Part shown: one piece after another, positions 1 to 64,000 of the stretch | Layout of the letters: the number at the start of each line of letters is the position of its first letter | Numbering within the stretch: position 1 is the first letter of the stretch | Origin: Sphingomicrobium sp. XHP0239 | GTDB lineage: Bacteria; Pseudomonadota; Alphaproteobacteria; Sphingomonadales; Sphingomonadaceae | Reading direction: 5' to 3' | DNA length: 64,000 nt | NCBI RefSeq assembly: GCF_039555325.1 | Contig: NZ_CP154608.1 | Coordinates: forward strand, 1,922,001 to 1,986,000 | Notes under the pieces: model-generated | Database searches by the model: none | The model's input: the letters and a program-made list of their open reading frames with translations, nothing else | What the model was told of the DNA's origin: nothing | Translations under genes and position numbers: made by a program

Positions 1-1
1 G

Positions 2-1237
2 CTCCAGTTCCTCATCGGCCTCTACACGGGGCTGGTCCTGCTCCCCGCGCTCGCCTTCGCCGCGTGGCAGCAGCGCCGCTGGCAAATCGCGCCGCTGCCC
101 GTCCTCGCGTGGATCCTGCCCGCCATCGCGCTCTTCCTGTGGATGCGTACGGGCGCCAAGCCGGTGCCGCCGGGGTTCGACTTTCTCGACGTTTTCGGGC
201 GCTTCCGCGTGCCGCACCACTGGTTTCCCTCGACCGCGAGCGGACTGGAATGGGCGTGCGATGCACTGCTGCTCGTTGCGGGCGGTCTCGCGCTCCGTAC
301 CCTCGCGCGGCATCGCCCCGAGGCGCGCGCCCCGCTGGTGATGCTCGGCGGCATGATCCTCGTCGCCGTTCTCGGAACGCTTGCCAACGTCCTGTTTGTC
401 GAACTCCTGCCGATCACCTTGATCGGAAAGCTCCAGCTTCAGCGGCTGATGCCGTTCGGGCACCTCGCCATTTTCCTTGCCATCGGCGCGGCACTGGCGG
501 CTCGGCCAAAACTTGGTGCCGACTCCCGCCGCGATGTCCACCTCGCGCTCGGCCTTGCGGTCCTTCCACTAGTCTTCACGGGGTTAGAACTTGCCTCCCC
601 CGGCACAATCGCGCTGATCGTCGCTGGCGCCGCCCTGGCCTCGTTCATCGCGCACCGTCCGAGCCCGCTGGCCTATGCCGCGCCCGTCCTGCTCGCCGCG
701 CTGCTATTGGTCGCCCACTGGCGGCCCGCGGGACTGCTATCTGACGGCCTGCAATACCGTCTCGAACGCCGCTACGACCCGCTCGGCAACCGCCCCATCG
801 TCGGCGACAAGCTTGCGCGGTTCATGATCGAGCGGAGCCCCAAGTCGGCGCTGCTGCTCCACTCGCCCGAGTGGGACAACTTCACCTCCAGCTTTTCGAT
901 GCGGGCCGAGCGCGCCGCCTACGTCAGCTTCAAGAACGTGCCCTACACCGATCATGGCGTTGCTGTATGGCAACGCCGGATGGAGCGTGTCATCGACCGC
1001 CCGATCGATGGGAACCTCGACTTCAAGCGGCTGCGTCCATTGTGGCGGGAGCGTAATAGCGCGGACCTCGAAGCACTGGGCCGCGATGTGGGCGCCTGTT
1101 GGCTGATGGACCGCGTTGAGGATCGGCAGGCGCATTTCGGCGCCCCGCTCGTCACTGATCGCATAGGTGATACCAGCTGGGGAATCTGGAAGATCGGGAA
1201 TTGCGCAGACGCCCCAGCGATCGAGCCGGAGCACTAG
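2..1237 (+). CDS. Polytopic membrane protein, C-terminal part (5' end outside window)
   Basis: The frame is open from the first bases of the window, so the N-terminus lies upstream. The visible 411 residues begin with several hydrophobic helices, then a loop with a Pro-His-His motif (about residue 73), then more membrane segments up to about residue 245. The last ~165 residues are hydrophilic and probably form a periplasmic or cytoplasmic domain ending in WGIWKIGNC and a short tail. The build resembles large multi-pass proteins of the glycosyltransferase-C or O-antigen-ligase kind, but I see no catalytic motif and do not assign a family. It is followed at once by a convergent tRNA gene. Confidence 0.75.
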   Translation, partial: LQFLIGLYTGLVLLPALAFAAWQQRRWQIAPLPVLAWILPAIALFLWMRTGAKPVPPGFDFLDVFGRFRVPHHWFPSTASGLEWACDALLLVAGGLALRTLARHRPEARAPLVMLGGMILVAVLGTLANVLFVELLPITLIGKLQLQRLMPFGHLAIFLAIGAALAARPKLGADSRRDVHLALGLAVLPLVFTGLELASPGTIALIVAGAALASFIAHRPSPLAYAAPVLLAALLLVAHWRPAGLLSDGLQYRLERRYDPLGNRPIVGDKLARFMIERSPKSALLLHSPEWDNFTSSFSMRAERAAYVSFKNVPYTDHGVAVWQRRMERVIDRPIDGNLDFKRLRPLWRERNSADLEALGRDVGACWLMDRVEDRQAHFGAPLVTDRIGDTSWGIWKIGNCADAPAIEPEH

Positions 1238-1258
1238 TCTCGCGTATCGAAATGAAAA

Positions 1259-1335
1259 TGGTCGGGGAGAGAGGATTCGAACCTCCGGCCCCTGCCTCCC
1301 GAAGACAGTGCTCTACCAGGCTGAGCTACTCCCCG
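1259..1335 (-). tRNA. tRNA-Pro (anticodon CGG)
   Basis: Read on the minus strand this is a complete 77-nt cloverleaf. The acceptor stem is CGGGGAG with CTCCCCG, the D arm is AGCTCAG...GAGC, and the anticodon stem CTGTC/GGCAG holds the loop TTCGGGA, which gives anticodon CGG. The T arm is GGAGG-TTCGAAT-CCTCT. The 3' CCA is encoded. It decodes CCG proline codons, which are frequent in this GC-rich genome. Confidence 0.95.
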
Positions 1336-1417
1336 ACGGTTGCTCGGATGCGGTGCATGAGCTGGGGTGGCAAGGGCGATGCGTCCCCTAGCCGCGCGCC
1401 TGAACACATGCAAGCGA

Positions 1418-2728
1418 TTATGCCTGTCCCAGCACCTTCAGCATCTCGGTGACCGAGACGAATTTCTCGCGCGGGGCGCCGTCGCGGGCCGCGGCGACCT
1501 CCGCCTGTTCGATCGAGCGCCAGTCGGAAAAGCAGGTCGAATGAACCTCGCGCTCCTCGAGGAGATCGTCGAGCCCCTCCCCGCCCCGGCGGCCGCCGTC
1601 CGACCCGGGGGGCATGTCCGCCTCGATCGAGGCCGCGACCTCGTAGCCGTCGGGCCGGTTGGTTCCGATCGTGCCCGTCGGGCCGCGCCGTGCCCAGCCG
1701 ACGGCGTAGAGATTGTCCTCGATCCGTCCCGCATCGTTCGCGAAGCGGCCCCTGTTCGAATCGTAGGCGACCCCGGACATGGGCGGGCTGGCGTAGCCGA
1801 TGCAGGTCACGACCAGCGAGGCGGGCAGCGCGTAGGTTTCCCCGGTTCCGCGCGCACGTCCGTTGGCGTCCAGCGCCGTCCGTTCGACGATGACGCGTTC
1901 GGTGCAGCTCTCCCCCTCGATCCGCACCGGGCGGGCGAAGAAGTCGAAGGTGATGGTGATCGGCCGCTCGCCCTCCATCGCGGCATAGTCGCGCACCAGT
2001 CCCGCCGATTTGGCGAGCCCGCGATCCTCCAGCGCCTCCTGTTCAGAAAGCGGGGGCAGGTCGGCGGGATCGACGACCGGGCGCGCGCGCTCCAGATGCG
2101 CGAGTTCGGACAATTCCTTGGGAGTCATCGCGATCTGGTGCGGGCCGCGACGGCCGAGGATGGTGATGCGCTTCACCCGGCTCGCCGCGAGCGCGTCATA
2201 GGCGTGGCGGACGATGTCGCTTTCGCCCAGTTCCTCGGGCGTCTTGGCGAGGATCCGCGCGACGTCGAGCGCGACATTGCCGTTGCCGACGATCACCACG
2301 TCCTCGCCGTCCAGCGGCGGGTCGAGATCGGCATGATCGGGGTGGCCGTTGTACCAGCCGACGAAGGCGGCCGAGCCGACGACCCCCGCCAGTTCCTCGC
2401 CCGGAATGCCGAGCGTGCGGTCGTTGGGCGCTCCCGTCGCCATCACGACGGCGTCGTACAGGCTGCGCAGTTCGTCGACCGAGACGGCGTCGCCGATCGC
2501 GACGTTGCCGAGGAAGCGGACGTTGTCGGCATCCGCCACCTTGTCGTAGCGCAGCGATACTTTCTTGATCGACTGGTGATCGGGGGCGACGCCGAAGCGG
2601 ATGAGGCCGTAGGGGACGGGCAGGCGGTCGATGATGTCGATCCGCGCGCCGTCGCCATAGGCCTTCGACAGCGCCTCGGCGGTATAGAAACCCGCCGGTC
2701 CCGATCCGACAATGGCGAAATGGCGCAT
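1418..2728 (-). CDS. Ferredoxin--NADP+ reductase, adrenodoxin-reductase type
   Basis: This 436-residue flavoprotein should pass electrons between NADPH and a ferredoxin. The N-terminus has an FAD-binding GSGPAGFYTAEAL motif (residues 8-20), followed by the YGLIRFGVAPDH segment typical of adrenodoxin reductase and FprA. An NADP-binding GNGNVALDVARIL motif lies near residue 146, and the family's C-terminal GWARRGPTGTIGTNRPDG signature near residue 342. Length fits the family. It starts 10 bp after the upstream polyhydroxyalkanoate-type gene, so the two are probably co-transcribed. No ferredoxin gene is adjacent, so the electron partner is unknown. Confidence 0.9.
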   Translation of the reverse strand: MRHFAIVGSGPAGFYTAEALSKAYGDGARIDIIDRLPVPYGLIRFGVAPDHQSIKKVSLRYDKVADADNVRFLGNVAIGDAVSVDELRSLYDAVVMATGAPNDRTLGIPGEELAGVVGSAAFVGWYNGHPDHADLDPPLDGEDVVIVGNGNVALDVARILAKTPEELGESDIVRHAYDALAASRVKRITILGRRGPHQIAMTPKELSELAHLERARPVVDPADLPPLSEQEALEDRGLAKSAGLVRDYAAMEGERPITITFDFFARPVRIEGESCTERVIVERTALDANGRARGTGETYALPASLVVTCIGYASPPMSGVAYDSNRGRFANDAGRIEDNLYAVGWARRGPTGTIGTNRPDGYEVAASIEADMPPGSDGGRRGGEGLDDLLEEREVHSTCFSDWRSIEQAEVAAARDGAPREKFVSVTEMLKVLGQA

Positions 2729-2738
2729 GGGCCGCCTC

Positions 2739-3062
2739 CTATCGGGTGCGATCCTCCAGCAGGAGATCGCTGCCGTGCTTGCGGAACGCCCCTTCGATCG
2801 CGCCCTTGAACATCGCCAGCATCGGCGGGACGTCCATGTGACAACGCACGACCTTTTCCTCCACCGTGATGGTGGCGAGAATATTCTGCCCCATCGCCCC
2901 GACGCTGAGCGAGAGGACGTCGCCCTCCCAATGCTCCTGCACCTCGACCGCGCCGCCGGGGATCTTGTCCTTCAGCTGGTGCGTGTTGCCCGCGATCCGC
3001 GCCTTGGCTTCGGCACGGCCCAGCTGGTGCGGAATGTCGACATCGATACTCTGGTTCATCAC
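2739..3062 (-). CDS. Polyhydroxyalkanoic acid system family protein
   Basis: A 107-residue soluble protein that begins with the typical 'SIDVDIPHQLGRAEAKARI' pattern of the small polyhydroxyalkanoate-system family. Members occur near polyester granule genes in some bacteria, but their biochemical role is not settled, and no phaC or phasin gene lies in this window. Two adjacent ATG codons (3062 and 3059) could serve as start. It is the first gene of a likely two-gene unit with the ferredoxin reductase 10 bp downstream, and is divergent from the peptidase at 3120. Confidence 0.8.
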   Translation of the reverse strand: MMNQSIDVDIPHQLGRAEAKARIAGNTHQLKDKIPGGAVEVQEHWEGDVLSLSVGAMGQNILATITVEEKVVRCHMDVPPMLAMFKGAIEGAFRKHGSDLLLEDRTR

Positions 3063-3119
3063 GCCGCAAGGCTGGACGCGCTTCGGACCCTTTGCAACCC
3101 TCGTTCGTCGTCGAAGGAC

Positions 3120-3782
3120 ATGCAGTTGATCACCGCCCTCCTTTTCGCCATGTTCGCGATGCAGCCCCTGCTGCCCAATACCGCCGCGCCCTATATCGAA
3201 CCGGGGCAGGACGAGGCAGGCTTTCGAGTCTGGCTAGCGGCCGATCCCTCGCACCAGGCGCAGTTCAACAGCTATGGCGCCTATCTGCGCGATGCGGGCG
3301 TGGCCGAGGTCGTGCCGCTGTGGCAGCTGACCCGAACCGCGAGCCAGTGGAACGATTGCGGCCAGCCCGCCTTCGAGATCCCGCCCGCGATGCTGTGGCC
3401 CAGCATCGTCGAGACGCTGCGCTACACTCAGGACGCGGTGAAGCCCGCGATCGGCGAGGTCGAAGTGCTGTCGGTTTATCGCAACCCCTATCTGAACAGT
3501 TGCGCGGGCGGATCGGCGCGGTCGAGTCATCGCAACAACCAGGCGATCGACATGGTCCCCCGCTACCCGCTCGAGCGGGGCGATCTGATGAACCGGCTGT
3601 GCACGATGCATGCGCGGTACGGCGGTCAGTATGACGTCGGGTTTGGTTTCTATGTGGGCCTGCGCTTTCACGTCGATACGTGGAATTACCGCATCTGGGG
3701 CGTCGATCCCGACCAGGGCGGCGACCAGTGCCGCATCGCCCTGCAACGCCGCGCGGCGGCGCGGATCGACCAGGACGACTGA
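3120..3782 (+). CDS. Exported M15-like D-Ala-D-Ala carboxypeptidase family protein
   Basis: This 220-residue protein has a hydrophobic signal peptide (about residues 1-20) and a core resembling peptidase family M15. The zinc-site pattern S-x-H-x6-D appears as SSHRNNQAID, with His137 and Asp144, and a distal His184 sits in RFHVDTW. In the family these three bind zinc and the enzyme trims peptidoglycan stem peptides. The usual Gly inside the first motif is replaced here, so activity is likely but not certain. The ATG at 3120 is chosen because the signal peptide begins there; an upstream in-frame extension overlaps the divergent gene. Confidence 0.75.
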   Translation: MQLITALLFAMFAMQPLLPNTAAPYIEPGQDEAGFRVWLAADPSHQAQFNSYGAYLRDAGVAEVVPLWQLTRTASQWNDCGQPAFEIPPAMLWPSIVETLRYTQDAVKPAIGEVEVLSVYRNPYLNSCAGGSARSSHRNNQAIDMVPRYPLERGDLMNRLCTMHARYGGQYDVGFGFYVGLRFHVDTWNYRIWGVDPDQGGDQCRIALQRRAAARIDQDD

Positions 3783-3809
3783 CCCCTCGACGAAAAGATT
3801 CGCGTCGAT

Positions 3810-3839
3810 CTTGTGTTGCATGATTGTCACACCATATTG
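3810..3839 (+). promoter_or_regulatory. Heat-shock (RpoH-type) promoter for clpB
   Basis: CTTG at 3810-3813 and CCATATTG at 3832-3839 are 18 bp apart, in line with the alphaproteobacterial RpoH pattern CTTG-N17/18-CYTATNT. The site lies 33 bp before the clpB start, where a heat-shock promoter is expected. Function is inferred from the motif only. Confidence 0.55.
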
Positions 3840-3871
3840 CGCGGGATATCGAGACTCTTGGAGGGGCTGAC

Positions 3872-6448
<2,577 letters not shown>

Positions 6449-6473
6449 TACGAACGAGACTTCGGAACAGACG

Positions 6474-6509
6474 AAAAGGGCGGCCCGTCCGCGCGGGTCG
6501 CCCTTTTTC
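6474..6509 (+). terminator. Rho-independent terminator of clpB
   Basis: A GC-rich inverted repeat (AAAGGGCGGCCCG pairing with CGGGTCGCCCTTT) begins 26 bp after the clpB stop and ends in a T run. Confidence 0.8.
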
Positions 6510-6550
6510 GCGTCGTCGGTCGGAGGCCGCAGGTCCTTTGCGCGTGACAC

Positions 6551-6581
6551 AAAAAAGGGGCCGGTCCGAAGACCGACCCCT
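6551..6581 (-). terminator. Rho-independent terminator of the TonB-dependent receptor gene
   Basis: On the minus strand the stem AGGGGTCGGTC pairs with GACCGGCCCCT (one G-U pair) around a TTCG tetraloop and is followed by six T. It lies 24 bp after the receptor stop, facing the clpB terminator. Confidence 0.85.
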
Positions 6582-6605
6582 CTCTTGTTGTCGAAGCCCT
6601 TGGCC

Positions 6606-9600
6606 TTAGCCGCGTTCGGGACGCGGGGCAGGCGGCGGGGGCGGCGGCGGCGGGGGAGCCGAAGGGCATCCCTGGCTGGCCAGCGCCACGTAACCGTCGG
6701 GGCAGGTGATCGTCGCCGGAGCCGTTTCGACTTCGCGGACGACTTCGCGAACCACCGGGGCCGGAGCGATATATTCGTCCCGAACGCCGAGGTTCACCTT
6801 CGCACCGAGGAAGAGGAAGCGACCGATGTCGTAGATCACCGGATAGGTGTTGCCGTTACCCGTGGGCGGACCCGACGAGGTGCTGAGCGGCGGACGCTCG
6901 TTCAGCACGTTCAGAACGCCACCGCGAAGCTCGAAACCGTCGAACGCGTCGAGGTTGAACGAGAGATCGAGGTAGTTGACGTCACCGAAGTCGTTGTCGA
7001 CCAGGAACGGCTCGTCCGGCTCGTTGCCCGTGCCGCTGAAGTAGCGCCACGTGGCATTGAGGTCGAGCGCATCGAAGAGGTCGAAGCCCAGCGTGGCGAT
7101 GTGGCGGTAGGACGGGTTCACCGCCGCGACACAGTCGTTGTTCAGGCGATCGACGCACTGGATGTTCGGACCACCCGGGAACGGAACGTAGTCGAGACCG
7201 AACAGGTAGGTCGCGGCATAGTCGAGACGCAGGAAGTCGAGGCCCAGCGTATCGAAGTCGAGACCCGCCTGAAGATCCAGACCATCCGTGGTCAGGTCGG
7301 CGATGTTGATGTTGGTCAACAGGAAGCCGGTGCCCGGACGACCCGAGATGAGCGAACCGTCATTGTTACGGGTGATCAGATCGCAGAACGCATCGTCGCC
7401 GGTGGCAATGCACTGGTCGAGCGTGGTCTGGGCGCCGATGCCCGCAGCGATGAAGTCCTGAACCTCGATGTTGAAGTAATCGACGCTCAGGGTCAGGCCG
7501 CTGAGGAACCCGCCGGGGGTGAGAACCGCACCGATGGTGTAGGTGTCCGACGTTTCCGGCTGCAGGTTCGGGTTACCCCCGAAGATGCCCTGCGTCTGGC
7601 CCGAGATGACGTCCACGATATTGCCGTACTGGGCAGCCGTCACGCCGGTGTTGGCGCAGGCGGCGGCCGAAGCGGCCGGGTTGGGTCCGGCGCACGGATC
7701 GTAGAAGCCGTTGTCGCCCAGGGCGAGGTTCGGAAGACCCGTGTCCTGACCGGTGAACAGCTCGATCACGTTCGGTGCACGCACCGAGCGCTGATACTGA
7801 CCACGCAGCTTGATACCGTCGAACGGGATCCAGCTGAGCTGGGCGCCGTACGCATCGGTGGTGAAGCCGGTCGTGATGCCGTTACCGTCCGCGGTGTAAT
7901 CCGAGTAGCGATACTGGCCCGTCAGGACGAGTTCGTCGAACCCGGTCACGTCCGTGATCAGCGGGACCTGAAGTTCGCCGAAGAATTCGCCGACTTCGAC
8001 CGCACCTGCGACCGGCAGGGTGGCCCCGCCGACACCGGTGAAGCCGCCGCCCGGGATCTGGCTGATTTCGTCCGGACGCGATTCCAGCATGTCCTCGCGA
8101 TATTCGGCACCGACGAGGAAGGCGATGCCCTCGCTCGAGAGCGGCGAACGGATACCGTAGTTGCCGAGATCGGCCTGGAGGTTGCCGCCGACGACCGTCT
8201 GGGTGGTCTCACCCACGACGATGCCGACACCCGTCAGGAAGTTGGCCTGCTCCTGCGTGATGGCGGTGTTGCCGCCCGGACGCTGGAACGGGTTGTAGGG
8301 AACGCAGCCGCCCGTCGGGTCGATACAGACGGGGTTGCCGTCGTCATCGGTGGTGACGAGGAACGCCTGCTGCAGGTTCGAGCGGACGATGTCGTTCGTG
8401 GAGATCGACGTGTCGCTGGTCTCGGCATACTGGCCGAACAGCTCGAAGTCCCAGTAGCTCGCGAACGAGCCACGAACGCCGCCGACCATGCGGAAGGCGC
8501 TGTTCTCGAGACGCGAGTTACGCGGGCCGCCTTCGATGTTGCGGTAGGCCGCGGTGACGTTGTCCTTGATCACGCCGTTCTCAATGTCGGCGGCCGTACA
8601 ACCGTAGGCAGCCGCGATCGTCAGATCGGAGTTCTGGATCGGACCCGTCAGGAACGGGTTGTCGCAGTTGATCGAATAGACGCCGAACGAAGCCGACTGC
8701 GCGATCTGCGCGTCCGACACGTTATCGGTGTAGCTGAGATCGGCGAAGACTTCAATGTCGTCGGCGATGTCATAGTGACCGCGAGCGTAGATCTGATAAC
8801 GCTCGGACGGACGCTGGAAGTAGTTCAGCGGACCGAAGTTGAAGGTCTGCGCCGGACCAGCGACATAATTCACGAACGTGCCGTCTTCCTGAAGGAAGAA
8901 GAACTGACGGTTCGACCCATTCGGGTTCGGCGGAACGATCGACCCCACGCTGCCGAACAGGCGGAAGTTGCCCGAACCGGCACAGGTGATGTCGTCGTCG
9001 GCGTTCGAGCTCAGCGTACAGGCCGAGAAGACGCGGTTGTCCTGCGTGATGGCCGAACGGTTTTCATACGAACCGTAGAGCGTGACGTTGCCGCGACCGT
9101 TCGGCGTATTGACGCCGATGATGCCGGTGATGGCATATTCCTCGCCGTCCCAGCTGTTGCCGGGAACCGGAACGTTCGAGCGCGTCAGCACTTCGGCGAT
9201 TTCGTCCCACTCGTTCTCGTTCTGGTTGATGCCGCCAAGAACGTCGATCTCGATGCCTTCGAAATCGCGCTTGAGGATGAAGTTGGCCACACCGCCGACC
9301 GCGTCCGAACCGTACACCGCCGAGGCGCCGCCGGTGAGGATGTCGACCTGCTCGACGAGCTGCGTCGGGATGAGGTCGAGGTTGGCCGAGGTGATCGCCG
9401 ACGAACCGTAGGGAAGGCGACGACCGTCGATCAGGACGAGCGTGCGAACCGAACCGAGACCGCGAAGGTTGAGCGTCGCGGTGCCCGAAGCGCCGTTCGA
9501 GACTTCACCCGCCTGGCCGGCGAAGACCTGCGGAAGCTGGTTGGTGAGATCTTCGATGCGCGTGACGGCGCGGCTGTCGATGATTTCGTCCGACACCGAC

Positions 9601-9824
9601 AGGACCGGGCTGGCGGCCTGAAGGTTGGGGTTGGCGCGCAGACGCGTACCGGTGATGACGATCTGGCTGTCGGGCTGTTCGCCCGTCGGCGAGGGATCGT
9701 CGTTGATCAGGACTTCATCCTCATCGGGATCCGGATCGGCGACCTGCGCCTGCGCCGGCATGGCGATCAGGGCTGCGCCCATAATCGTCCCGGTAAGCAG
9801 CGCCTTCTTCGAAATACGCTTCAT
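6606..9824 (-). CDS. TonB-dependent outer-membrane receptor with proline-rich C-terminal tail
   Basis: This 1,072-residue receptor has a signal peptide (cleavage after AQA, residue 26), an acidic stretch, a TonB box like QIVITGTRLR, a plug domain with NLRGLGSVRTLVLIDGRRLPYG-type sequence, and a long 22-strand-type barrel with many extracellular loops rich in Gly, Asn and Asp. Such receptors use proton-motive force via TonB to import siderophores, vitamins or oligosaccharides; the substrate is not predictable. After the last barrel strand (FLFLGAKVNL) come about 60 more residues: a VVREVVREVE segment, a C-x15-C pair and a run of nine prolines. The ATG at 9824 is chosen because the signal peptide begins there after AAGGGG. 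Stands alone with its own terminator. Confidence 0.93.
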   Translation of the reverse strand: MKRISKKALLTGTIMGAALIAMPAQAQVADPDPDEDEVLINDDPSPTGEQPDSQIVITGTRLRANPNLQAASPVLSVSDEIIDSRAVTRIEDLTNQLPQVFAGQAGEVSNGASGTATLNLRGLGSVRTLVLIDGRRLPYGSSAITSANLDLIPTQLVEQVDILTGGASAVYGSDAVGGVANFILKRDFEGIEIDVLGGINQNENEWDEIAEVLTRSNVPVPGNSWDGEEYAITGIIGVNTPNGRGNVTLYGSYENRSAITQDNRVFSACTLSSNADDDITCAGSGNFRLFGSVGSIVPPNPNGSNRQFFFLQEDGTFVNYVAGPAQTFNFGPLNYFQRPSERYQIYARGHYDIADDIEVFADLSYTDNVSDAQIAQSASFGVYSINCDNPFLTGPIQNSDLTIAAAYGCTAADIENGVIKDNVTAAYRNIEGGPRNSRLENSAFRMVGGVRGSFASYWDFELFGQYAETSDTSISTNDIVRSNLQQAFLVTTDDDGNPVCIDPTGGCVPYNPFQRPGGNTAITQEQANFLTGVGIVVGETTQTVVGGNLQADLGNYGIRSPLSSEGIAFLVGAEYREDMLESRPDEISQIPGGGFTGVGGATLPVAGAVEVGEFFGELQVPLITDVTGFDELVLTGQYRYSDYTADGNGITTGFTTDAYGAQLSWIPFDGIKLRGQYQRSVRAPNVIELFTGQDTGLPNLALGDNGFYDPCAGPNPAASAAACANTGVTAAQYGNIVDVISGQTQGIFGGNPNLQPETSDTYTIGAVLTPGGFLSGLTLSVDYFNIEVQDFIAAGIGAQTTLDQCIATGDDAFCDLITRNNDGSLISGRPGTGFLLTNINIADLTTDGLDLQAGLDFDTLGLDFLRLDYAATYLFGLDYVPFPGGPNIQCVDRLNNDCVAAVNPSYRHIATLGFDLFDALDLNATWRYFSGTGNEPDEPFLVDNDFGDVNYLDLSFNLDAFDGFELRGGVLNVLNERPPLSTSSGPPTGNGNTYPVIYDIGRFLFLGAKVNLGVRDEYIAPAPVVREVVREVETAPATITCPDGYVALASQGCPSAPPPPPPPPPAPRPERG

Positions 9825-10015
9825 TGTTTTCCCCTTGGTATGACCGCAATGCGAACGGCCGGTAAACCCATGCATCTTGCAGTGTAGGCAAGACGACATG
9901 GGGCGGCGTTTACGTCAGGGAGGCGAAACGATTCAATGTCGGAAGGGCGATAACGACGTCTTTGTGACGGACCTGTGACTTTTACGGCACAGGGGTGTGT
10001 TCCGTTAATTTATGG

Positions 10016-10237
10016 CTAAAGACTCGCGTTTCCGCCGCGCGCGCGCTGTTCCGCGGCAAGACTGGCGGCGGCGTCGACGTACGGCTCCTGCCGCTCGACC
10101 GACCAATATTTTAGCTCGGCCAGCGGGATCGGAGTGCCGGTGACGGCGCACCGCACATGGTCGCCGTGCGCGATCAGGCGGAAGGTCGCATCGCCATAAT
10201 GCACTTTCGCCTCGCGTCCGCTGCCGCCCATCAACAT
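10016..10237 (-). CDS. DUF2093 domain-containing protein
   Basis: This 73-residue cytoplasmic protein matches the small alphaproteobacterial DUF2093 family: a beta-rich core with VHYGDATFRLIAHGDHVRCAV, then the conserved GTPIPLAELKYWSVERQEPY segment. Function is unknown. It starts only 3 bp after the xseA stop, and in my knowledge this xseA-DUF2093 pairing is common in the class, so the two are almost certainly co-transcribed. ATG at 10231 is an alternative start. Confidence 0.85.
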   Translation of the reverse strand: MLMGGSGREAKVHYGDATFRLIAHGDHVRCAVTGTPIPLAELKYWSVERQEPYVDAAASLAAEQRARGGNASL

Positions 10238-10240
10238 GCC

Positions 10241-11854
10241 TTATTCTCCGTCATCGCCGGCCTCATCGAACAGGTCGCCCTGTCGATCGCCGAGATAGGA
10301 GGCAGCGCGTCGCTTCGCAACACGGGCGGCGGGACGGGGCGGATCGCGATGTACTTCGATGTTGCCATCGGCGAACGTGAGGTCGAGGCGGGCATGGGTC
10401 GCGGCGGCGGCGGCCGAGGTGATCGCCCGACCGTCGACGGTGACCATGGCATAGCCTTTCTCGAGGATGCGCTCGGGATTGGCGAGGAGCGCCATGCCCC
10501 ATGCGGCATCGAGCCGGGCCTGCGCCTCGTCGACGCGGCGGCGCATCCGGGCGGGGTCGAGACGGGCTGCGACCGGCGCGAGGTCCGCGCGGGCCGCCGC
10601 GAGGACCGCCGCACCCCCGCGCGCGTGCCGCTGGGAAAGGGTATCGAGCCGCTCGTCCGCCTGCGCCGCCTGCCGGCTCAATGCCTGGCCCGAGCGGCCG
10701 GCGAGCAGAGCGAGGTCCGCCCTGCCCCGGTCGACGCGCTGCACGAGCGGTCGGGGCGACAGGCGGGCAGCGATGCGCGTCAGCCCGTTCTCGGCCACCT
10801 GCGCGCGTTCGCGCAGCCCGCGACCGAGATCGCGCGCCGCCTCGCCAAAGCGCCGCTCGATCCGTTCGAGCAGGCGCTGGGGCGTGGGGAGCCGTTCGGA
10901 CAGCGTAGCCAGTCGTTCGTCGCGCTGTTGCAGCGCGGCACGCATCCGGTCGGAGAGGCGCCGCCCCCGCTCGGCAAGCGCGGTGCGCAACTCGGCCAGC
11001 ACCGGCACCGCCATTTCGGCGGCCGCGGTCGGGGTCGGGGCGCGGCGGTCGGCGACATGGTCGATCAGCGTGGTATCGGTTTCGTGCCCCACCGCACTGA
11101 TGAGCGGGATCGAACAGGCGGCGGCGGCGCGCACGACGATATCCTCGTTGAACGCCCACAGATCCTCGATCGACCCGCCCCCGCGCGCGACGATGAGGAG
11201 ATCGGGTCGCGGCACCGCACCGCCGGGCGCAAGCGCATCGAAACCCGCGATCGCCTCGGCCACCTGCCCCGCCGCGCTCTCGCCTTGCACCTGGACGGGC
11301 CAGACGATGACATGGGTGGGGCAGCGGTCTTCCAGCCGGTGAAGGATGTCGCGGATCACCGCGCCCGTCGGGCTGGTCACCACACCGATGACGCGGGGCA
11401 GGAATGGCAGGGCGCGCTTGCGCGTCGGATCGAACAGGCCTTCCGCGGCCATCGCCTTGCGGCGCTTCTCGAGCAGCGCCATCAGCGCCCCTTCGCCCGC
11501 CAGTTCGAGCGTCTCGACGACGACCTGATATTTGGAGCGCCCGGGATAGGTGGTCAGCTTACCGCTCGCGATCACCTCGGCCCCGTCCTCGGGGCGGAAG
11601 GCGAGGCGTCCGGCACTGCCCTTCCACAGCACGCTGTCGATACAGGCGCGGTCGTCCTTCAGCGTGAAATAGCAATGGCCCGATGCCGCGCGCTTCCAAC
11701 CGGAAATCTCGCCGCGCACGCGAACGTGGCCGAAACGGTCCTCGACCGTCCGCTTGAGCGCGCCCGACAATTCGCTGACGCTTTGTGCGGGCGCATTGTC
11801 GCCCGGGCCCTGGCTCGCTAACAGCGAGGAAGTTGGTTCATCGGGGGACGTCAT
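10241..11854 (-). CDS. xseA: Exodeoxyribonuclease VII large subunit
   Basis: XseA is the catalytic subunit of the single-strand-specific exonuclease VII, acting in mismatch repair and damage tolerance. The 537-residue protein has the N-terminal OB-fold ([21 protein letters not shown] onward, residues about 28-120), the nuclease core with [19 protein letters not shown] and the [13 protein letters not shown] motif, and a long coiled-coil region rich in Arg and Ala. The small subunit gene xseB is not here. The start ATG at 11854 shares the bases CATG with the start of purD on the other strand, so each gene's ribosome site lies inside the other gene. No other in-frame start exists before the OB-fold. 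Confidence 0.93.
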
Positions 11855-13139
11855 GAATATCCTGTTGCTGGGTTCGGGCGGGCGCGAGGATGCGCTGGCA
11901 TGGCGACTTTCGCAATGTCCGAGCTGCGATCGGCTCGATGTCGCGCCCGGCAATCCGGGGATGGAGCGGTGGGCCGATGCGCTCCACGCCATCGACCTCG
12001 GGGACAATGACGCGATCCTCGCGCTGGCGAAAGAGGTCGCGGCCGACCTGGTGGTCGTGGGGCCGGAAGCGCCACTGGTGAACGGCATCGGCGATCGGCT
12101 GCGCGAAGATGGCATCGCCTGTTTCGGACCGGACGCCGCGCCCGCGCAACTGGAAGGCTCCAAGGGCTTCACCAAGCGGCTGTGCGACGAGGCGAACATT
12201 CCGACCGCCGCCTATCGCGAAACGGAAGGCGTCGACGCGGGGCTGGCGGCGCTCGAGGCGTTCGGGCTGCCGGTCGTGGTCAAGGCAGACGGGCTGGCGG
12301 GCGGCAAGGGCGTCACGGTCGCCTTCACCCGCGAGGATGCGGAAGCGGCGGTGCGCGAGGCGGGCGACGCGCCGCTGGTGATCGAGGAATTTCTGGCGGG
12401 CGAGGAGGCGAGCCTGTTCGCGCTGGTCGACGGATCGACGGTCCGTTTTCTCGCCAGCGCGCAGGACCACAAGCGCGTGGGCGAGGGCGACAAGGGTCCC
12501 AACACCGGCGGCATGGGGGCCTACAGCCCCGCGCCGATCCTGACCGAGGCGCTGATCGTCCGCTCGCTGGAGGAGATCGTTCAGCCGACCGCCGATGCGC
12601 TGGTCGCACGCGGCACGCCCTTTCGCGGCGTCCTCTATGCAGGGCTGATGCTGACCGACGAGGGCCCCAAGCTGATCGAATATAACGTCCGTTTCGGCGA
12701 TCCCGAATGCCAGGCGATCATGCCGCGCATCGCGGGCGACCTCGGCGAGACGCTTTATGCGGTCGCCAAGGGCGGGCTGGCCGCCGCTGATCCGCTGGGG
12801 CTGGAGCAGGCGAGCGTGATGACGATCGTCTATTGCGCCAAGGGTTACCCCGGCGAGGCGCGCAAGGGCGGGTGGATCGGCGGCCTCGAGGAAGCCGAAA
12901 AGGACAGCGCGATCGTCTTCCAGGCGGGCACGGCCCGGCGCGAAGACGGCGAACTGATCGCGAGCGGCGGGCGCGTGCTGGGCGTGACCGCGGCGGGCGC
13001 GACCATCGCCGATGCGCGCGTCGCGGCCTATCGCGCCGCCGACGCGATCGACTTCTCCGACGGCTTCTATCGCGGCGACATCGGCTGGCGCGAGCTCGAT
13101 CGCATGCGCGTCACGGGCGCGGGGGACGAGGAGGAATAG
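11853..13139 (+). CDS. purD: Phosphoribosylamine--glycine ligase
   Basis: PurD joins phosphoribosylamine and glycine with ATP to make GAR, step two of purine synthesis. The 428-residue protein starts with [19 protein letters not shown], carries the ATP-grasp core with [13 protein letters not shown], the signature [14 protein letters not shown], and the metal-binding [14 protein letters not shown]. Length is normal. GGGGGA lies five bases before the ATG at 11853. The start overlaps that of divergent xseA by two bases. Other purine genes are not in view. Confidence 0.96.
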
Positions 13140-13164
13140 GCGCCGTCGACAAGCCGGTGTCTCC

Positions 13165-13617
13165 ATGCCAGAACCGCATGCCATGAAAGCCCGTTTCGTC
13201 CTTCTCATCAGCGTCGTGCTGGTCGTCCTGGTCTCCGCCCTATGGCACGGGCCAATCGGCCGCGCCGCCGCGCGCTATACCGCCGAGACCGAGCAGCTGG
13301 TGCGGGCGAACCTCGATTATTACGAGATGCGCGACATCACCCCGTTCCTCGAACGCGAACCGCTGACCCGCCGCCTGTGGCTGGCGGGCGAAGCCAACGA
13401 TTTCCAGCGCGAGGAGCTGGCGCGGATCTTCACCGGACTGGATTCGGTGGATGACGTGCAATGGCTCAGCGAGGACGGGCGGCCCGTCCGGGGAACGCCC
13501 CTTCTGCCGATGATCGTGGAGGTCGAACTGGCCGGGCTGGCCGCGTTCGGCTTCGGCCTGCTGATCGGCTTCTTCCTGTTCGGGCGCCGCCGGCGGCCCG
13601 ACCGCTTCAACCTCTAG
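13165..13617 (+). CDS. Small two-helix membrane protein of unknown function
   Basis: This 150-residue protein has one hydrophobic helix at the N-terminus (about residues 9-27) and another near the C-terminus (about 116-137) that ends in FGRRRRPDRF, so a ~85-residue, acidic, helical segment is probably periplasmic. I recognise no family. It starts 25 bp after purD and stops 15 bp before the next small membrane protein, so the three may form one unit. ATG at 13183 gives a shorter version that starts right at the signal-like helix and is about as likely; neither start has a strong ribosome site. Confidence 0.65.
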   Translation: MPEPHAMKARFVLLISVVLVVLVSALWHGPIGRAAARYTAETEQLVRANLDYYEMRDITPFLEREPLTRRLWLAGEANDFQREELARIFTGLDSVDDVQWLSEDGRPVRGTPLLPMIVEVELAGLAAFGFGLLIGFFLFGRRRRPDRFNL

Positions 13618-13632
13618 TTTCCAGGATCCACC

Positions 13633-14142
13633 ATGCAAGAATTGCTCGAACTCTACTGGCCCGTGATCGTCGTCGCGCTCGTGATCGGCCTGATCGCCGC
13701 CTTCCTGATCTTCCGTCCCAAGCAGTCGGTGCGCCTGTCGCAGGACGAGGCACCCACGCGTCCGCACATGGCGGGGATCGATGACGGTCGCAGCGAGGAA
13801 GGCGATACGGTCGTCGACGCGGGCGCGGCCGGACTGACCGACGAACTGGGCCAGTTCATGCAGGCCGAGGTTCACGAGGAACTGCCCGGCGCGACCGGCG
13901 AACCCGACAATCTGAAGCGGTTGAAAGGTGTCGGCCCCAAGTTGGCGAGCATGCTCAACGGCATGGGGATCGTTCGATACGACCAGATCGCCGCGCTGAC
14001 GCCCGGCCAGCTGGCGGCGATCGACGACAAGCTCGGCGGCTTCAAGGGCCGGCTCCAGCGCGACAAGGTCATCGAGCAGGCGGGTTATCTCGCCCGCGGC
14101 GATACCGACGGCTACGAGGCCAAGTTCGGCAAGCTGTCCTAG
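13633..14142 (+). CDS. Membrane-anchored helix-hairpin-helix protein
   Basis: The 169-residue protein has a single N-terminal membrane helix (residues 7-28), a long acidic linker, and a C-terminal helix-hairpin-helix domain: LKRLKGVGPKLASMLNGMG, then YDQIAALTPGQLAAIDDKL. This domain also occurs fused to NADH dehydrogenase subunit E and to ribosomal protein L21 in some alphaproteobacteria, and is commonly taken for nucleic-acid binding, although a protein-protein role is possible. An anchor plus such a domain suggests something held at the inner membrane face. Its TAG stop shares the palindrome CTAG with the stop of the convergent gene. Confidence 0.75.
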   Translation: MQELLELYWPVIVVALVIGLIAAFLIFRPKQSVRLSQDEAPTRPHMAGIDDGRSEEGDTVVDAGAAGLTDELGQFMQAEVHEELPGATGEPDNLKRLKGVGPKLASMLNGMGIVRYDQIAALTPGQLAAIDDKLGGFKGRLQRDKVIEQAGYLARGDTDGYEAKFGKLS

Positions 14143-15470
14143 TCGCGATCGACCGGCGTCGGCTTGCGGCGCTTCTTCTTGGCGGGGCGGGCGATCAGCT
14201 TGTCGATCTTATGCCCGTCCATATCGACGACTTCGAACACCCAGCCCTGAAAGGCGAACTTCTCGCCCTCCACCGGCAGGCGCCGCAGCACCGCGAGCGC
14301 GAGGCCTGCGGCGGTCGAGAAATCGCGATCGTCCTCGATCTTCAGGTTGAGGTGGTTCGACAGCGTCTCGACGTTGGCCGCGCCCTCCACGAAGAAGCCG
14401 CCCGCCTCGCGCTTCTTGATCGGCTCGGGCTCGTCCTCGTCGTTGGCGAAGGTCCCCGCCAGCGCGGTGAGGATCGATCCCGGCGTCACAATGCCGTCGA
14501 GATGGCCATATTCGTCGTGGACGAGCGCGAGCGGCACCTCGGCCTCGCGCAGCACGTTCAATGCGTCCATCGCGTCCATGAGATCGGGGATGATCGGCGC
14601 CGGACGCGCGAGCGCGGTCAGATCGAGCGGGCGCCCGTCGAGCATGGCGTCGAGCAGGTCGCGCGCCGAGACGATCCCGATGATCTCGTCGACCGATCCG
14701 CGCGCTACCGGAAGGCGGCTGTGCGGCGTCTTCTCGAGGTCGGCGCGGATGTCCGCCGGGGTCGCGTCGGCCTCGAACCAGTCGATCTCGGTGCGCGGAG
14801 TCATGATCTCGCGCACCGGGCGGTCGGCCAGTCGCACGACCGAGGAAATGATGGCGCGTTCGGATTCCTCGAGCACGCCCGCCGACTGCGCCTCGGCAAC
14901 GACCATGTGCAGCTCCTCCGCCGTGACCGCGCTGTCGCTTTCGCGATTCATCCGGAACAGGCGGAAGATCAGCGCGCTCGTCTTGTCGAGCACCCAGACG
15001 AGCGGCGCGGTCAGCCGTGACAGGAACTGCATCGGCCGCGCGAGCACGACCGCGACGGGTTCGGGGTTCCGAAGCGCCAGTTGCTTGGGGACCAGTTCGC
15101 CGATGACGAGATTGACGTAGGTGACCAGCACGATGACGAGGCCGAAGCCCAGGGTCTCCGCCGTCTCGCTCCCCACGCCCAGAAGCTGGATCCGCTCGGC
15201 CACGGGGGAACCGAAGGTGGCGCCCGAATAGGCGCCCGCGCCGATACCGATGAGCGTGATGCCGATCTGCACGGTAGACAGGAAACGTCCTGGCTCGCCG
15301 ACGAGCGCTACGGCGGCGGCGGCGCCCTTCGACCCGTTTTCCGCCAGCCCGCGCAGCCGCGCCGGGCGCGACGATACGATCGCCAGTTCGCTCATCGCCA
15401 GCACGCCGTTGAGCATGACGAGGCCCATGAGGATGAAGACATCGAAGATGGGAAAGGGGGTTAGGGTCAT
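14139..15470 (-). CDS. Hemolysin-family (CorC/HlyC, CNNM-CBS) membrane protein
   Basis: The 443-residue protein has the order typical of the family: an N-terminal CNNM (DUF21) domain with three or four membrane helices (VFILMGLVMLNGVLAMSELA at the start), a CBS pair that begins after REIMTPRTEIDWFE and includes YGHLDGIVTP, and a C-terminal CorC_HlyC domain ending in a Lys/Arg-rich tail. Relatives act in magnesium or cobalt efflux; the old name hemolysin does not imply toxin activity. The ATG at 15470 is chosen because the first helix begins there. It converges with the helix-hairpin-helix gene, overlapping by four bases. Confidence 0.88.
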   Translation of the reverse strand: MTLTPFPIFDVFILMGLVMLNGVLAMSELAIVSSRPARLRGLAENGSKGAAAAVALVGEPGRFLSTVQIGITLIGIGAGAYSGATFGSPVAERIQLLGVGSETAETLGFGLVIVLVTYVNLVIGELVPKQLALRNPEPVAVVLARPMQFLSRLTAPLVWVLDKTSALIFRLFRMNRESDSAVTAEELHMVVAEAQSAGVLEESERAIISSVVRLADRPVREIMTPRTEIDWFEADATPADIRADLEKTPHSRLPVARGSVDEIIGIVSARDLLDAMLDGRPLDLTALARPAPIIPDLMDAMDALNVLREAEVPLALVHDEYGHLDGIVTPGSILTALAGTFANDEDEPEPIKKREAGGFFVEGAANVETLSNHLNLKIEDDRDFSTAAGLALAVLRRLPVEGEKFAFQGWVFEVVDMDGHKIDKLIARPAKKKRRKPTPVDRD

Positions 15471-15538
15471 GGATCCGAACCCCAGCCTTTGAACGCTTTG
15501 CGCCCACACGACAAGAGAATGCGTTCAGTTGCGGTTCC

Positions 15539-15564
15539 GGAACGAGCGCGCAGGACGCGTCGTG
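15539..15564 (+). promoter_or_regulatory. Possible EcfG-type general-stress promoter
   Basis: GGAAC at 15539-15543 and CGTG at 15561-15564, 17 bp apart, come close to the alphaproteobacterial EcfG consensus GGAAC-N16/17-CGTT, one base off in the second box. The site is 63 bp before the OmpA-type lipoprotein gene. Confidence 0.3.
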
Positions 15565-15627
15565 GAACTTCGGCGGCCCACACGACTTTGATGGCCGACA
15601 GTTTAAGATAAGGAAGGGATTAACCCC

Positions 15628-16317
15628 ATGACGAACCTGAAGAAAAAAATGACGGCCATCGCGGTGGTCGCGGCGTTCGGAACCACCGGTTGCGCCACCG
15701 GGATCACCGGCGACAACATCAATTCCACCGAAGGCATCGTCGGCGCGGGTGCGGGCGGCGTGCTCGGCTATCTGCTCGGCGACATTCTGGGCGGACGCAA
15801 TGACCGGACCGCGCGGATCATCGGCGCGGGCGTCGGCGCGGTCGCCGGCGGTGCGGTCGGCGCCTACATGGACCGGCAACAGGAAGAAATGCGCCGCGCC
15901 ACCGAAGGCACCGGCGTCGACGTCATCCGCGATGGCGACGAACTGATCGTCCGCATGCCGTCGAACGTCACCTTCCCCGTCGACAGCTCCACGATCCAGC
16001 CCGGCTTCCAGGCCACGCTGGACCAGTTGGCGCAGACGATGGCGACCTACGATTCGACCTACATCGATGTGCTCGGCCACACCGACAGCACGGGTTCCGA
16101 CAGCTACAATCAGGCGCTGTCCGAACGTCGTGCCAATGCGGTCTCGCAGTATCTGTCGAGCCGCGGCGTCAACGGCGCCCGGATCGCGACCCGCGGCTAT
16201 GGCGAGATGCAGCCGATCGCGTCCAACGAAACGACCGAGGGCCGTGCGCAGAACCGCCGCGTGGAAATCAAGGTCGTTCCGGTCACGCAGAACGACCTGC
16301 AGGAAGCCGGCTACTAA
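15628..16317 (+). CDS. OmpA-family outer-membrane lipoprotein with glycine zipper
   Basis: The 229-residue protein carries a lipoprotein-type signal peptide with Cys22 in GTTGCATG, a glycine-zipper membrane-spanning stretch (IVGAGAGGVLGYLLGDILGG, and IIGAGVGAVAGGAVGAYM), and a C-terminal OmpA domain (about residues 95-220) with GHTDSTGSDSYNQALSERRA and the NRRVEIKV end that bind meso-diaminopimelate of peptidoglycan. It should tie the outer membrane to the cell wall, as YiaD-like proteins do. The lipobox is slightly unusual (Thr at -3). GGAAGGG precedes the ATG, and a strong terminator follows. Confidence 0.9.
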   Translation: MTNLKKKMTAIAVVAAFGTTGCATGITGDNINSTEGIVGAGAGGVLGYLLGDILGGRNDRTARIIGAGVGAVAGGAVGAYMDRQQEEMRRATEGTGVDVIRDGDELIVRMPSNVTFPVDSSTIQPGFQATLDQLAQTMATYDSTYIDVLGHTDSTGSDSYNQALSERRANAVSQYLSSRGVNGARIATRGYGEMQPIASNETTEGRAQNRRVEIKVVPVTQNDLQEAGY

Positions 16318-16344
16318 GCCTCGGCCTGCACTGTCTAGAAACGA

Positions 16345-16380
16345 AGCGCCCTCGGCAGCGATGCCGGGGGCGTTTTTTTT
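16345..16380 (+). terminator. Rho-independent terminator of the OmpA-type gene
   Basis: CGCCCTCGGCA pairs with TGCCGGGGGCG around a GCGA loop and is followed by eight T. Confidence 0.85.
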
Positions 16381-16420
16381 GTAGGTACGGTCGGCGACCC
16401 CCGGAGCGGGGCGTCGGCCG

Positions 16421-16879
16421 CTAGCGACGGTCGCGAAAGAAGGTGCGCAGCAACTCGGCGGCCTGATCCTCGCCGAGCCCGGCATCGACCTGAGGGCGGT
16501 GGTGGCAGGTCGGCTGCCCGAAAACGCGCGGGCCATGAAGCACCGCGCCGCCTTTGGGATCGGAAGCGGCGAAGTGGAGACGGCCGATGCGGGCGGTGGC
16601 GATCGCGCCCGCGCACATCGCGCACGGCTCGAGTGTGACCCACATCGTGCAATCGTCGAGCCGCGAGGTCTCCAGGTGTCTTCCCGCCGCGCGCAGCGCC
16701 ACGATTTCCGCATGGGCGGTGGGATCCGCATCGGTGCGCATTCGGTTGATGCCCTCTCCCACGACGTGTCCATCGGGCGCGCAGACCACCGCCCCCACCG
16801 GCACCTCGCCTCGAGCGGCAGCGTCCTCGGCAAGCGCTAGCGCACGCCGCATCGGATCGGGAAGGGGAAAGACGCTCAT
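16421..16879 (-). CDS. tadA: tRNA adenosine(34) deaminase / nucleoside deaminase
   Basis: TadA converts adenosine 34 to inosine in tRNA-Arg(ACG), needed to read CGN codons. The 152-residue protein has the zinc-deaminase signature HAE (residues 56-58, with catalytic Glu58) and PCAMC (85-89), and the N-terminal ALALAEDAAARGEVPVGAVV typical of the family. Length is normal. The gene stands alone between a terminator and a small membrane protein gene, all on the minus strand side. Confidence 0.92.
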   Translation of the reverse strand: MSVFPLPDPMRRALALAEDAAARGEVPVGAVVCAPDGHVVGEGINRMRTDADPTAHAEIVALRAAGRHLETSRLDDCTMWVTLEPCAMCAGAIATARIGRLHFAASDPKGGAVLHGPRVFGQPTCHHRPQVDAGLGEDQAAELLRTFFRDRR

Positions 16880-16945
16880 GGGAAGCGGCTAGCGCTCCGG
16901 CATCGCCCTGTCACGATCAGGAAACCTGCTAGGGCCTCTGCGCCG

Positions 16946-17353
16946 TCAGGGCTGCGCGGGCCGTGCGGGACCGCGCGGTCGAGCGGGGCCAGAGACGGCA
17001 TCGTCGTTGCCCGCGCTCCCGTCATCCGAGACGGTGGCGGTTTCTTCCTGCTGCGACGTGCCATCGTCCTGGTTAGCGGAACGGATCGAGGTATCGGTGG
17101 GGGGCCCGTCGGCTTCTTCCGCAGTCGCCCGCGCTTCGTCCTCGCCCGGCGTGACGCTGCCGGTCTCCACGTCGAAGCCCGGGCCCTTGCCGCCGACGTC
17201 GTCGAGATCCACCTGCCGATCGACCACGGTCTCGACCTCGCTCGGTCCGAACAGATTCAGGGTCGCAGCCGCCACGATGACGACGATGATCAGAATTCCG
17301 ATGGCGAGAACCGCACGCAAATTAAGTCTCCGTTGAAGATGTCGGTTTGACAA
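16946..17353 (-). CDS. Single-pass membrane protein with acidic, disordered tail
   Basis: The 135-residue protein has a basic start (RHLQRRLNLR), one hydrophobic helix (about residues 13-32) and then ~100 residues rich in Asp, Glu, Thr, Ser, Gly and finally Pro-Ala-Arg repeats. This points to an inner-membrane protein with a flexible periplasmic tail. No family is recognised. It lies 66 bp upstream of tadA on the same strand and could be co-transcribed. Biased composition is the main warning, but the start, the helix and the codon use look genuine. Confidence 0.55.
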   Translation of the reverse strand: MSNRHLQRRLNLRAVLAIGILIIVVIVAAATLNLFGPSEVETVVDRQVDLDDVGGKGPGFDVETGSVTPGEDEARATAEEADGPPTDTSIRSANQDDGTSQQEETATVSDDGSAGNDDAVSGPARPRGPARPAQP

Positions 17354-17416
17354 CGTCGGGGTAACTGTCGGGTTTCAGACAGTTTTGCCAGAGGGGGTCG
17401 TTCCGGGGCGAATCGG

Positions 17417-17445
17417 TTGACTGTCGCGACGCCGCGAGGTAACGG
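17417..17445 (+). promoter_or_regulatory. Possible sigma-70-type promoter for rpmB
   Basis: TTGACT at 17417-17422 with TAACGG 17 bp further (17440-17445), 58 bp before rpmB. The -35 box is good, the -10 box weak. Confidence 0.35.
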
Positions 17446-17503
17446 AGCGCGCTTTAGTGGGCTGCCGAACGGGCGGCCCCTCACCGCTTGATGGGAAAAG
17501 ATT

Positions 17504-17803
17504 ATGTCGCGCGTCTGCGAACTGACCGGCAAGGGCCGGCTGGTGGGCAACAATGTGAGCCACGCCAACAACAAGACCAAGCGGGTGTTCCTGCCCAACC
17601 TCCAGAACGTGACCTTGCTCTCGGAGGCCCTCGATCGCCGCGTGAAGATGCGCGTGTCGACGAACGGGCTGCGCTCGGTCGAACATAATGGCGGGCTCGA
17701 TAACTGGCTGCTGAAGACCAAGGCCGAGAAGCTGTCGCCCAAGGCCGCCAAGCTGAAGCGCGAAATCGCCAAGGCCAAGAAGGCCGCCGACACCGACGCC
17801 TAG
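17504..17803 (+). CDS. rpmB: 50S ribosomal protein L28
   Basis: L28 is a small protein of the large ribosomal subunit. The 99-residue sequence begins [20 protein letters not shown] and includes [13 protein letters not shown] and the basic, Lys-rich C-terminus common in alphaproteobacteria. It is a single gene; its TAG stop shares CTAG with the convergent phytase-like gene. Proximity to the phytase-like gene and cobT/cobS is a recurring alphaproteobacterial arrangement. Confidence 0.97.
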
Positions 17804-18747
17804 TCGGATGACGGGGCGACAGGGCGGTTGACACCGGCGTCGCCGAACGGCCAGCCTCCCTCGGGAACATCGTAGCGCACCAGCAGCGACCGCTGCGGCG
17901 GGCGCGCGTTGTCGTCGGTGACGATCCACACTTCGTGGCCACCGCCCGTCCGCTCGCGAATCGCGATCCCCTCGGCATTGTCGGTCCAGCTGAGGCCCAG
18001 CGGATAGGCGGGTCTCCCGGCGACAAGATCGCCGCCCGGCGTGATCGACAGCGTCGAGACGGACGCGCGAAACCCGCCGATCCCGAACCCGCGCTGCAGA
18101 AGAAGGCCGTCGCGGCGACCGGGCCAACGCGCGGCGCCCGTGGGAGCGTCGACCGACCCGCGGATGCCGCGCGGCGCGAGGCGCCCGTCGCGAAAGACCG
18201 CCGCCTGCCGCCCATCTTCCCCGATCGCGAACAATTCCGAACCCGTGTCGAACAGTGCCTCGGCACCCCGATTGCCGCGCGCGAAGCCCGGCAAAGCGAA
18301 CCGCTGCGCCGGCTGTCCCCCCTGCCGCAACAGGATAGGTGTGCCTTCATAGGCGACGAAGGCCGCACCGCCGCGCACCGCGAGCGCCTCGGCATCCTGA
18401 TAGGGGCTGTCGGGGTCAATCATGCGCACCGCCGCCTCGCTCGGCCCCTCGCAGCCGAAGGGGAAGAAGCGCACCATCAACCCGTTGTCCGATACGGCGA
18501 CCAGAGCATCGCCGTCGAATGCCAGTCCCGACAGACCTCGAAAGGCGATGTCGTGCCCGCGCAGTTGCCACGCACCACTCAGAATCCAGCCCGGCGGCGC
18601 GTCGGGGTCGAGATCGACGGGAACGAGTTCGCTCGAGAAGGCCTGCGGCGGGACCGGGTCGACCGGAATGCGCGCCAACTGGCGGTCTGCAGCCAGGACG
18701 AAGAACGCCACCAGAGCGCACCCCGCATATGTGAACGGTAGCTGCAT
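17800..18747 (-). CDS. Exported esterase-like / phytase-like beta-propeller protein
   Basis: A 315-residue protein with an N-terminal signal or anchor helix (about residues 5-20) and a beta-propeller-type body with [40 protein letters not shown] and [24 protein letters not shown]. These are hallmarks of the 'esterase-like activity of phytase' family, whose natural substrates are poorly known. It probably acts in the periplasm. It converges with rpmB (four-base overlap) and lies downstream of cobT on the same strand, but a hairpin between the two suggests separate transcription. Confidence 0.85.
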
Positions 18748-18854
18748 CTATTATTCAGCCCTTAAAAACCGCGAATCACCTATAAGTATCTTTAACGACA
18801 AGGTTTTTCCCCTTTTTTCCTTGTCACGGAAACCCTCGCGTCGCGTAACGAGGG

Positions 18855-18882
18855 GGGCCCGGTACCGAGAGGTGCCGGGCCC
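18855..18882. terminator. Strong hairpin between cobT and the phytase-like gene
   Basis: GGGCCCGGTACC pairs with GGTGCCGGGCCC around a GAGA loop. It begins 17 bp after the cobT stop on the minus strand. No clean T run follows on the minus strand (a short ATTTTG follows on the plus strand), so it may act as a terminator or as an RNA-stabilising stem. Confidence 0.5.
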
Positions 18883-18898
18883 ATTTTGTTTGGGGATC

Positions 18899-20716
18899 TC
18901 ACCGCATCTCGAAGTCGAAAAGCCCGGCGAGCTGTTCGATCAGCGCGCCGCCCAGCTGGTCGGCGTCCATGATGGTGACCGCCCGCGCGTAGTACCGGGT
19001 GACGTCGTGCCCGATCCCGATCGCCGCCAGTTCGACGGGCGACTTGGTCTCGATCCAGTCGATCACCTGCCGCAGGTGGCTTTCCAGATAGGTGCCCGAA
19101 TTGGCCGAACCGGTGCTGTCGTCGACGGGCGCGCCGTCGGAAATGACCATCAGGATGCGCCGTTCCTCGGGCCGTGCGATCAGTCGCTGGTGCGCCCAGA
19201 CGAGGGCCTCGCCGTCGATATTCTCCTTGAGCAGCCCCTCGCGCATCATCAGCCCCATCGGGCGGCGCGCGTGGCGATAGGGTTCGTCGGCTTTCTTGTA
19301 GACGATGTGCCGAAGGTCGTTGAGCCGTCCGGGGTTCGGAGGACAGCCCGCCGCGCGCCAGTCCTCGCGGGACAAGCCGCCTTTCCAAGCGCGCGTGGTA
19401 AATCCGAGAATCTCCGATTTCACGCCGCACCGTTCGAGCGTGCGCGTCATAATGTCGGCACAGATCGCCGCGATCGAAATGGGACGCCCGCGCATCGACC
19501 CCGAATTGTCGATCAGCAGGCTGACGACGGTATCCTTGAAATCGGTTTCGCGCTCGATCTTGTAGGAAAGGTTGTGCGTGGGGCTGACCACCACGCGCGC
19601 CAGCCGCGCCGCGTCCAGCAGCCCCTCTTCCTGATCGAAGGCCCAGCTGCGCGCCTGCTGCGCCATCAGCCGGCGCTGGAGACGGTTGGCGAGCCGCGTG
19701 ACCACGCCCGCCAGCCCGGCCATCTGATTGTCCAGATAGGTGCGCAGCCGGTCGAGCTCCTCGGGGTCGCACAATTCCTCGGCATGGACGATCTCGTCGT
19801 GGGCGGTGGTGAAGACGCGGTAGCCTTCGCTCGGTGCCTGCGCCCAGTCGGGGCGCCCCGCCTGCCGCGGGGTTTCGCCCTGTTCGGCGTCCTCGCCCAT
19901 GTCTTCGGGCAGGTCGCTCTCGTCCATCTCCGCGCTGCCGTCGGTATCGCCCTCGTCCTCCTGCGGACGTTGTTCGGGATCGCCGTCGTCGTCGCCGGCG
20001 TCGTCGTTCTCCTCGCCTTCGTCTTCGCTGTCTTGTCCTTCGGGATCGCTGTCCTCGTCCTCCTCGTCGGGATCCTCCGCCTCGCCGTCGTCATCGTCGA
20101 GCGTGAAGTCGAGATCCTCGAGGATTCGGCGGATGACCTGCGCGAAGGCCGCCTGGTCCTCGACCCCCTCGGCCAATGCGTCGAGACTGTTTCCCGCTTT
20201 CGCCTCGACCGTGTCGCGGACCAGGTCGACGCGCGCCTCCGCCACCTTGGGCGGGGCCTTGCCGGTCAAGCGCTCGCGCGCGATCAGCCCCAGCGCGACC
20301 TCGAGCGGCACCTCCTCCGCGCTGCGGGCGCGCATCAGCGCGCTGGCCCGGACCCGCGCGGTCGCATGCGCGTCGAGATTGGCGGCAACGCCCGGAAACT
20401 CGGCAGCGCCCAGAGCCTCGACCCGCGCGGTTTCCAGCGCGTCGTAGATCGCCCTCGCCTCCAGATCGGTCGGAGCGCGGGAGGAATGCATGGCCCGATC
20501 GTGCAGCCGCGCCTTCAGCGCCAGCGCATCGGCGGCGCCCCGTGCCTCGGCGACCGGACCCGCCGCCAGGTCGGGACCGGGGGACGGCACGCGTCCCTCG
20601 CTCGCCGGACGGCCCGCTTCGGCGAAACTGATCTCCAGCGCCTCGTCGCGCGCCAACGCCCGCGCCGCGCCGGTCAGCGCACGGCGAAACTTGTCGAGGG
20701 TATCGGGTTGCGGCAT
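18899..20716 (-). CDS. cobT: Cobaltochelatase subunit CobT
   Basis: CobT pairs with the AAA+ ATPase CobS to drive CobN-type metal chelatases in aerobic cobalamin synthesis. The 605-residue protein has an N-terminal helical domain (1-205), a long Asp/Glu linker (about 207-280), and a C-terminal von Willebrand A domain whose metal site DNSGS is at residues 403-407. Length is normal. The partner cobS lies upstream on the same strand, separated by a small gene on the other strand. No cobN or other cobalamin gene is in the window, so the chelatase target is open. Confidence 0.93.
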
Positions 20717-20772
20717 GGTCTCGACATGGCGGCGAGGCGCCGGGATGGCAAGCCGACGGGGGACGACAGACG

Positions 20773-21219
20773 ATGAACTTCTTTACCCGTGCCCGCAGGG
20801 AGGCCACTCGGATACGCAGCCTCGGCACCGCGGCCAACCGCCAGATCAACCGCAGCAGCTACTATACCGACCGCGAGATCGAAGCCTCGATCCAGGCGCT
20901 GAACATCTTTTTCGGCGCGGTGATCGGAATCTCGCTCGCGGGGATCGAAGAGGTACCGATGATCTCCTACCTCGCGATCCTGGTGATGACCGCGGCGGTG
21001 GTGATGATGATCCTGATGGTCTCCAATTCGCACCGGCGGCTGTGGCACGCGGTCAGCATGGTGACGGTACTCGGGCTTCTCTGGTGGGTGGCCGAAATCG
21101 ATCCCGCCGACAGCGCGTTCATCGACGACATGCCCGACCGGCTGCTCCCCACGCTCACCGTGTGGGCGGCGATGGCGCTCCTGACCGAATTCGCCCCCCG
21201 GGTGAGTCCCGAAGACTAG
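20773..21219 (+). CDS. Small multi-pass membrane protein of unknown function
   Basis: The 148-residue protein begins with a basic cytoplasmic stretch ([13 protein letters not shown]), then three or four hydrophobic helices: about residues 45-60, 64-84, 92-106 and 125-140, ending in a short acidic tail. No known motif. It sits on the opposite strand between cobS and cobT, dividing a pair that is normally contiguous, and its TAG stop shares CTAG with the cobS stop. Whether it is tied to chelatase function or simply inserted cannot be told. Confidence 0.7.
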
Positions 21220-22220
21220 GCCCGCGCCGCCACGCTTTCGGGCAGATCCTCGCCGAACACGCGCTGGTAATATTCGGCGATCATCGGACGCTCGGCCTCG
21301 TCGCACTTGTTCAGGAAACTGACGCGGAAGGCGTAGCCGACGTCCCCGAAGATCAGTGCGTTCTGCGCCCAGCTGATGACCGTGCGGGGGCTCATCACCG
21401 TCGAGATGTCGCCGTTCACGAAGCCCTGGCGCGACAGGTCGGCGACCTTGATCATCCGCTCGACCGTCTTCTTCCCCTCGGGCTTGTCATATTCGCCCGA
21501 TTTGGCGAGCACGATCCGCGCCTCGGTCTCGGCGGGGAGATAGTTCAGCGTGGTGACGATGTTCCACCGGTCCATCTGTCCCTGATTGATCGCCTGCGTG
21601 CCGTGATACAGCCCCGTCGTATCGCCGAGACCGACCGTGTTGGTAGTGGCGAACAGGCGGAAGGCGGGATCGGGCTGGATCACGCGATTCTGGTCGAGCA
21701 GGGTGAGCTTGCCCTCGGTTTCCAGCACGCGCTGGATCACGAACATCACGTCGGGCCGCCCGGCGTCATATTCGTCGAAGACAAGCGCGACGGGGTTCTG
21801 AAGGCACCAGGGAAGCAGCCCTTCCTTGAACTTGGTGACCTGCTGCCCGTCCTCCAGCACGATGGCATCGCGCCCGACGAGGTCGATGCGGCTGATGTGC
21901 GCGTCGAGGTTGATCCGGATGAGCGGCCACTTGAGCCGCGCCGCGACCTGTTCGATGTGCGTCGACTTACCCGTGCCATGATAGCCCTGGACCATCACGC
22001 GGCGGTCGTGCGCGAAGCCCGCGAGAATCGCCATCGTCGTGTCGGGATCGAAGACGTAGGCGGGGTCCGCATCGGGCACGCGGGGGTCGGCCTGCGAAAA
22101 GGCGGGAATCATCATGTCGCTGTCGACGCCGAACATCTCGCGCGCGCTGACTTCGATATCGGGCGCGGGGAGAATGGTGGCGTCGTGATTGTCGATGGGG
22201 GCGTTCAGCGGATCGTTCAT
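21216..22220 (-). CDS. cobS: Cobaltochelatase subunit CobS (AAA+ ATPase)
   Basis: CobS is the MoxR-like AAA+ ATPase that forms a two-ring motor with CobT. The 334-residue protein has Walker [10 protein letters not shown] (residues 79-87), Walker B ALVFDEYD (145-152), sensor-1 region [12 protein letters not shown], and the family N-terminus [20 protein letters not shown]. Length is normal. Transcription should continue toward cobT, past the small gene on the opposite strand. The 3' end overlaps that gene by four bases. Confidence 0.94.
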
Positions 22221-22380
22221 GGGGCATGGACTTAGGGGCTGAAGCTCGAAGCCTCAATGGCGGACTTTCGGCTGCGGCGGCGGGTTTTGCGTTGCCGAAG
22301 CCTCTCGCCAGCGCGGCGCCGCCAATGCATCCTGCGCCGGGCGCGACACGATGGCGAGTCGCGGTACAGGGAGAATCATC

Positions 22381-22743
22381 ATGGCTTATATCGACGGTTT
22401 CCTTATTCCCGTTCCTGCCGACCGGATGGACGATTATCGCGCGCTGGCGCACAAGATGGCGCCGCTGTTCCGCGAGTGGGGCGCGCTGCGCGTCGTCGAG
22501 ACGGTGGAGGACGACTGCCCCAAGGGCGAGACCAACGATTTCCACACCGCGGTCGTCGCCGAGGAGGGCGAGAAGACGGTCTTCAGTTGGACCGAATGGC
22601 CCGACAAGGCGACGCGCGATGCGGCGTGGGGCAAGATGGAACAGCATATGAAGGACAATCCCGACGACATGGGGATGCCGTTCGACGGGAAGCGGATGAT
22701 CTACGGCGGTTTTGCGCCGCTGCTCGATACCGACGCCGATTAA
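22381..22743 (+). CDS. DUF1428 domain-containing protein
   Basis: A 120-residue cytoplasmic protein of the dimeric ferredoxin-like DUF1428 family, shown by MAYIDGFLIPVPADR at the start, FREWGALRVVETVEDD and the end RMIYGGFAPLLD. Function is unknown; relatives look like antibiotic-monooxygenase-fold enzymes. GGGAGA precedes the ATG at 22381. It is divergent from cobS and is followed 66 bp later by the MpaB-like gene. Confidence 0.88.
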   Translation: MAYIDGFLIPVPADRMDDYRALAHKMAPLFREWGALRVVETVEDDCPKGETNDFHTAVVAEEGEKTVFSWTEWPDKATRDAAWGKMEQHMKDNPDDMGMPFDGKRMIYGGFAPLLDTDAD

Positions 22744-22809
22744 GGAATAATTCTGCAGGCGGACGTTCGGCCCGCTGGCGGCGGCGGCGGCAGGCGCTAG
22801 AGTGCAACG

Positions 22810-23655
22810 ATGCCGTCCGAGTTCGTCCGCCAGCGATTGATCGCCCATGTCCGAGGGGTGTTCAACGAGGAAGGGCAGCAGCCCGTCCCGCCGTCGGACG
22901 CGGCCTGGTTCGCCAAGGACACGCCCATCCGGCTGGTGCATGCGGACATCGTGGGAATGATGGTGGGCGGCGTACGGGGCCTGCTGTTGCAGATGCTCCA
23001 CCCGCACGCGTTGCAGGGGGTGCTCGACTATTCCGACTTTCGCGCCGACATGCACGGGCGGCTGCGCCGGACCGCGCGGTTCATCGCGGTCACGACCTTC
23101 GGCCATCGCGACGAGGCGCAGGCGGCGGTCGATCGCGTCAACCGGATCCACCAGAGCGTGGCGGGTACGCTCCCCGGCGGCGCTGCCTATCGCGCCACCG
23201 ACCCCAGGGTGCTGGCATGGGTGCATGTCGTCGAAGCGCAGAGCTTTCTCGCGGGCTACCAGCGCTACGTTCGCCCGCGCCTGACCGGGGCGGAGCGGGA
23301 CCGTTATTTCGACCAGTTCGCGCTGGTCGCCGACAAGCTGGGGGCCGACCCCGTGCCCCGGTCCGCAGCCGAGGCCGACGCGATCTTCCGCGACTTGCGG
23401 TCCGACCTCGCCACGTCGGCCAAAACACGCGAGGTCGCGCGCCTCGTCCTGTCGCAGAACACGCCCGGAACGCCCGCAATCGTCCAGCGGATGATCATGG
23501 CCGAGGCGGTCGCGCTGCTGCCCCCGTTCGCCCGGGACATGCTGGGGCTCGACCGCTCGCTGTTGGCGCTGCCCGCGCGGGTAGGGACCGCTGGCGCGGC
23601 GCGCACGCTACGCTGGGCGTTCCGCCAAGGATATCGAACGTCAAATCCGGATTGA
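22810..23655 (+). CDS. MpaB/DUF2236-family oxygenase-like protein
   Basis: The 281-residue protein fits the DUF2236 (MpaB / latex-clearing-protein-like) family, which includes haem-b oxygenases such as rubber oxygenase Lcp. Seen here are the LLLQMLHPHALQGVLDYSDF stretch, the conserved RLRRTARFIAVTTFG with its nearby His, and VLAWVHVVEAQSFLAGYQRY. Family substrates are mostly undefined. It is predicted soluble and has no signal peptide. It may be co-transcribed with DUF1428, but a palindrome and promoter-like boxes separate it from the next gene. Confidence 0.82.
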   Translation: MPSEFVRQRLIAHVRGVFNEEGQQPVPPSDAAWFAKDTPIRLVHADIVGMMVGGVRGLLLQMLHPHALQGVLDYSDFRADMHGRLRRTARFIAVTTFGHRDEAQAAVDRVNRIHQSVAGTLPGGAAYRATDPRVLAWVHVVEAQSFLAGYQRYVRPRLTGAERDRYFDQFALVADKLGADPVPRSAAEADAIFRDLRSDLATSAKTREVARLVLSQNTPGTPAIVQRMIMAEAVALLPPFARDMLGLDRSLLALPARVGTAGAARTLRWAFRQGYRTSNPD

Positions 23656-23677
23656 CTTGGCGCGCAAACTGATCTCC

Positions 23678-23696
23678 GATGTGACAGTGTAACATC
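23678..23696. promoter_or_regulatory. Imperfect 19-bp palindrome, possible operator
   Basis: GATGTGACAGTGTAACATC pairs with itself at 8 of 9 positions around a central G. It lies 14 bp before the SIMPL gene and 20 bp after a TTGACT box (23652-23657), just where a repressor such as a TetR-type protein would bind. No regulator gene is adjacent. Confidence 0.4.
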
Positions 23697-23709
23697 CGGA
23701 GTCTCTGCC

Positions 23710-24432
23710 ATGCGTTCCACCATTCTCCTTGCCCCCCTCGCGCTTGCCGCCTGCAACCAGGCCGAGGCCGATCCGCGCGGCGTCGACCGCGACGAAACCC
23801 TGCTGACCGTCAACGCCACCGGCGAGGCGGAGGCGCGTCCCGACGAAGCGCGCTTCAGCCTCGGCGTCGAGACGCTCGCGGGAAGCGCCCGTGCCGCCAG
23901 CGCCGCCAATGCGGAGAAGATGCAGGAGGTGATGGTCGCGCTTGCGCCCTTCGACATTCCCGAAGAGCAGATGCAGACCCGCAACCTCTCGGTCCAGCGC
24001 ATCACCTACGGCGACGATCGGGGCCGCTACCGCGCGTACAACATCCTCGAGGTGCGGATGGACGATGTCGATCGGGCCGGCGATGCCGTGACCGCGGTCA
24101 CCGACACGGGCGGCAACCTCGTGAGCGGGCCTACCCTGGCCCAGTCCGACCCCGAGGCGGCGACCCAGTCGGCCTATGCCGAGGCCTATCGCAACGCGCG
24201 GCTCCGCGCCGATGCCTATGCGGAGGCGGCGGGGCTGCAGGTCGCGCGGATCCTGACCATCCGTGACGGGGGACAGCAGGGCGGCCCCTATCCGGTCGAC
24301 ACGGCTTCGGTCGAGATGTCGGCGCAGGCGGCCCCGCCCCCGCCGATCAATACCGCGCCGTTCCAGCCGGGCATGAACCGCGCGCGGGTCAACGTGACCG
24401 TGGCCTTCGCGCTCGAAGCGGCGGACGACTAA
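23710..24432 (+). CDS. SIMPL (DUF541) domain lipoprotein
   Basis: A 240-residue exported lipoprotein: the signal peptide ends in LALAAC with Cys15, and the SIMPL domain covers about residues 30-235. It shows the family's VNATGEAEARPDEARFSLGV start, the QTRNLSVQRI region and RVNVTVAF end. Relatives are periplasmic or outer-membrane proteins; oxidative-stress roles have been proposed. A PPPPIN insert sits before the last strand. The TAA stop overlaps the stop of the convergent J-domain gene. Confidence 0.88.
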   Translation: MRSTILLAPLALAACNQAEADPRGVDRDETLLTVNATGEAEARPDEARFSLGVETLAGSARAASAANAEKMQEVMVALAPFDIPEEQMQTRNLSVQRITYGDDRGRYRAYNILEVRMDDVDRAGDAVTAVTDTGGNLVSGPTLAQSDPEAATQSAYAEAYRNARLRADAYAEAAGLQVARILTIRDGGQQGGPYPVDTASVEMSAQAAPPPPINTAPFQPGMNRARVNVTVAFALEAADD

Positions 24433-25016
24433 GCCGCGAACGCCTCGGCGTGCTTCAGTCGGTCGTAGGCGTCGATCACCGCGCGCAGCCGCGCTTCGTG
24501 GCGGCGATCCCCGCCGTTGCGATCGGGGTGATAGACCCGCACCAGTTTCTTGTAGGCGGCACGAACGTCCGCGAGCGTTGCATCGCTGCCGATGCCGAGC
24601 ACGTGCAGCGATTCCTGCTCGGCCGCGCTGAAACGCGATCGGGCCTGCGCCTTGCGCATCGAAGCGCCGCCACGAAAGCGCGCCGCGATGGCGTCGAGCG
24701 GGTCGTCGAAATCGGCCCAGGCGGGTCCGGGGTCGCCGCCCCGGGTGAAGGCGAAGCGGCGCGAGCCTCGGTCGCGACGGGGAATGGGCGAGGTTTCCTC
24801 CGCAATCTCCTCCGCGCTCATCCCGTCGAAATAATCGTAGGCCGCATTATGCTCGCGCACGTGCTCGAGACAGAGGTAGCGGTAGTGGCCGGGGCCGTCG
24901 AAATCGCCGAGCGTCACGGGCGCGCGAAACTCGCCCGCTTCCTCGCATCCCGGATGGGCGCAGGTCGCTGCCGCACCCTCGACCCGCCCGTGCCATTTGG
25001 TGTGTCGTGAAGCCAT
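24429..25016 (-). CDS. J-domain (DnaJ-like) protein
   Basis: This 195-residue protein has its J domain at the C-terminus (about residues 135-192) with the essential HPD motif in VYHPDRNGG, preceded by an alphaproteobacterial N-terminal region with two Cys (CAHPGC) and a third (YLCLEHV) that may bind a metal. It should stimulate a DnaK-type ATPase. A J-domain gene of this type next to bolA and near cobS/cobT is a familiar alphaproteobacterial arrangement. The ATG at 25016 begins the conserved region; longer in-frame extension overlaps bolA. Confidence 0.87.
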   Translation of the reverse strand: MASRHTKWHGRVEGAAATCAHPGCEEAGEFRAPVTLGDFDGPGHYRYLCLEHVREHNAAYDYFDGMSAEEIAEETSPIPRRDRGSRRFAFTRGGDPGPAWADFDDPLDAIAARFRGGASMRKAQARSRFSAAEQESLHVLGIGSDATLADVRAAYKKLVRVYHPDRNGGDRRHEARLRAVIDAYDRLKHAEAFAA

Positions 25017-25076
25017 GAACGCAACAACATAAGAAGCGCACCTGAACCTTGCCAGACCCCCGCGCGTAGGGAGGAT

Positions 25077-25376
25077 ATGACCGACGAAAGCCCCTCCGAT
25101 ACGACCGTCTCCGCCGAGATCATCCGCCGCCTTCGCAACGCGCTTCACCCCGAAACGCTGCGCCTCGACAACGAGAGCGCCCAGCACGCCGGCCATGCCG
25201 GTGACGACGGATCGGGCGAGACCCACTGGTCGCTGCATATCGTTTCCGCGCAGTTCGCGGGCGAGAACCGGGTCGCGCGCCAGCGGATGATTTACAAGGC
25301 GCTGGGTGACCTCATGGACAATCCCATTCATGCGCTGCAGATCAAGGCGCAAACCCCCGAGGAGGCCCGCGCATGA
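25077..25376 (+). CDS. bolA: BolA family protein
   Basis: BolA proteins partner with monothiol glutaredoxins in iron-sulfur trafficking and affect cell shape and stress response. The 99-residue protein has the BolA fold: an N-terminal helix (SAEIIRRLRNALHPETLRL), the HWSLHIVSAQF strand and the NRVARQRMIYKALGDLM helix with the family's conserved arginine. It is divergent from the J-domain gene and overlaps the GST gene by ATGA, so bolA, GST and pirin probably form one operon. Confidence 0.93.
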   Translation: MTDESPSDTTVSAEIIRRLRNALHPETLRLDNESAQHAGHAGDDGSGETHWSLHIVSAQFAGENRVARQRMIYKALGDLMDNPIHALQIKAQTPEEARA

Positions 25377-26080
25377 GCTACGACCTTTGGTACTGGCCCT
25401 CGATCCAGGGACGCGGCGAGTTCGTGCGGCTGGCACTGGAAGCAGCGGAGCAACCCTACCGCGACCGCGCGCGCGACGCCGATGCACAGGCGCTGGTCGA
25501 GGATCTGGAAGCGCGCTCGGGCTTTCGCCCCTACGCACCGCCCTATCTGGTCGACGGCGACCATGTCGTCAGCCAGGTCGCGCACGTCTGCGCCTACCTC
25601 GCCGGCAAGCACGATTTCGGCGGCGCGGACATGCACGAGGGATCGGCACTGATGCAGGTACAGCTGACCGTCACCGACATCGTCGCCGAAGTGCACGACA
25701 CGCACCACCCGGTCGAGCAGGGCGCCTACTACAAGGACCAGGAGCCCGAGGCGGAGCGCGCCGCCAAGGAGTTTCGCGACGACCGGATGCCCAAATATTT
25801 CGCCTATTTCGAAGACGCGCTGTCGGCGAACGACGGCCCGTTCGCGGGCGGCCAACGATGGACCCACGTCGATACGTCGCTGTTCCAGCTGGTCGAGGGT
25901 CTTCGCTATGCCTTTCCCAAGCGGATGAAGGCGATCGAGAGCGACTATCCCAGGCTGATCGCGTGCCGCGATGCGGTCGCCGACCTTCCGGGGATCGCCG
26001 CCTACCTCAAATCCGATCGACGCATTCCCTTCAACGAAAACGGGATCTTCCGTCACTATCCGGAGCTGGACGGCCAATGA
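25373..26080 (+). CDS. Glutathione S-transferase family protein
   Basis: The 235-residue protein has a thioredoxin-like N-terminal domain starting YDLWYWPSIQGRGEFVRLAL, with the QxxGR element in the position that binds glutathione in alpha/pi/sigma-like enzymes, and an all-helical C-terminal domain (about 85-215) with the N-capping VDTSLFQLVEGL segment. Substrate unknown. It overlaps bolA and pirin by ATGA on both sides. The link of a glutathione enzyme with BolA, whose partner glutaredoxins use glutathione, is suggestive of a thiol-redox unit. Confidence 0.88.
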   Translation: MSYDLWYWPSIQGRGEFVRLALEAAEQPYRDRARDADAQALVEDLEARSGFRPYAPPYLVDGDHVVSQVAHVCAYLAGKHDFGGADMHEGSALMQVQLTVTDIVAEVHDTHHPVEQGAYYKDQEPEAERAAKEFRDDRMPKYFAYFEDALSANDGPFAGGQRWTHVDTSLFQLVEGLRYAFPKRMKAIESDYPRLIACRDAVADLPGIAAYLKSDRRIPFNENGIFRHYPELDGQ

Positions 26081-26955
26081 GCTTGATCGACATCACCCCC
26101 ACGGTCCACGATCTGGGCGCTTTCAAGGTCCGCCGCGTGCTGCCATCTAAGGCCCGCACGATGGTGGGGCCCTTCATCTTCGTCGACGAATTCGGCCCCG
26201 CGCAGATGGAAACGGGCGAGGGCATGGACGTTCGCCCCCACCCGCACATCAACCTCGCCACCGTCACCTACCTGTTCGAGGGCGCGATCCATCATCGCGA
26301 CAGCCTCGGCACCAGCCAGGTGATCCGCCCGGGCGCCGTCAATCTGATGACCGCGGGCAAGGGCATCGTCCATTCCGAACGCAGCCCGCAGGACGAGCGC
26401 GACGCCGGTCCCAAGCTCTACGGAATGCAGACGTGGCTGGCGCTTCCCGAGGACCGCGAAGAGATGGAGCCAGCGTTCGACCATGTCGGGTCCGACGCGC
26501 TACCGCTTGTCGAGGACGGCAACGCCTCCGCCCGCATCCTGATGGGGACCCTGTGGGGCGCCAGCGCGGGGACGCCGCAGCACAGTTCGACCATCTACGC
26601 CGACCTGCTGCTCGACGGGGGCGCGTTGCCGATCGACGCGGAGGCCGACGAACGGGCGGTGCTCGTCACCGAAGGCACGCTCTCGCTCGACGACCAGAAG
26701 CTCGAACCGTTCATCCTATATGTGCTTGCCCCTGGGGAGGCGATGACGCTCAAGGGCACGGGGCGCGCGATGCTGCTCGGCGGCGAAGCCTTCGCGACCA
26801 AGCGCCACGTCTGGTGGAATTTCGTGAGCTCGAGCCCCGATCGCATCCAGCAGGCGAAGGAAGACTGGCAGAACCGACGCTTCGACGTGGTCCCCGGCGA
26901 CGCGGAAGAGCGCATTCCGATCCCCGACGTTCCCAAGACCGTCAGCTACCCCTGA
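26077..26955 (+). CDS. Pirin family protein
   Basis: The 292-residue protein is a double-cupin pirin. The metal site is visible in the first cupin: RPHPHINLATVTYLFEG and the following IHHRDSLG and GKGIVHSE give the expected His-x-His, His and Glu/His ligands. Bacterial pirins can be quercetin dioxygenases or redox-linked modulators of pyruvate dehydrogenase; which applies here is unknown. It is the last gene of the bolA-GST-pirin unit, ATGA-coupled to the GST gene. Confidence 0.92.
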   Translation: MSLIDITPTVHDLGAFKVRRVLPSKARTMVGPFIFVDEFGPAQMETGEGMDVRPHPHINLATVTYLFEGAIHHRDSLGTSQVIRPGAVNLMTAGKGIVHSERSPQDERDAGPKLYGMQTWLALPEDREEMEPAFDHVGSDALPLVEDGNASARILMGTLWGASAGTPQHSSTIYADLLLDGGALPIDAEADERAVLVTEGTLSLDDQKLEPFILYVLAPGEAMTLKGTGRAMLLGGEAFATKRHVWWNFVSSSPDRIQQAKEDWQNRRFDVVPGDAEERIPIPDVPKTVSYP

Positions 26956-27014
26956 CGATTTGACACGCGCCCGGCCGTGTAACAGGGTATCACGCAATCG
27001 AGGGAGCCAGCACC

Positions 27015-27767
27015 ATGTTCGTTTCTGCCATTCTCCTTGCCGCTTCGTTTGCCAGCCCCGAAGTCGAGCTGACCGCCGAACTGGCCCGCGCGATGGACAG
27101 TAGCGAACTCGCCAATACGATCCTCGGGGATGAACATGGTGCGATGTCCGGGCATCGCATCACTTTCGGACGCGACGGCCGCATTTCCTCGATCCGGCTT
27201 TCCGAAGAGGGCACCGCCGATTCCGACGGTCAGTGCGTGCGTCGCAGCTATGTCGCCAGCTTCGACGGCAGCGACCGAACCAGCGACGCCGTGAAACTCC
27301 ACCGCGTCCGGGCCGAGCTGAGTTTCAGACCGAGCAGTTCTTGCGAGGGTGCCGACGGCTGGGTGCGCGTCGACAGCCCGGCGGACCTTGCCAATGCACG
27401 GCGCGTGCTCGCAGAGATCAAGGACATCCGCGCACGGCAGACCGGCGCGCCGCGCGCCGGCCTATATTGTCGCGACGACACCAACCAAGGGAAATGCGGC
27501 GATGACGTCCATGTCACGTTGAAGAGCATCGATCTCGACGACGCTTGGAAGCTCGAACCCTATGGCGAACGCAACGGGGCCTTCTATCACCTGATCGTTG
27601 CCGACACCTCGATCGACGACACCGCGACGCCGCCACAGTGGGTATTGCGCTACATGCCCGCGCCCTCACCCGCCTCGCCGGTCCTGATGATGCACTATTA
27701 TCAACCGATTCCGGGTCCGCCCATGCTGCCTGGTGAGCCGGCCGCGGTGGTGGTCGGAGAGCTTTGA
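27015..27767 (+). CDS. Exported protein of unknown function
   Basis: The 250-residue protein has a short N-terminal hydrophobic stretch (FVSAILLAASFASP) that looks like a signal peptide and a soluble remainder with four cysteines (in GQCVRR, SSCEGAD, LYCRDD and GKCGDD) that could form two disulfides in the periplasm. No family is recognised. GAGGGAGC precedes the ATG. Its TGA stop overlaps the TTG start of the alpha/beta hydrolase as TTGA, so the two are translationally coupled. Confidence 0.7.
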   Translation: MFVSAILLAASFASPEVELTAELARAMDSSELANTILGDEHGAMSGHRITFGRDGRISSIRLSEEGTADSDGQCVRRSYVASFDGSDRTSDAVKLHRVRAELSFRPSSSCEGADGWVRVDSPADLANARRVLAEIKDIRARQTGAPRAGLYCRDDTNQGKCGDDVHVTLKSIDLDDAWKLEPYGERNGAFYHLIVADTSIDDTATPPQWVLRYMPAPSPASPVLMMHYYQPIPGPPMLPGEPAAVVVGEL

Positions 27768-28651
27768 ACACCGAGCGAATCGCGCTGTCGACGGGGGTCA
27801 CGCTCAACGTCGCGACCGCCGGGCCGCAGGACGCGCCTCCGGTCTACCTGCTCCACGGCTTTCCCGAATCGCATCGAACGTGGCGCGGCGTCGCGGCGCT
27901 GCTCGAGGACGATTTCCGCCTCGTCATGCCCGACCAGCGCGGGTTCGCCGGATCGGACAAGCCCGCCGATATCGCGGCCTATCGCACGGACAAGGCGATC
28001 GCCGACCTGCTCGCGCTGGCGGAGGCCAACGGGCACGAGAAGTTCGCGCTCGTCGGGCACGACTGGGGCGGCGCGGTGGCGTGGGCGGCAGCGCTGCGTG
28101 GCGGACCCCACGTCGAAAAGCTCGTCGCGATCAACTCGCCCCATCCGCTGATCTTCCAGCGCTCCCTCATCGACGATCCCGATCAGCGCGCCGCCAGCCA
28201 GTATATGAGCCGGTTCCGCGAAACGGGGATGGAGGAGCGGATCCGCGACATGGGCATCGACACCTTCTTCGAGAAGAGTTTCGCGCCGCATGTCGGCCTG
28301 TCCGCGATTTCCGACGAGGAGCGCCAAACCTACATCGATCAATGGAGCGAAGAGGGCGCGCTCGAAGGGATGCTCGCCTGGTATCGCGCCAGCCCGATGC
28401 TCGTCCCCGGCGTGGACGAGGAGGACGTCGCTTATCCCGACTGGCTGATGGCCGGCGTGCCGACGATCCGGGTTCCCACGCTGGTGGTATGGGGCATGCA
28501 GGACAAGGCGCTGCGCCCCTGCCAACTCGACGGGCTGGACGGGCTGATCGACGACCTCACGATCGAACGGATTGAGGACGCGGGTCACTTCGTGCCGTGG
28601 GAGAAGCCCGAGCCGGTGGCCGATGCGATCCGCGCGTTCCTGACGCGCTAG
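27764..28651 (+). CDS. Alpha/beta hydrolase, epoxide-hydrolase or dehalogenase-like
   Basis: The 295-residue protein has the HGFPESHRTWRGV oxyanion region, PDQRGFAGSDKP, and the nucleophile elbow VGHDWGGAVAW with Asp as nucleophile, as in epoxide hydrolases and haloalkane or fluoroacetate dehalogenases. The catalytic His lies in DAGHFVPWEKP. Start codon is TTG, overlapping the preceding stop as TTGA; no ATG fits before the first strand. The natural substrate cannot be told. Its stop shares CTAG with the DUF2332 gene. Confidence 0.88.
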   Translation: MNTERIALSTGVTLNVATAGPQDAPPVYLLHGFPESHRTWRGVAALLEDDFRLVMPDQRGFAGSDKPADIAAYRTDKAIADLLALAEANGHEKFALVGHDWGGAVAWAAALRGGPHVEKLVAINSPHPLIFQRSLIDDPDQRAASQYMSRFRETGMEERIRDMGIDTFFEKSFAPHVGLSAISDEERQTYIDQWSEEGALEGMLAWYRASPMLVPGVDEEDVAYPDWLMAGVPTIRVPTLVVWGMQDKALRPCQLDGLDGLIDDLTIERIEDAGHFVPWEKPEPVADAIRAFLTR

Positions 28652-29688
28652 GCGATCCACTCCATCCAGGCGCCATGCGCATGGGCACGGGCCAGTTCGA
28701 CGCGTTCGGCCGCGCCCGGCCACGCCCTCACGTGCAGCCGGTGCTTGAGCAAGGTGCGGTCGCCTTCGAGTTCCACCCAGGCCAAGGGCCGCTCCTCGCT
28801 GGCCCGTGCACCCGCCGCTTCCATCGCCGCGCGGACGCGGTCCTGCGTCTCGGCGGGAAGATATTGCCAGACCAGGCTGTGCATCAGGACGCGCGTGACG
28901 CCTTCCTCCTGGGGTTCGGCGAGGCGGCTCTCGACGAAATCGGCGGCGTCGGCCTGCACGACGTGCGGCGGGTCGGCGTCGGCGAGCGCGAACGCCTGCT
29001 CCAGCCGCGCCATCCGCGCCTTCATCTCGGGCCACACGTAGGCGGCCAGCCGCACCCGCCCCTCACGGCTCGACAGGTCGACGGGATCGCGGTCGCAGCC
29101 CGTCAACGACACGATGGAGACGTCGGCATCGGGCGGCGACGCACCCCGCCAATCGGGCACGATCTCGAGCGAGCTGCCCGCGTCGCCGGCCCGCACCCCG
29201 CCGAGATCGAAGGCGAAGCGGTCCATCATCAGGTTGATCCCCGCGCTCGACCCGATCTCGATCAATTCGAAGCGCGGTGAGTGGCCCCGCGCCGCCAGCC
29301 ACAGCAGCGCCGCCATGAACCCCGCCGAGCGCCCCGCCTCGTTGGTCTGCGGCGGGCCCTTCAACCACGGCAGGATGTCGGCCTCGCGCTCCGCGACGAC
29401 CGCGGCGATCGTGTCGGACAGTTCCTCGCGCGTCAGTTCACCCGCGTACAGCGGGGCCAGCCGCGGCTCGGCGCCCGACAGGTGCAGGGCATGGACGGCC
29501 GCCGCCACGCGCAGCGGCAGCACGTCGGCGAGCGGATCGCCCGGCCAGCGATGCAGCGCCTGCCCCAACGTTCCGTCGGGATCGACCCGGTCCCAGACCG
29601 CCTTCACGATGGCGGCCGTGAGCGGCGCCCCGTTCGCGCGGCAATAGTCGATCTGGTTGGCGAAGGCGGCGGCGGGGGTCGGGCTCAT
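28648..29688 (-). CDS. DUF2332 domain-containing protein
   Basis: The 346-residue protein matches the DUF2332 family, with the ALHLSGAEPRLAPLY and TNEAGRSAGFMAALLWLA segments and the FELIEIGSSAGINLMMDRF block, which resembles a nucleotide or SAM-binding loop. Family function is unknown. It is soluble, of normal length, lies between a hydrolase gene (convergent, CTAG overlap) and nusB (divergent, 62 bp). Confidence 0.85.
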   Translation of the reverse strand: MSPTPAAAFANQIDYCRANGAPLTAAIVKAVWDRVDPDGTLGQALHRWPGDPLADVLPLRVAAAVHALHLSGAEPRLAPLYAGELTREELSDTIAAVVAEREADILPWLKGPPQTNEAGRSAGFMAALLWLAARGHSPRFELIEIGSSAGINLMMDRFAFDLGGVRAGDAGSSLEIVPDWRGASPPDADVSIVSLTGCDRDPVDLSSREGRVRLAAYVWPEMKARMARLEQAFALADADPPHVVQADAADFVESRLAEPQEEGVTRVLMHSLVWQYLPAETQDRVRAAMEAAGARASEERPLAWVELEGDRTLLKHRLHVRAWPGAAERVELARAHAHGAWMEWIA

Positions 29689-29750
29689 GCGCGCATCTCA
29701 CTCCATCCGGGGTTGATTGTATAGCGTGTCCGACGCACATGCCGCGGATC

Positions 29751-30197
29751 ATGACCAGCCGTTCCCAATCGCGCAGTGCCGCGCGCCTCGCCGCCGTCCA
29801 GGCGCTCTACCAGCGCGACATGGAGGGCACCGCGACCGCGCAGCTCATCCACGAATTCCACGAACATCGTCTCGGCGCGACGATCGAGGGCGAAACCTAC
29901 GCCGAGGCCGAAGTGCTGTTCTTCGACGATGTCGTCGCCGGCGTCGTGGCGCGCGGGGAGGAAATCGACGGCAAGATCGCCGCGAAGCTGGCGGAAGGAT
30001 GGAAGCTGGAACGGCTGGACAAGCCGATGCGCGCGATCCTGCGCGCCGGCACCTACGAACTGCTCGCCCGTCCCGACGTGCCGCGCGCCAGCGTGATCGA
30101 CGAATATCTCGATGTCGCCGACGCCTTCTACGACAAGAAGGAAAAGGGCTTCGTCAACGGCCTGCTCGACGCCATCGCCAAGGACGTCCGCGGCTAG
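29751..30197 (+). CDS. nusB: Transcription antitermination factor NusB
   Basis: NusB joins NusE (S10) in the antitermination complex on rRNA operons. The 148-residue protein has the family N-terminus SARLAAVQALYQRDMEGT and the C-terminal PRASVIDEYLDVADAFYDKKEKGFVNGLLDA. The ATG at 29751 matches the usual sphingomonad N-terminus; an ATG 12 bases upstream (29739) is possible. In many proteobacteria nusB is followed by thiL; here a gene on the opposite strand separates them, and the nusB stop shares CTAG with it. Confidence 0.94.
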   Translation: MTSRSQSRSAARLAAVQALYQRDMEGTATAQLIHEFHEHRLGATIEGETYAEAEVLFFDDVVAGVVARGEEIDGKIAAKLAEGWKLERLDKPMRAILRAGTYELLARPDVPRASVIDEYLDVADAFYDKKEKGFVNGLLDAIAKDVRG

Positions 30198-31180
30198 GGA
30201 TCCTCGCGGTCGAGAAAGGCCAGCGGGATATCGACCCGCTCGCGCCACGCATTCTCGTCATGCTCCGCACCCGAAAAGCGGCGGCTCTCGTACGCCGCGC
30301 CGTCCCATCCCCGTTCTGCCATCATCGCGTCGAAGGCATCGGCGTAGGGCGGATAATATTGGTCCAGCGTCGCGGTGCCATGATCCATGTAGAGCCGATT
30401 GGGCCCGGGGCGCATCGCGCTCGTCTCCAGATAGCGCGCCCACGCCGCGGTCGTATCGGCGACATTGGCCGCCACGTCGCCCACCTCGGGTTCGCCGAGC
30501 GGATAGTGAATCGATACCGCCGCCGCCTGCCCGAACACGTCGGGATATTCGGCAAGAGCATAAAGGCTCATCAGCCCGCCCATCGAACTGCCCATCACCG
30601 CCGTGTCCTCCGGCCCGGGCAGCGTGCGGTACGCGTCGTCGATGAAACCCTTCAGCGTGTTCGTCAGCCAGAAAAGATATTCATCGCCCATCAGCGCCTC
30701 GCGCTCGATCATCGGGCTCCCCGAAACGCTCGCCAGCGCAGCGACCCGTTCGGCGGGCAGGTGATCGACCAGCTTTTCCGGGAACAGGGTCATGTAACGC
30801 TGCTCGGGGCTGCGGATACCGACGACGATCCATTCGCGAAGATCGCCGCGCGAGTGCAATCGGGCGATTGCCTCGTCCATGCCCCATTCCTTCTGGTAGT
30901 TGGTGAGGGCGGGATCGAAGAGGTTCTGGCCGTCGTGCATGTAGAGGACTGGGTAGCGTCGGTCCTCGTCGTCCTCGTAGGAAGACGGGAACCATACGAA
31001 GACTTCGGCCCCCTCGCTCCAGCCCGTCGCCGCGCGCCAGCACATGCGCATGACCGAGCCTGAAGACACGGCGACGTCGCTTGCTTCGCGATTGATCAAC
31101 GTCGGCGCCGGCAGGTCCTCGGGCCAGCCGGAAAGCTCGCACGAAAGCGCCACCGCCATCATCATCGTCCCGATTGCCAT
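30194..31180 (-). CDS. Putative esterase (esterase D / enterochelin-esterase-like fold)
   Basis: The 328-residue alpha/beta hydrolase has YPVLYMHDGQNLFDP near residue 78, the nucleophile elbow GSSMGG with its Ser, and a C-terminal His in GAEHDENAWRERV. This is the PF00756-type esterase fold, which includes S-formylglutathione hydrolase and siderophore esterases. A hydrophobic N-terminus (MAIGTMMMAVALS) may be a signal peptide. AAGGAACAGG precedes the ATG. The gene lies between nusB and thiL on the opposite strand, interrupting a commonly conserved pair. Confidence 0.83.
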   Translation of the reverse strand: MAIGTMMMAVALSCELSGWPEDLPAPTLINREASDVAVSSGSVMRMCWRAATGWSEGAEVFVWFPSSYEDDEDRRYPVLYMHDGQNLFDPALTNYQKEWGMDEAIARLHSRGDLREWIVVGIRSPEQRYMTLFPEKLVDHLPAERVAALASVSGSPMIEREALMGDEYLFWLTNTLKGFIDDAYRTLPGPEDTAVMGSSMGGLMSLYALAEYPDVFGQAAAVSIHYPLGEPEVGDVAANVADTTAAWARYLETSAMRPGPNRLYMDHGTATLDQYYPPYADAFDAMMAERGWDGAAYESRRFSGAEHDENAWRERVDIPLAFLDREDP

Positions 31181-31245
31181 GTCCTGTTCCTTCGTGGCAG
31201 CCTGTCGACGATGAGAATGCCCGCAAACATCCGCCGCGAAAAGCC

Positions 31246-32202
31246 TTGAGCGTCGAGGCCCGCCTGCTCGACCGGCTGCGGCGGATGGTCAGCCATCCCG
31301 CCGCCAAAGGGCTCACCGACGACGCCGCGCATCTGGGCGACCTCGTGCTCAGTCACGACAGCATCGCGCAGGGCGTGCATTACCGTGCCGAAGATCCGCC
31401 CGAGAGCGTCGGCTGGAAGCTGGCGGCGGTGAACCTGTCCGACCTCGCCGCCAAGGGGGCGGAACCGGTCGGGGCGCTGCTGTCGCTGACGATCGGCGAT
31501 CCTCCCGACAGGATGCTGGAAGGCGAGTGGGAGGAGGCGTTCCTGCGCGGGGTCGCGGCGGCGGGGGAAAGCTACGGTCTGCCGCTGCTGGGGGGCGACA
31601 CGATCGCCCTGCCCCCGGGCGCGCCGCGCGTACTCGGCCTGACCGTGGTCGGACGCGGAGGCGGATCGACGCCGCTTCGATCGGGCGCGAGGGCGGGCGA
31701 CGTCATCGTCACGATCGGCACCTTCGGCGACGCGATGGCGGGGCTGGCGCTGCTGGAGGAGGATGCGAACGCGGCGGGCACGCTCGTCGATATCTATCGC
31801 CGCCCCATCCCCCAGCTCGCCGCCGGACAGGCGCTCGCCGCCGCCGCCCATGCGATGATGGACGTGTCCGACGGCCTGCTGCTCGACGCCGACCGAATGG
31901 CCAGTGCGAGCGGGCTCAGCTGGGAGATCGAACTCGACGCGGTGCCGCTATCGGCCGCCTTTCTCGCCGCGCGCGGCGAGGATCGCGCGGCGCGCCTGTT
32001 CGCGGCGAGCGCGGGCGACGATTATGCACTGCTCGCCGCGGTTCCCGAGCGGACCGCCACGACGTTAAGCCAATCTTTACCTCCCGGGACCATCGTCCAT
32101 TCCGTCGGACGGTTCGTGTCCGGCCCGGCCCGCGTGCTTACCCACGCTGGCCAGCGGATCGAATTGCCGGAGAGGCTCGGCCATGAACATCGCATTGAAT
32201 GA
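31246..32202 (+). CDS. thiL: Thiamine-monophosphate kinase
   Basis: ThiL phosphorylates thiamine monophosphate to the active cofactor diphosphate. The 318-residue protein has the AIR-synthetase-type fold with GLTDDAAHL and SHDSIAQGVHY near the N-terminus, KLAAVNLSDLAAKGAEPVG, the GGDTI motif and MDVSDGLLLDADRM in the C-terminal domain. The proposed TTG start at 31246 begins the family's N-terminal helix; further upstream in-frame sequence runs into the divergent esterase start. It sits upstream of hppA, as is usual in alphaproteobacteria. Confidence 0.92.
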   Translation: MSVEARLLDRLRRMVSHPAAKGLTDDAAHLGDLVLSHDSIAQGVHYRAEDPPESVGWKLAAVNLSDLAAKGAEPVGALLSLTIGDPPDRMLEGEWEEAFLRGVAAAGESYGLPLLGGDTIALPPGAPRVLGLTVVGRGGGSTPLRSGARAGDVIVTIGTFGDAMAGLALLEEDANAAGTLVDIYRRPIPQLAAGQALAAAAHAMMDVSDGLLLDADRMASASGLSWEIELDAVPLSAAFLAARGEDRAARLFAASAGDDYALLAAVPERTATTLSQSLPPGTIVHSVGRFVSGPARVLTHAGQRIELPERLGHEHRIE

Positions 32203-32272
32203 TCTTCGCCGTGTCGCCATCGCGATCGTCGGGCTCGCTTCGGGCAGCCTGGCCGCTTTCCTGATCGTCTGA
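32183..32272 (+). CDS. Possible 29-residue membrane peptide
   Basis: An ATG at 32183 preceded by GGAGAGG (spacing 7) opens a 29-codon frame: a short basic start (MNIALNDLRRV) then a 17-residue hydrophobic helix ending in FLIV. It overlaps the last 20 bases of thiL in another frame. The ribosome site and the clean helix with a positive-inside start suggest a real single-pass micropeptide, but its small size makes chance possible. Confidence 0.4.
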   Translation: MNIALNDLRRVAIAIVGLASGSLAAFLIV

Positions 32273-32382
32273 GTCGCCGATTCTTCCGCGCTTGCGCCCG
32301 CGGAATGTGGCGCTACACCTGTTGTCCTGAAGATTAACGCGGGGGCCCGTCGGGGCCGCGGACTTTTGGGGGACGACTACCG

Positions 32383-34554
32383 ATGAATCTGGTTCTGATC
32401 GCGATCGCCTGTGGCGTTTTCGCTCTGCTGTACGGCATTCTCACGAGCCGCCAGGTGCTGGGCGCACCGGCGGGCAACGAACGCATGGTCGAGGTGGCGG
32501 GCGCCATCCAGGAAGGGGCGAAAGCCTATCTGAAACGGCAATATACGGCGATCACGGTGGTCGGCGTCATTGTCGCGGTGTTGGTGCTTCTGTTTCTCGG
32601 CTGGGTCGCGGCGATCGGGTTCGTGATCGGCGCGGTGCTGTCCGGACTGGCGGGCTTCATCGGCATGAACGTGTCGGTAGGCGCCAACGTGCGCACCGCG
32701 CAGGCGGCCTCGAAAAGCCTTCAGGCGGGTCTGACGCTGGCGTTCCGTTCGGGGGCGGTGACGGGCATGCTCGTCGTCGGGCTGGCGCTGCTCGCGATCG
32801 CGGGCTTCTTCGCCTATCTCATCGGTCCCGGCGGGTACGAAGCCGACAGTTCGACGGTCGTCATCGGCCTCACCGCGCTGGCGCTGGGTGCCTCGCTGGT
32901 GTCGATCTTCGCGCGTCTGGGCGGCGGCATCTTCACGAAGGCCGCCGACGTCGGCGCCGATCTGGTCGGCAAGGTCGAGGCGGGCATTCCCGAGGACGAT
33001 CCCCGCAACCCGGCGGTCATCGCCGACAACGTGGGCGATAACGTCGGCGATTGCGCGGGCATGGCGGCCGACCTGTTCGAAACCTATGTCGTCACCGTCG
33101 GCATCACGATGGTGCTGACCGCGCTGCTTCTCGGCGACGTCGCGGGCGACCTTCTGGTACCGCTCATGGCGCTTCCGCTGCTGATCGGCGGGGCCTGCAT
33201 CCTCACCAGCATCATCGGCACCTTCTTCGTGCGGCTCGGCAAGGGCAGCTCGAACGTGATGGCCGCGATGTACAAGGGCTTCCTCGTCAGCGCGATCCTC
33301 GCCATCCCGCTGATCTATTTCGCCACGCAATACGCCTTGGGCGACATGAGCGCGGTGATCGGCAGCAACATCACCGACATCGACGCCAACGCGCCACTGG
33401 CCGAAGAAGGCACGACCACGATAGCGCCGTTCACGGGCATGGATCTGTTCTTCTGCTCGCTGATCGGCCTGGCCGTCACCGGCCTCATCATCTGGATCAC
33501 CGAATATTACACCGGCACCAACTATCGCCCGGTGAAGTCGATCGCCAAGGCGTCGGAGACCGGCCACGGCACCAACGTCATCCAGGGCCTCGCGATCAGC
33601 CTCGAGGCGACGGCGCTGCCTACGCTGCTGTTCGTCATCGGCATCATCGCCAGCTTCCAGCTCGCGGGGCTCATGGGTCTTGCCTATGCCGCGACCGCGA
33701 TGCTCTCGCTCGCCGGCATGGTCGTCGCACTGGACGCCTACGGGCCGGTCACCGACAATGCCGGCGGCATCGCCGAAATGTCGGGGCTGGACGACAGCGT
33801 CCGCGAGAAGACCGATCTTCTCGACGCGGTCGGCAACACGACCAAGGCGGTCACCAAGGGCTATGCGATCGGTTCGGCCGCGCTCGCCGCCCTCGTGCTG
33901 TTCGCCGCCTACACGACCGACCTGCGGAAATACTTCCCTGGCTCGGACGTCGATTTCAGCCTCGAGAATCCGTACGTGATCGTCGGGCTGCTGCTCGGCG
34001 CGCTTCTCCCCTACCTGTTCGGTGCACTGGGCATGACCGCGGTCGGCCGTGCGGCGGGCGACGTCGTCATCGACGTCCGCCAGCAGTTCAAGGACAAGCC
34101 CGGCATCATGGACGGCTCGCAGCGTCCCGATTACGCCCGCACCGTCGATCTCGTCACCAAGGCGGCGATCAAGGAGATGGTCGTCCCCTCGCTACTCCCG
34201 GTCCTCGCGCCCGTCGTGATCTATTTCGCGATCACCGCTGTGGCGGGCCAGGAAAACGGCTTTGCGGCACTCGGCGCCCTGCTGCTCGGCGTGATCGTCT
34301 CGGGGCTGTTCGTGGCGCTCTCGATGACCTCGGGCGGCGGCGCATGGGACAATGCCAAGAAATATATCGAGGACGGCAATCACGGCGGCAAGGGCTCCGA
34401 AGCCCACAAGGCCGCAGTGACCGGCGACACGGTGGGCGATCCCTACAAGGACACCGCCGGCCCGGCCGTGAACCCGATGATCAAGATCACGAACATCGTG
34501 GCCATCCTCCTCCTCGCCGCGCTGGCGGGGGCCGGTTCGGGCCTGATTTCCTGA
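32383..34554 (+). CDS. hppA: Proton-pumping membrane pyrophosphatase, K+-independent type
   Basis: This 723-residue, ~16-helix inner-membrane enzyme couples PPi hydrolysis to proton export. Substrate motifs are present: [39 protein letters not shown] and, near the C-terminus, [20 protein letters not shown]. In GNTTKA the residue after the two Thr is Lys488; in the family Lys here marks K+-independent enzymes while K+-dependent ones have Ala. GGGGGA lies shortly before the ATG. A strong terminator follows. The thiL-hppA neighbourhood is usual for the class. Confidence 0.97.
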
Positions 34555-34584
34555 TCTGATACCTGCTTCGCGCGACGCGATCTC

Positions 34585-34620
34585 GGGGCGGCGGACCATG
34601 ACGGTTCGCCGCCCCTTTTT
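34585..34620 (+). terminator. Rho-independent terminator of hppA
   Basis: GGGGCGGCGGACC pairs with GGTTCGCCGCCCC (one G-U pair) and is followed by five T. Confidence 0.88.
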
Positions 34621-34868
34621 GATTTCGTTTTGGCAAATCAATCGGTGTTGCTATTTCGGGCCCGTGCCGATCCTACAGCGTACCGGGGATTTCGTATGAC
34701 AACTTCGCCACCGAAAAGGTGCGGGGCCGACTATATGACCCGCCTCATCGACTTCGTGACGAGGCACAACCCGCCGTCATAACAAACGCTTGGGCGGCGA
34801 TGCTTCCCTTTTGATGCTGCAGCCGCTAAGAGCGCCGCTCACTTCACACCCGCACGAAAGGATCAAGG
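34621..34868. other. Intergenic region before infA
   Basis: Together with the hppA terminator this makes a 314-bp stretch with no supported gene. I see no tRNA or riboswitch-like fold. A 28-codon frame at 34696-34782 has no convincing helix or motif. The promoter for infA should lie here; AAAGGA sits a few bases before its TTG start, but I cannot pick out clear -35 and -10 boxes. Confidence 0.6.
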
Positions 34869-35087
34869 TTGGCCAAGGAAGAACTTCTCGAGATGCGTGG
34901 ACGGGTGGTCGAGCTGCTGCCGAATGCGATGTTCCGCGTCGAGCTGGAGAACGGCCACGAGATCCTCGGACACACGGCGGGCAAGATGCGCAAGAACCGC
35001 ATCCGCGTGCTGACGGGCGATGAAGTGCTCGTCGAACTGACGCCCTACGACCTGACCAAGGGCCGCATCACCTATCGCTTCAAATAG
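34869..35087 (+). CDS. infA: Translation initiation factor IF-1
   Basis: IF-1 binds the A site of the 30S subunit during initiation. The 72-residue S1-fold protein reads [20 protein letters not shown] at its start and ends GRITYRFK, typical of the alphaproteobacterial form. The start codon is TTG at 34869, preceded by AAAGGATCAAGG; no ATG is available in the conserved N-terminus. It heads the infA-maf-RNase-like-yacG group. Confidence 0.96.
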
Positions 35088-35102
35088 GGCCTAGCCCCCG
35101 CG

Positions 35103-35678
35103 ATGAAACTCGTCCTCGCCTCGGCATCGCCCCGCCGCCGCGACCTTCTGGCGCGCATCCATGCCGCGCCCGACGCGGTCGATCCCGCCGATATCGACGA
35201 GGAACCGCACCCCGGCGAACTGCCCAAGCCCCACGCCCAGCGGCTCGCCAGCGAGAAGGCCACAGCGGTGGCTGCGCGGCATCCCGATGCGCTCGTGCTG
35301 GCGGGGGACACCGTCGTCGCGGTCGGGCGGCGCATCCTTCCCAAGGCCGAGGACGAAGCGACGCTGCGGGCCTGCCTCGAACTGCTGTCGGGCCGACGGC
35401 ACCGCGTCTTCACCGGCACCTGCCTCGTCCACCCCGACGGTCGCCGCTGGGAGCGGACGGCCGAGACGATCGTCGCGATGAAGCGGTTGAGCGCCGAGGA
35501 GATCGATGCCTATGCCGCCATGCCCGACGAATGGATGGGGAAGGCCGGGGGCTACGGGCTGCAGGGCTATGGCGAAGTCTACGTCCGTTTCATCCACGGC
35601 AGCCAATCCAACGTCGTCGGCCTGCCCGTGGGCGAGGTACGCCACATGCTGAAGGCCGCCGGATACGAACTGCCATGA
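35103..35678 (+). CDS. maf: Maf family nucleoside triphosphate pyrophosphatase
   Basis: Maf proteins hydrolyse non-canonical or modified nucleotides such as dTTP/UTP or m7GTP to monophosphates. The 191-residue protein has the signature LASASPRRRDLL with SxSPRR (residues 6-12), LAGDTVVAVGRRIL with the catalytic Asp, and KAGGYGLQGYG. It begins 15 bp after infA and its stop overlaps the next start by ATGA. Confidence 0.93.
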   Translation: MKLVLASASPRRRDLLARIHAAPDAVDPADIDEEPHPGELPKPHAQRLASEKATAVAARHPDALVLAGDTVVAVGRRILPKAEDEATLRACLELLSGRRHRVFTGTCLVHPDGRRWERTAETIVAMKRLSAEEIDAYAAMPDEWMGKAGGYGLQGYGEVYVRFIHGSQSNVVGLPVGEVRHMLKAAGYELP

Positions 35679-36586
35679 GCGACTGGGTCATCGAGCGCGG
35701 AATCGGGGAAACCCGCGCCGCACGGCTCGATGCCGCGGGCGCGGTGGTCGAGGCACGGGTGCGCCGCGATGGCGTGGTCGCCGCCGGCACCGTCCTCAAT
35801 GCCCGACTGGTCGCGATCGCGCCGCGCGTCACGGTCGAGGCGGCGGGCGAGCAGTTCCTGCTACCCCGCGGCGCGTCCGGCATCAGCGAGGGCGCTGCCA
35901 TCCGCATCCGCGTCACGCGCGAGGCGATCGGGACCGAACCGTGGAAACGGGCCCTGGCGGTCCAGACCGACGAGGACGTGCGCGATGCGCCGCCGCTCGC
36001 CGAAGGGGTCGAGGGGGTCATCCACGGCTGGGAAGACCTTCTGGAAAAAGCGCGCGCGGGCATCGTCGATTTCGACGGCGGGCAGCTGCGCATCGAACCC
36101 ACCGCCGCGATGACGATGATCGACGTCGACGGCTGGCTGGTCCCCGACAAGCTGGCGCAGATGGCCGCCTGGGCCGCCGCCCGCGCCATCGCGCGGCTCG
36201 ATCTGGGGGGCAGCGTCGGAGTGGATTTTCCCAGCATCGAGGGAAAGGCCGCGCGACAGGAAATCGGCACGATCCTCGACGACTATCTGCCGGAGGGGAC
36301 CGAACGCACGCAGATGAACGGCTACGGCTTCGTTCAGATCGTGCGCGCCAAGGACCGCGCAAGCCTTGTCGACCTCGCCACGGACCGCGCCGCATTCGAG
36401 GCCCGCGCCCTTCTGCGCCGCGCCGGCACCGCGGTCGGCGCGACGACGCTCGCCGCCCACCCCGCGGTCGTCGCGCTGCTGGAGACGCGGACCGATTGGA
36501 TCGAGGCGCTCGCACGCCGCGTCGGCGGGGCCGTCACCTTGAAGGCCGACCCCGGCCTTGCCATGTCGGGTGGGTATGCCGACTAA
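35675..36586 (+). CDS. Short RNase E/G-like protein, catalytic pair incomplete
   Basis: The 303-residue protein aligns by eye with the nuclease core of RNase G/E but is far shorter than RNase G (about 490). The first metal Asp region is recognisable (GGSVGVDFPSIEGK, Asp184), but where the second Asp is expected there is a shortened stretch with TERTQMNGYGF, i.e. Glu210 at best, and the zinc-link CxxC is absent. It may be a degenerate paralogue with a structural or RNA-binding role. Position between maf and yacG with ATGA coupling is typical for the class, so it is likely a conserved lineage form and not decay in this strain. Confidence 0.75.
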   Translation: MSDWVIERGIGETRAARLDAAGAVVEARVRRDGVVAAGTVLNARLVAIAPRVTVEAAGEQFLLPRGASGISEGAAIRIRVTREAIGTEPWKRALAVQTDEDVRDAPPLAEGVEGVIHGWEDLLEKARAGIVDFDGGQLRIEPTAAMTMIDVDGWLVPDKLAQMAAWAAARAIARLDLGGSVGVDFPSIEGKAARQEIGTILDDYLPEGTERTQMNGYGFVQIVRAKDRASLVDLATDRAAFEARALLRRAGTAVGATTLAAHPAVVALLETRTDWIEALARRVGGAVTLKADPGLAMSGGYAD

Positions 36587-36755
36587 GCCTTCCACCTGTC
36601 CGACCTGTGCCGCGCCCACCGACCCCAGATACCGGCCATTCTGCAGCCGCGGGTGCAAGGATCGCGACCTGTTGAACTGGCTCGGCGACGGCTATCGCAT
36701 TCCGGGGCCGAGCGTCGCCGAAGAAGGGCTGGACAGCGCTCCGGAGGACGGCTAG
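36576..36755 (+). CDS. yacG: DNA gyrase inhibitor YacG (zinc-binding)
   Basis: YacG is a tiny zinc-finger protein that inhibits DNA gyrase by binding GyrB. This 59-residue version has the four ligands in CPTCAAP and FCSRGCKDRDL, followed by NWLGDGYRIPGP, which is the family signature, and an acidic tail. The ATG at 36576 is preferred for its position after GGTGGG; an in-frame ATG at 36558 would add six residues. It overlaps the RNase-like gene by 11 bases. Confidence 0.9.
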   Translation: MPTKPSTCPTCAAPTDPRYRPFCSRGCKDRDLLNWLGDGYRIPGPSVAEEGLDSAPEDG

Positions 36756-36800
36756 ACGCCGCCTTCGCTGCACCGCGCTTGCCGCGCGGGTTCGCCGCAC

Positions 36801-36876
36801 GCCCAGGTAGCTCAGTTGGTAGAGCATGCGACTGAAAATCGCAGTGTCGGCAGTTCGAACCTGTCCCTGGGCACCA
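36801..36876 (+). tRNA. tRNA-Phe (anticodon GAA)
   Basis: A 76-nt cloverleaf: acceptor GCCCAGG/CCTGGGC, D arm with AGCTCAGTTGGTAGAGC, anticodon stem TGCGA/TCGCA with loop CTGAAAA (anticodon GAA), T arm with AGTTCGAAC, and encoded CCA. A tRNA-Phe after yacG is a common alphaproteobacterial arrangement. Confidence 0.97.
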
Positions 36877-36953
36877 TCTCCCCCCACTTCCGACCACGCG
36901 CGAGCCCGGTCTCCATCCGCGATGGGACGGGAACAAGTCGGCTCGCCGGGCCC

Positions 36954-38369
36954 TTGAGCCTTATCTTGCGCTTCCTGTTCCTCTTTCTCCTGATCGTCCT
37001 CGCCCCGGTGGCGGGGTCGAACGCCGCGATCCCCCTCCCGCTGCCGGGTGGCGAGGCGGAGACCGAAGGGGCGAGCGATGCCGCGCCCACGCCCCAGATC
37101 ATCGAGGATACGCAGAGCGACGGCGAGGACGACCGCATCGCGGCGCGCATCGGCGACATCTTCGCCGAAATCCCGGCCTTCCGTTCGGTCGATGTCGTCG
37201 TCGACGGCGGTGTCGTCACCTTGTCGGGAAGCGTCGCGGACGCCGAAGACATCGACCGCGCGGAGACGATCGCCGGGCGTGTCGCGGGCGTCGTCACGGT
37301 CGAGAACGATCTGGAACGCGACCTTTCGCTGGATACCGGCCTCACCGGTCTGGCCAGCATCGGCGAGCGGATCGACGGTCTGGTCGCGGTTCTGCCGCTT
37401 CTCGCGCTGGCCATCGCCATTGCCGCCGCCGTCATGGTCGTCGGCTATCTGATCGCGGGCCTCGGCGGCTTGTGGCGGCGCATCCTTCCCAACGCCTTCC
37501 TCGCAGAACTGGTCGCCAGCGCGGTGCGCTTCGCGTCCGTGGTCATCGGCATCGTCATCGCGCTCGACATGCTGGGGGCGGCGGCGTTGCTGGGCGCGGT
37601 ACTGGGCGGTGCGGGAATCATCGGCATCGCCCTCGGCTTCGCGATGCGCGACACGGTCGAGAATTACGTGGCCTCGCTGATGCTGTCGCTGCGCCAGCCG
37701 TTCCGTGCGAACGATCATGTGATCATCGACGACAAGGAAGGGCGGATCATCCGTCTGACGAGCCGCGCGACCATCATCATGACGCTGGACGGCAACCACC
37801 TGCGGATCCCCAACGGACAGGTCTTCAAGGCGACCATCCTCAACTTCACCACCAACCCCCATCGCCGCTTCGAGTTCGAACTCGGGATCGACGCCGACGA
37901 CGATCCCAACGCCGCTCGCCGGCTGGGGCGCAAGACGCTCGGCGCGCTGCCCTTCGTCCTCGATGACCCCGCGCCCGAGGCACGGACCGAAGCGGTCGGC
38001 GACAGCAACATCGTCATCAAGTTCCTCGGCTGGGTGGACCAGCGCGAGGTCGACTGGTTCAAGGCGCGCAGCCTCGCCATCGCCAACGTCAAGGCAGCGC
38101 TCGAGGATGCGGGCTTCGGGCTTCCCGAACCCATCTACCGGCTGCGCTTCGACCCGCGGACCACCGCGCTTCCGTTCGAGAATATCGGCGAAAGCGACGG
38201 GCGCAGCGGCAGGAACCCCGCATCGCGTGCGACCGCCCGGCCGGTCGATCCCGATCATGTCGACGAGGATATCCGCCCCGCCGACGAAGTGGCGCAGATG
38301 GTCGAAGCCGAACGCGCCGCCGAACCCGACGAAAAGGATCTGCTCGATTCGAACCGCCCGGTCGAATGA
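36954..38369 (+). CDS. Mechanosensitive channel (MscS family) with BON domain
   Basis: The 471-residue protein has an N-terminal signal-type helix, a BON domain (about residues 55-120, VDVVVDGGVVTLSGSVADAEDI), three membrane helices, and the MscS pore and beta domain with GIIGIALGFAMRDTVENY and LTSRATIIMTLDGNHLRIPN. It should act as an osmotic safety valve in the inner membrane; the BON domain may bind lipid or periplasmic partners. The frame extends back into the tRNA gene, so the real start must lie after it: TTG at 36954 (or 36966) begins the signal helix, and no in-frame ATG is available. The C-terminus is acidic. Confidence 0.87.
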   Translation: MSLILRFLFLFLLIVLAPVAGSNAAIPLPLPGGEAETEGASDAAPTPQIIEDTQSDGEDDRIAARIGDIFAEIPAFRSVDVVVDGGVVTLSGSVADAEDIDRAETIAGRVAGVVTVENDLERDLSLDTGLTGLASIGERIDGLVAVLPLLALAIAIAAAVMVVGYLIAGLGGLWRRILPNAFLAELVASAVRFASVVIGIVIALDMLGAAALLGAVLGGAGIIGIALGFAMRDTVENYVASLMLSLRQPFRANDHVIIDDKEGRIIRLTSRATIIMTLDGNHLRIPNGQVFKATILNFTTNPHRRFEFELGIDADDDPNAARRLGRKTLGALPFVLDDPAPEARTEAVGDSNIVIKFLGWVDQREVDWFKARSLAIANVKAALEDAGFGLPEPIYRLRFDPRTTALPFENIGESDGRSGRNPASRATARPVDPDHVDEDIRPADEVAQMVEAERAAEPDEKDLLDSNRPVE

Positions 38370-38401
38370 CCGGCCGCGGCGATCGATAGGTCCGAGGCTG
38401 G

Positions 38402-39805
38402 CTAGGTGGTCGGCGTCCTGCCTACCCGCTCGCGCGCCGCGGCAATCTGGCGTCGCACCTCGTCGGGGGCGGTGCCGCCGAAACAGGTTCGGCTGCCTGC
38501 CGATCGTTCCAGCGACAGCATCGCGCGCGCTTCGTCGTCGAGCCGCGCATCGACGCCCCGCAACGCCTCGCCGTCCAGCGCGTCGAGATTGACGCCCTGC
38601 GCATCCGCCGCCGCGACGGCCCGCCCGACGATATGATGCGCCTCGCGGAACGGCACGTCCTTCTCGCGCACGAGCCAGTCGGCAAGGTCGGTGGCGGTGG
38701 CATGACCGCTCCCCGCCACCGCGCGCATCCGGTCGGGCACGAAGGTCAGCGTCTCGATCATCCCCGCCATCGCGCGGAGCGACACCGTCAGAAGGTCGCG
38801 CACCTCGATCACCGGCGGCTTGTCGTTCTGCATGTCCTTGGCATAGGCGAGCGGCAGTCCCTTCAGCATCGCCCCCAGCCCCGTCAGCGCGCCGAGGATG
38901 CGTCCGGCATGGGCGCGCACGAGTTCGGCGGCGTCGGGATTGCGTTTCTGCGGCATGATCGAACTGCCGGTCGACCAGGCATCGGGCAGTTTCACGAACC
39001 CGAAGGGCTGGCTCGCCCAGATCACGATCTCCTCGGCCAGCCGCGACAGGTGCAGCGAACAGGCGCTGGCAGCCGCCAGATAGTCGAACGCGAAGTCGCG
39101 ATCGCTGACCGCGTCGATCGAATTGCGTGTCGGCCCGTCGAAGCCCAATGCGCTCGCCGTCGCTGCCCGGTCGATCGGAAAGCTCGTCCCCGCCAGCGCT
39201 GCCGATCCCAACGGACACAAATTCATCCGCGTCGCCGCATCGGCGAACCGCGACCGGTCGCGCTCCGCCATTTCGACATAGGCCATCAGGTGGTGGCCGA
39301 GCGTCACCGGTTGCCCCGACTGCAGATGCGTGAAGCCCGGCATGATCGTGTCGGCATGGTCCTCGGCCCGGTCGAGAAGCGCATGCTGGAACGCTGCCAA
39401 CAAGGCATCCGCCTCTGCGCACGCCTCGCGCACGTAGAGCTTGAAATCGGTTGCCACCTGGTCGTTGCGCGAACGGGCGGTGTGCAGCCGTCCCGCATCC
39501 TCGCCGATCAGTTCGGCCAGCCGCGCCTCGACGTGCATGTGGATGTCCTCGAGCGCCGCATTCTCCGGCACCCCCTCCGCCTCATATTCGGCTGCGATCG
39601 TATCGAGACCCGCAGCGATCCGCTCCGCCGCCCCGCCGTCCACGATCCCCTGCGCCGCCAGCATCGCGACATGCGCCTTGCTCGCCGCGATGTCCTGCCG
39701 CCACAGATGCTTGTCGAAGGGAATGGACGCGTTGATCGCCTCCATCACTTCATCGGGGCCGCCCGCGAAACGCCCGCCCCACATCGTGTTGCCCGACTTC
39801 GCCAT
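38402..39805 (-). CDS. argH: Argininosuccinate lyase
   Basis: ArgH splits argininosuccinate into arginine and fumarate, the last step of the pathway. The 467-residue protein starts with [19 protein letters not shown], includes [13 protein letters not shown] and the fumarase-superfamily signature [12 protein letters not shown] (about residue 280). Length is normal. It is the last gene of the argCJBFRGH operon; its ATG overlaps the argG stop by one base (TGATG). Confidence 0.97.
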
Positions 39806-41031
39806 CAGCCCATCTTCTCCCGCTGCCGCGCGAGCGTCCGGAGCCGCAGCGCGCGCAACTTGATGAAGCCTTCCGCGTCCTTCTGGTCATAATCGCTCGT
39901 GCCTTCCTCGAAGGTCACGAGCTGTTCGTCGTAGAGCGAATAGGGACTGCTGCGCCCGATCACGGTCGCATTGCCCTTGTAGAGCTTGACCGTCACCTCG
40001 CCCGTCACCGGTCCCTGGCTGGCATCGACCGCCGCCTGCAACATCTCGCGCTCGGGCGAAAACCAGAAGCCGTCATAGACCAGCTGGGCATAGCGCGGCA
40101 TCAATTCGTCCTTCAGATGCATCGCGCCCGCGTCCAATGTGATGCTCTCCATCCCCCGCCGCGCGGCCAGCAGAACGGTGCCGCCGGGCGTCTCGTAGAT
40201 TCCACGCGACTTCATCCCGACCTGCCGGTTCTCCACGAGGTCGAGCCGCCCGATGCCGTTCGCGCCGCCGAGGTCGTTCAACTTCGCGAGCAACGTGGCG
40301 GGGCTCATCTTCTCGCCGTCGATCGACACCGGATCGCCCCGTTCGAAACCGATGCGGATGACGCTCGCTTTGTCGGGCGCATCCTCGGGCGACACGGTGC
40401 GCTGGTGTACATGCTCGGGCGCCTCGACGTCGGGATCCTCGAGCACGCGGCCCTCGCTGCTCGAATGCAGCAGGTTGGCGTCGATGGAGAAAGGCGCTTC
40501 CGATCGCTTGTCCTTGGCGATCGGGATCTGGTTCGCCTCGGCAAACGCCAGCAGATCGCCGCGCGACTTGAACTCCCAGTCGCGCCACGGGGCGATGACC
40601 TTGATGTCGGGCTTCAACGCATAATAGGCCAGCTCGAACCGCACCTGATCGTTGCCCTTGCCGGTCGCGCCGTGACAGACCGCGTCCGCGCCGACCTGCT
40701 CGGCGATGTCGACCTGCCACTTGGAAATCAGCGGCCGCGCGATCGATGTGCCGAGGAGGTATTGCCCTTCGTAAAGCGCGTTGGCGCGGAACATCGGGAA
40801 GACATAGTCGCGCACGAATTCCTCGCGCAGGTCCTCGATGAAGATATTGTCGGCCTTGATCCCGAGCAGTTCGGCCTTGCGCCGCGCTTCTTCGACCTCG
40901 CCCCCCTGGCCGAGATCGGCGGTGAAGGTGACGACTTCGGCGTCATAGTTCGTCTGCAGCCATTTCAGCATGATCGACGTGTCGAGCCCGCCCGAATAGG
41001 CGAGAACGATTTTCCGGGGCGATGAGGTCAC
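39805..41031 (-). CDS. argG: Argininosuccinate synthase
   Basis: ArgG joins citrulline and aspartate using ATP. The 408-residue protein begins with the pyrophosphatase-type P-loop AYSGGLDTS (residues 11-19), then [13 protein letters not shown] and the [22 protein letters not shown] region. It starts with GTG at 41031, overlapping the argR stop as GTGA; the length then matches the family. The next gene argH overlaps by one base. Confidence 0.97.
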
Positions 41032-41489
41032 TTGGTCTTGTCCTTGGTCAGCATGTTGGCGAGCGCGGTGGGGCTGTGCCGGTCGCGCACGGCGATGAAG
41101 AGGGTGTCGTCGCCCGCGATGGTGCCGGCGACTTCGGGAAGGTCGGCGGCGTCGATTGCCGCGCCGACGATATGGGCCGAACCGGGTCTCGATCGGACCA
41201 CGACCATGAAACCCGTGGCCTCGGCCTGCACCACCCATTCGGCCACGATCCGGTCGAGCTCTTCGCTGCGGGCGTCGAGCTGGCCCAGCTGGTCGGGCAA
41301 GAGATAGACGGTGCGCCCCTCGCGGCGGCCCTTGACCGCGCCGATCGCGTCGAGGTCGCGGCTGACGGTTGCCTGCGTGGTCGGATGCCCCGCATCGGAA
41401 AGTGCCGCGACCAGATCCTCCTGGCTGGACGCGTCGCCCTGTCGCAGCATCCGCGCGAGCGCGTGGCGCCGGTCCTCGATCCGGGTCAT
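41028..41489 (-). CDS. argR: Arginine repressor ArgR
   Basis: ArgR is an arginine-sensing hexamer that binds ARG boxes and represses arginine synthesis genes. The 153-residue protein has a winged helix domain with [18 protein letters not shown] (about residues 36-53) and a C-terminal arginine-binding and oligomerisation domain ending in [19 protein letters not shown] and [15 protein letters not shown]. The GTIAGDDT motif is the core of the family's Arg site. Sequence feel ([15 protein letters not shown], PGSAH, TIAGDDT) is closer to actinobacterial ArgR than to that of enterics. It lies inside the operon it should control, so it is probably autoregulated. ATGA and GTGA overlaps on both sides. 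Confidence 0.94.
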
Positions 41490-42358
41490 GGCCTCACCCC
41501 CAAGAGCCAGGCCAGCGCGCCGCGTACACTGTGCAGCCGGTTGGCCGCCTGCTGCCACACCGCACTCTTCGGCCCGTCGATGACCTCGGCCGTGACCTCT
41601 TGGCCGCGAATGGCGGGAAGGCAGTGGAGAAAACGGGCCTTAGGCTTCGCCTCGGCCATCAGGCGCTCGTCGACGCGAAAAGCGCCGAATGCCTGGCGCC
41701 GCGTTTCGCCCTCGTCGTCCTGGCCCATCGACACCCAGACGTCGGTGTAGATCACGTCCGCTCCCGCCACGGCCTCGGTCGGATCGCCGGTCACCGACAC
41801 ACCGGGGAGGTCGGCCGTCGCGGGCTCGAAACCGTAGCCCTCCGGCGCCGCGAGAACGAACGTCGCGCCCAGCTTCGACGCGCCGACCGCAAGACTGCGC
41901 GACACGTTGTTGCCGTCGCCGACGAAGGCGATCTTCCGCCCCTCGATCGACCCGAACAGCTGCTCGACGGTCAAAAGGTCCGCCAGCCCCTGCAACGGGT
42001 GCGCCAGATCGGACAGCATGTTGACGACGGGCGTGTCGGGCACCGCGTCGCGAAACGTCTCGAGGACATCGTGATCCTTCACCCGCGCGGCGATCATCGC
42101 GTGATAGCAGGCCAGCGTTCGCGCGACGTCTTCGGCGCTTTCGCGGCCGCCAACGCCGACCTCGTCGGCACGTACGGTGACCGGGTGCCCGCCGAGCGCC
42201 ACCACCGCCATCTCCATCGAATGGCGTGTCCGCGTACTCGGTTTCTCGAACAGGAGCGCGACGCCCTTGCCCGCCAGCGGTCGAGGCAACTCGTCCTTCT
42301 GCGCCAGCGCGATCATGCCACGGATCGTGTCCGCTTCCAGTTCGGCGAGCGTCAGCAC
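41486..42358 (-). CDS. argF: Ornithine carbamoyltransferase
   Basis: ArgF makes citrulline from ornithine and carbamoyl phosphate. The 290-residue protein has the carbamoyl-phosphate motif STRTR (41-45), HPLQ (120-123), the ornithine-loop DVWVSMGQ and HCLPA (245-249). It is about 15 residues shorter at the N-terminus than most members. The start is GTG at 42358 with AAGGAG seven bases upstream, which overlaps the argB end by seven bases, so the short N-terminus looks real. Confidence 0.95.
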
Positions 42359-43248
42359 GGTACATTCTCCTTGATGATCATGGTCCCGATCCCCTCGTCG
42401 GTCAGCATTTCGATAAGCAGGCTGTGCGCGATCCGCCCGTCGAGGATGTGCGCGCGCGGCACCCCCGCCTCGACCGCGCCGATGCAGGCGGTCAGCTTCG
42501 GGATCATTCCCGCGCCGACCGCGCCGCCGTCGATCATCGCCGCCGCCTCTGCTGCGGTCAGCCGCGGGATCAGGCTGGCGGCATCCCCCGCATCTGCCAG
42601 CAGGCCCGGCGCGGCGGTCAGATAGACGATCTTCTCCGCCCCGACCGCCGCCGCGATCGCGCAGGCGGCGGCGTCGGCATTGATGTTGTAGGGCTGGCCC
42701 GCCCGATCGGCGCCCACGGTCGAGACCACCGGGACGAGCCCCTCGTCGAGCAGACGGGTGAGGACCGACGCGCGCACTTCCTCGACGTCGCCGACGAACC
42801 CCAGCTTCGGATCGCGCTGGCGCGCCACCAGCAGCCCGCCGTCCTCGCCCGACACGCCGACCGCGACCGGATCGTCCCCCGCCTCGACGTTGAACTTGGA
42901 CACGAGGTCGCGATTGACCTTGCCGACCAACGTCATCCGCACCGCCGCGAGCGTCGGGGCGTCGGTGACCCGCAAGCCATCCTCGAAGCGCCGTTCGATC
43001 CCGAACGCGCCCAGCGTCTCGTCGATCTGCGGCCCGCCGCCATGCACGACGATGCAGCGCACGCCGACCTGCCGCAGCAGCAGCACGTCCTGCGCCAACG
43101 CGCGGTCGACCTCCTCCTCGATGGCGTTACCGCCGAGCTTTACGACGATGGTCCGCCCCGCGAACCCGCGCACGTACGGCAGCGCCTGCACCAGCACCTG
43201 CGCGGTGTCGGCGGGGGTCAGCCCGTGATGGCGAGTGGCACCCGTCAC
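42352..43248 (-). CDS. argB: Acetylglutamate kinase
   Basis: ArgB phosphorylates N-acetylglutamate, usually the arginine-inhibited step. The 298-residue protein has [39 protein letters not shown] and GGMIPK-type sequence ([12 protein letters not shown]). The ending [26 protein letters not shown] recalls actinobacterial homologues. Length suits the arginine-sensitive class. GTG start at 43248 overlaps the argJ stop as GTGA. Confidence 0.96.
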
Positions 43249-44405
43249 GACGTCACCACGTTTTCCTTGATATATCCCGGGCCCAGATCGATCCCGATCG
43301 CGTTCGCCAACCCGTCGCCCGCGCCGAGGTCGATCGCGATCGTGACCTCGGCGTCCTGCATGTGGGTGCGCACCGCCTCGGCATCGTGCGCCACTTCGAC
43401 CCCGCCCCTCGCGACCGTGACCCCGCCATAGGAAACCGCGGATTTCTCGACGTCCATCTCGACGCCGCAGCTGCCCGCCGCCGCGAGAATGCGACCCCAA
43501 TAGGGATCTGACCCGTGCCAGCTGCACTTGACCAGATTGTTCTCGGCAATGGCCTTGGCGCACTGCCGCGCCGCCGCCTCGTCCGCCGCACCGCGCACCG
43601 ACAGATGGACGATCTTCGTCACGCCTTCCGCATCGCGTGCCATCATCAGCGTCAACTGGTGGCAAAGGCTCGCCAGCGCCGACCGGAACTCGTCCTTGTC
43701 GACGGCGCCCGCCCGCCCATTGGCGAGCATCAGCACGGTGTCGTTGGTCGACGTCGCGCCATCGACGTTGAGCGAGTTGAAGCTCCCCGCCACCGCTTCG
43801 CGCAGCATCGCGGTCATCTCGTCGGGCTCCAGCGCCGCGTCGGTGGTCAGGAAGGCCAGCATCGTCGCCATGTTGGGCGCGATCATTCCCGAACCCTTCG
43901 CCATCCCGCCCAGCGTGAAGTTCGATCCCTTCACGACCATTTCCTTGGGCACATGGTCGGTCGTCATGATCGCGGTCGCGGCCTTCAGGTGGGTGTGGGT
44001 CGACAGGTTCTGCGAAAGCGTCGCGATCCCCGGCAGAACCTTTTCCATCGGCAGCGCGAAGCCGATCGGCCCCGTCGAACAGACCAGCACATGCTCGTCC
44101 GCCACGCCCAGCGCCTTGGCCGTTGCCTCCGTCATCGTTTTGGCATCGTCCATGCCCGGCGCGCCCGTGCCCGCATTGGCGTTCCCCGAATTGACGACGA
44201 TCGCGCTCGCGCGCCCTCCCGATGCCGCGAGCTGCGCCTTGGTATGCACGACCGGCGGGGCGATGAACTTGTTCTGCGTGAACACGCCCGCCGCGGCGAC
44301 CGGCTGTCCGTCGTCGGTGGCAACGATGGCGAGGTCGCGGCGGCGCATCTTGATGCCCGTCGCCATTCCGCCCGCGACGAAGCCCGGGGCCGCGGTCACG
44401 CTCAT
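43245..44405 (-). CDS. argJ: Bifunctional glutamate N-acetyltransferase / ornithine acetyltransferase
   Basis: ArgJ recycles the acetyl group from acetylornithine onto glutamate; bifunctional forms also use acetyl-CoA. The 386-residue precursor has the self-cleavage site GATSTNDT, where Thr218 becomes the nucleophile and splits the chain into two subunits, and the family's SGNANAGTG and [17 protein letters not shown]. With argJ present an argE deacetylase is not needed. It is ATGA-coupled to argC and GTGA-coupled to argB. Confidence 0.96.
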
Positions 44406-45415
44406 GGATGCACTCCCGCCGTCGACAGGCCCGCCGTCTCGTCGAGCCCCAGCATGATGTTGGCGCACTGGATCATCTGTCCCGCCGCTCCCTTTCCAAG
44501 ATTGTCGATCACGCCCAGCGCCAGGATCCGGCCCGTCCGCTCGCACCGCCGTGCCGTCATGTGCACCGCATTGGTGCCGAGGACTGCCTTGGTCGCCGGC
44601 GGCGCGGAGGCAACGTGCACGAACGGCTCGTCGGCATAGGCATTGCGCATCGCCTCCAGCGGATCGCCATCCCCGGCCGCCTCGGCGGTGCAGGTGACGA
44701 GGATGCCGCGGTCGATCGGGACGAGGTGCGGGGTGAAGAGGAGGGACTGCCCCAGCGCCTGCTCCATCTCGCCGGTATGGCGATGGGTCAGCAGACCATA
44801 GGCCGACAGCGATCCGTGGACGCTGTTGAAATGGGTCGTTTCGCTCGGCGCCTTGCCTGCGCCCGACACGCCCGACATGCCGTTGACCGCGATGCTTCCC
44901 GGCGCGATCAGCCCCGCCTCCACCAGCGGCTTCAGAGTCAGGATCGCTGCCGTGGCATAGCAGCCCGCCGCCGCCACCGCCGTCGCCGATCCGATCGCTT
45001 CCCGGTGCAGTTCGGGGATTCCGGTGACGAACCGGTCGAGCAGGTCGGGCGCCTGGTGCGCCTCGCCGTACCAGCGTGCATACTCATCGGCCGCGGACAG
45101 CCGGAAATCGGCACCCAGGTCCACGAACGGCACCCCCGCATCGAGGATCGTGGCCGCCAGCTCCTGGCTCTTCCCGTGCGGCAGCGCCGCTAAGACGAGG
45201 TCCGCCTCGTTCAGCAGCGATGCGTCCCAATCGACGATCGATGCGTCCGGAAAGGCGAGCGCGAGGTTGGGGTGCACCTCGGCAACGGCTTTCCCCGCGT
45301 CGGACGCCCCCACCAGCGGTCCGGCCACGAGCGACGGATGCGCGTCGATGAGCCGCAAAAGCTCCCGCCCCACGAATCCACTCGCACCCAATATTGTACA
45401 CTTTATGCGTTTCAT
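44402..45415 (-). CDS. argC: N-acetyl-gamma-glutamyl-phosphate reductase
   Basis: ArgC reduces acetylglutamyl phosphate to the semialdehyde with NADPH. The 337-residue protein starts with [17 protein letters not shown] (Rossmann motif) and has the catalytic Cys152 in AAGCYATAA. Length and layout suit the long (type 1) class. It is the first gene of the argCJBFRGH operon; a near-perfect ARG box lies 10 bp before its ATG, and the region up to 45565 is shared with a divergent lipoprotein gene. Confidence 0.96.
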
Positions 45416-45424
45416 CCGTGCCCA

Positions 45425-45442
45425 TATGCATTTTTATGCATC
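45425..45442. promoter_or_regulatory. ARG box (ArgR operator) in front of argC
   Basis: TATGCATTTTTATGCATC matches the ArgR consensus TNTGNATWWWWATNCANA at every specified position but the last. It lies 10 bp upstream of the argC ATG on the minus strand. TATGCA recurs at 45435 and 45444, so three copies sit 9-10 bp apart, one turn of DNA. A left-half-only match occurs 3 bp on the argC side (45404-45421), spanning the start codon. Confidence 0.8.
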
Positions 45443-45565
45443 ATATGCAAGCGATGTTCGTTCGGGGATCGCCGAAAGCTGCACACCGCTGTCACCACCA
45501 CCGACCCGGCGGAACCAGCGGGTCGGCTGCCGCGCTTTCCCTCCGACCGCGAAGGAGAAACGCCC

Positions 45566-46432
45566 ATGTGTGACCAGCATCAGAACATCGATCCAGAAGC
45601 CCTGTCGCTCAGCCGGCGCCGTTTCGCCGTGCTCGGCCTTGCGACCACGCTCGCCGCCTGCACAACCCCGGGCACGATGGCGATGGGCGGGCTGACCCAG
45701 CGCAACGTGACCCTTCGCACCCCCGATGGCACGATGGACGCCTTCTTCGTTTATCCCGAAGGTCAGGTCAGCCAGGCAATCATCGTCTGGCCCGATGTCG
45801 CGGGTCTGCGCCCGGCGTTCGAAACGATGGCGCGCCGCACCGCCTCCACCGGCCGCGCCGTGCTGGTCGTCAATCCCTACTATCGCGACGGCGCCGCGCC
45901 GCAGTTCGCCGACTTCGCCTCCTTCCGCGAACAGGATGGATTCCAGACGGTGGGGCCGTGGCGCGAGAAGCTGACCCCCGCCGCCCTTCGTTCGGACACG
46001 AATGCGATCATCGACTGGCTCGACACGCAGGACGCGGTCGACGGGTCGGTCGGCATGGGCGCCGAAGGCTATTGCATGGGCGGGCCGTTCACCGTCCGCT
46101 CGGCCGTCGCGCGTCCCGACCGCGTGCGCGCCGCCGCCAGCTTCCATGGCGGCGGACTCGTCAGCGAAAATGCCGACAGCCCCCACCGCCAGCTCGACGA
46201 GACTCGGGCACGCTATCTGTTCGCCATCGCGCAGGACGACGATGCCGAAGCCCCGCAGGCCAAGACGCGGCTGCGCCAGGCGGCACAGGCCGCGGGCCGC
46301 CCCGCCGAGGTCGAGGTCTATGCCGGCGACCACGGCTGGACCGTTCTCGACAGCCCGGCCTACGATCAGGCAGCCGCCGAACGCGCCTATGGCCGCAAGA
46401 TCGCTCTCTACGACGCGGTTCGCGGCGCCTGA
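45566..46432 (+). CDS. Dienelactone hydrolase family lipoprotein, Tat-type signal
   Basis: The 288-residue protein has a twin-arginine motif SRRRFAVLG (residues 16-24) and a lipobox LAAC with Cys32, so it is likely exported folded and lipid-anchored. The mature part is a dienelactone-hydrolase fold with nucleophile Cys170 in GYCMGG, an Asp in the DDDAEAP loop and His256 in GDHGW, giving the family's Cys-Asp-His triad. Substrate unknown; exported members are less usual than cytoplasmic ones. AAGGAG precedes the ATG. The next gene starts with no gap (TGAATG). Confidence 0.88.
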   Translation: MCDQHQNIDPEALSLSRRRFAVLGLATTLAACTTPGTMAMGGLTQRNVTLRTPDGTMDAFFVYPEGQVSQAIIVWPDVAGLRPAFETMARRTASTGRAVLVVNPYYRDGAAPQFADFASFREQDGFQTVGPWREKLTPAALRSDTNAIIDWLDTQDAVDGSVGMGAEGYCMGGPFTVRSAVARPDRVRAAASFHGGGLVSENADSPHRQLDETRARYLFAIAQDDDAEAPQAKTRLRQAAQAAGRPAEVEVYAGDHGWTVLDSPAYDQAAAERAYGRKIALYDAVRGA

Positions 46433-47377
46433 ATGCGCGTCGCCATCGTCGGTGCCGGAATGGCGGGTCTCGCCTGCGCGCGCGCGCTGACAGACGCGGA
46501 CGCGAACGTGCAGGTCCGACTGTTCGACAAGGGCCGTGGCCCCGGAGGGCGCATGTCCGCGCGCCGCGCCACGGTCGGCGGGGACACGCTGCGGTTCGAT
46601 CACGGCGCCCAATATTTCACCGCTCGCGATCCCGCCTTTCGATCCCTCGTCGATGAATGGAAAGCGGCGAGTGTGGTGGCTCGCTGGCCCGTGGCGGGCG
46701 ACGATGCGTTCGTCGGCACCCCCGCGATGAACGCCCCGATCCGCGCGCTCGCAGCCGACCATGACGTGCGCTTCGCATGCCGCATCGATCGTGCCGAACG
46801 GCGCGAGGGAAAATGGACGCTTCTCAGCGGCGAAAGCGAGGAGACCGGTCCCTACGACGCCCTCATTGTGGCGATCCCGGCGGAACAGGCCGCGCCGCTG
46901 CTCGCCTCCCACGACGACGAGATGGCTTCCGCCGCCCGCGCGACCGTCTCCGATCCCTGCTGGACCGTCATGGTCCGCTTCACCGAACCGCTCGATCGTC
47001 CCGACACGCTGTGCGATGCCGGCGCCATCGGCTGGGCCGCGCGCGACAGCGCCAAGCCGGGGCGTGACGGGCGTGAATGCTGGGTGATCCAGGCCGGTCC
47101 CGACTGGTCGCGTGCGCACCTCGAAGACGATGCCGATACCGTCGCGACCGCGCTGCTCGATGCGTTCAGCGCGGCGGGACGCGACCTGCCCCCGCATGAC
47201 CACCTCGCCGCGCACCGCTGGCGCTACGCCCGCTCCGGCTCGGCGGGCCGCGACTTCCTCTGGAACGGCGATCTGCGGCTCGGTGCGTGCGGGGACTGGC
47301 TGCTCGGCCCGCGGGTCGAGAATGCCTTTCTGTCCGGCGCCCGTCTCGGCGCCCGCATCCGGAGCGAGCGTACATGA
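46433..47377 (+). CDS. FAD-dependent oxidoreductase, renalase-like
   Basis: The 314-residue flavoprotein starts with VAIVGAGMAGLACARAL, has the second FAD element LFDKGRGPGGRMSARR and FDHGAQYFTARDPAF, the signature shared by renalase and its bacterial relatives, which oxidise alpha-NAD(P)H isomers. The C-terminal FAD motif is GDWLLGPRVENAFLSGARLG. It begins directly after the hydrolase stop and overlaps the DUF427 start by ATGA. Confidence 0.88.
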   Translation: MRVAIVGAGMAGLACARALTDADANVQVRLFDKGRGPGGRMSARRATVGGDTLRFDHGAQYFTARDPAFRSLVDEWKAASVVARWPVAGDDAFVGTPAMNAPIRALAADHDVRFACRIDRAERREGKWTLLSGESEETGPYDALIVAIPAEQAAPLLASHDDEMASAARATVSDPCWTVMVRFTEPLDRPDTLCDAGAIGWAARDSAKPGRDGRECWVIQAGPDWSRAHLEDDADTVATALLDAFSAAGRDLPPHDHLAAHRWRYARSGSAGRDFLWNGDLRLGACGDWLLGPRVENAFLSGARLGARIRSERT

Positions 47378-47871
47378 TCCACCCCGATCCCGATCCCGTC
47401 GGCCCCGGCCAGCGCAGCGTATGGGACTTTCCGCGCCCCGCCGTACCCGAGAAGACCGATGCGCATGTCGTCGTCGCGCATGCCGGTGTGACGCTCGCCG
47501 ACACCCGCCGCGCCGTGCGGACGCTGGAGACCAGCCATCCACCGAGCTATTATCTGCCGCAGGACGATATCGACATGGCGCCGCTCGAACGCGCCGAGGG
47601 CCGATCCTTGTGCGAATGGAAGGGCCAGGCGCGCTACTGGACGGTGGTCATCGGCGACGACCGCTTCGAACGCGTTGGATGGAGCTATCCCGACCCGACC
47701 CCCGCCTTCGCCGTGCTGAAGGATCATGTCGCCTTCTACGCCGCGCCGTTCGACACGGTCACGGTCGACGGCGAACAGGTCGTGCCTCAACCGGGCGGTT
47801 TCTACGGCGGCTGGATCACGAGCGACCTCGCGGGTCCGTTCAAGGGTATCCCGGGCAGCCGCTTCTGGTGA
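47374..47871 (+). CDS. DUF427 domain-containing protein
   Basis: The 165-residue protein carries the DUF427 beta-fold (about residues 30-140): VVAHAGVTLADTRRAVRTLE, PPSYYLPQDDIDM, CEWKGQARYWTV and DHVAFYAAPFD. Function of the family is unknown. It ends the three-gene unit with the hydrolase lipoprotein and the renalase-like enzyme, coupled by ATGA. The stop is 7 bp from that of the convergent FMN reductase gene. Confidence 0.9.
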   Translation: MIHPDPDPVGPGQRSVWDFPRPAVPEKTDAHVVVAHAGVTLADTRRAVRTLETSHPPSYYLPQDDIDMAPLERAEGRSLCEWKGQARYWTVVIGDDRFERVGWSYPDPTPAFAVLKDHVAFYAAPFDTVTVDGEQVVPQPGGFYGGWITSDLAGPFKGIPGSRFW

Positions 47872-47878
47872 TTTCCGC

Positions 47879-48652
47879 CTAGTCGTCCCGGCGATGTTCG
47901 GGGTTGGGCCAGCCGGGCTTGGATCCGTCGTCCCACTCTTCCCGAACATTGCCCTCGGCGGGGATACCGCCGGCATCCTTCAGCATCCGCGCCAGGTGCA
48001 GCAGGTTGAACGCCATGAAGGTCGTGTTGCGCTGCGTGAAGACATTGTCGAATCCGACACGCTCCTCACCGTCCTCTTTCTCGTCGCCGTAGCTCGGCCC
48101 CGGCCCCGCCTCGCCGATCCAGCCGCAATCGGCCTGCGGCGGAACCGTGTAGCCGACATGGCTCATCGCGTAGAGGCAGCCCGACGCGACGTGCTTGATG
48201 CCGTCCTCGTTCCCCGTGACCACGACGCCCCCGACCTTGCCATAGAAAAGATACTGGCCCTTGTCGTTGGTCTGCCCCGAATGGGCATAGAGCTTCTCGA
48301 TGAACGCCTGCGCGAGCGAGCTTTTCTCGCCCAGCCAGATCGGCGTCCCCAGGACCAGGATGTCCGCCCCGATCACCCGGTCGCAGATCTTGGGCCAGTC
48401 GTCCCGCTCCCATCCATGTTCGGTCATGTCGGCATAGACGCCGGGCGCCAGCAAATGCTCGGACAGCCGCAGCCGATCGACGCTCACCTCCTGGCGCGTG
48501 AAGATTTCGTCGACCACGTCGAGCAGGGTGTCGGTATGGCTGTCGGCCGAGGGCGGTTTCAGCGTGGCGTTCACCAGCACCGCCTTCAGCCCCGAAAAAT
48601 CGCTCTTCGCCCCGGCGCAGATCTCCGCCTGCGTGTCGCTCAACTTGCTCAT
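47879..48652 (-). CDS. Flavodoxin-like NAD(P)H-dependent FMN reductase
   Basis: The 257-residue protein has the flavodoxin fold: AVLVNATLKPPSADSHTDT with the phosphate-binding loop, ADILVLGTPIWLGEKSS, and GVVVTGNEDGIKHVASG. It should reduce quinones, flavins or azo-type compounds with NAD(P)H. The ATG at 48652 is chosen because AGGAAC lies seven bases before it; in-frame ATGs at 48667 and 48688 exist. Divergent from nhaA, whose start is 116 bp away. Confidence 0.87.
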   Translation of the reverse strand: MSKLSDTQAEICAGAKSDFSGLKAVLVNATLKPPSADSHTDTLLDVVDEIFTRQEVSVDRLRLSEHLLAPGVYADMTEHGWERDDWPKICDRVIGADILVLGTPIWLGEKSSLAQAFIEKLYAHSGQTNDKGQYLFYGKVGGVVVTGNEDGIKHVASGCLYAMSHVGYTVPPQADCGWIGEAGPGPSYGDEKEDGEERVGFDNVFTQRNTTFMAFNLLHLARMLKDAGGIPAEGNVREEWDDGSKPGWPNPEHRRDD

Positions 48653-48768
48653 CGGATCGTTCCTCATGGTGGAATGGCGTGTCGCCAACGTTGCGAGCGC
48701 ACAAAAAGTGTCGAAAAACGACAGATGACGGTCGACTTGGCGCCCGCGCTCTGGCTATCACCCTGCGC

Positions 48769-50025
48769 ATGGCCAAGACCCCGCAACAGGTTCAGCAGGA
48801 AGAGAAGCGCGCCGGACTGGCGCTGATCGGCGCGGCGCTGCTCGCGCTCATCGCGGCAAACTCGCCGCTCGCGGAGGCCTACGAGAGCCTTCTCGAGTTC
48901 AAGTTCGGACCCAGTTGGCCGCGCTTCGGCGTATTCAGCGTCGAATATTGGGTGGTCGACGGGCTGATGGCGATCTTCTTCCTGCTGGTCGGGCTGGAGG
49001 TCAAACGCGAATGGTTCGAGGGCCGCCTCGCCGACAGCCAGGCGCGGCGATTGCCGATCATCGCCGCGATCGGCGGCATGGCGATCCCCGCCTTGGTGTA
49101 CAGCGTCGTCGTCGGGTTCGACCCCGACCGCATCAGCGGCTGGGCGATCCCCGCCGCTACCGACATCGCCTTCGCGATCGGCGTGCTGGCGATCCTCGGT
49201 CGCTACGCACCCGCATCGATCAAGCTCCTGCTCGTCACGATCGCGATCGTCGACGACATCGGCGCGGTGCTGATCATCGCGCTCTTCTACACCGCCGAAC
49301 TCAACACCTACGCACTGGGCGGCGCGCTGGCGGTCGTTGCGGTCATGTCGACGATGGCGCTCTACGGCGTCCGGCGGCTGCTCTGGTATCTGATCGGCTT
49401 CGCCATCCTCTGGTATCTCGTCCTCGCCAGCGGCGTGCACGCGACCATCGCGGGCGTTCTCGCGGCGCTCACCATCCCGCTCGGCACGGGCGAGAAGAAA
49501 TCACCGCTGCGGCAGCTGGAACATGACATCCACCCCTGGGTGATGTTCGGCGTTGTCCCGATCTTCGGTTTCGTCGCCGCGGGTGTGGAACTGCCCGGCA
49601 GCATCGGCGCGCTATTCCAGCCGCTCCCGCTCGGCATCATGCTCGGCCTGTTCGTCGGCAAGCAGATCGGCGTGTTCGGGGCAATCTGGGCGGCGTGCAA
49701 GTTCGGGCTCGCCAAGCGTCCGCGCGGTACCCGCTGGACCCAGATCTACGGCGCCGCCTGCCTGTGCGGCATCGGCTTCACGATGAGCCTGTTCATCGGC
49801 GCGCTGGCCTTTCCCGACCGTCCCGACCTCGTCGACGCGGCCAAGATCGGCACGCTGGCGGGCTCGCTGCTCAGTGCACTGGTGGGCTATGCCGTGCTTC
49901 GCTTCACGCCCCCGACCGCCAGCCGGGCGGAGGACGTCGACCGTGCAGACGACATCTTCGTCGCGGACGACACGCCGGACGACGATCCGGTTAGGAGCGA
50001 CGCCGGCAAGGGCGTCGGCGGCTGA
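48769..50025 (+). CDS. nhaA: Na+/H+ antiporter NhaA
   Basis: NhaA exchanges two protons for one sodium ion across the inner membrane and protects against salt and alkaline pH. The 418-residue protein has 12 predicted helices, LLVGLEVKREWFEGRL, AIPAATDIAFAIGVLAILG and the ion-binding pair Asp162-Asp163 in TIAIVDDIGAVL, equal to Asp163-Asp164 of the E. coli protein. A hydrophilic, Asp-rich C-terminal tail of about 35 residues goes beyond the usual length. The ATG at 48769 begins the family's N-terminus. Confidence 0.95.
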   Translation: MAKTPQQVQQEEKRAGLALIGAALLALIAANSPLAEAYESLLEFKFGPSWPRFGVFSVEYWVVDGLMAIFFLLVGLEVKREWFEGRLADSQARRLPIIAAIGGMAIPALVYSVVVGFDPDRISGWAIPAATDIAFAIGVLAILGRYAPASIKLLLVTIAIVDDIGAVLIIALFYTAELNTYALGGALAVVAVMSTMALYGVRRLLWYLIGFAILWYLVLASGVHATIAGVLAALTIPLGTGEKKSPLRQLEHDIHPWVMFGVVPIFGFVAAGVELPGSIGALFQPLPLGIMLGLFVGKQIGVFGAIWAACKFGLAKRPRGTRWTQIYGAACLCGIGFTMSLFIGALAFPDRPDLVDAAKIGTLAGSLLSALVGYAVLRFTPPTASRAEDVDRADDIFVADDTPDDDPVRSDAGKGVGG

Positions 50026-50029
50026 GCCT

Positions 50030-51025
50030 TCAGAAGCGCGTGTCGGCGGGGTAGCTCGACACGAAATCGTTGTCGGCGCGAAAGTTCGTGAAGCTCATCG
50101 AGATCGAGCGGTCGAGCGCCTCGACATGGTGCCACCAGCCGATCGGCAGGAAGATCGCCTCGCCAGGCCCGATCACCGTTTCCAGCAGCGGCGGCAGATC
50201 GGGATCCTGCGCCACGGCATCCCAGTCGGCGGGCTCGCGGCTTGAAAAGCAGTGGATATAGTTGCGCATCCGTCCGACTTCCCAGCTCGGCACCATCCGC
50301 ACCGTCTTGCGGCCCTTCACCTGCACCAGCAGATTGTTGGTGAGATCGTGGTGGAACGGCGTGAGCGTGCCCTTGGGTCCCAGCCAGAAGAAGCCGTCGT
50401 TCCCGCCCGTCGGTTCGAGGATCGAGACCGGGCCGAGGTCCTTCCACAACGGCGCGAGCGAAACGTTGTTGCCGCGATCGTTGTAGGCGGTGACGTAGAA
50501 ATCGTTACTCGCCCCCTCCTCGCCCAGATCGCGCAGCCGCTGCGTGATGGACCGCATCGGGGCGCTGCTGCGGTGCCGCTCCTTGTCGAGTTCGTAGTCC
50601 GCCGCACTCTCGCGCCGTTCCTGCACCTCGACCGTGCGATCGCCGACGACCGTATCAAGATAGTCGAGGTCCCATTTCTCGAGCGCGGCCCAATCGTCGA
50701 CCAGCCCGGTCAGCTTCACCGGCAGATTGGCGGTATAATAAGCGTCGTGGAAACGCTGCGGATCGATGCGGTCCTCGACCGCGATCGACAGCCCGTCCCC
50801 CCGCTGCGCCGCCAGCTTACCATAGATGCCGAGCGTCCAGTCGCGCTTCGCCATCCGGCGCGACGCCTTGATCAGCGCCGCGGCATAGGGGTCCTTCTCG
50901 AGCCGCTTGATCTCGTAGTCCGCTTTGGCGGGCGATACGCCTGCCGCGACCAGCCGCGCGCGAACGTCCGCCTCGCCGACGCCGTCGAGCAGGCTTTCCG
51001 AAATGATCTCTTTGACGTTTGCCAT
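50030..51025 (-). CDS. JmjC/cupin-like 2-oxoglutarate oxygenase family protein
   Basis: The 331-residue protein has a helical N-terminal region (1-100) and a JmjC-like cupin (about 110-320). The iron ligands are visible: H-x-D at His225-x-Asp227 in TPFHHDLTNN, and the distal His299 or His300 in GWWHHVEAL. The LGPKGTLTPFHHD layout matches the cupin_8 family, whose members hydroxylate proteins or RNA. Target unknown. It lies 42 bp downstream of etfA on the same strand and may be co-transcribed, though its function is not linked to electron transfer in an obvious way. Confidence 0.87.
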   Translation of the reverse strand: MANVKEIISESLLDGVGEADVRARLVAAGVSPAKADYEIKRLEKDPYAAALIKASRRMAKRDWTLGIYGKLAAQRGDGLSIAVEDRIDPQRFHDAYYTANLPVKLTGLVDDWAALEKWDLDYLDTVVGDRTVEVQERRESAADYELDKERHRSSAPMRSITQRLRDLGEEGASNDFYVTAYNDRGNNVSLAPLWKDLGPVSILEPTGGNDGFFWLGPKGTLTPFHHDLTNNLLVQVKGRKTVRMVPSWEVGRMRNYIHCFSSREPADWDAVAQDPDLPPLLETVIGPGEAIFLPIGWWHHVEALDRSISMSFTNFRADNDFVSSYPADTRF

Positions 51026-51067
51026 GCGGGGGAATGTAGCAATTCCCCCGTGGCAATTCGATGACCT

Positions 51068-51997
51068 TTAGAGCTTCTCGGTCAGTTCGGGCACCGCTTC
51101 GAACAGATCCCCGACATAGCCGATGTCCGCCACCTGGAAGATCGGGGCTTCCTCGTCCTTGTTGATGGCGATGATGACCTTGGAATCCTTCATGCCCGCA
51201 AGGTGCTGGATCGCGCCCGAAATACCGATGGCGATATAGACTTCCGGCGCCACGATCTTGCCCGTCTGGCCGACCTGGTAGTCGTTGGGGGCATAGCCCG
51301 CATCGACCGCCGCGCGGCTCGCGCCGATGGCGGCGTCCAGCTTGTCGGCAAGCGGATCGAGCAGTTCGTGGAACTTCTCCTCGCTTCCGAACGCGCGTCC
51401 GCCCGACACGACCACGCCCGCACTGGTGAGGTCGGGACGATCGCCCTCGCTCTCGGTCGCGCTGACGAAGTCGGACTTTCCGCTGGCCGATCCGGCATCT
51501 AGCGCGGCGACGCTGCCCGAACCGCCCTCGGCGGCGGCCTTCTCGAAGGCCGTGCCGCGCACAGTGATGACGAGTTTCTCGTCCGCGCTGTCGACCGTGG
51601 CGATGGCATTGCCGGCATAGATCGGCCGCTTGAAGCTCTTGTCGCCCTCGACCGCGATGATGTCGCTGATCGGCGACACGTCGAGCTTGGCCGCGACGCG
51701 CGGCGCGATGTTCTTGCCCGTGGTCGTGGCGGCGGCGAGGAAGGCGTCGTAGCCGTCCATCGCGCCCGCGATCAGCGGCGCGACGTCCTCGGCCAGCTGA
51801 TGCTTGAGATGCGCCCCGTCGGCGACATGGACCGTGCCCACGCCGTCGATCTTGGCGGCGGCTTCGCCCACCGGACCGACGTTCTCGCCGACGACCAGCA
51901 GATCGACATCGCCCAGCTTCTTCGCAGCGGTGACCGCGCTCAGCGTGGCATCCGAAACGGCGGCGCCATCATGTTCGACGTAAACCAGCGACTTCAT
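51068..51997 (-). CDS. etfA: Electron transfer flavoprotein subunit alpha
   Basis: EtfA with EtfB carries electrons from acyl-CoA and other dehydrogenases to ETF-ubiquinone oxidoreductase. The 309-residue protein has the C-terminal FAD domain with [36 protein letters not shown] and [17 protein letters not shown], the family signature. It overlaps etfB by one base (TAATG). Confidence 0.97.
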
Positions 51998-52743
51998 TAG
52001 GCCACTCCCATTTCTTTAAGCTTGGCGACGATCGCATCGACGCTCTCGACCTTCTCCCCCGCCTCGCGCTTGGGCGGTTCGGCGACGTTGGTGATCGTCA
52101 GCCGCCGCGACACGTCGACCCCGTAATCCTCGGGGGTCTTGGTCTCGAGCGGCTTCTTCTTGGCCTTCATGATATTGGGCAGCGAGGCGTAGCGCGGCTC
52201 GTTCAGCCGAAGGTCGGTGGTGACCACCGCGGGCAGCGTCAGCTTGACCGTCTCCAGCCCGCCGTCGACTTCGCGCGTCACCTCGAGGCCTTCGCCCTCG
52301 GCATCGACCTTGGACGCGAACGTGCCCTGTGGCCAGTCGAGCAAAGCGGCGAGCATCTGGCCCGTGGCGTTAGTGTCGTCGTCGATCGCCTGCTTGCCCA
52401 GCACGACGAGGTCGGGGCTTTCGTCCGCCACGATCTTCTGCAGCAGCTTGGCGACGCCAAGCGGCTCCACATTCTCGTCCGTCTCGACCAGGATCGCGCG
52501 ATCGGCGCCCATCGCCAGCGCGGTGCGGAGCGTTTCCTGCGCCTTTGCCGGTCCGATCGACACGGCGACGATCTCGTCTGCCTTGCCCGCTTCCTTCAGC
52601 CGTACCGCCTCCTCGACCGCGATCTCGTCGAACGGGTTCATGGACATCTTAACGTTGGCGAGATCGACGCCGCTGCCATCGGACTTGATGCGCGGCTTGA
52701 CGTTATAGTCGATCACCCGTTTGACGGCGACGAGCAGCTTCAT
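51997..52743 (-). CDS. etfB: Electron transfer flavoprotein subunit beta
   Basis: EtfB is the AMP-binding partner of EtfA. The 248-residue protein starts [16 protein letters not shown], has [18 protein letters not shown] and the signature [37 protein letters not shown] lies upstream of the ATG at 52743. First gene of etfBA; divergent from exoD, 126 bp away. Confidence 0.97.
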
Positions 52744-52869
52744 GGGCCTCAATTCTCCTAATCGAATGCGGGGGCGATATGCGTGTCCCAGAAGCGCGCG
52801 TCAAATGGGCAAAGTTCCGTAAGGGCCCGGGGCCGCAACGAATCGCGCGCCCCCGCCGTTGGGGCCTGC

Positions 52870-53490
52870 ATGAGCACGCACACAGGCGACGGCGACTTCG
52901 AAGTCCACTCGATCGCCGACATTCTCGATTGTCTCGAGAAGGTCGGCGAGGAAAAGGGCGAGGTATCGGTCGGCGACATGGCCGACGCGTTCGGCACGCG
53001 CACCTATGCGCCCTTCATGATCGTCCCCGCGCTGCTCGAAATCAGTCCGATCGGCGCGATCCCCGGCGTCCCGACCCTGCTGGCCATCACCATCGCGATC
53101 TTCGCGGTGCAGATGCTGATTGGCAAGGAGCATATCTGGATCCCCGGACTGCTCGAGAATCGCGAGATCAACGGCGACAAGCTCAAGAAGGCCGCCGAAA
53201 AGGTCGAACCCGTCGCCGAACGGATGGACAGCTGGTTCCACAAGAGATTGCGAAAGCTGACCCGTGGCGTCTTCATCAAGCTCGCCGCGGTCGTCATCCT
53301 GCTTCTGTGCTTCGCGGTGCCCCCGCTCGAATTCCTGCCTTTCGCCAGTGCCGGCCCGATGCTGGCGATCGTCTTCATCGGCCTGGCGCTTCTGGTGCGC
53401 GACGGGATCCTGCTCTTGGTCAGCGTCAGCGTCGGACTGGCGGCGGTCGGGTTCGGGCTCAGCCAGCTGCTGATGGGGGGCGGCGGCTAG
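52870..53490 (+). CDS. ExoD family membrane protein
   Basis: The 206-residue protein has an N-terminal cytoplasmic domain (1-55) then three to five hydrophobic segments, with PFMIVPALLEISPIGAIPGVPT as the family block. ExoD was first linked to exopolysaccharide production and alkali tolerance in rhizobia; the molecular role is unknown. The ATG at 52870 begins the conserved part. It lies alone between etfB (divergent) and the epimerase gene (convergent, CTAG overlap). Confidence 0.88.
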   Translation: MSTHTGDGDFEVHSIADILDCLEKVGEEKGEVSVGDMADAFGTRTYAPFMIVPALLEISPIGAIPGVPTLLAITIAIFAVQMLIGKEHIWIPGLLENREINGDKLKKAAEKVEPVAERMDSWFHKRLRKLTRGVFIKLAAVVILLLCFAVPPLEFLPFASAGPMLAIVFIGLALLVRDGILLLVSVSVGLAAVGFGLSQLLMGGGG

Positions 53491-54395
53491 GAGCGCAGGG
53501 CGCTCACCAACCGCTCGATCCCCGCGTCCAGTCCCCTCGGGTCGAACCCCAGCGACCGTGCCCGCGCGATATCGATCCCCGGAAGACCCGGAGGATCGTC
53601 GTCGCGCGTCACCGCCTCGACGAGCGCGGGGTCGGCGCCGGTGGCCCCCACCAGAAGGTCGATCGCCTCGCGCAACGTCCGGCGCTCTCCCGATGCGACA
53701 TTGACGGGTCCCACCACCCTGCCGTCCAGCGCCAGCAGCAGCGCGGTCACGACGTCGTCGACATGGACGAAATCCGCCGCGAACCGCCCGCCGTTGACCA
53801 TCTCGACCGGCTCGCCCGCCAGCAGCCGCCGCGCCATCGTGCGCAGCAACCCCCCGCCTTCCCCGGCACCATAGACCGACGATAGACGCAGCGTGACGAG
53901 AGCGGCATCGGACTGCGCGACGCGGGCGGCGGCGTAGCTTTCCTGCGCGATCTTGCTGGCGAGATAATAGGCCCCGCGCGTCCCCGCTTCGAGCGGAGCC
54001 TCCTCGTCGGCCCGGTCGAGCGTGTGGCGATAGGCGTTGGCCGACCCCGTCTGCACGATCCGGTGTACCCCCGCCGCGATCGCGGCATCGACCAGCCGCA
54101 ACGTGCCGAGCGCGTTGACGCGCCAGCACTGCTCCGCTTCCTCGATCTCCCCCGCGCGGGCAGGAAGCCGCGCGGCGAGGTGGACGAACGCGTCGCATCC
54201 TTCGAACAGGTCGGGCGAGACCGGCGTGTCGGCATCGAGGTCGCAGACCACCCGCTCTCCCTCGGCCGGAAGATCGGCGGCGGGATGGCGGACGAGAAAA
54301 CGCATCGGCGTGCCCCGCTCCGCCAGCGCGCGGACCAGCCGCCGCCCGACGAAGCCCGTCGCGCCGGTCAGGGCGACCGTGCCGCGTTCAGCCAT
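53487..54395 (-). CDS. NAD(P)-dependent epimerase/dehydratase (extended SDR)
   Basis: The 302-residue protein has the Rossmann motif TGATGFVGRRLVRAL (residues 10-24), FVHLAAR, the SANAY and YYLASK (Tyr-x3-Lys) catalytic elements and FVHVDDVVTALLLAL. It is an extended SDR of the sugar-nucleotide or ceramide-type epimerase group; the substrate is unclear. It is the last gene of a unit coming from sucC through the phosphoesterase and ATP-grasp genes and overlaps the ATP-grasp end by eight bases. Confidence 0.88.
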   Translation of the reverse strand: MAERGTVALTGATGFVGRRLVRALAERGTPMRFLVRHPAADLPAEGERVVCDLDADTPVSPDLFEGCDAFVHLAARLPARAGEIEEAEQCWRVNALGTLRLVDAAIAAGVHRIVQTGSANAYRHTLDRADEEAPLEAGTRGAYYLASKIAQESYAAARVAQSDAALVTLRLSSVYGAGEGGGLLRTMARRLLAGEPVEMVNGGRFAADFVHVDDVVTALLLALDGRVVGPVNVASGERRTLREAIDLLVGATGADPALVEAVTRDDDPPGLPGIDIARARSLGFDPRGLDAGIERLVSALRS

Positions 54396-55377
54396 CGAAG
54401 CGATCGAGATCGTCGTAGGAGACTTTCGTCTCCGACCAGTGGCGCAGGATCGCCGCTTCCTCGATCACGGGCTGCGTCAGATCCTCGCCCAGTACGAGAT
54501 GCCGCAGACACATTTCCACCTCGTCGAAACCGACCAGCTGCCGCAGCGGCGTGGTGCCCGAAAAGCGCCCGTTGATCTCGAACACCTTGGCCCGTCCCTC
54601 GGCGTCGAGCCGGAACTGGAAATTGGCGGGTCCGTAGGGGCCGAGCGCCTCGCCCCACCGCCGCGTCAGCCCATGCAGCTCGTCGAACGGTTCGGTGAAG
54701 GCACGATAGGTATTGCCGTCGCGAAGGTCGCGCCGCATCACCACCGACACGGTCGGCTGCCCATCGAACACCAGCGCGCTGGCGGTATATTCCGCCTCGT
54801 CCCCACCGACGCATTCCTGCACCACCAGCCCCTCGCGCCCGTCGAGCGCCCGGTCGAGCTGCGCGCGGTCGGTTACCCTCGACACACCAATCGAGCGCGC
54901 GCCGACGCGCGGTTTGACGATCAACGGAAAGCCGACCTTCTCGACGAGCGCGTCGATTTCGGCACCATCCTCTCCCTTGGCCGATCCCGGATAATCGAAG
55001 CCGGCATCGCGGAAGAAGGCAGCGGTGGCATATTTGTCGTCGGCGATGCGCACGACCTCGGGGCTGGAAACCAGCACCTTGCAGTCCTGTTCGGCCTCGA
55101 TGACGGCGCGCGCTTCGCTGAGGATTTCGAGTTCGACGTCGGTTCCGGGAATGAGCACGTCCGCGCCGCACCGCCCGATCACTTCGCGAAGGCGTGGCAG
55201 ATAATCGGCGTCGTTCGCCATCGGGACGCCATAGGCCTCGTCGACCCAGTAGAGCGCGGGGGCGAGCGGCGAGGGATCGACGGCGACGATCTTCACGTCG
55301 AGCGTCCCGCGCTTCAACGAACGGATGATGCCCTGCCCGAGCAACGCGCCCGCGCCGGTGACGAGCACGGTGATCAT
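54388..55377 (-). CDS. ATP-grasp domain protein (carbamoyl-phosphate-synthase-large-like)
   Basis: The 329-residue protein has an N-terminal Rossmann-like pre-ATP-grasp domain starting VLVTGAGALLGQGIIRSLKR, and an ATP-grasp core (about 115-310) with LIVKPRVGARSIGVSRV (ATP-binding Lys), VVQECVGGDEAEYTA and FEINGRFSGTTPLRQ (Glu and Asn for Mg). It should join a carboxylate to an amine or thiol. Similar proteins occur in surface-polysaccharide and peptide-modification clusters, but the substrate is unknown. ATGA-coupled to the phosphoesterase gene; eight-base overlap with the epimerase gene. Confidence 0.87.
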   Translation of the reverse strand: MITVLVTGAGALLGQGIIRSLKRGTLDVKIVAVDPSPLAPALYWVDEAYGVPMANDADYLPRLREVIGRCGADVLIPGTDVELEILSEARAVIEAEQDCKVLVSSPEVVRIADDKYATAAFFRDAGFDYPGSAKGEDGAEIDALVEKVGFPLIVKPRVGARSIGVSRVTDRAQLDRALDGREGLVVQECVGGDEAEYTASALVFDGQPTVSVVMRRDLRDGNTYRAFTEPFDELHGLTRRWGEALGPYGPANFQFRLDAEGRAKVFEINGRFSGTTPLRQLVGFDEVEMCLRHLVLGEDLTQPVIEEAAILRHWSETKVSYDDLDRFDG

Positions 55378-56114
55378 GCGAAAAAGCTTTCCAGCTTGGC
55401 GCGCGTCGATGCCGACAGCGAGGTTCTGGCGAGCATCGACGCATACAGGGCGGCATCGAACGCGACCGGGCGAGGCGCGACCTCGAAAACGCCGTCCCCG
55501 ATCGTCGCCATCGCCCATTGCGGCACCGATCGGCCCGCGGTCCGCGGCTGCCCGATCGACCCGACCGTCACCACGCGCGGCAGGCCGTCGAAGGCATAGT
55601 CGCGATGCCGATGCACATGACCGAAGATCCCGGCGGAAAAGCCCCGCTCGTCCAGCGTCGCCGCTGCCGCACGCGCCGATGCCTCGTCGCGCAAATAGGT
55701 CCAGTCGCCGTAGCTGTAGGGATTGGCGTGCGCGATCAGCACCTGTTGGATCTGCACCTCGCGCGACCAGTCGAGACCATCGGACAGGTGGCGTCCACCT
55801 AACTGTTGCCGTGTCCAGAGCGCCTGTTCGACGATCCAGTCGGGAAGCCCGTCGAGATAGTCGTCACGCCCCTCGTCGAGGTCGAGATAGAGCTGGTCGT
55901 GATTGCCGAGGATCAGCACCGCATCGTGCCGTTCCTGCGCCTCCTGGGCCAGTTCGAGCGTCTCGGCGACCTCGGGGCCGTAGCCCAGGAGGTCGCCGAG
56001 GATGACCATCCGGTCGAACCCCTCGTCCACCGCCGCATCGAGCGCGGCGCGGAAGGTGGTCGCCAGCGCGTGAATGTCGCTCAGGATCGCGATCCGTTGC
56101 GACGGGGCGCTCAC
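55374..56114 (-). CDS. Metallophosphoesterase family protein
   Basis: The 246-residue protein has the calcineurin-like metal motifs in order: [16 protein letters not shown] (GDxxxxG), ILGNHDQ (GNHD), IAHANPYSY (loosely GxxH region) and GHVHRH. It is likely a phosphodiesterase or phosphoprotein phosphatase; family members of this size act on many substrates. The start is GTG at 56114, overlapping the sucC stop as GTGA. Its own stop overlaps the ATP-grasp start, so it links sucC to the following two genes. Confidence 0.88.
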
Positions 56115-57307
56115 GCCGCTTCTTTGACCTGCGCCACGATCTTCTGCGCCGCGTCGCCCAGATCGTCCGCCGCGATGATCGGCAGACCCGAATTGGCGAG
56201 GACTTCCTTGCCCTCGGCGACCTTGGTGCCTTCGAGGCGCACGACCAGCGGCACGTCGAGATCGACTTCCTTGGCCGCCGCGACGATGCCCTCGGCGATC
56301 GTATCGCAGCGCATGATGCCGCCGAAGATGTTGACGAGCACGCCCTTCACGGCCGGATCGGACAGGATGATCTTGAAGGCCGCGGTGACCTTTTCCTTCG
56401 ACGCGCCGCCGCCGACGTCGAGGAAATTGGCGGGGAAGGCGCCGTTCAGCTTAATGATGTCCATCGTCGCCATCGCGAGGCCCGCGCCGTTGACCATGCA
56501 GCCGATGTCGCCATCGAGCTTGATGTAAGCGAGGTCGTACTTCGACGCCTCGACTTCCATCGGGTCTTCCTCGGTGAGATCGCGCAGCTCCTCGATGTCC
56601 TTGTGGCGGAACATGGCATTGCCGTCGAACCCGACCTTTGCGTCGAGCACCATCAGCTGATCGCCCGACACGGCGAGCGGGTTGATCTCGATCTGGCTGG
56701 CATCGGTACCGAGGAACGCCTTGTAGAGCGCCGCGGTGACCTTGGCCGCCTGCTTGGCGAGCCCGCCCTCGAGGCCGAGTGCGTTGGCGACGCTGCGGCC
56801 ATGGTGCGGCATCAGGCCGGTGGCGGGGTCGATCAGGATGGTGTGGACCTTCTCGGGCGTGTCGTGCGCGACCGCCTCGATGTCCATGCCGCCCTCGGGG
56901 CTGGCGACCACGGCGATCTGGCCCGACGCACGGTCGACCAGCATCGCGAGGTAGAATTCCTTGTCGATATCGACGCCGTCGGTGACGTAGAGCCGCTGGA
57001 CTTCCTTGCCCTCGTCGCCGGTCTGGACGGTGACGAGCGTATTGCCGAGCATGTCCTTTGCCGCCGCTTCGACTTCCTCGATCGACCGGGCCAGCCGGAC
57101 GCCGCCCTTGGAGCCTTCGGGCAGTTCCTTGAAATGGCCCTTGCCGCGGCCGCCGGCATGGATTTGCGCCTTCACGATCCACAGCGGACCGGGGAGGCGC
57201 TTGGCGGCCTCGACCGCTTCGGCGACGCTCATCGCGGGGTGGCCGTCGGGGACCGGCGCGCCATATTCCTTGAGGACTTCCTTGGCCTGATATTCGTGGA
57301 TGTTCAT
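56111..57307 (-). CDS. sucC: Succinate--CoA ligase (ADP-forming) subunit beta
   Basis: SucC with SucD makes succinate and ATP from succinyl-CoA in the TCA cycle. The 398-residue protein begins [20 protein letters not shown], has the ATP-grasp Lys in [14 protein letters not shown], and the [16 protein letters not shown] nucleotide-binding signature. Length normal. sucD is not adjacent; the next gene, coupled by GTGA, is the metallophosphoesterase. It is divergent from dinB. Confidence 0.97.
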
Positions 57308-57400
57308 GGGACGGGGGCTTCCTGTCGATCGAATGAAAGGTCTCGCCCGCGCCTAAAGCATATCACGGCGGCGCGGAAAACCCGCTACAAGGGGGGCCGA

Positions 57401-58522
57401 GTGATTCCCCCGACCGCCTTCGACCCGACCGACCTTCCCGAACCCGGTGCCGACGGGCGCAAGGTGATCCATGTCGATATGGACGCCTTCTTCGCGAGCG
57501 TCGAACAGCGCGACGATCCGAGCCTTCGCGGCAAGCCGGTGGCGGTCGGCGGATCGTCGGGGCGCGGGGTGGTAGCGGCGGCGAGCTACGAGGCGCGCGA
57601 ATATGGCGTGCGTTCGGCGATGCCCAGCGTGACCGCCAAGCGCAAATGCCCCGATCTCATCTTCGTCAAATCGCGATTCGACGTCTATCGCGAGGTGTCT
57701 CGGCAGATTCGCGAGATCTTCGCCGTCCACGCGAGCGAGGTACAGCCGCTGAGCCTCGACGAGGCATTTCTCGACGTGACCGACGATCCGCTCGGATTGG
57801 GCAGCGGCCGCGCGATCGCCGAGGACATTCGTGCGCGCATCATGGCGGAGACGAACCTCACCGCAAGCGCGGGCGTGTCCTACTGCAAGTTCATCGCCAA
57901 GCTGGCGAGCGACCAGAACAAGCCCGACGGCCTGTGCGTCATTCCGCCGTCGAAGGGGCCCGCCTTCGTCCAGAGCCTGCCCGTCAAACGCTTTCACGGC
58001 GTCGGCCCCAAGACCGCGGAGAGGATGAACCGCCTCGGCATCCATACGGGCGCCGACCTTGCCGGCTGGAAGTACGAGGAGCTACGGGCGCGCTTCGGAT
58101 CGAGCGCCGAATGGTACTACCGGATCGCCCGCGGAATCGACACGCGGCCCGTCCGTTCCGAACGGACCCGCAAGAGCTGCAGTGCGGAGCGCACGTTCGG
58201 CCGGGATGTGAGTGACCAGAAAGAACTGCTCGCCGAACTCGACCGGGTCAGCGGCATCGCCTGGGAGCGTATCGATCGGGCGCGCTTCGTCGGGCGCACC
58301 GTGACGCTCAAGGTCAAATATGCCGATTTCGAGATCATCACCCGCGCCCGCAGCTTCCCGCATGCCGTGACCGAAGCCTCGCTCTTTCACGAGGCGGGGC
58401 GTTCGCTGCTGACGGCGCTGTTCCCGCTTCCCAAGGGTGTTCGCCTCCTCGGGCTGGGACTTTCCTCGCCGCTGAGCGAGCAGGAAAGTCGCGAGGTGCA
58501 ACTGGGACTGGAATTCGAGTAG
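57401..58522 (+). CDS. dinB: DNA polymerase IV (Y family)
   Basis: DinB copies past damaged bases and can be mutagenic. The 373-residue protein has the palm metal ligands in HVDMDAFFASVEQ and the SLDEAFLDVT motif, the helix-hairpin-helix thumb GVGPKTAERMNRLGI and the little-finger domain to the C-terminus, but lacks a clear C-terminal clamp-binding peptide that I can name. The start is GTG at 57401, after GGGGGG; in-frame sequence further upstream is antisense to sucC. No LexA box is obvious. Confidence 0.94.
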   Translation: MIPPTAFDPTDLPEPGADGRKVIHVDMDAFFASVEQRDDPSLRGKPVAVGGSSGRGVVAAASYEAREYGVRSAMPSVTAKRKCPDLIFVKSRFDVYREVSRQIREIFAVHASEVQPLSLDEAFLDVTDDPLGLGSGRAIAEDIRARIMAETNLTASAGVSYCKFIAKLASDQNKPDGLCVIPPSKGPAFVQSLPVKRFHGVGPKTAERMNRLGIHTGADLAGWKYEELRARFGSSAEWYYRIARGIDTRPVRSERTRKSCSAERTFGRDVSDQKELLAELDRVSGIAWERIDRARFVGRTVTLKVKYADFEIITRARSFPHAVTEASLFHEAGRSLLTALFPLPKGVRLLGLGLSSPLSEQESREVQLGLEFE

Positions 58523-58533
58523 GATTTCTGTTA

Positions 58534-58539
58534 TATAAT
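58534..58539 (+). promoter_or_regulatory. Possible -10 box for carD
   Basis: A perfect TATAAT follows the dinB stop by 11 bp, 133 bp upstream of carD. No good -35 box is spaced 16-18 bp upstream. Confidence 0.3.
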
Positions 58540-58672
58540 CGTCACGATGAGCCGTCGGCAGCCCCGGCGGCGCTTTCATAGGAACACCCAACGCGCCACA
58601 TCATCGATCCGCCGAATTGGGGGGCAGGTCGACCGGGGATTTCAGGCGCACTTTTCAACTCGGAGATAGTAT

Positions 58673-59206
58673 ATGGCGAGCAAGGCTCTCACGTTCGATG
58701 TCGGCGATTATGTCGTCTACCCCAAGCATGGTGTCGGCAAGGTCACCGAAATCCAGTCGACCGAGATCGCCGGTACCCAGCTCGAACTGTATGTCCTGCG
58801 CTTCGAAAAAGAGAAGATGACCCTTCGCGTCCCCGTCGGAAAGGCCGAGAGCACCGGCATGCGAAAGCTGTCGAGCGACAAGGCCATGAAGGACGCGATG
58901 GAAACGCTGAAGTCCAAGCCCAAGGTCAAGCGCACCATGTGGTCGCGCCGCGCGCAGGAATATGAGGCCAAGATCAATTCGGGCGATCTCATCCTGATCG
59001 CCGAAGTGACCCGCGACCTGTTCCGCGCCGACGACCAGCCCGAGCAGAGCTATTCGGAGCGGCAGATCTTCGAAGCGGCCTCGAGCCGTCTCGCTCGCGA
59101 GCTGGCGGCGATGGAAAAGACCGACGAGCCGACCGCGCTGAAGAAGATCCTCAAGGTGCTCGACGCCGCCGCGAAGATCTGGAACGCGGAGAAAGAGGAA
59201 GCCTAG
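58673..59206 (+). CDS. carD: CarD family transcriptional regulator
   Basis: CarD binds the RNA polymerase beta subunit and stabilises open promoter complexes, notably at rRNA genes. The 177-residue protein has the N-terminal Tudor-like RNA-polymerase-interaction domain (VGDYVVYPKHGVGKVTEIQ) and a helical DNA-binding domain with MWSRRAQEYEAKINSGD. GGAG lies shortly before the ATG. A terminator follows. Confidence 0.95.
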   Translation: MASKALTFDVGDYVVYPKHGVGKVTEIQSTEIAGTQLELYVLRFEKEKMTLRVPVGKAESTGMRKLSSDKAMKDAMETLKSKPKVKRTMWSRRAQEYEAKINSGDLILIAEVTRDLFRADDQPEQSYSERQIFEAASSRLARELAAMEKTDEPTALKKILKVLDAAAKIWNAEKEEA

Positions 59207-59269
59207 AAACGTCTGGGGAACGGTCGACGCTTCCTGCGAAGCGAGAGTATTCCCAATGAATCACCAACG

Positions 59270-59299
59270 AGGCCCGGCCGGCGACGGTCGGGCCTTTTT
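59270..59299 (+). terminator. Rho-independent terminator of carD
   Basis: AGGCCCGGCCG pairs with CGGTCGGGCCT around a GCGA loop (one G-U pair) and ends in a T run. Confidence 0.85.
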
Positions 59300-59397
59300 C
59301 GTGCGCTCCGCAGCGCCGTTCGTCGAACGGAAGCGGCCGGAACTTGCCTCTAGGACCTCCCTCCTGTATTAAGGCGGCAACACAGTAAAAGGGGACC

Positions 59398-60114
59398 ATG
59401 ATGATCAAGCTTCCGTTGCTCGCCGCCGCGCTTCTGCCGGGCGCCATCACGTCGTGCGTGGGAACGTCCGGCGAGGATGGCGGTGCCATGACCACCCGGG
59501 TCGAACAGGTCGCCGCCTTCGAACGGCTGAGCGTGGGGGGCAATTACGACGTCATCGTCACCACCGGCAACGAACCCGGCGTGACGATCGAGGGGCCCGA
59601 AAACATCCTCGATGACATGATCGTCGAGGTAGAGGGCGACCTTCTGCGCATTCGCCAGGAGCGTTCTTCGTGGAACTGGCGCGGCAACGACGACGTCGAC
59701 ATCGCGATCCGCGTGCCGATGCTGAAAGAAGTTGCTGCCTCGGGTGCGAGCGATATCCAGATCGATCGGATCGAGACCGAACGCTTTTCGGGCGAGCTGT
59801 CGGGCGCGGGCGAGATCGATATCGCCGATGTCACGACCGACGATCTGCTCCTCGCCCTTTCGGGAGCCGGCGAGCTCAATGCTCGCGGAACGACCCGCAA
59901 TCTTCGCGTCGGCATGTCGGGCGCGGGCGAGTTCAACGGCGCCGAGCTGACTGCCGAGAATGCGGACCTGCGCGCCAGCGGCGCCGGCTCGATCCGCGCC
60001 AACGTGACCGGCAAGGCAACCGGCGGCGTGTCGGGCGCGGGCGACGTCACCATCACCGGCGGCGCGGACTGCGACATCGGTACCTCGGGCGCCGGCAGCG
60101 TCGAATGCAGCTGA
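59398..60114 (+). CDS. DUF2807 (GIN domain) lipoprotein, first of three
   Basis: The 238-residue protein has a lipoprotein signal peptide with ITSC (Cys20) and a DUF2807 domain (about 45-235), a right-handed beta-helix-like fold made of short repeats. The repeat SGAG recurs six or more times (LSGAGE, MSGAGEF, ASGAGS, VSGAGD, TSGAGS). Function of the family is unknown; a cell-surface or periplasmic binding role is usual speculation. First of three tandem paralogues; 13 bp before the next. Confidence 0.87.
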   Translation: MMIKLPLLAAALLPGAITSCVGTSGEDGGAMTTRVEQVAAFERLSVGGNYDVIVTTGNEPGVTIEGPENILDDMIVEVEGDLLRIRQERSSWNWRGNDDVDIAIRVPMLKEVAASGASDIQIDRIETERFSGELSGAGEIDIADVTTDDLLLALSGAGELNARGTTRNLRVGMSGAGEFNGAELTAENADLRASGAGSIRANVTGKATGGVSGAGDVTITGGADCDIGTSGAGSVECS

Positions 60115-60127
60115 GATAGCATCGAGC

Positions 60128-60796
60128 ATGGTCGGAACGAGTGAGCAGCCGGACGGACGCGAACCCGCGCGTGATGCGGGGCCGCAGGATCACCGCACGG
60201 TCGAACGAGCCCCCTTCGAGAAGCTGATCGTCAGCGGTTCGATCGTCGTCGACGTCAAACAGGGCGATACGCAGCGGATCGAGGTCTCGGGACCCGCGAC
60301 AATGCTCGATGACCTGCAGATCATCTCGATCGATGGACGCGCGATCATTGGCTGGCGCGAGGGCGCCGGTTGGTCGTACAATCCCGGGCACGGCGTCGAT
60401 ATCGCCATCACCCTGCCGCGCCTGGTCGAGATCGCCACAAGTCATGCTGCAACCGTGATCGTCGCCCAGATGGAGGCCGAGGACGTTCAAATCTTCGCAA
60501 ATGACGCCGGCCGCGTGCACGTCGAAGATGTACGCGCGGGCTCGGCCAAGATCATCAAGTCGGGAAGCGGGAAGCTGGAAATCGGCGCGCTCGTCAGCCA
60601 CCGCGACATCATGGTGAGCAAGGAGGGGGCGGGATCGCTCTCCATCGACGGGATCGAGGGGCCATCGCTGAGGGGCGTCATCGACGGCGCGGGTTCGTCG
60701 CGATTCTCAGGATCGGTCGGCGAAGGGCAACTCATCAAGAAGGGGGCCGGTCGGGCCGATCTGTCGAACCTCGCCGGAGCGATCCAGCACGGCTGA
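60128..60796 (+). CDS. DUF2807-like protein without signal peptide, second of three
   Basis: The 222-residue protein keeps the DUF2807 pattern (FEKLIVSGSIVVDVKQGDTQRIEVSGP, then SGSGKLEIG, KEGAGSLSI, IDGAGSSRF, KKGAGRADLS) but starts with a hydrophilic, charged stretch and has no signal peptide or anchor. It could be cytoplasmic, or its true start could be missed; no upstream in-frame start adds a hydrophobic segment, because the previous gene ends 13 bp away. Repeats are more diverged than in its neighbours. Confidence 0.75.
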   Translation: MVGTSEQPDGREPARDAGPQDHRTVERAPFEKLIVSGSIVVDVKQGDTQRIEVSGPATMLDDLQIISIDGRAIIGWREGAGWSYNPGHGVDIAITLPRLVEIATSHAATVIVAQMEAEDVQIFANDAGRVHVEDVRAGSAKIIKSGSGKLEIGALVSHRDIMVSKEGAGSLSIDGIEGPSLRGVIDGAGSSRFSGSVGEGQLIKKGAGRADLSNLAGAIQHG

Positions 60797-60841
60797 TCGT
60801 CTTGTTTCTTCGTTAACCATATCGGCCGCATGAGGAGGGTC

Positions 60842-61555
60842 ATGAGAATCATCGCCTCCCTCCTCGCCCTGTTTGCCTTCGTGTCGCCCGCGCAAGCGCA
60901 GATCTTCAGCCAGCCGATCGAACGCAACTATTCGGTCACCAGCTACGATCGCGTCCGGGTCGAGGGCGGGCTGTCGGTCACGATGGTCACGGGCGTCTCG
61001 CCCTTCGCCCGTGCCAAGGGCAGGGCCGCCGACATGGACGGGCTGACCATCGATCTGAATGGCCGCACGCTGGTGATCCGCCAATCGGTGAACAATCGCC
61101 GCCGCAGCGAGGCCCCCGGTCCCGTTACGATCGAAGTGGGGACGCCGCGTCTCAGCCAGGCCTGGGTCAACGGATCGGGCACGCTCGACATCGACCGGGT
61201 CGAGGGGCTCGAATTCGATGCGTCGGTCAATGGTGCCGGACGACTGCGGATCGGGGCGCTGGAGGCGGACAATTTCGAGCTTCTGCTCAACGGCGCGGCC
61301 AGTGCCGAGATCGCCGGGCGGGTGGAAAGCGGCACCGTCGTGGTTCGCGGCGTCTCGTCGTTGCGCGGCGCGGGGCTCGATATCGAACAACTGACGCTGG
61401 GCGTCGATGGACCGGGCTATGTCGAACTGGGTGTGGCCGAAACCGCCGAGATCGACAGCATCGGCGCGGGCACGATCGCGCTGGACGGGGCTCCGGCCTG
61501 CGTCACGCGCCTGTCGGGTCCGACCGTCCTGACCGGCTGCGCGCCCGGTCGCTGA
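60842..61555 (+). CDS. DUF2807 (GIN domain) exported protein, third of three
   Basis: The 237-residue protein has a classical signal peptide ending in AQA before QIFSQ and a DUF2807 domain with NGSGTLDIDR, NGAGRLRIG, NGAASAEIAG and SIGAGTIALDG, and two cysteines near the C-terminus (PACVTRL, LTGCAPG) that may form a disulfide. AGGAGGG before the ATG at 60842 decides the start over an ATG at 60830. It is last in the row, and converges with DUF1489 six bases further on. Confidence 0.87.
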   Translation: MRIIASLLALFAFVSPAQAQIFSQPIERNYSVTSYDRVRVEGGLSVTMVTGVSPFARAKGRAADMDGLTIDLNGRTLVIRQSVNNRRRSEAPGPVTIEVGTPRLSQAWVNGSGTLDIDRVEGLEFDASVNGAGRLRIGALEADNFELLLNGAASAEIAGRVESGTVVVRGVSSLRGAGLDIEQLTLGVDGPGYVELGVAETAEIDSIGAGTIALDGAPACVTRLSGPTVLTGCAPGR

Positions 61556-61561
61556 CTTCGG

Positions 61562-61969
61562 TCAGACCAGACCCAGCCCCGCCAGCTTGCCGTAAAGGCG
61601 CGGGGGCAGGTCGCCGATCCCCGAACCGTCGTCCTCGGTTCCCGGTGCGTCCTTCGCCTCGAGGTAACGCCATCCTTGGTGCGCGCGCTTGGGAAAGGCG
61701 GCACAGCCCTCGAGTTTTGCGGCGATGATGATGTCCCATCGGCCGTCCGATCGTTCCTCGAACCGCAGCACCTTGGACCGCGCGACGATACGGTGCTTGA
61801 CGATCCAGTGCAGCCGTCCGCCGTTCGCCACTTCGGCATGGCGCACGGGGCGACGCTTGGTCACGATCCGCACCTCGCCCCCGCGTGCGCGGCCCGCCAG
61901 CCGCTTTTCCAGCGTCGGCAGCGTCTTCACGCCATAGGCGACTTTGGTGAGGTGCACGCAATCGGTCAC
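61562..61969 (-). CDS. DUF1489 domain-containing protein
   Basis: A 135-residue cytoplasmic protein of the alphaproteobacterial DUF1489 family: VHLTKVAYGVKTLPTLEKRL at the start, TKRRPVRHAEV, IVARSKVLRFEE and AHQGWRYLEAKDAP. Function unknown. It lies 39 bp downstream of mgtE on the same strand. Confidence 0.88.
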   Translation of the reverse strand: MTDCVHLTKVAYGVKTLPTLEKRLAGRARGGEVRIVTKRRPVRHAEVANGGRLHWIVKHRIVARSKVLRFEERSDGRWDIIIAAKLEGCAAFPKRAHQGWRYLEAKDAPGTEDDGSGIGDLPPRLYGKLAGLGLV

Positions 61970-62008
61970 GCGGCCAAAATGGCGCGCGGCGCCAAGGCTT
62001 TCAACCGC

Positions 62009-63394
62009 TTAGAGCAGGACCGCGCTCGCCAGGCCCAGAAACGCGAGAAAGCCGATCGTATCGGTCACCGTCGTCACGAAGACGCTCGACGCCACCGCGG
62101 GATCGGCGCCTAGTCGGTCGAGCGCGACGGGCACCAGCACACCCGCAAGCCCCGCGACGATGATGTTGAACAGGATCGCCACCGCGATCACCGCTCCCAT
62201 CATCGGGTCGAGGATCAGTCCGACGCCGATGCCGAGAATGAACGCGATCGTCAGCCCGTTGAGCAAGGCGACGAGGAATTCGCGCCGGATCGCCCGGGCC
62301 CGGTTCGATCCGGTCAGCTGGTTGGTCGCCAACGCACGCACCGTGACCGCCAGCGCCTGCGTCCCCGCATTGCCACCCAGCGCCGCGACGATCGGCATCA
62401 GCGCGGCGAGGATCGCCAGCCGGGCGATCGTCCCTTCGAACTGCGCGATCACGAAGGTCGCGAGCAGTGCGGTACCGAGATTGGCGATCAGCCAGCGGAC
62501 GCGGTCGCGATACGCCTCGGCCACCGGCTCGTTGATGTCGCCGTCGCCCGCGCCCGACAGGAGCAGCGCGTCCTCGCTCGCCTCTTCCTCGATGATGTGG
62601 ACGATGTCGTCGACCGTCACCATCCCGACGAGCCGCCCGCCGCCGTCGACGACCGCGGCGGAGATCAGCGCGTATTTCTGGAAGCGCAGCGCCACCTCCT
62701 CCTGGTCCATGTCGACCGGGATCAGCGTCTGTTCTTCCTGCATGATGGCGGTGATCGGCACGTCGCGCTTGGTGCGCAGCAGCGTCGACAGCTTGGTTGT
62801 GCCGACGGGGCGATGCGCCGGTCCGACCACGAACACTTCCCAGAAATCGTCCGCCAGTTCGGTGTCGGATCGCATAAAATCGATGACCTGACCCACGTTC
62901 CAATGCTCGGGCACCGCGATAAGATCGCGCTGCATGATGCGCCCGGCGCTTTCCTCGGGATAGGACAGCGCTTCCTCGACCGCGGCGCGGTCGTCGGGCT
63001 CCATCGCGTCGAGGATCGCGCGCTGGTCGGGTTCGTCGAGATCCTCGAGCAGCGCGACCGCATCGTCGGTATCCATGTCGCCGGTCAGCTCGGCGGCCTG
63101 CCCCGGATCCATTTCCTCGACGACCAGCTCGCGGACATGCTCGTTCATCTCGGCATAGACGTCGGCGTCGAGGAGGTTGCCCAGCGCCCCGATCAGTGCG
63201 GAGCGATCTTCGGGCTCGGCCAGTTCGATGAGGTCGGCACGGTCGGCGGGATGCAGTTCGGCGACCAGCGCGCAGGCTTCTGCCAGCCGCCCCTCCCGAA
63301 CGTCGTCGACGACCTCGCGGACGAAATCGGGGCGCAGCCGGTCCTCGGCATCGTGGACGAGGTCGTCGTCGAGCGTGTTGGTCTCGCTCATCAT
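62009..63394 (-). CDS. mgtE: Magnesium transporter MgtE
   Basis: MgtE is a Mg2+ channel closed by Mg2+ binding to its cytosolic domains. The 461-residue protein has the superhelical MgtE N domain (about 25-135, many DxxDxxxLL repeats such as DTDDAVALLEDLDEPDQ), two CBS domains (about 140-265, with LVGMVTVDDIVHII), and five membrane helices (about 290-460) with the pore motif ALGGNAGTQALAVTVRAL. GGGAGGG precedes; two adjacent ATGs (63394, 63391) could serve. No upstream Mg-sensing leader is visible. Confidence 0.95.
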   Translation of the reverse strand: MMSETNTLDDDLVHDAEDRLRPDFVREVVDDVREGRLAEACALVAELHPADRADLIELAEPEDRSALIGALGNLLDADVYAEMNEHVRELVVEEMDPGQAAELTGDMDTDDAVALLEDLDEPDQRAILDAMEPDDRAAVEEALSYPEESAGRIMQRDLIAVPEHWNVGQVIDFMRSDTELADDFWEVFVVGPAHRPVGTTKLSTLLRTKRDVPITAIMQEEQTLIPVDMDQEEVALRFQKYALISAAVVDGGGRLVGMVTVDDIVHIIEEEASEDALLLSGAGDGDINEPVAEAYRDRVRWLIANLGTALLATFVIAQFEGTIARLAILAALMPIVAALGGNAGTQALAVTVRALATNQLTGSNRARAIRREFLVALLNGLTIAFILGIGVGLILDPMMGAVIAVAILFNIIVAGLAGVLVPVALDRLGADPAVASSVFVTTVTDTIGFLAFLGLASAVLL

Positions 63395-63511
63395 CCCGTC
63401 CCTCCCCTCGTCCCGGTCTCGAACCTGCCCCCCTATCGCCCTACGCGGCGGGTGGCGCAAGCGGCGCTGGCCCCCTATGCACGGCCGCGAACGAAACAAC
63501 AGGAGGCTTTC

Positions 63512-63961
63512 ATGGCTGACACCCTCACCCTCACACTTTCGACCGGCGGCGACGTCGTCATCAAACTGCTGCCCGACATCGCGCCCAAGCATGTCGAACG
63601 CATCACCAAGCTGGCGAAGGACGGATTCTACGACGGCGTGGTCTTCCACCGCGTCATCCCCGGCTTCATGGCGCAGGGGGGCGATCCGACCGGCAAGGGC
63701 ACGGGCGGCAGCGACCTTCCCGACCTGCCCGCCGAGTTCAACGATCACCATCACGCCCGTGGTACCTGCTCGATGGCGCGTACCGCCGATCCGAACAGCG
63801 CGAACAGCCAGTTCTTCATCTGCTTCGGCGAGGCCGGATTCCTCGACAACCAGTACACCGTCTGGGGCGAGGTTCAGAGCGGCATGGAACATGTCGATGC
63901 CCTTCCGACGGGCGAACCGGTGCCCAACCCCGGCAAGATCGAGAAAGCGACGGTTTCCTAG
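63512..63961 (+). CDS. Peptidyl-prolyl cis-trans isomerase, cyclophilin type
   Basis: The 149-residue cytoplasmic cyclophilin has the active-site Arg in FHRVIPGFMAQGGDPTGKG, then FNDHHHARGTCSMART, NSANSQFFICF and FLDNQYTVWGEV. It speeds proline isomerisation in protein folding. AGGAGG lies just before the ATG at 63512. No signal peptide. Confidence 0.95.
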   Translation: MADTLTLTLSTGGDVVIKLLPDIAPKHVERITKLAKDGFYDGVVFHRVIPGFMAQGGDPTGKGTGGSDLPDLPAEFNDHHHARGTCSMARTADPNSANSQFFICFGEAGFLDNQYTVWGEVQSGMEHVDALPTGEPVPNPGKIEKATVS

Positions 63962-63965
63962 GACC

Positions 63966-64000
63966 GTGACTCCGGTCACGCTCGTCACCGGAGCGAGCGC
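63966..64000 (+). CDS. Start of a short-chain dehydrogenase/reductase gene (partial)
   Basis: A GTG at 63966 opens a frame reading V/M-TPVTLVTGAS up to the end of the window. TGAS begins the TGxxxGxG cofactor motif of classical SDR enzymes. It starts 4 bp after the cyclophilin stop, suggesting co-transcription. Only 11 codons are visible. Confidence 0.6.
   Translation, partial: MTPVTLVTGAS

Follow-up and report, generated by a model that had tools for sequence, protein, structure and literature searches.

Actinobacteria, among them Acidimicrobiia and Mycobacterium, carry arginine biosynthesis genes as an argCJBDFRGH operon with a single ArgR gene inside it and an ARG box at the argC promoter. 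Native sphingomonad arg genes are scattered, apart from an argD-argF pair. In a survey of 196 proteobacterial genomes, ArgR is reported to be conserved within Gammaproteobacteria but missing from the other classes (PMC5343134).

Here, we analyze a 64-kb window of contig NZ_CP154608.1 from Sphingomicrobium sp. XHP0239 (hereafter G000), a genome of a single 2,421,308-base contig with one ArgR match. We conclude that argCJBFR, together with its promoter and ARG box, probably came from an Acidimicrobiia-like actinobacterium, replaced the native genes and then grew into a seven-gene, self-repressed operon. Among the open-access papers listed in our searches, we found no prior report of this arg operon transfer, most subscription journals lying outside their scope.

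The seven genes run argC-J-B-F-R-G-H and overlap at successive junctions by 4, 4, 7, 4, 4 and 1 bases (Table 1), confirming the order and the overlaps of 1 to 7 bases first described in a sequence-only reading of this DNA. As that reading also held, the order is the actinobacterial one minus argD: argB and argF overlap with no argD between them, and argD sits at G000:C1:559317-560459, in the same place as in native sphingomonad arrangements. All genes of the block other than argR score above the cut-offs of NCBIfam equivalog models. The proposed comparison of codon use between block and flanks revealed no transfer signal, with GC3 of 0.83–0.91 in the seven genes versus 0.82–0.86 in three adjoining reading frames; block and flanks being alike, we rejected codon use and GC as transfer markers.

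Table 1. Features of the arg locus, in positions of the 64-kb window.
Feature	Positions	Strand	Affinity or basis
predicted ARG-box operator, three half-sites	45426-45450: TTGCAT 45445-45450, ATGCAT 45436-45441, ATGCAT 45426-45431	-	letters and position common to 12 other sphingomonad loci and actinobacterial argC promoters
predicted promoter	45423-45450: -35 TTGCAT 45445-45450, 16-bp spacer, -10 CATATG 45423-45428, 7 nt to argC ATG	-	spacing
argC, N-acetyl-gamma-glutamyl-phosphate reductase (type 1)	44402-45415	-	Acidimicrobiia-like
argJ, ornithine/glutamate N-acetyltransferase	43245-44405	-	Acidimicrobiia-like
argB, acetylglutamate kinase	42352-43248	-	Acidimicrobiia-like in tree; AU test not decisive
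argF, ornithine carbamoyltransferase	41486-42358	-	Acidimicrobiia-like; replaces native argF
argR, arginine repressor	41028-41489	-	actinobacterial-like
argG, argininosuccinate synthase	39805-41031	-	alphaproteobacterial
argH, argininosuccinate lyase	38402-39805	-	family's own kind
tRNA-Phe near locus (context only)	36801-36876	+	argG-argH of G077 also adjoins tRNA-Phe

The window ArgR passes the Pfam models for the DNA-binding domain (PF01316; 54.7 bits, cut-off 27) and the C-terminal domain (PF02863; 73.7 bits, cut-off 25), and at 122 bits stays below the cut-off of 130.45 for TIGR01529 (argR_whole); it is assigned by Pfam family, not by TIGR01529. It evolves fast, with an end branch of 2.03 in the ArgR tree. 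Its score is 118 bits with NF002880, which we take to be the actinobacterial ArgR model, and a lower 72.5 bits with NF003457 (ArgR/PRK05066). The arginine-binding motif GTIAGDDT of ArgR/AhrC is present in its translation as [10 protein letters not shown], and a study of corynebacteria describes what [10 protein letters not shown] does (PMC5839063). Among 385 genomes sampled from the class, PF01316 exceeds its cut-off in 8, one of them G000, and among 249 from the family in 11, bearing out the earlier claim that alphaproteobacteria mostly lack argR. The scattered arg genes described earlier are likewise seen in G015, where the best argC, argJ, argB, argF, argG and argH matches lie in six separate places on one contig. 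Unlike the picture drawn in the proteobacterial survey (PMC5343134), one alphaproteobacterial family here has both ArgR and an operator.

Gene kinship, as indicated by sequence and trees, separates the block into two parts. ArgC, ArgJ, ArgB, ArgF and ArgR make up one clade, present in 10 of the 249 family genomes sampled; it clusters with the Acidimicrobiia of the Actinomycetota, well away from the usual proteins of the family. Across the 37 genomes over which gene matches were compared (G124 was left out, here and in the argF-gap test below), the block ArgC, ArgJ, ArgB and ArgF are 56–72% identical among ArgR-bearing relatives (8 genomes; 5 for ArgF) and 33–48% identical to proteins of 12 ArgR-less family genomes. 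Each tree recovers a single sphingomonad clade (ArgR 97/97, ArgJ 100/99, ArgC 100/100, ArgB 100/100, ArgF 100/99), and in the joined C+J+B+F tree this clade groups with Acidimicrobiia at an SH-aLRT of 100. AU tests, in which several groups were defined after the trees were known, reject a grouping with the native proteins of Alphaproteobacteria for ArgJ (1.3e-4), ArgC (0.0017) and ArgF (1.3e-9). They do not reject native alphaproteobacterial ArgB as partner of ArgB (0.18), nor the few divergent alphaproteobacterial ArgR rows as partner of ArgR (0.22), so that the ArgB and ArgR trees by themselves do not exclude alphaproteobacterial kinship; the actinobacterial affinity noticed earlier for these two proteins is upheld by the trees, the AU test alone not being decisive. 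The best solved-structure matches of ArgF, 1a1s and 1pvv, are presumably archaeal, not actinobacterial.

The trees contain 39 of the 76 non-sphingomonad loci among the top 80 ArgR loci of the genome collection, hand-picked for spread, and rows with too little query coverage were removed by script. Of nine divergent alphaproteobacterial ArgR loci requested, the ArgR tree includes five, among which L016 and L036 are identical and represent a single gene; no match came from L013, L015, L017 or L018, and these four are not in it.

Whereas argC, argJ, argB, argF and argR have these actinobacterial relatives, ArgG and ArgH do not. ArgG shares 67–86% identity with its counterparts in the 22 other family genomes searched and groups with Alphaproteobacteria; a tree forced to unite it with the actinobacterial ArgG proteins is rejected (p-AU 3.5e-5), while the AU test decides neither for nor against a foreign origin of the linked argG within Alphaproteobacteria (0.28). 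ArgH falls with the genus from which the window comes. Of the seven protein trees that the sequence-only reading had called for, five put their protein with Acidimicrobiia and those of ArgG and ArgH do not, and the block is not general in the family; neither of the outcomes named there as refuting an acquisition came about. Acquisition of the whole block, as had been supposed, nevertheless fails: the inference stands for five genes, whereas ArgG and ArgH are of alphaproteobacterial kind. A single acquisition of all seven genes from an actinobacterium would explain the actinobacterial order minus argD and the place of argG and argH behind argR in Acidimicrobiia loci, but is extremely improbable: the ArgG and ArgH trees already contradict it, argH lies distant from the block in G229 and G186, and argG and argH both do so in G145, G197, G238, G053, G129 and G044.

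The predicted operator before argC has retained an actinobacterial geometry, and the earlier suggestion that the block kept its own repressor and operator holds. Its ARG box is the only site scoring at least 11 of 12 within the window. At the argC promoter all 13 sphingomonads score at least 10 of 12 positions (counts are out of 13, not 14, as L029 begins inside argB), and the box starts exactly 35 nt ahead of the argC start in 12 of the 13, the window box start being hand-set at TTGCAT and its best-scoring box lying 9 nt further on (11 of 12 without the window). Acidimicrobiia, mycobacteria and their allies show the same 35 nt in 18 of 39 cases. The predicted -10 element differs, being of the TAT type at actinobacterial argC promoters and CATAnn here. 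Exact TGCATN4ATGCA sites stand at argC in six of nine block genomes, with inexact boxes in the other three. Genome-wide counts of the exact site (0–4 in each of the nine block genomes, 5 in G040, 0–3 in six ArgR-less genomes) gave no sign of a wider ArgR regulon, which we rejected, the argC promoter alone standing out; the second exact site of G000 has letters identical to sites in the ArgR-less G009 and G015. The system resembles the gammaproteobacterial ArgR regulon in repressor family and principle (PMC5343134), but differs from it in this lack of a genome-wide regulon and in the model scores of ArgR.

The neighborhood of argD points to replacement of the native argF. Native argF is absent beside argD in all six tested genomes carrying the foreign argF, and present there in all three genomes with an argF-less block and in all five without ArgR. 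The sister species G077 is without CJBFR, but its argG-argH pair, its argD and the gap at argF are all still there; it likely lost the block secondarily. An rpoB tree puts eight of the ten sampled block genomes in one clade of nine (100/99), of which G077 is the ninth. Block trees place the window with G044, not with its own genus, and the own-genus grouping (a set that included L044) is rejected for ArgJ (0.013), ArgC (0.015) and ArgB (0.019), and not for ArgR (0.063). The disagreement between the block trees and that of rpoB means that the block was also transferred inside the family.

That rpoB clade, with the loss signs in G077, is what an ArgR operon ancestral to the family, vertically inherited and lost by most members, would lead one to expect. 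We nevertheless judge such descent very unlikely, given that the AU tests rule against alphaproteobacterial partners for ArgJ, ArgC and ArgF, that the argF scar shows a native gene replaced, that the window joins G044 over its own genus and that so few genomes of the class have ArgR above cut-off. Less easily dismissed, though still unlikely, is a donor in some other phylum whose lineage was not sampled, or a transfer in the reverse direction, from sphingomonads to Acidimicrobiia. The sphingomonad clade, placed only broadly among Acidimicrobiia, has a long stem (0.54) without a near donor in the joined tree, the best ArgR outside it among the top 80 loci being 48% identical, and some Acidimicrobiia carry alphaproteobacterial-like ArgJ or ArgG; the enzyme trees cover Alphaproteobacteria and loci drawn from those top 80, and offer little test of donors from other phyla. 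Against this, the titles of 73 among those 80 loci are actinobacterial and those of 4 sphingomonad or alphaproteobacterial, the operator geometry is common to mycobacteria and Acidimicrobiia, the Acidimicrobiia operon is larger, with room for argD between argB and argF, and sphingomonads form one clade.

For the favored transfer from an Acidimicrobiia-like actinobacterium, we infer the following order. A self-regulated argCJBFR block would have entered sphingomonads with promoter and operator, taken over from the scattered native argC, argJ, argB and argF, and been passed on among sphingomonads; an alphaproteobacterial argG would then have joined behind argR. In the lineage of the window the native argH would also have been added after argG, completing the seven genes of today's operon, with argD remaining outside. 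The argC promoter is probably leaderless, transcription beginning at the argC start codon or right beside it as in actinobacteria, and arginine-loaded ArgR would cover the half-sites from -35 to -10, shutting off all seven genes, argR included.

We lean, by a modest degree, toward a broader reading in which the whole regulatory circuit of leaderless promoter, three-half-site operator and repressor crossed phyla with the operon, its exact geometry kept under another phylum's RNA polymerase. Relatives would then record growth through CJBR, CJBFR, CJBFR-G and CJBFR-G-H as well as loss in G077, and the -10 shift from the TAT type to CATAnn in the new host would complete the third ArgR half-site over the -10. 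With this series of relatives, the argF scar and the probable loss in G077, the succession of steps can be both read and put to the test. A core amino-acid pathway swapped for a foreign operon with its own repressor and operator offers a clear-cut case for studying how operons travel between phyla along with their control, and shows how a foreign self-regulated pathway can supplant a native one: this sphingomonad appears to make arginine with five genes and a control switch of an unrelated phylum, united in one operon with two genes of its own kind.

The window spans positions 1922001–1986000 of a genome assembled as a single contig of 2,421,308 bases, and its seven arg genes lie on the minus strand as the sequence-only reading described them, with overlaps of 4, 4, 7, 4, 4 and 1 bases. 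All six enzymes were named by NCBIfam equivalog models with scores above the cut-offs. ArgR scored 122 bits against TIGR01529, slightly under the cut-off of 130.45, and both of its Pfam domains were above cut-off; its best-matching solved structure was 3ere, which we take to be ArgR of M. tuberculosis, while the best structural match of ArgF is presumably archaeal.

We searched each window arg protein against 37 genomes. Eight block relatives were covered, and identities there were 57–68% for ArgJ, 58–66% for ArgC and 56–72% for ArgB; ArgF was 58–64% identical in the five of them with a block argF. In 12 ArgR-less genomes of the family (Sphingomonadaceae), the best matches were 37–42% for ArgJ, 33–44% for ArgC (with partial protein coverage in 10 of the 12), 44–48% for ArgB and 40–45% for ArgF. 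ArgJ, ArgC and ArgB each gave one match in the window genome, and a second ArgF match there (30%) resembles the weak second match given by most genomes.

The genes argC, argJ, argB, argF and argR are probably foreign to the family. Each block-protein tree revealed a single sphingomonad clade among or beside Acidimicrobiia, donor names being taken from record titles, many of MAGs. Support was 97/97 for ArgR (14 rows), 100/99 for ArgJ (13), 100/100 for ArgC (13), 100/100 for ArgB (13) and 100/99 for ArgF (10); phyla other than those of the Alphaproteobacteria and the actinobacterial loci were nearly absent from the enzyme trees. A joined C+J+B+F tree (41 rows, quick method) agreed with the single-protein trees (SH-aLRT 100). 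AU tests rejected a clade with native alphaproteobacterial proteins for ArgJ (1.3e-4), ArgF (1.3e-9) and ArgC (0.0017; type-1 ArgC alone, 0.024). There was no rejection for ArgB (0.18) or for ArgR with five divergent alphaproteobacterial ArgR rows (0.22), a test on a short protein and long-branched rows.

Scored over the 12 positions of the consensus TTGCATN4ATGCAA, the sequence upstream of argC has at least 10 matches in all 13 sphingomonads, a score attained by 0.15% of mononucleotide shuffles. Among the other 56 loci, 52 have at least 9 matches, compared with 3.4% of the shuffled sequences. An in-frame start codon lies exactly 35 nt past the box start in 12 of the 13 sphingomonads, the window's box start being placed by hand. 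Of the 39 loci from Acidimicrobiia, mycobacteria and allies, 18 share this spacing, and of the 17 from Streptomyces none does; for comparison, each of six alternative distances was found in 0–3 of the 13 and 0–5 of the 39. In the predicted promoter of all 13 sphingomonads, TTGCAT is followed after 17 bp (16 in the window) by CAT at −10, whereas the other 39 mostly have T-A-T (27, 33 and 29 per position). Sites scoring at least 11 all lie before argC in the window and 12 loci, with none in L023, L028 and L030. A published account (PMC5839063) describes actinomycete ARG boxes as two contiguous 20-bp boxes, such as CTTTGCATGGTCATGCGTAA at S. coelicolor argG. The sphingomonad argC box, here predicted from sequence, is consistent with that description. 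Within the sphingomonad clade, no ArgR has evolved faster than that of the window (end branch 2.03), and the window's first box has a spacer of 3 nt, not 4; operator and repressor may be diverging in step.

PF01316 was above cut-off in 11 of 249 family genomes and 8 of 385 genomes of the class (Alphaproteobacteria), the window's included in both counts. Ten of the 11 carry the block (the window's own, G000, with G145, G197, G238, G053, G129, G186, G229, G044 and G124, the last on a short contig). A further four loci of sphingomonad type, L040, L041, L042 and L044, came from scanning the genome collection; for L040, L041 and L044 the name sphingomonad is taken from record titles. Among the matches listed in an ArgR protein search, all 11 organism-named rows were alphaproteobacterial, mostly Allosphingosinicella or Sphingomonas, and window-type ArgR is therefore well spread in that group. 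The eleventh family genome, G040, instead has a separate, divergent argB-argC-argR set (35–37% identity) on its contig 23 (L032), with an exact ARG-box-like site, TGCATTTTAATGCA, immediately upstream of argR. In seven class genomes from other families (L013–L019), a divergent ArgR likewise scores above the Pfam threshold, and comparison with the window's proteins recognized no arg enzymes near most of these.

The proposal that the operon was acquired whole does not hold for argG and argH, since both proteins are alphaproteobacterial by identity and trees. Across the 22 other family genomes searched, ArgG is 67–86% identical, with the maximum in the sister species G077, and ArgH 63–74%; window ArgH clusters with its own genus (100/95). 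One ArgG clade (100/99) unites the window, G077, G229, G186, L040, L041 and L042. As it is separate from the family's other ArgG, which include three window-genus members, and G252, from a different family, attaches to it (100/96), the linked argG is suggested to have come from elsewhere within Alphaproteobacteria; grouping ArgG with the family clade was not rejected (AU 0.28). ArgJ of Acidimicrobiia loci L067 and L094, and ArgG of L052, L053, L067, L072, L074, L080, L088 and L094, cluster with alphaproteobacterial proteins, and arginine genes thus seem to have crossed both ways between the two groups.

The block appears to have moved within the family as well. In the rpoB tree, genus g54 and the genus of the window fall together (100/99), with G044 and G124 elsewhere. 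The block trees instead pair the window with G044 and not its own genus (ArgJ 100/98, ArgC 99/95, ArgB 98/98), or with G044 and G124 for ArgR (98/96); in the ArgF tree it falls outside the other nine sphingomonad rows. Grouping the window with three genus members and L044 gave AU values of 0.013 (J), 0.015 (C), 0.019 (B) and 0.063 (R). The window's flanking reading frames, sought beside the block in 12 other loci, gave no match.

G077, sister of the window in the rpoB tree (100/100), probably lost argCJBFR. Searches there for ArgC, ArgJ, ArgB and ArgR gave no match, and for ArgF only a weak 30% match. It keeps argD and the argF gap, as well as argG and argH side by side. This pair adjoins tRNA-Phe, from which one gene separates the window operon, and neighbors of the window operon recur there, rearranged.

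The argF gap beside argD goes with the presence of argF in the block and reads as a scar left by replacement of the native gene. argF is missing there in six of six tested block-argF genomes (G000, G053, G229, G129, G044 and G186) and present in all three whose block is without argF (G145, G238 and G197) and in five of five ArgR-less genomes (G001, G003, G005, G009 and G015). In the six, the gene after argD is presumably hslO; in G229 and G186 an hslO-like gene follows after 0.8–1.2 kb, and a search of this interval for an argF remnant gave no match. G077 and G040 are also without argF beside argD, and G040 has argF elsewhere.

Coordinates of features in the window and in compared loci
Feature	Sequence	Position
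argR	window	41028–41489
First ARG box	window	45436–45450
Neighbors recurring at G077 argG-argH	window	30.2–36.6 kb
Rearranged neighborhood, window side	window	36801–45415
Rearranged neighborhood, G077 side	L300	7102–16083
argD to hslO-like gene, G229	L305	2631–3414
argD to hslO-like gene, G186	L316	2631–3855

The 14 sphingomonad loci, of which L029 begins within argB, form a series of arrangements. Four have C-J-B-R only and ten have argF; argG stands behind argR in six, and argH directly behind argG in the window only, while in L040 and L042 argH lies on the opposite strand, 0.6–1.6 kb behind argG. From this series we infer the order of steps by which the block would have grown.
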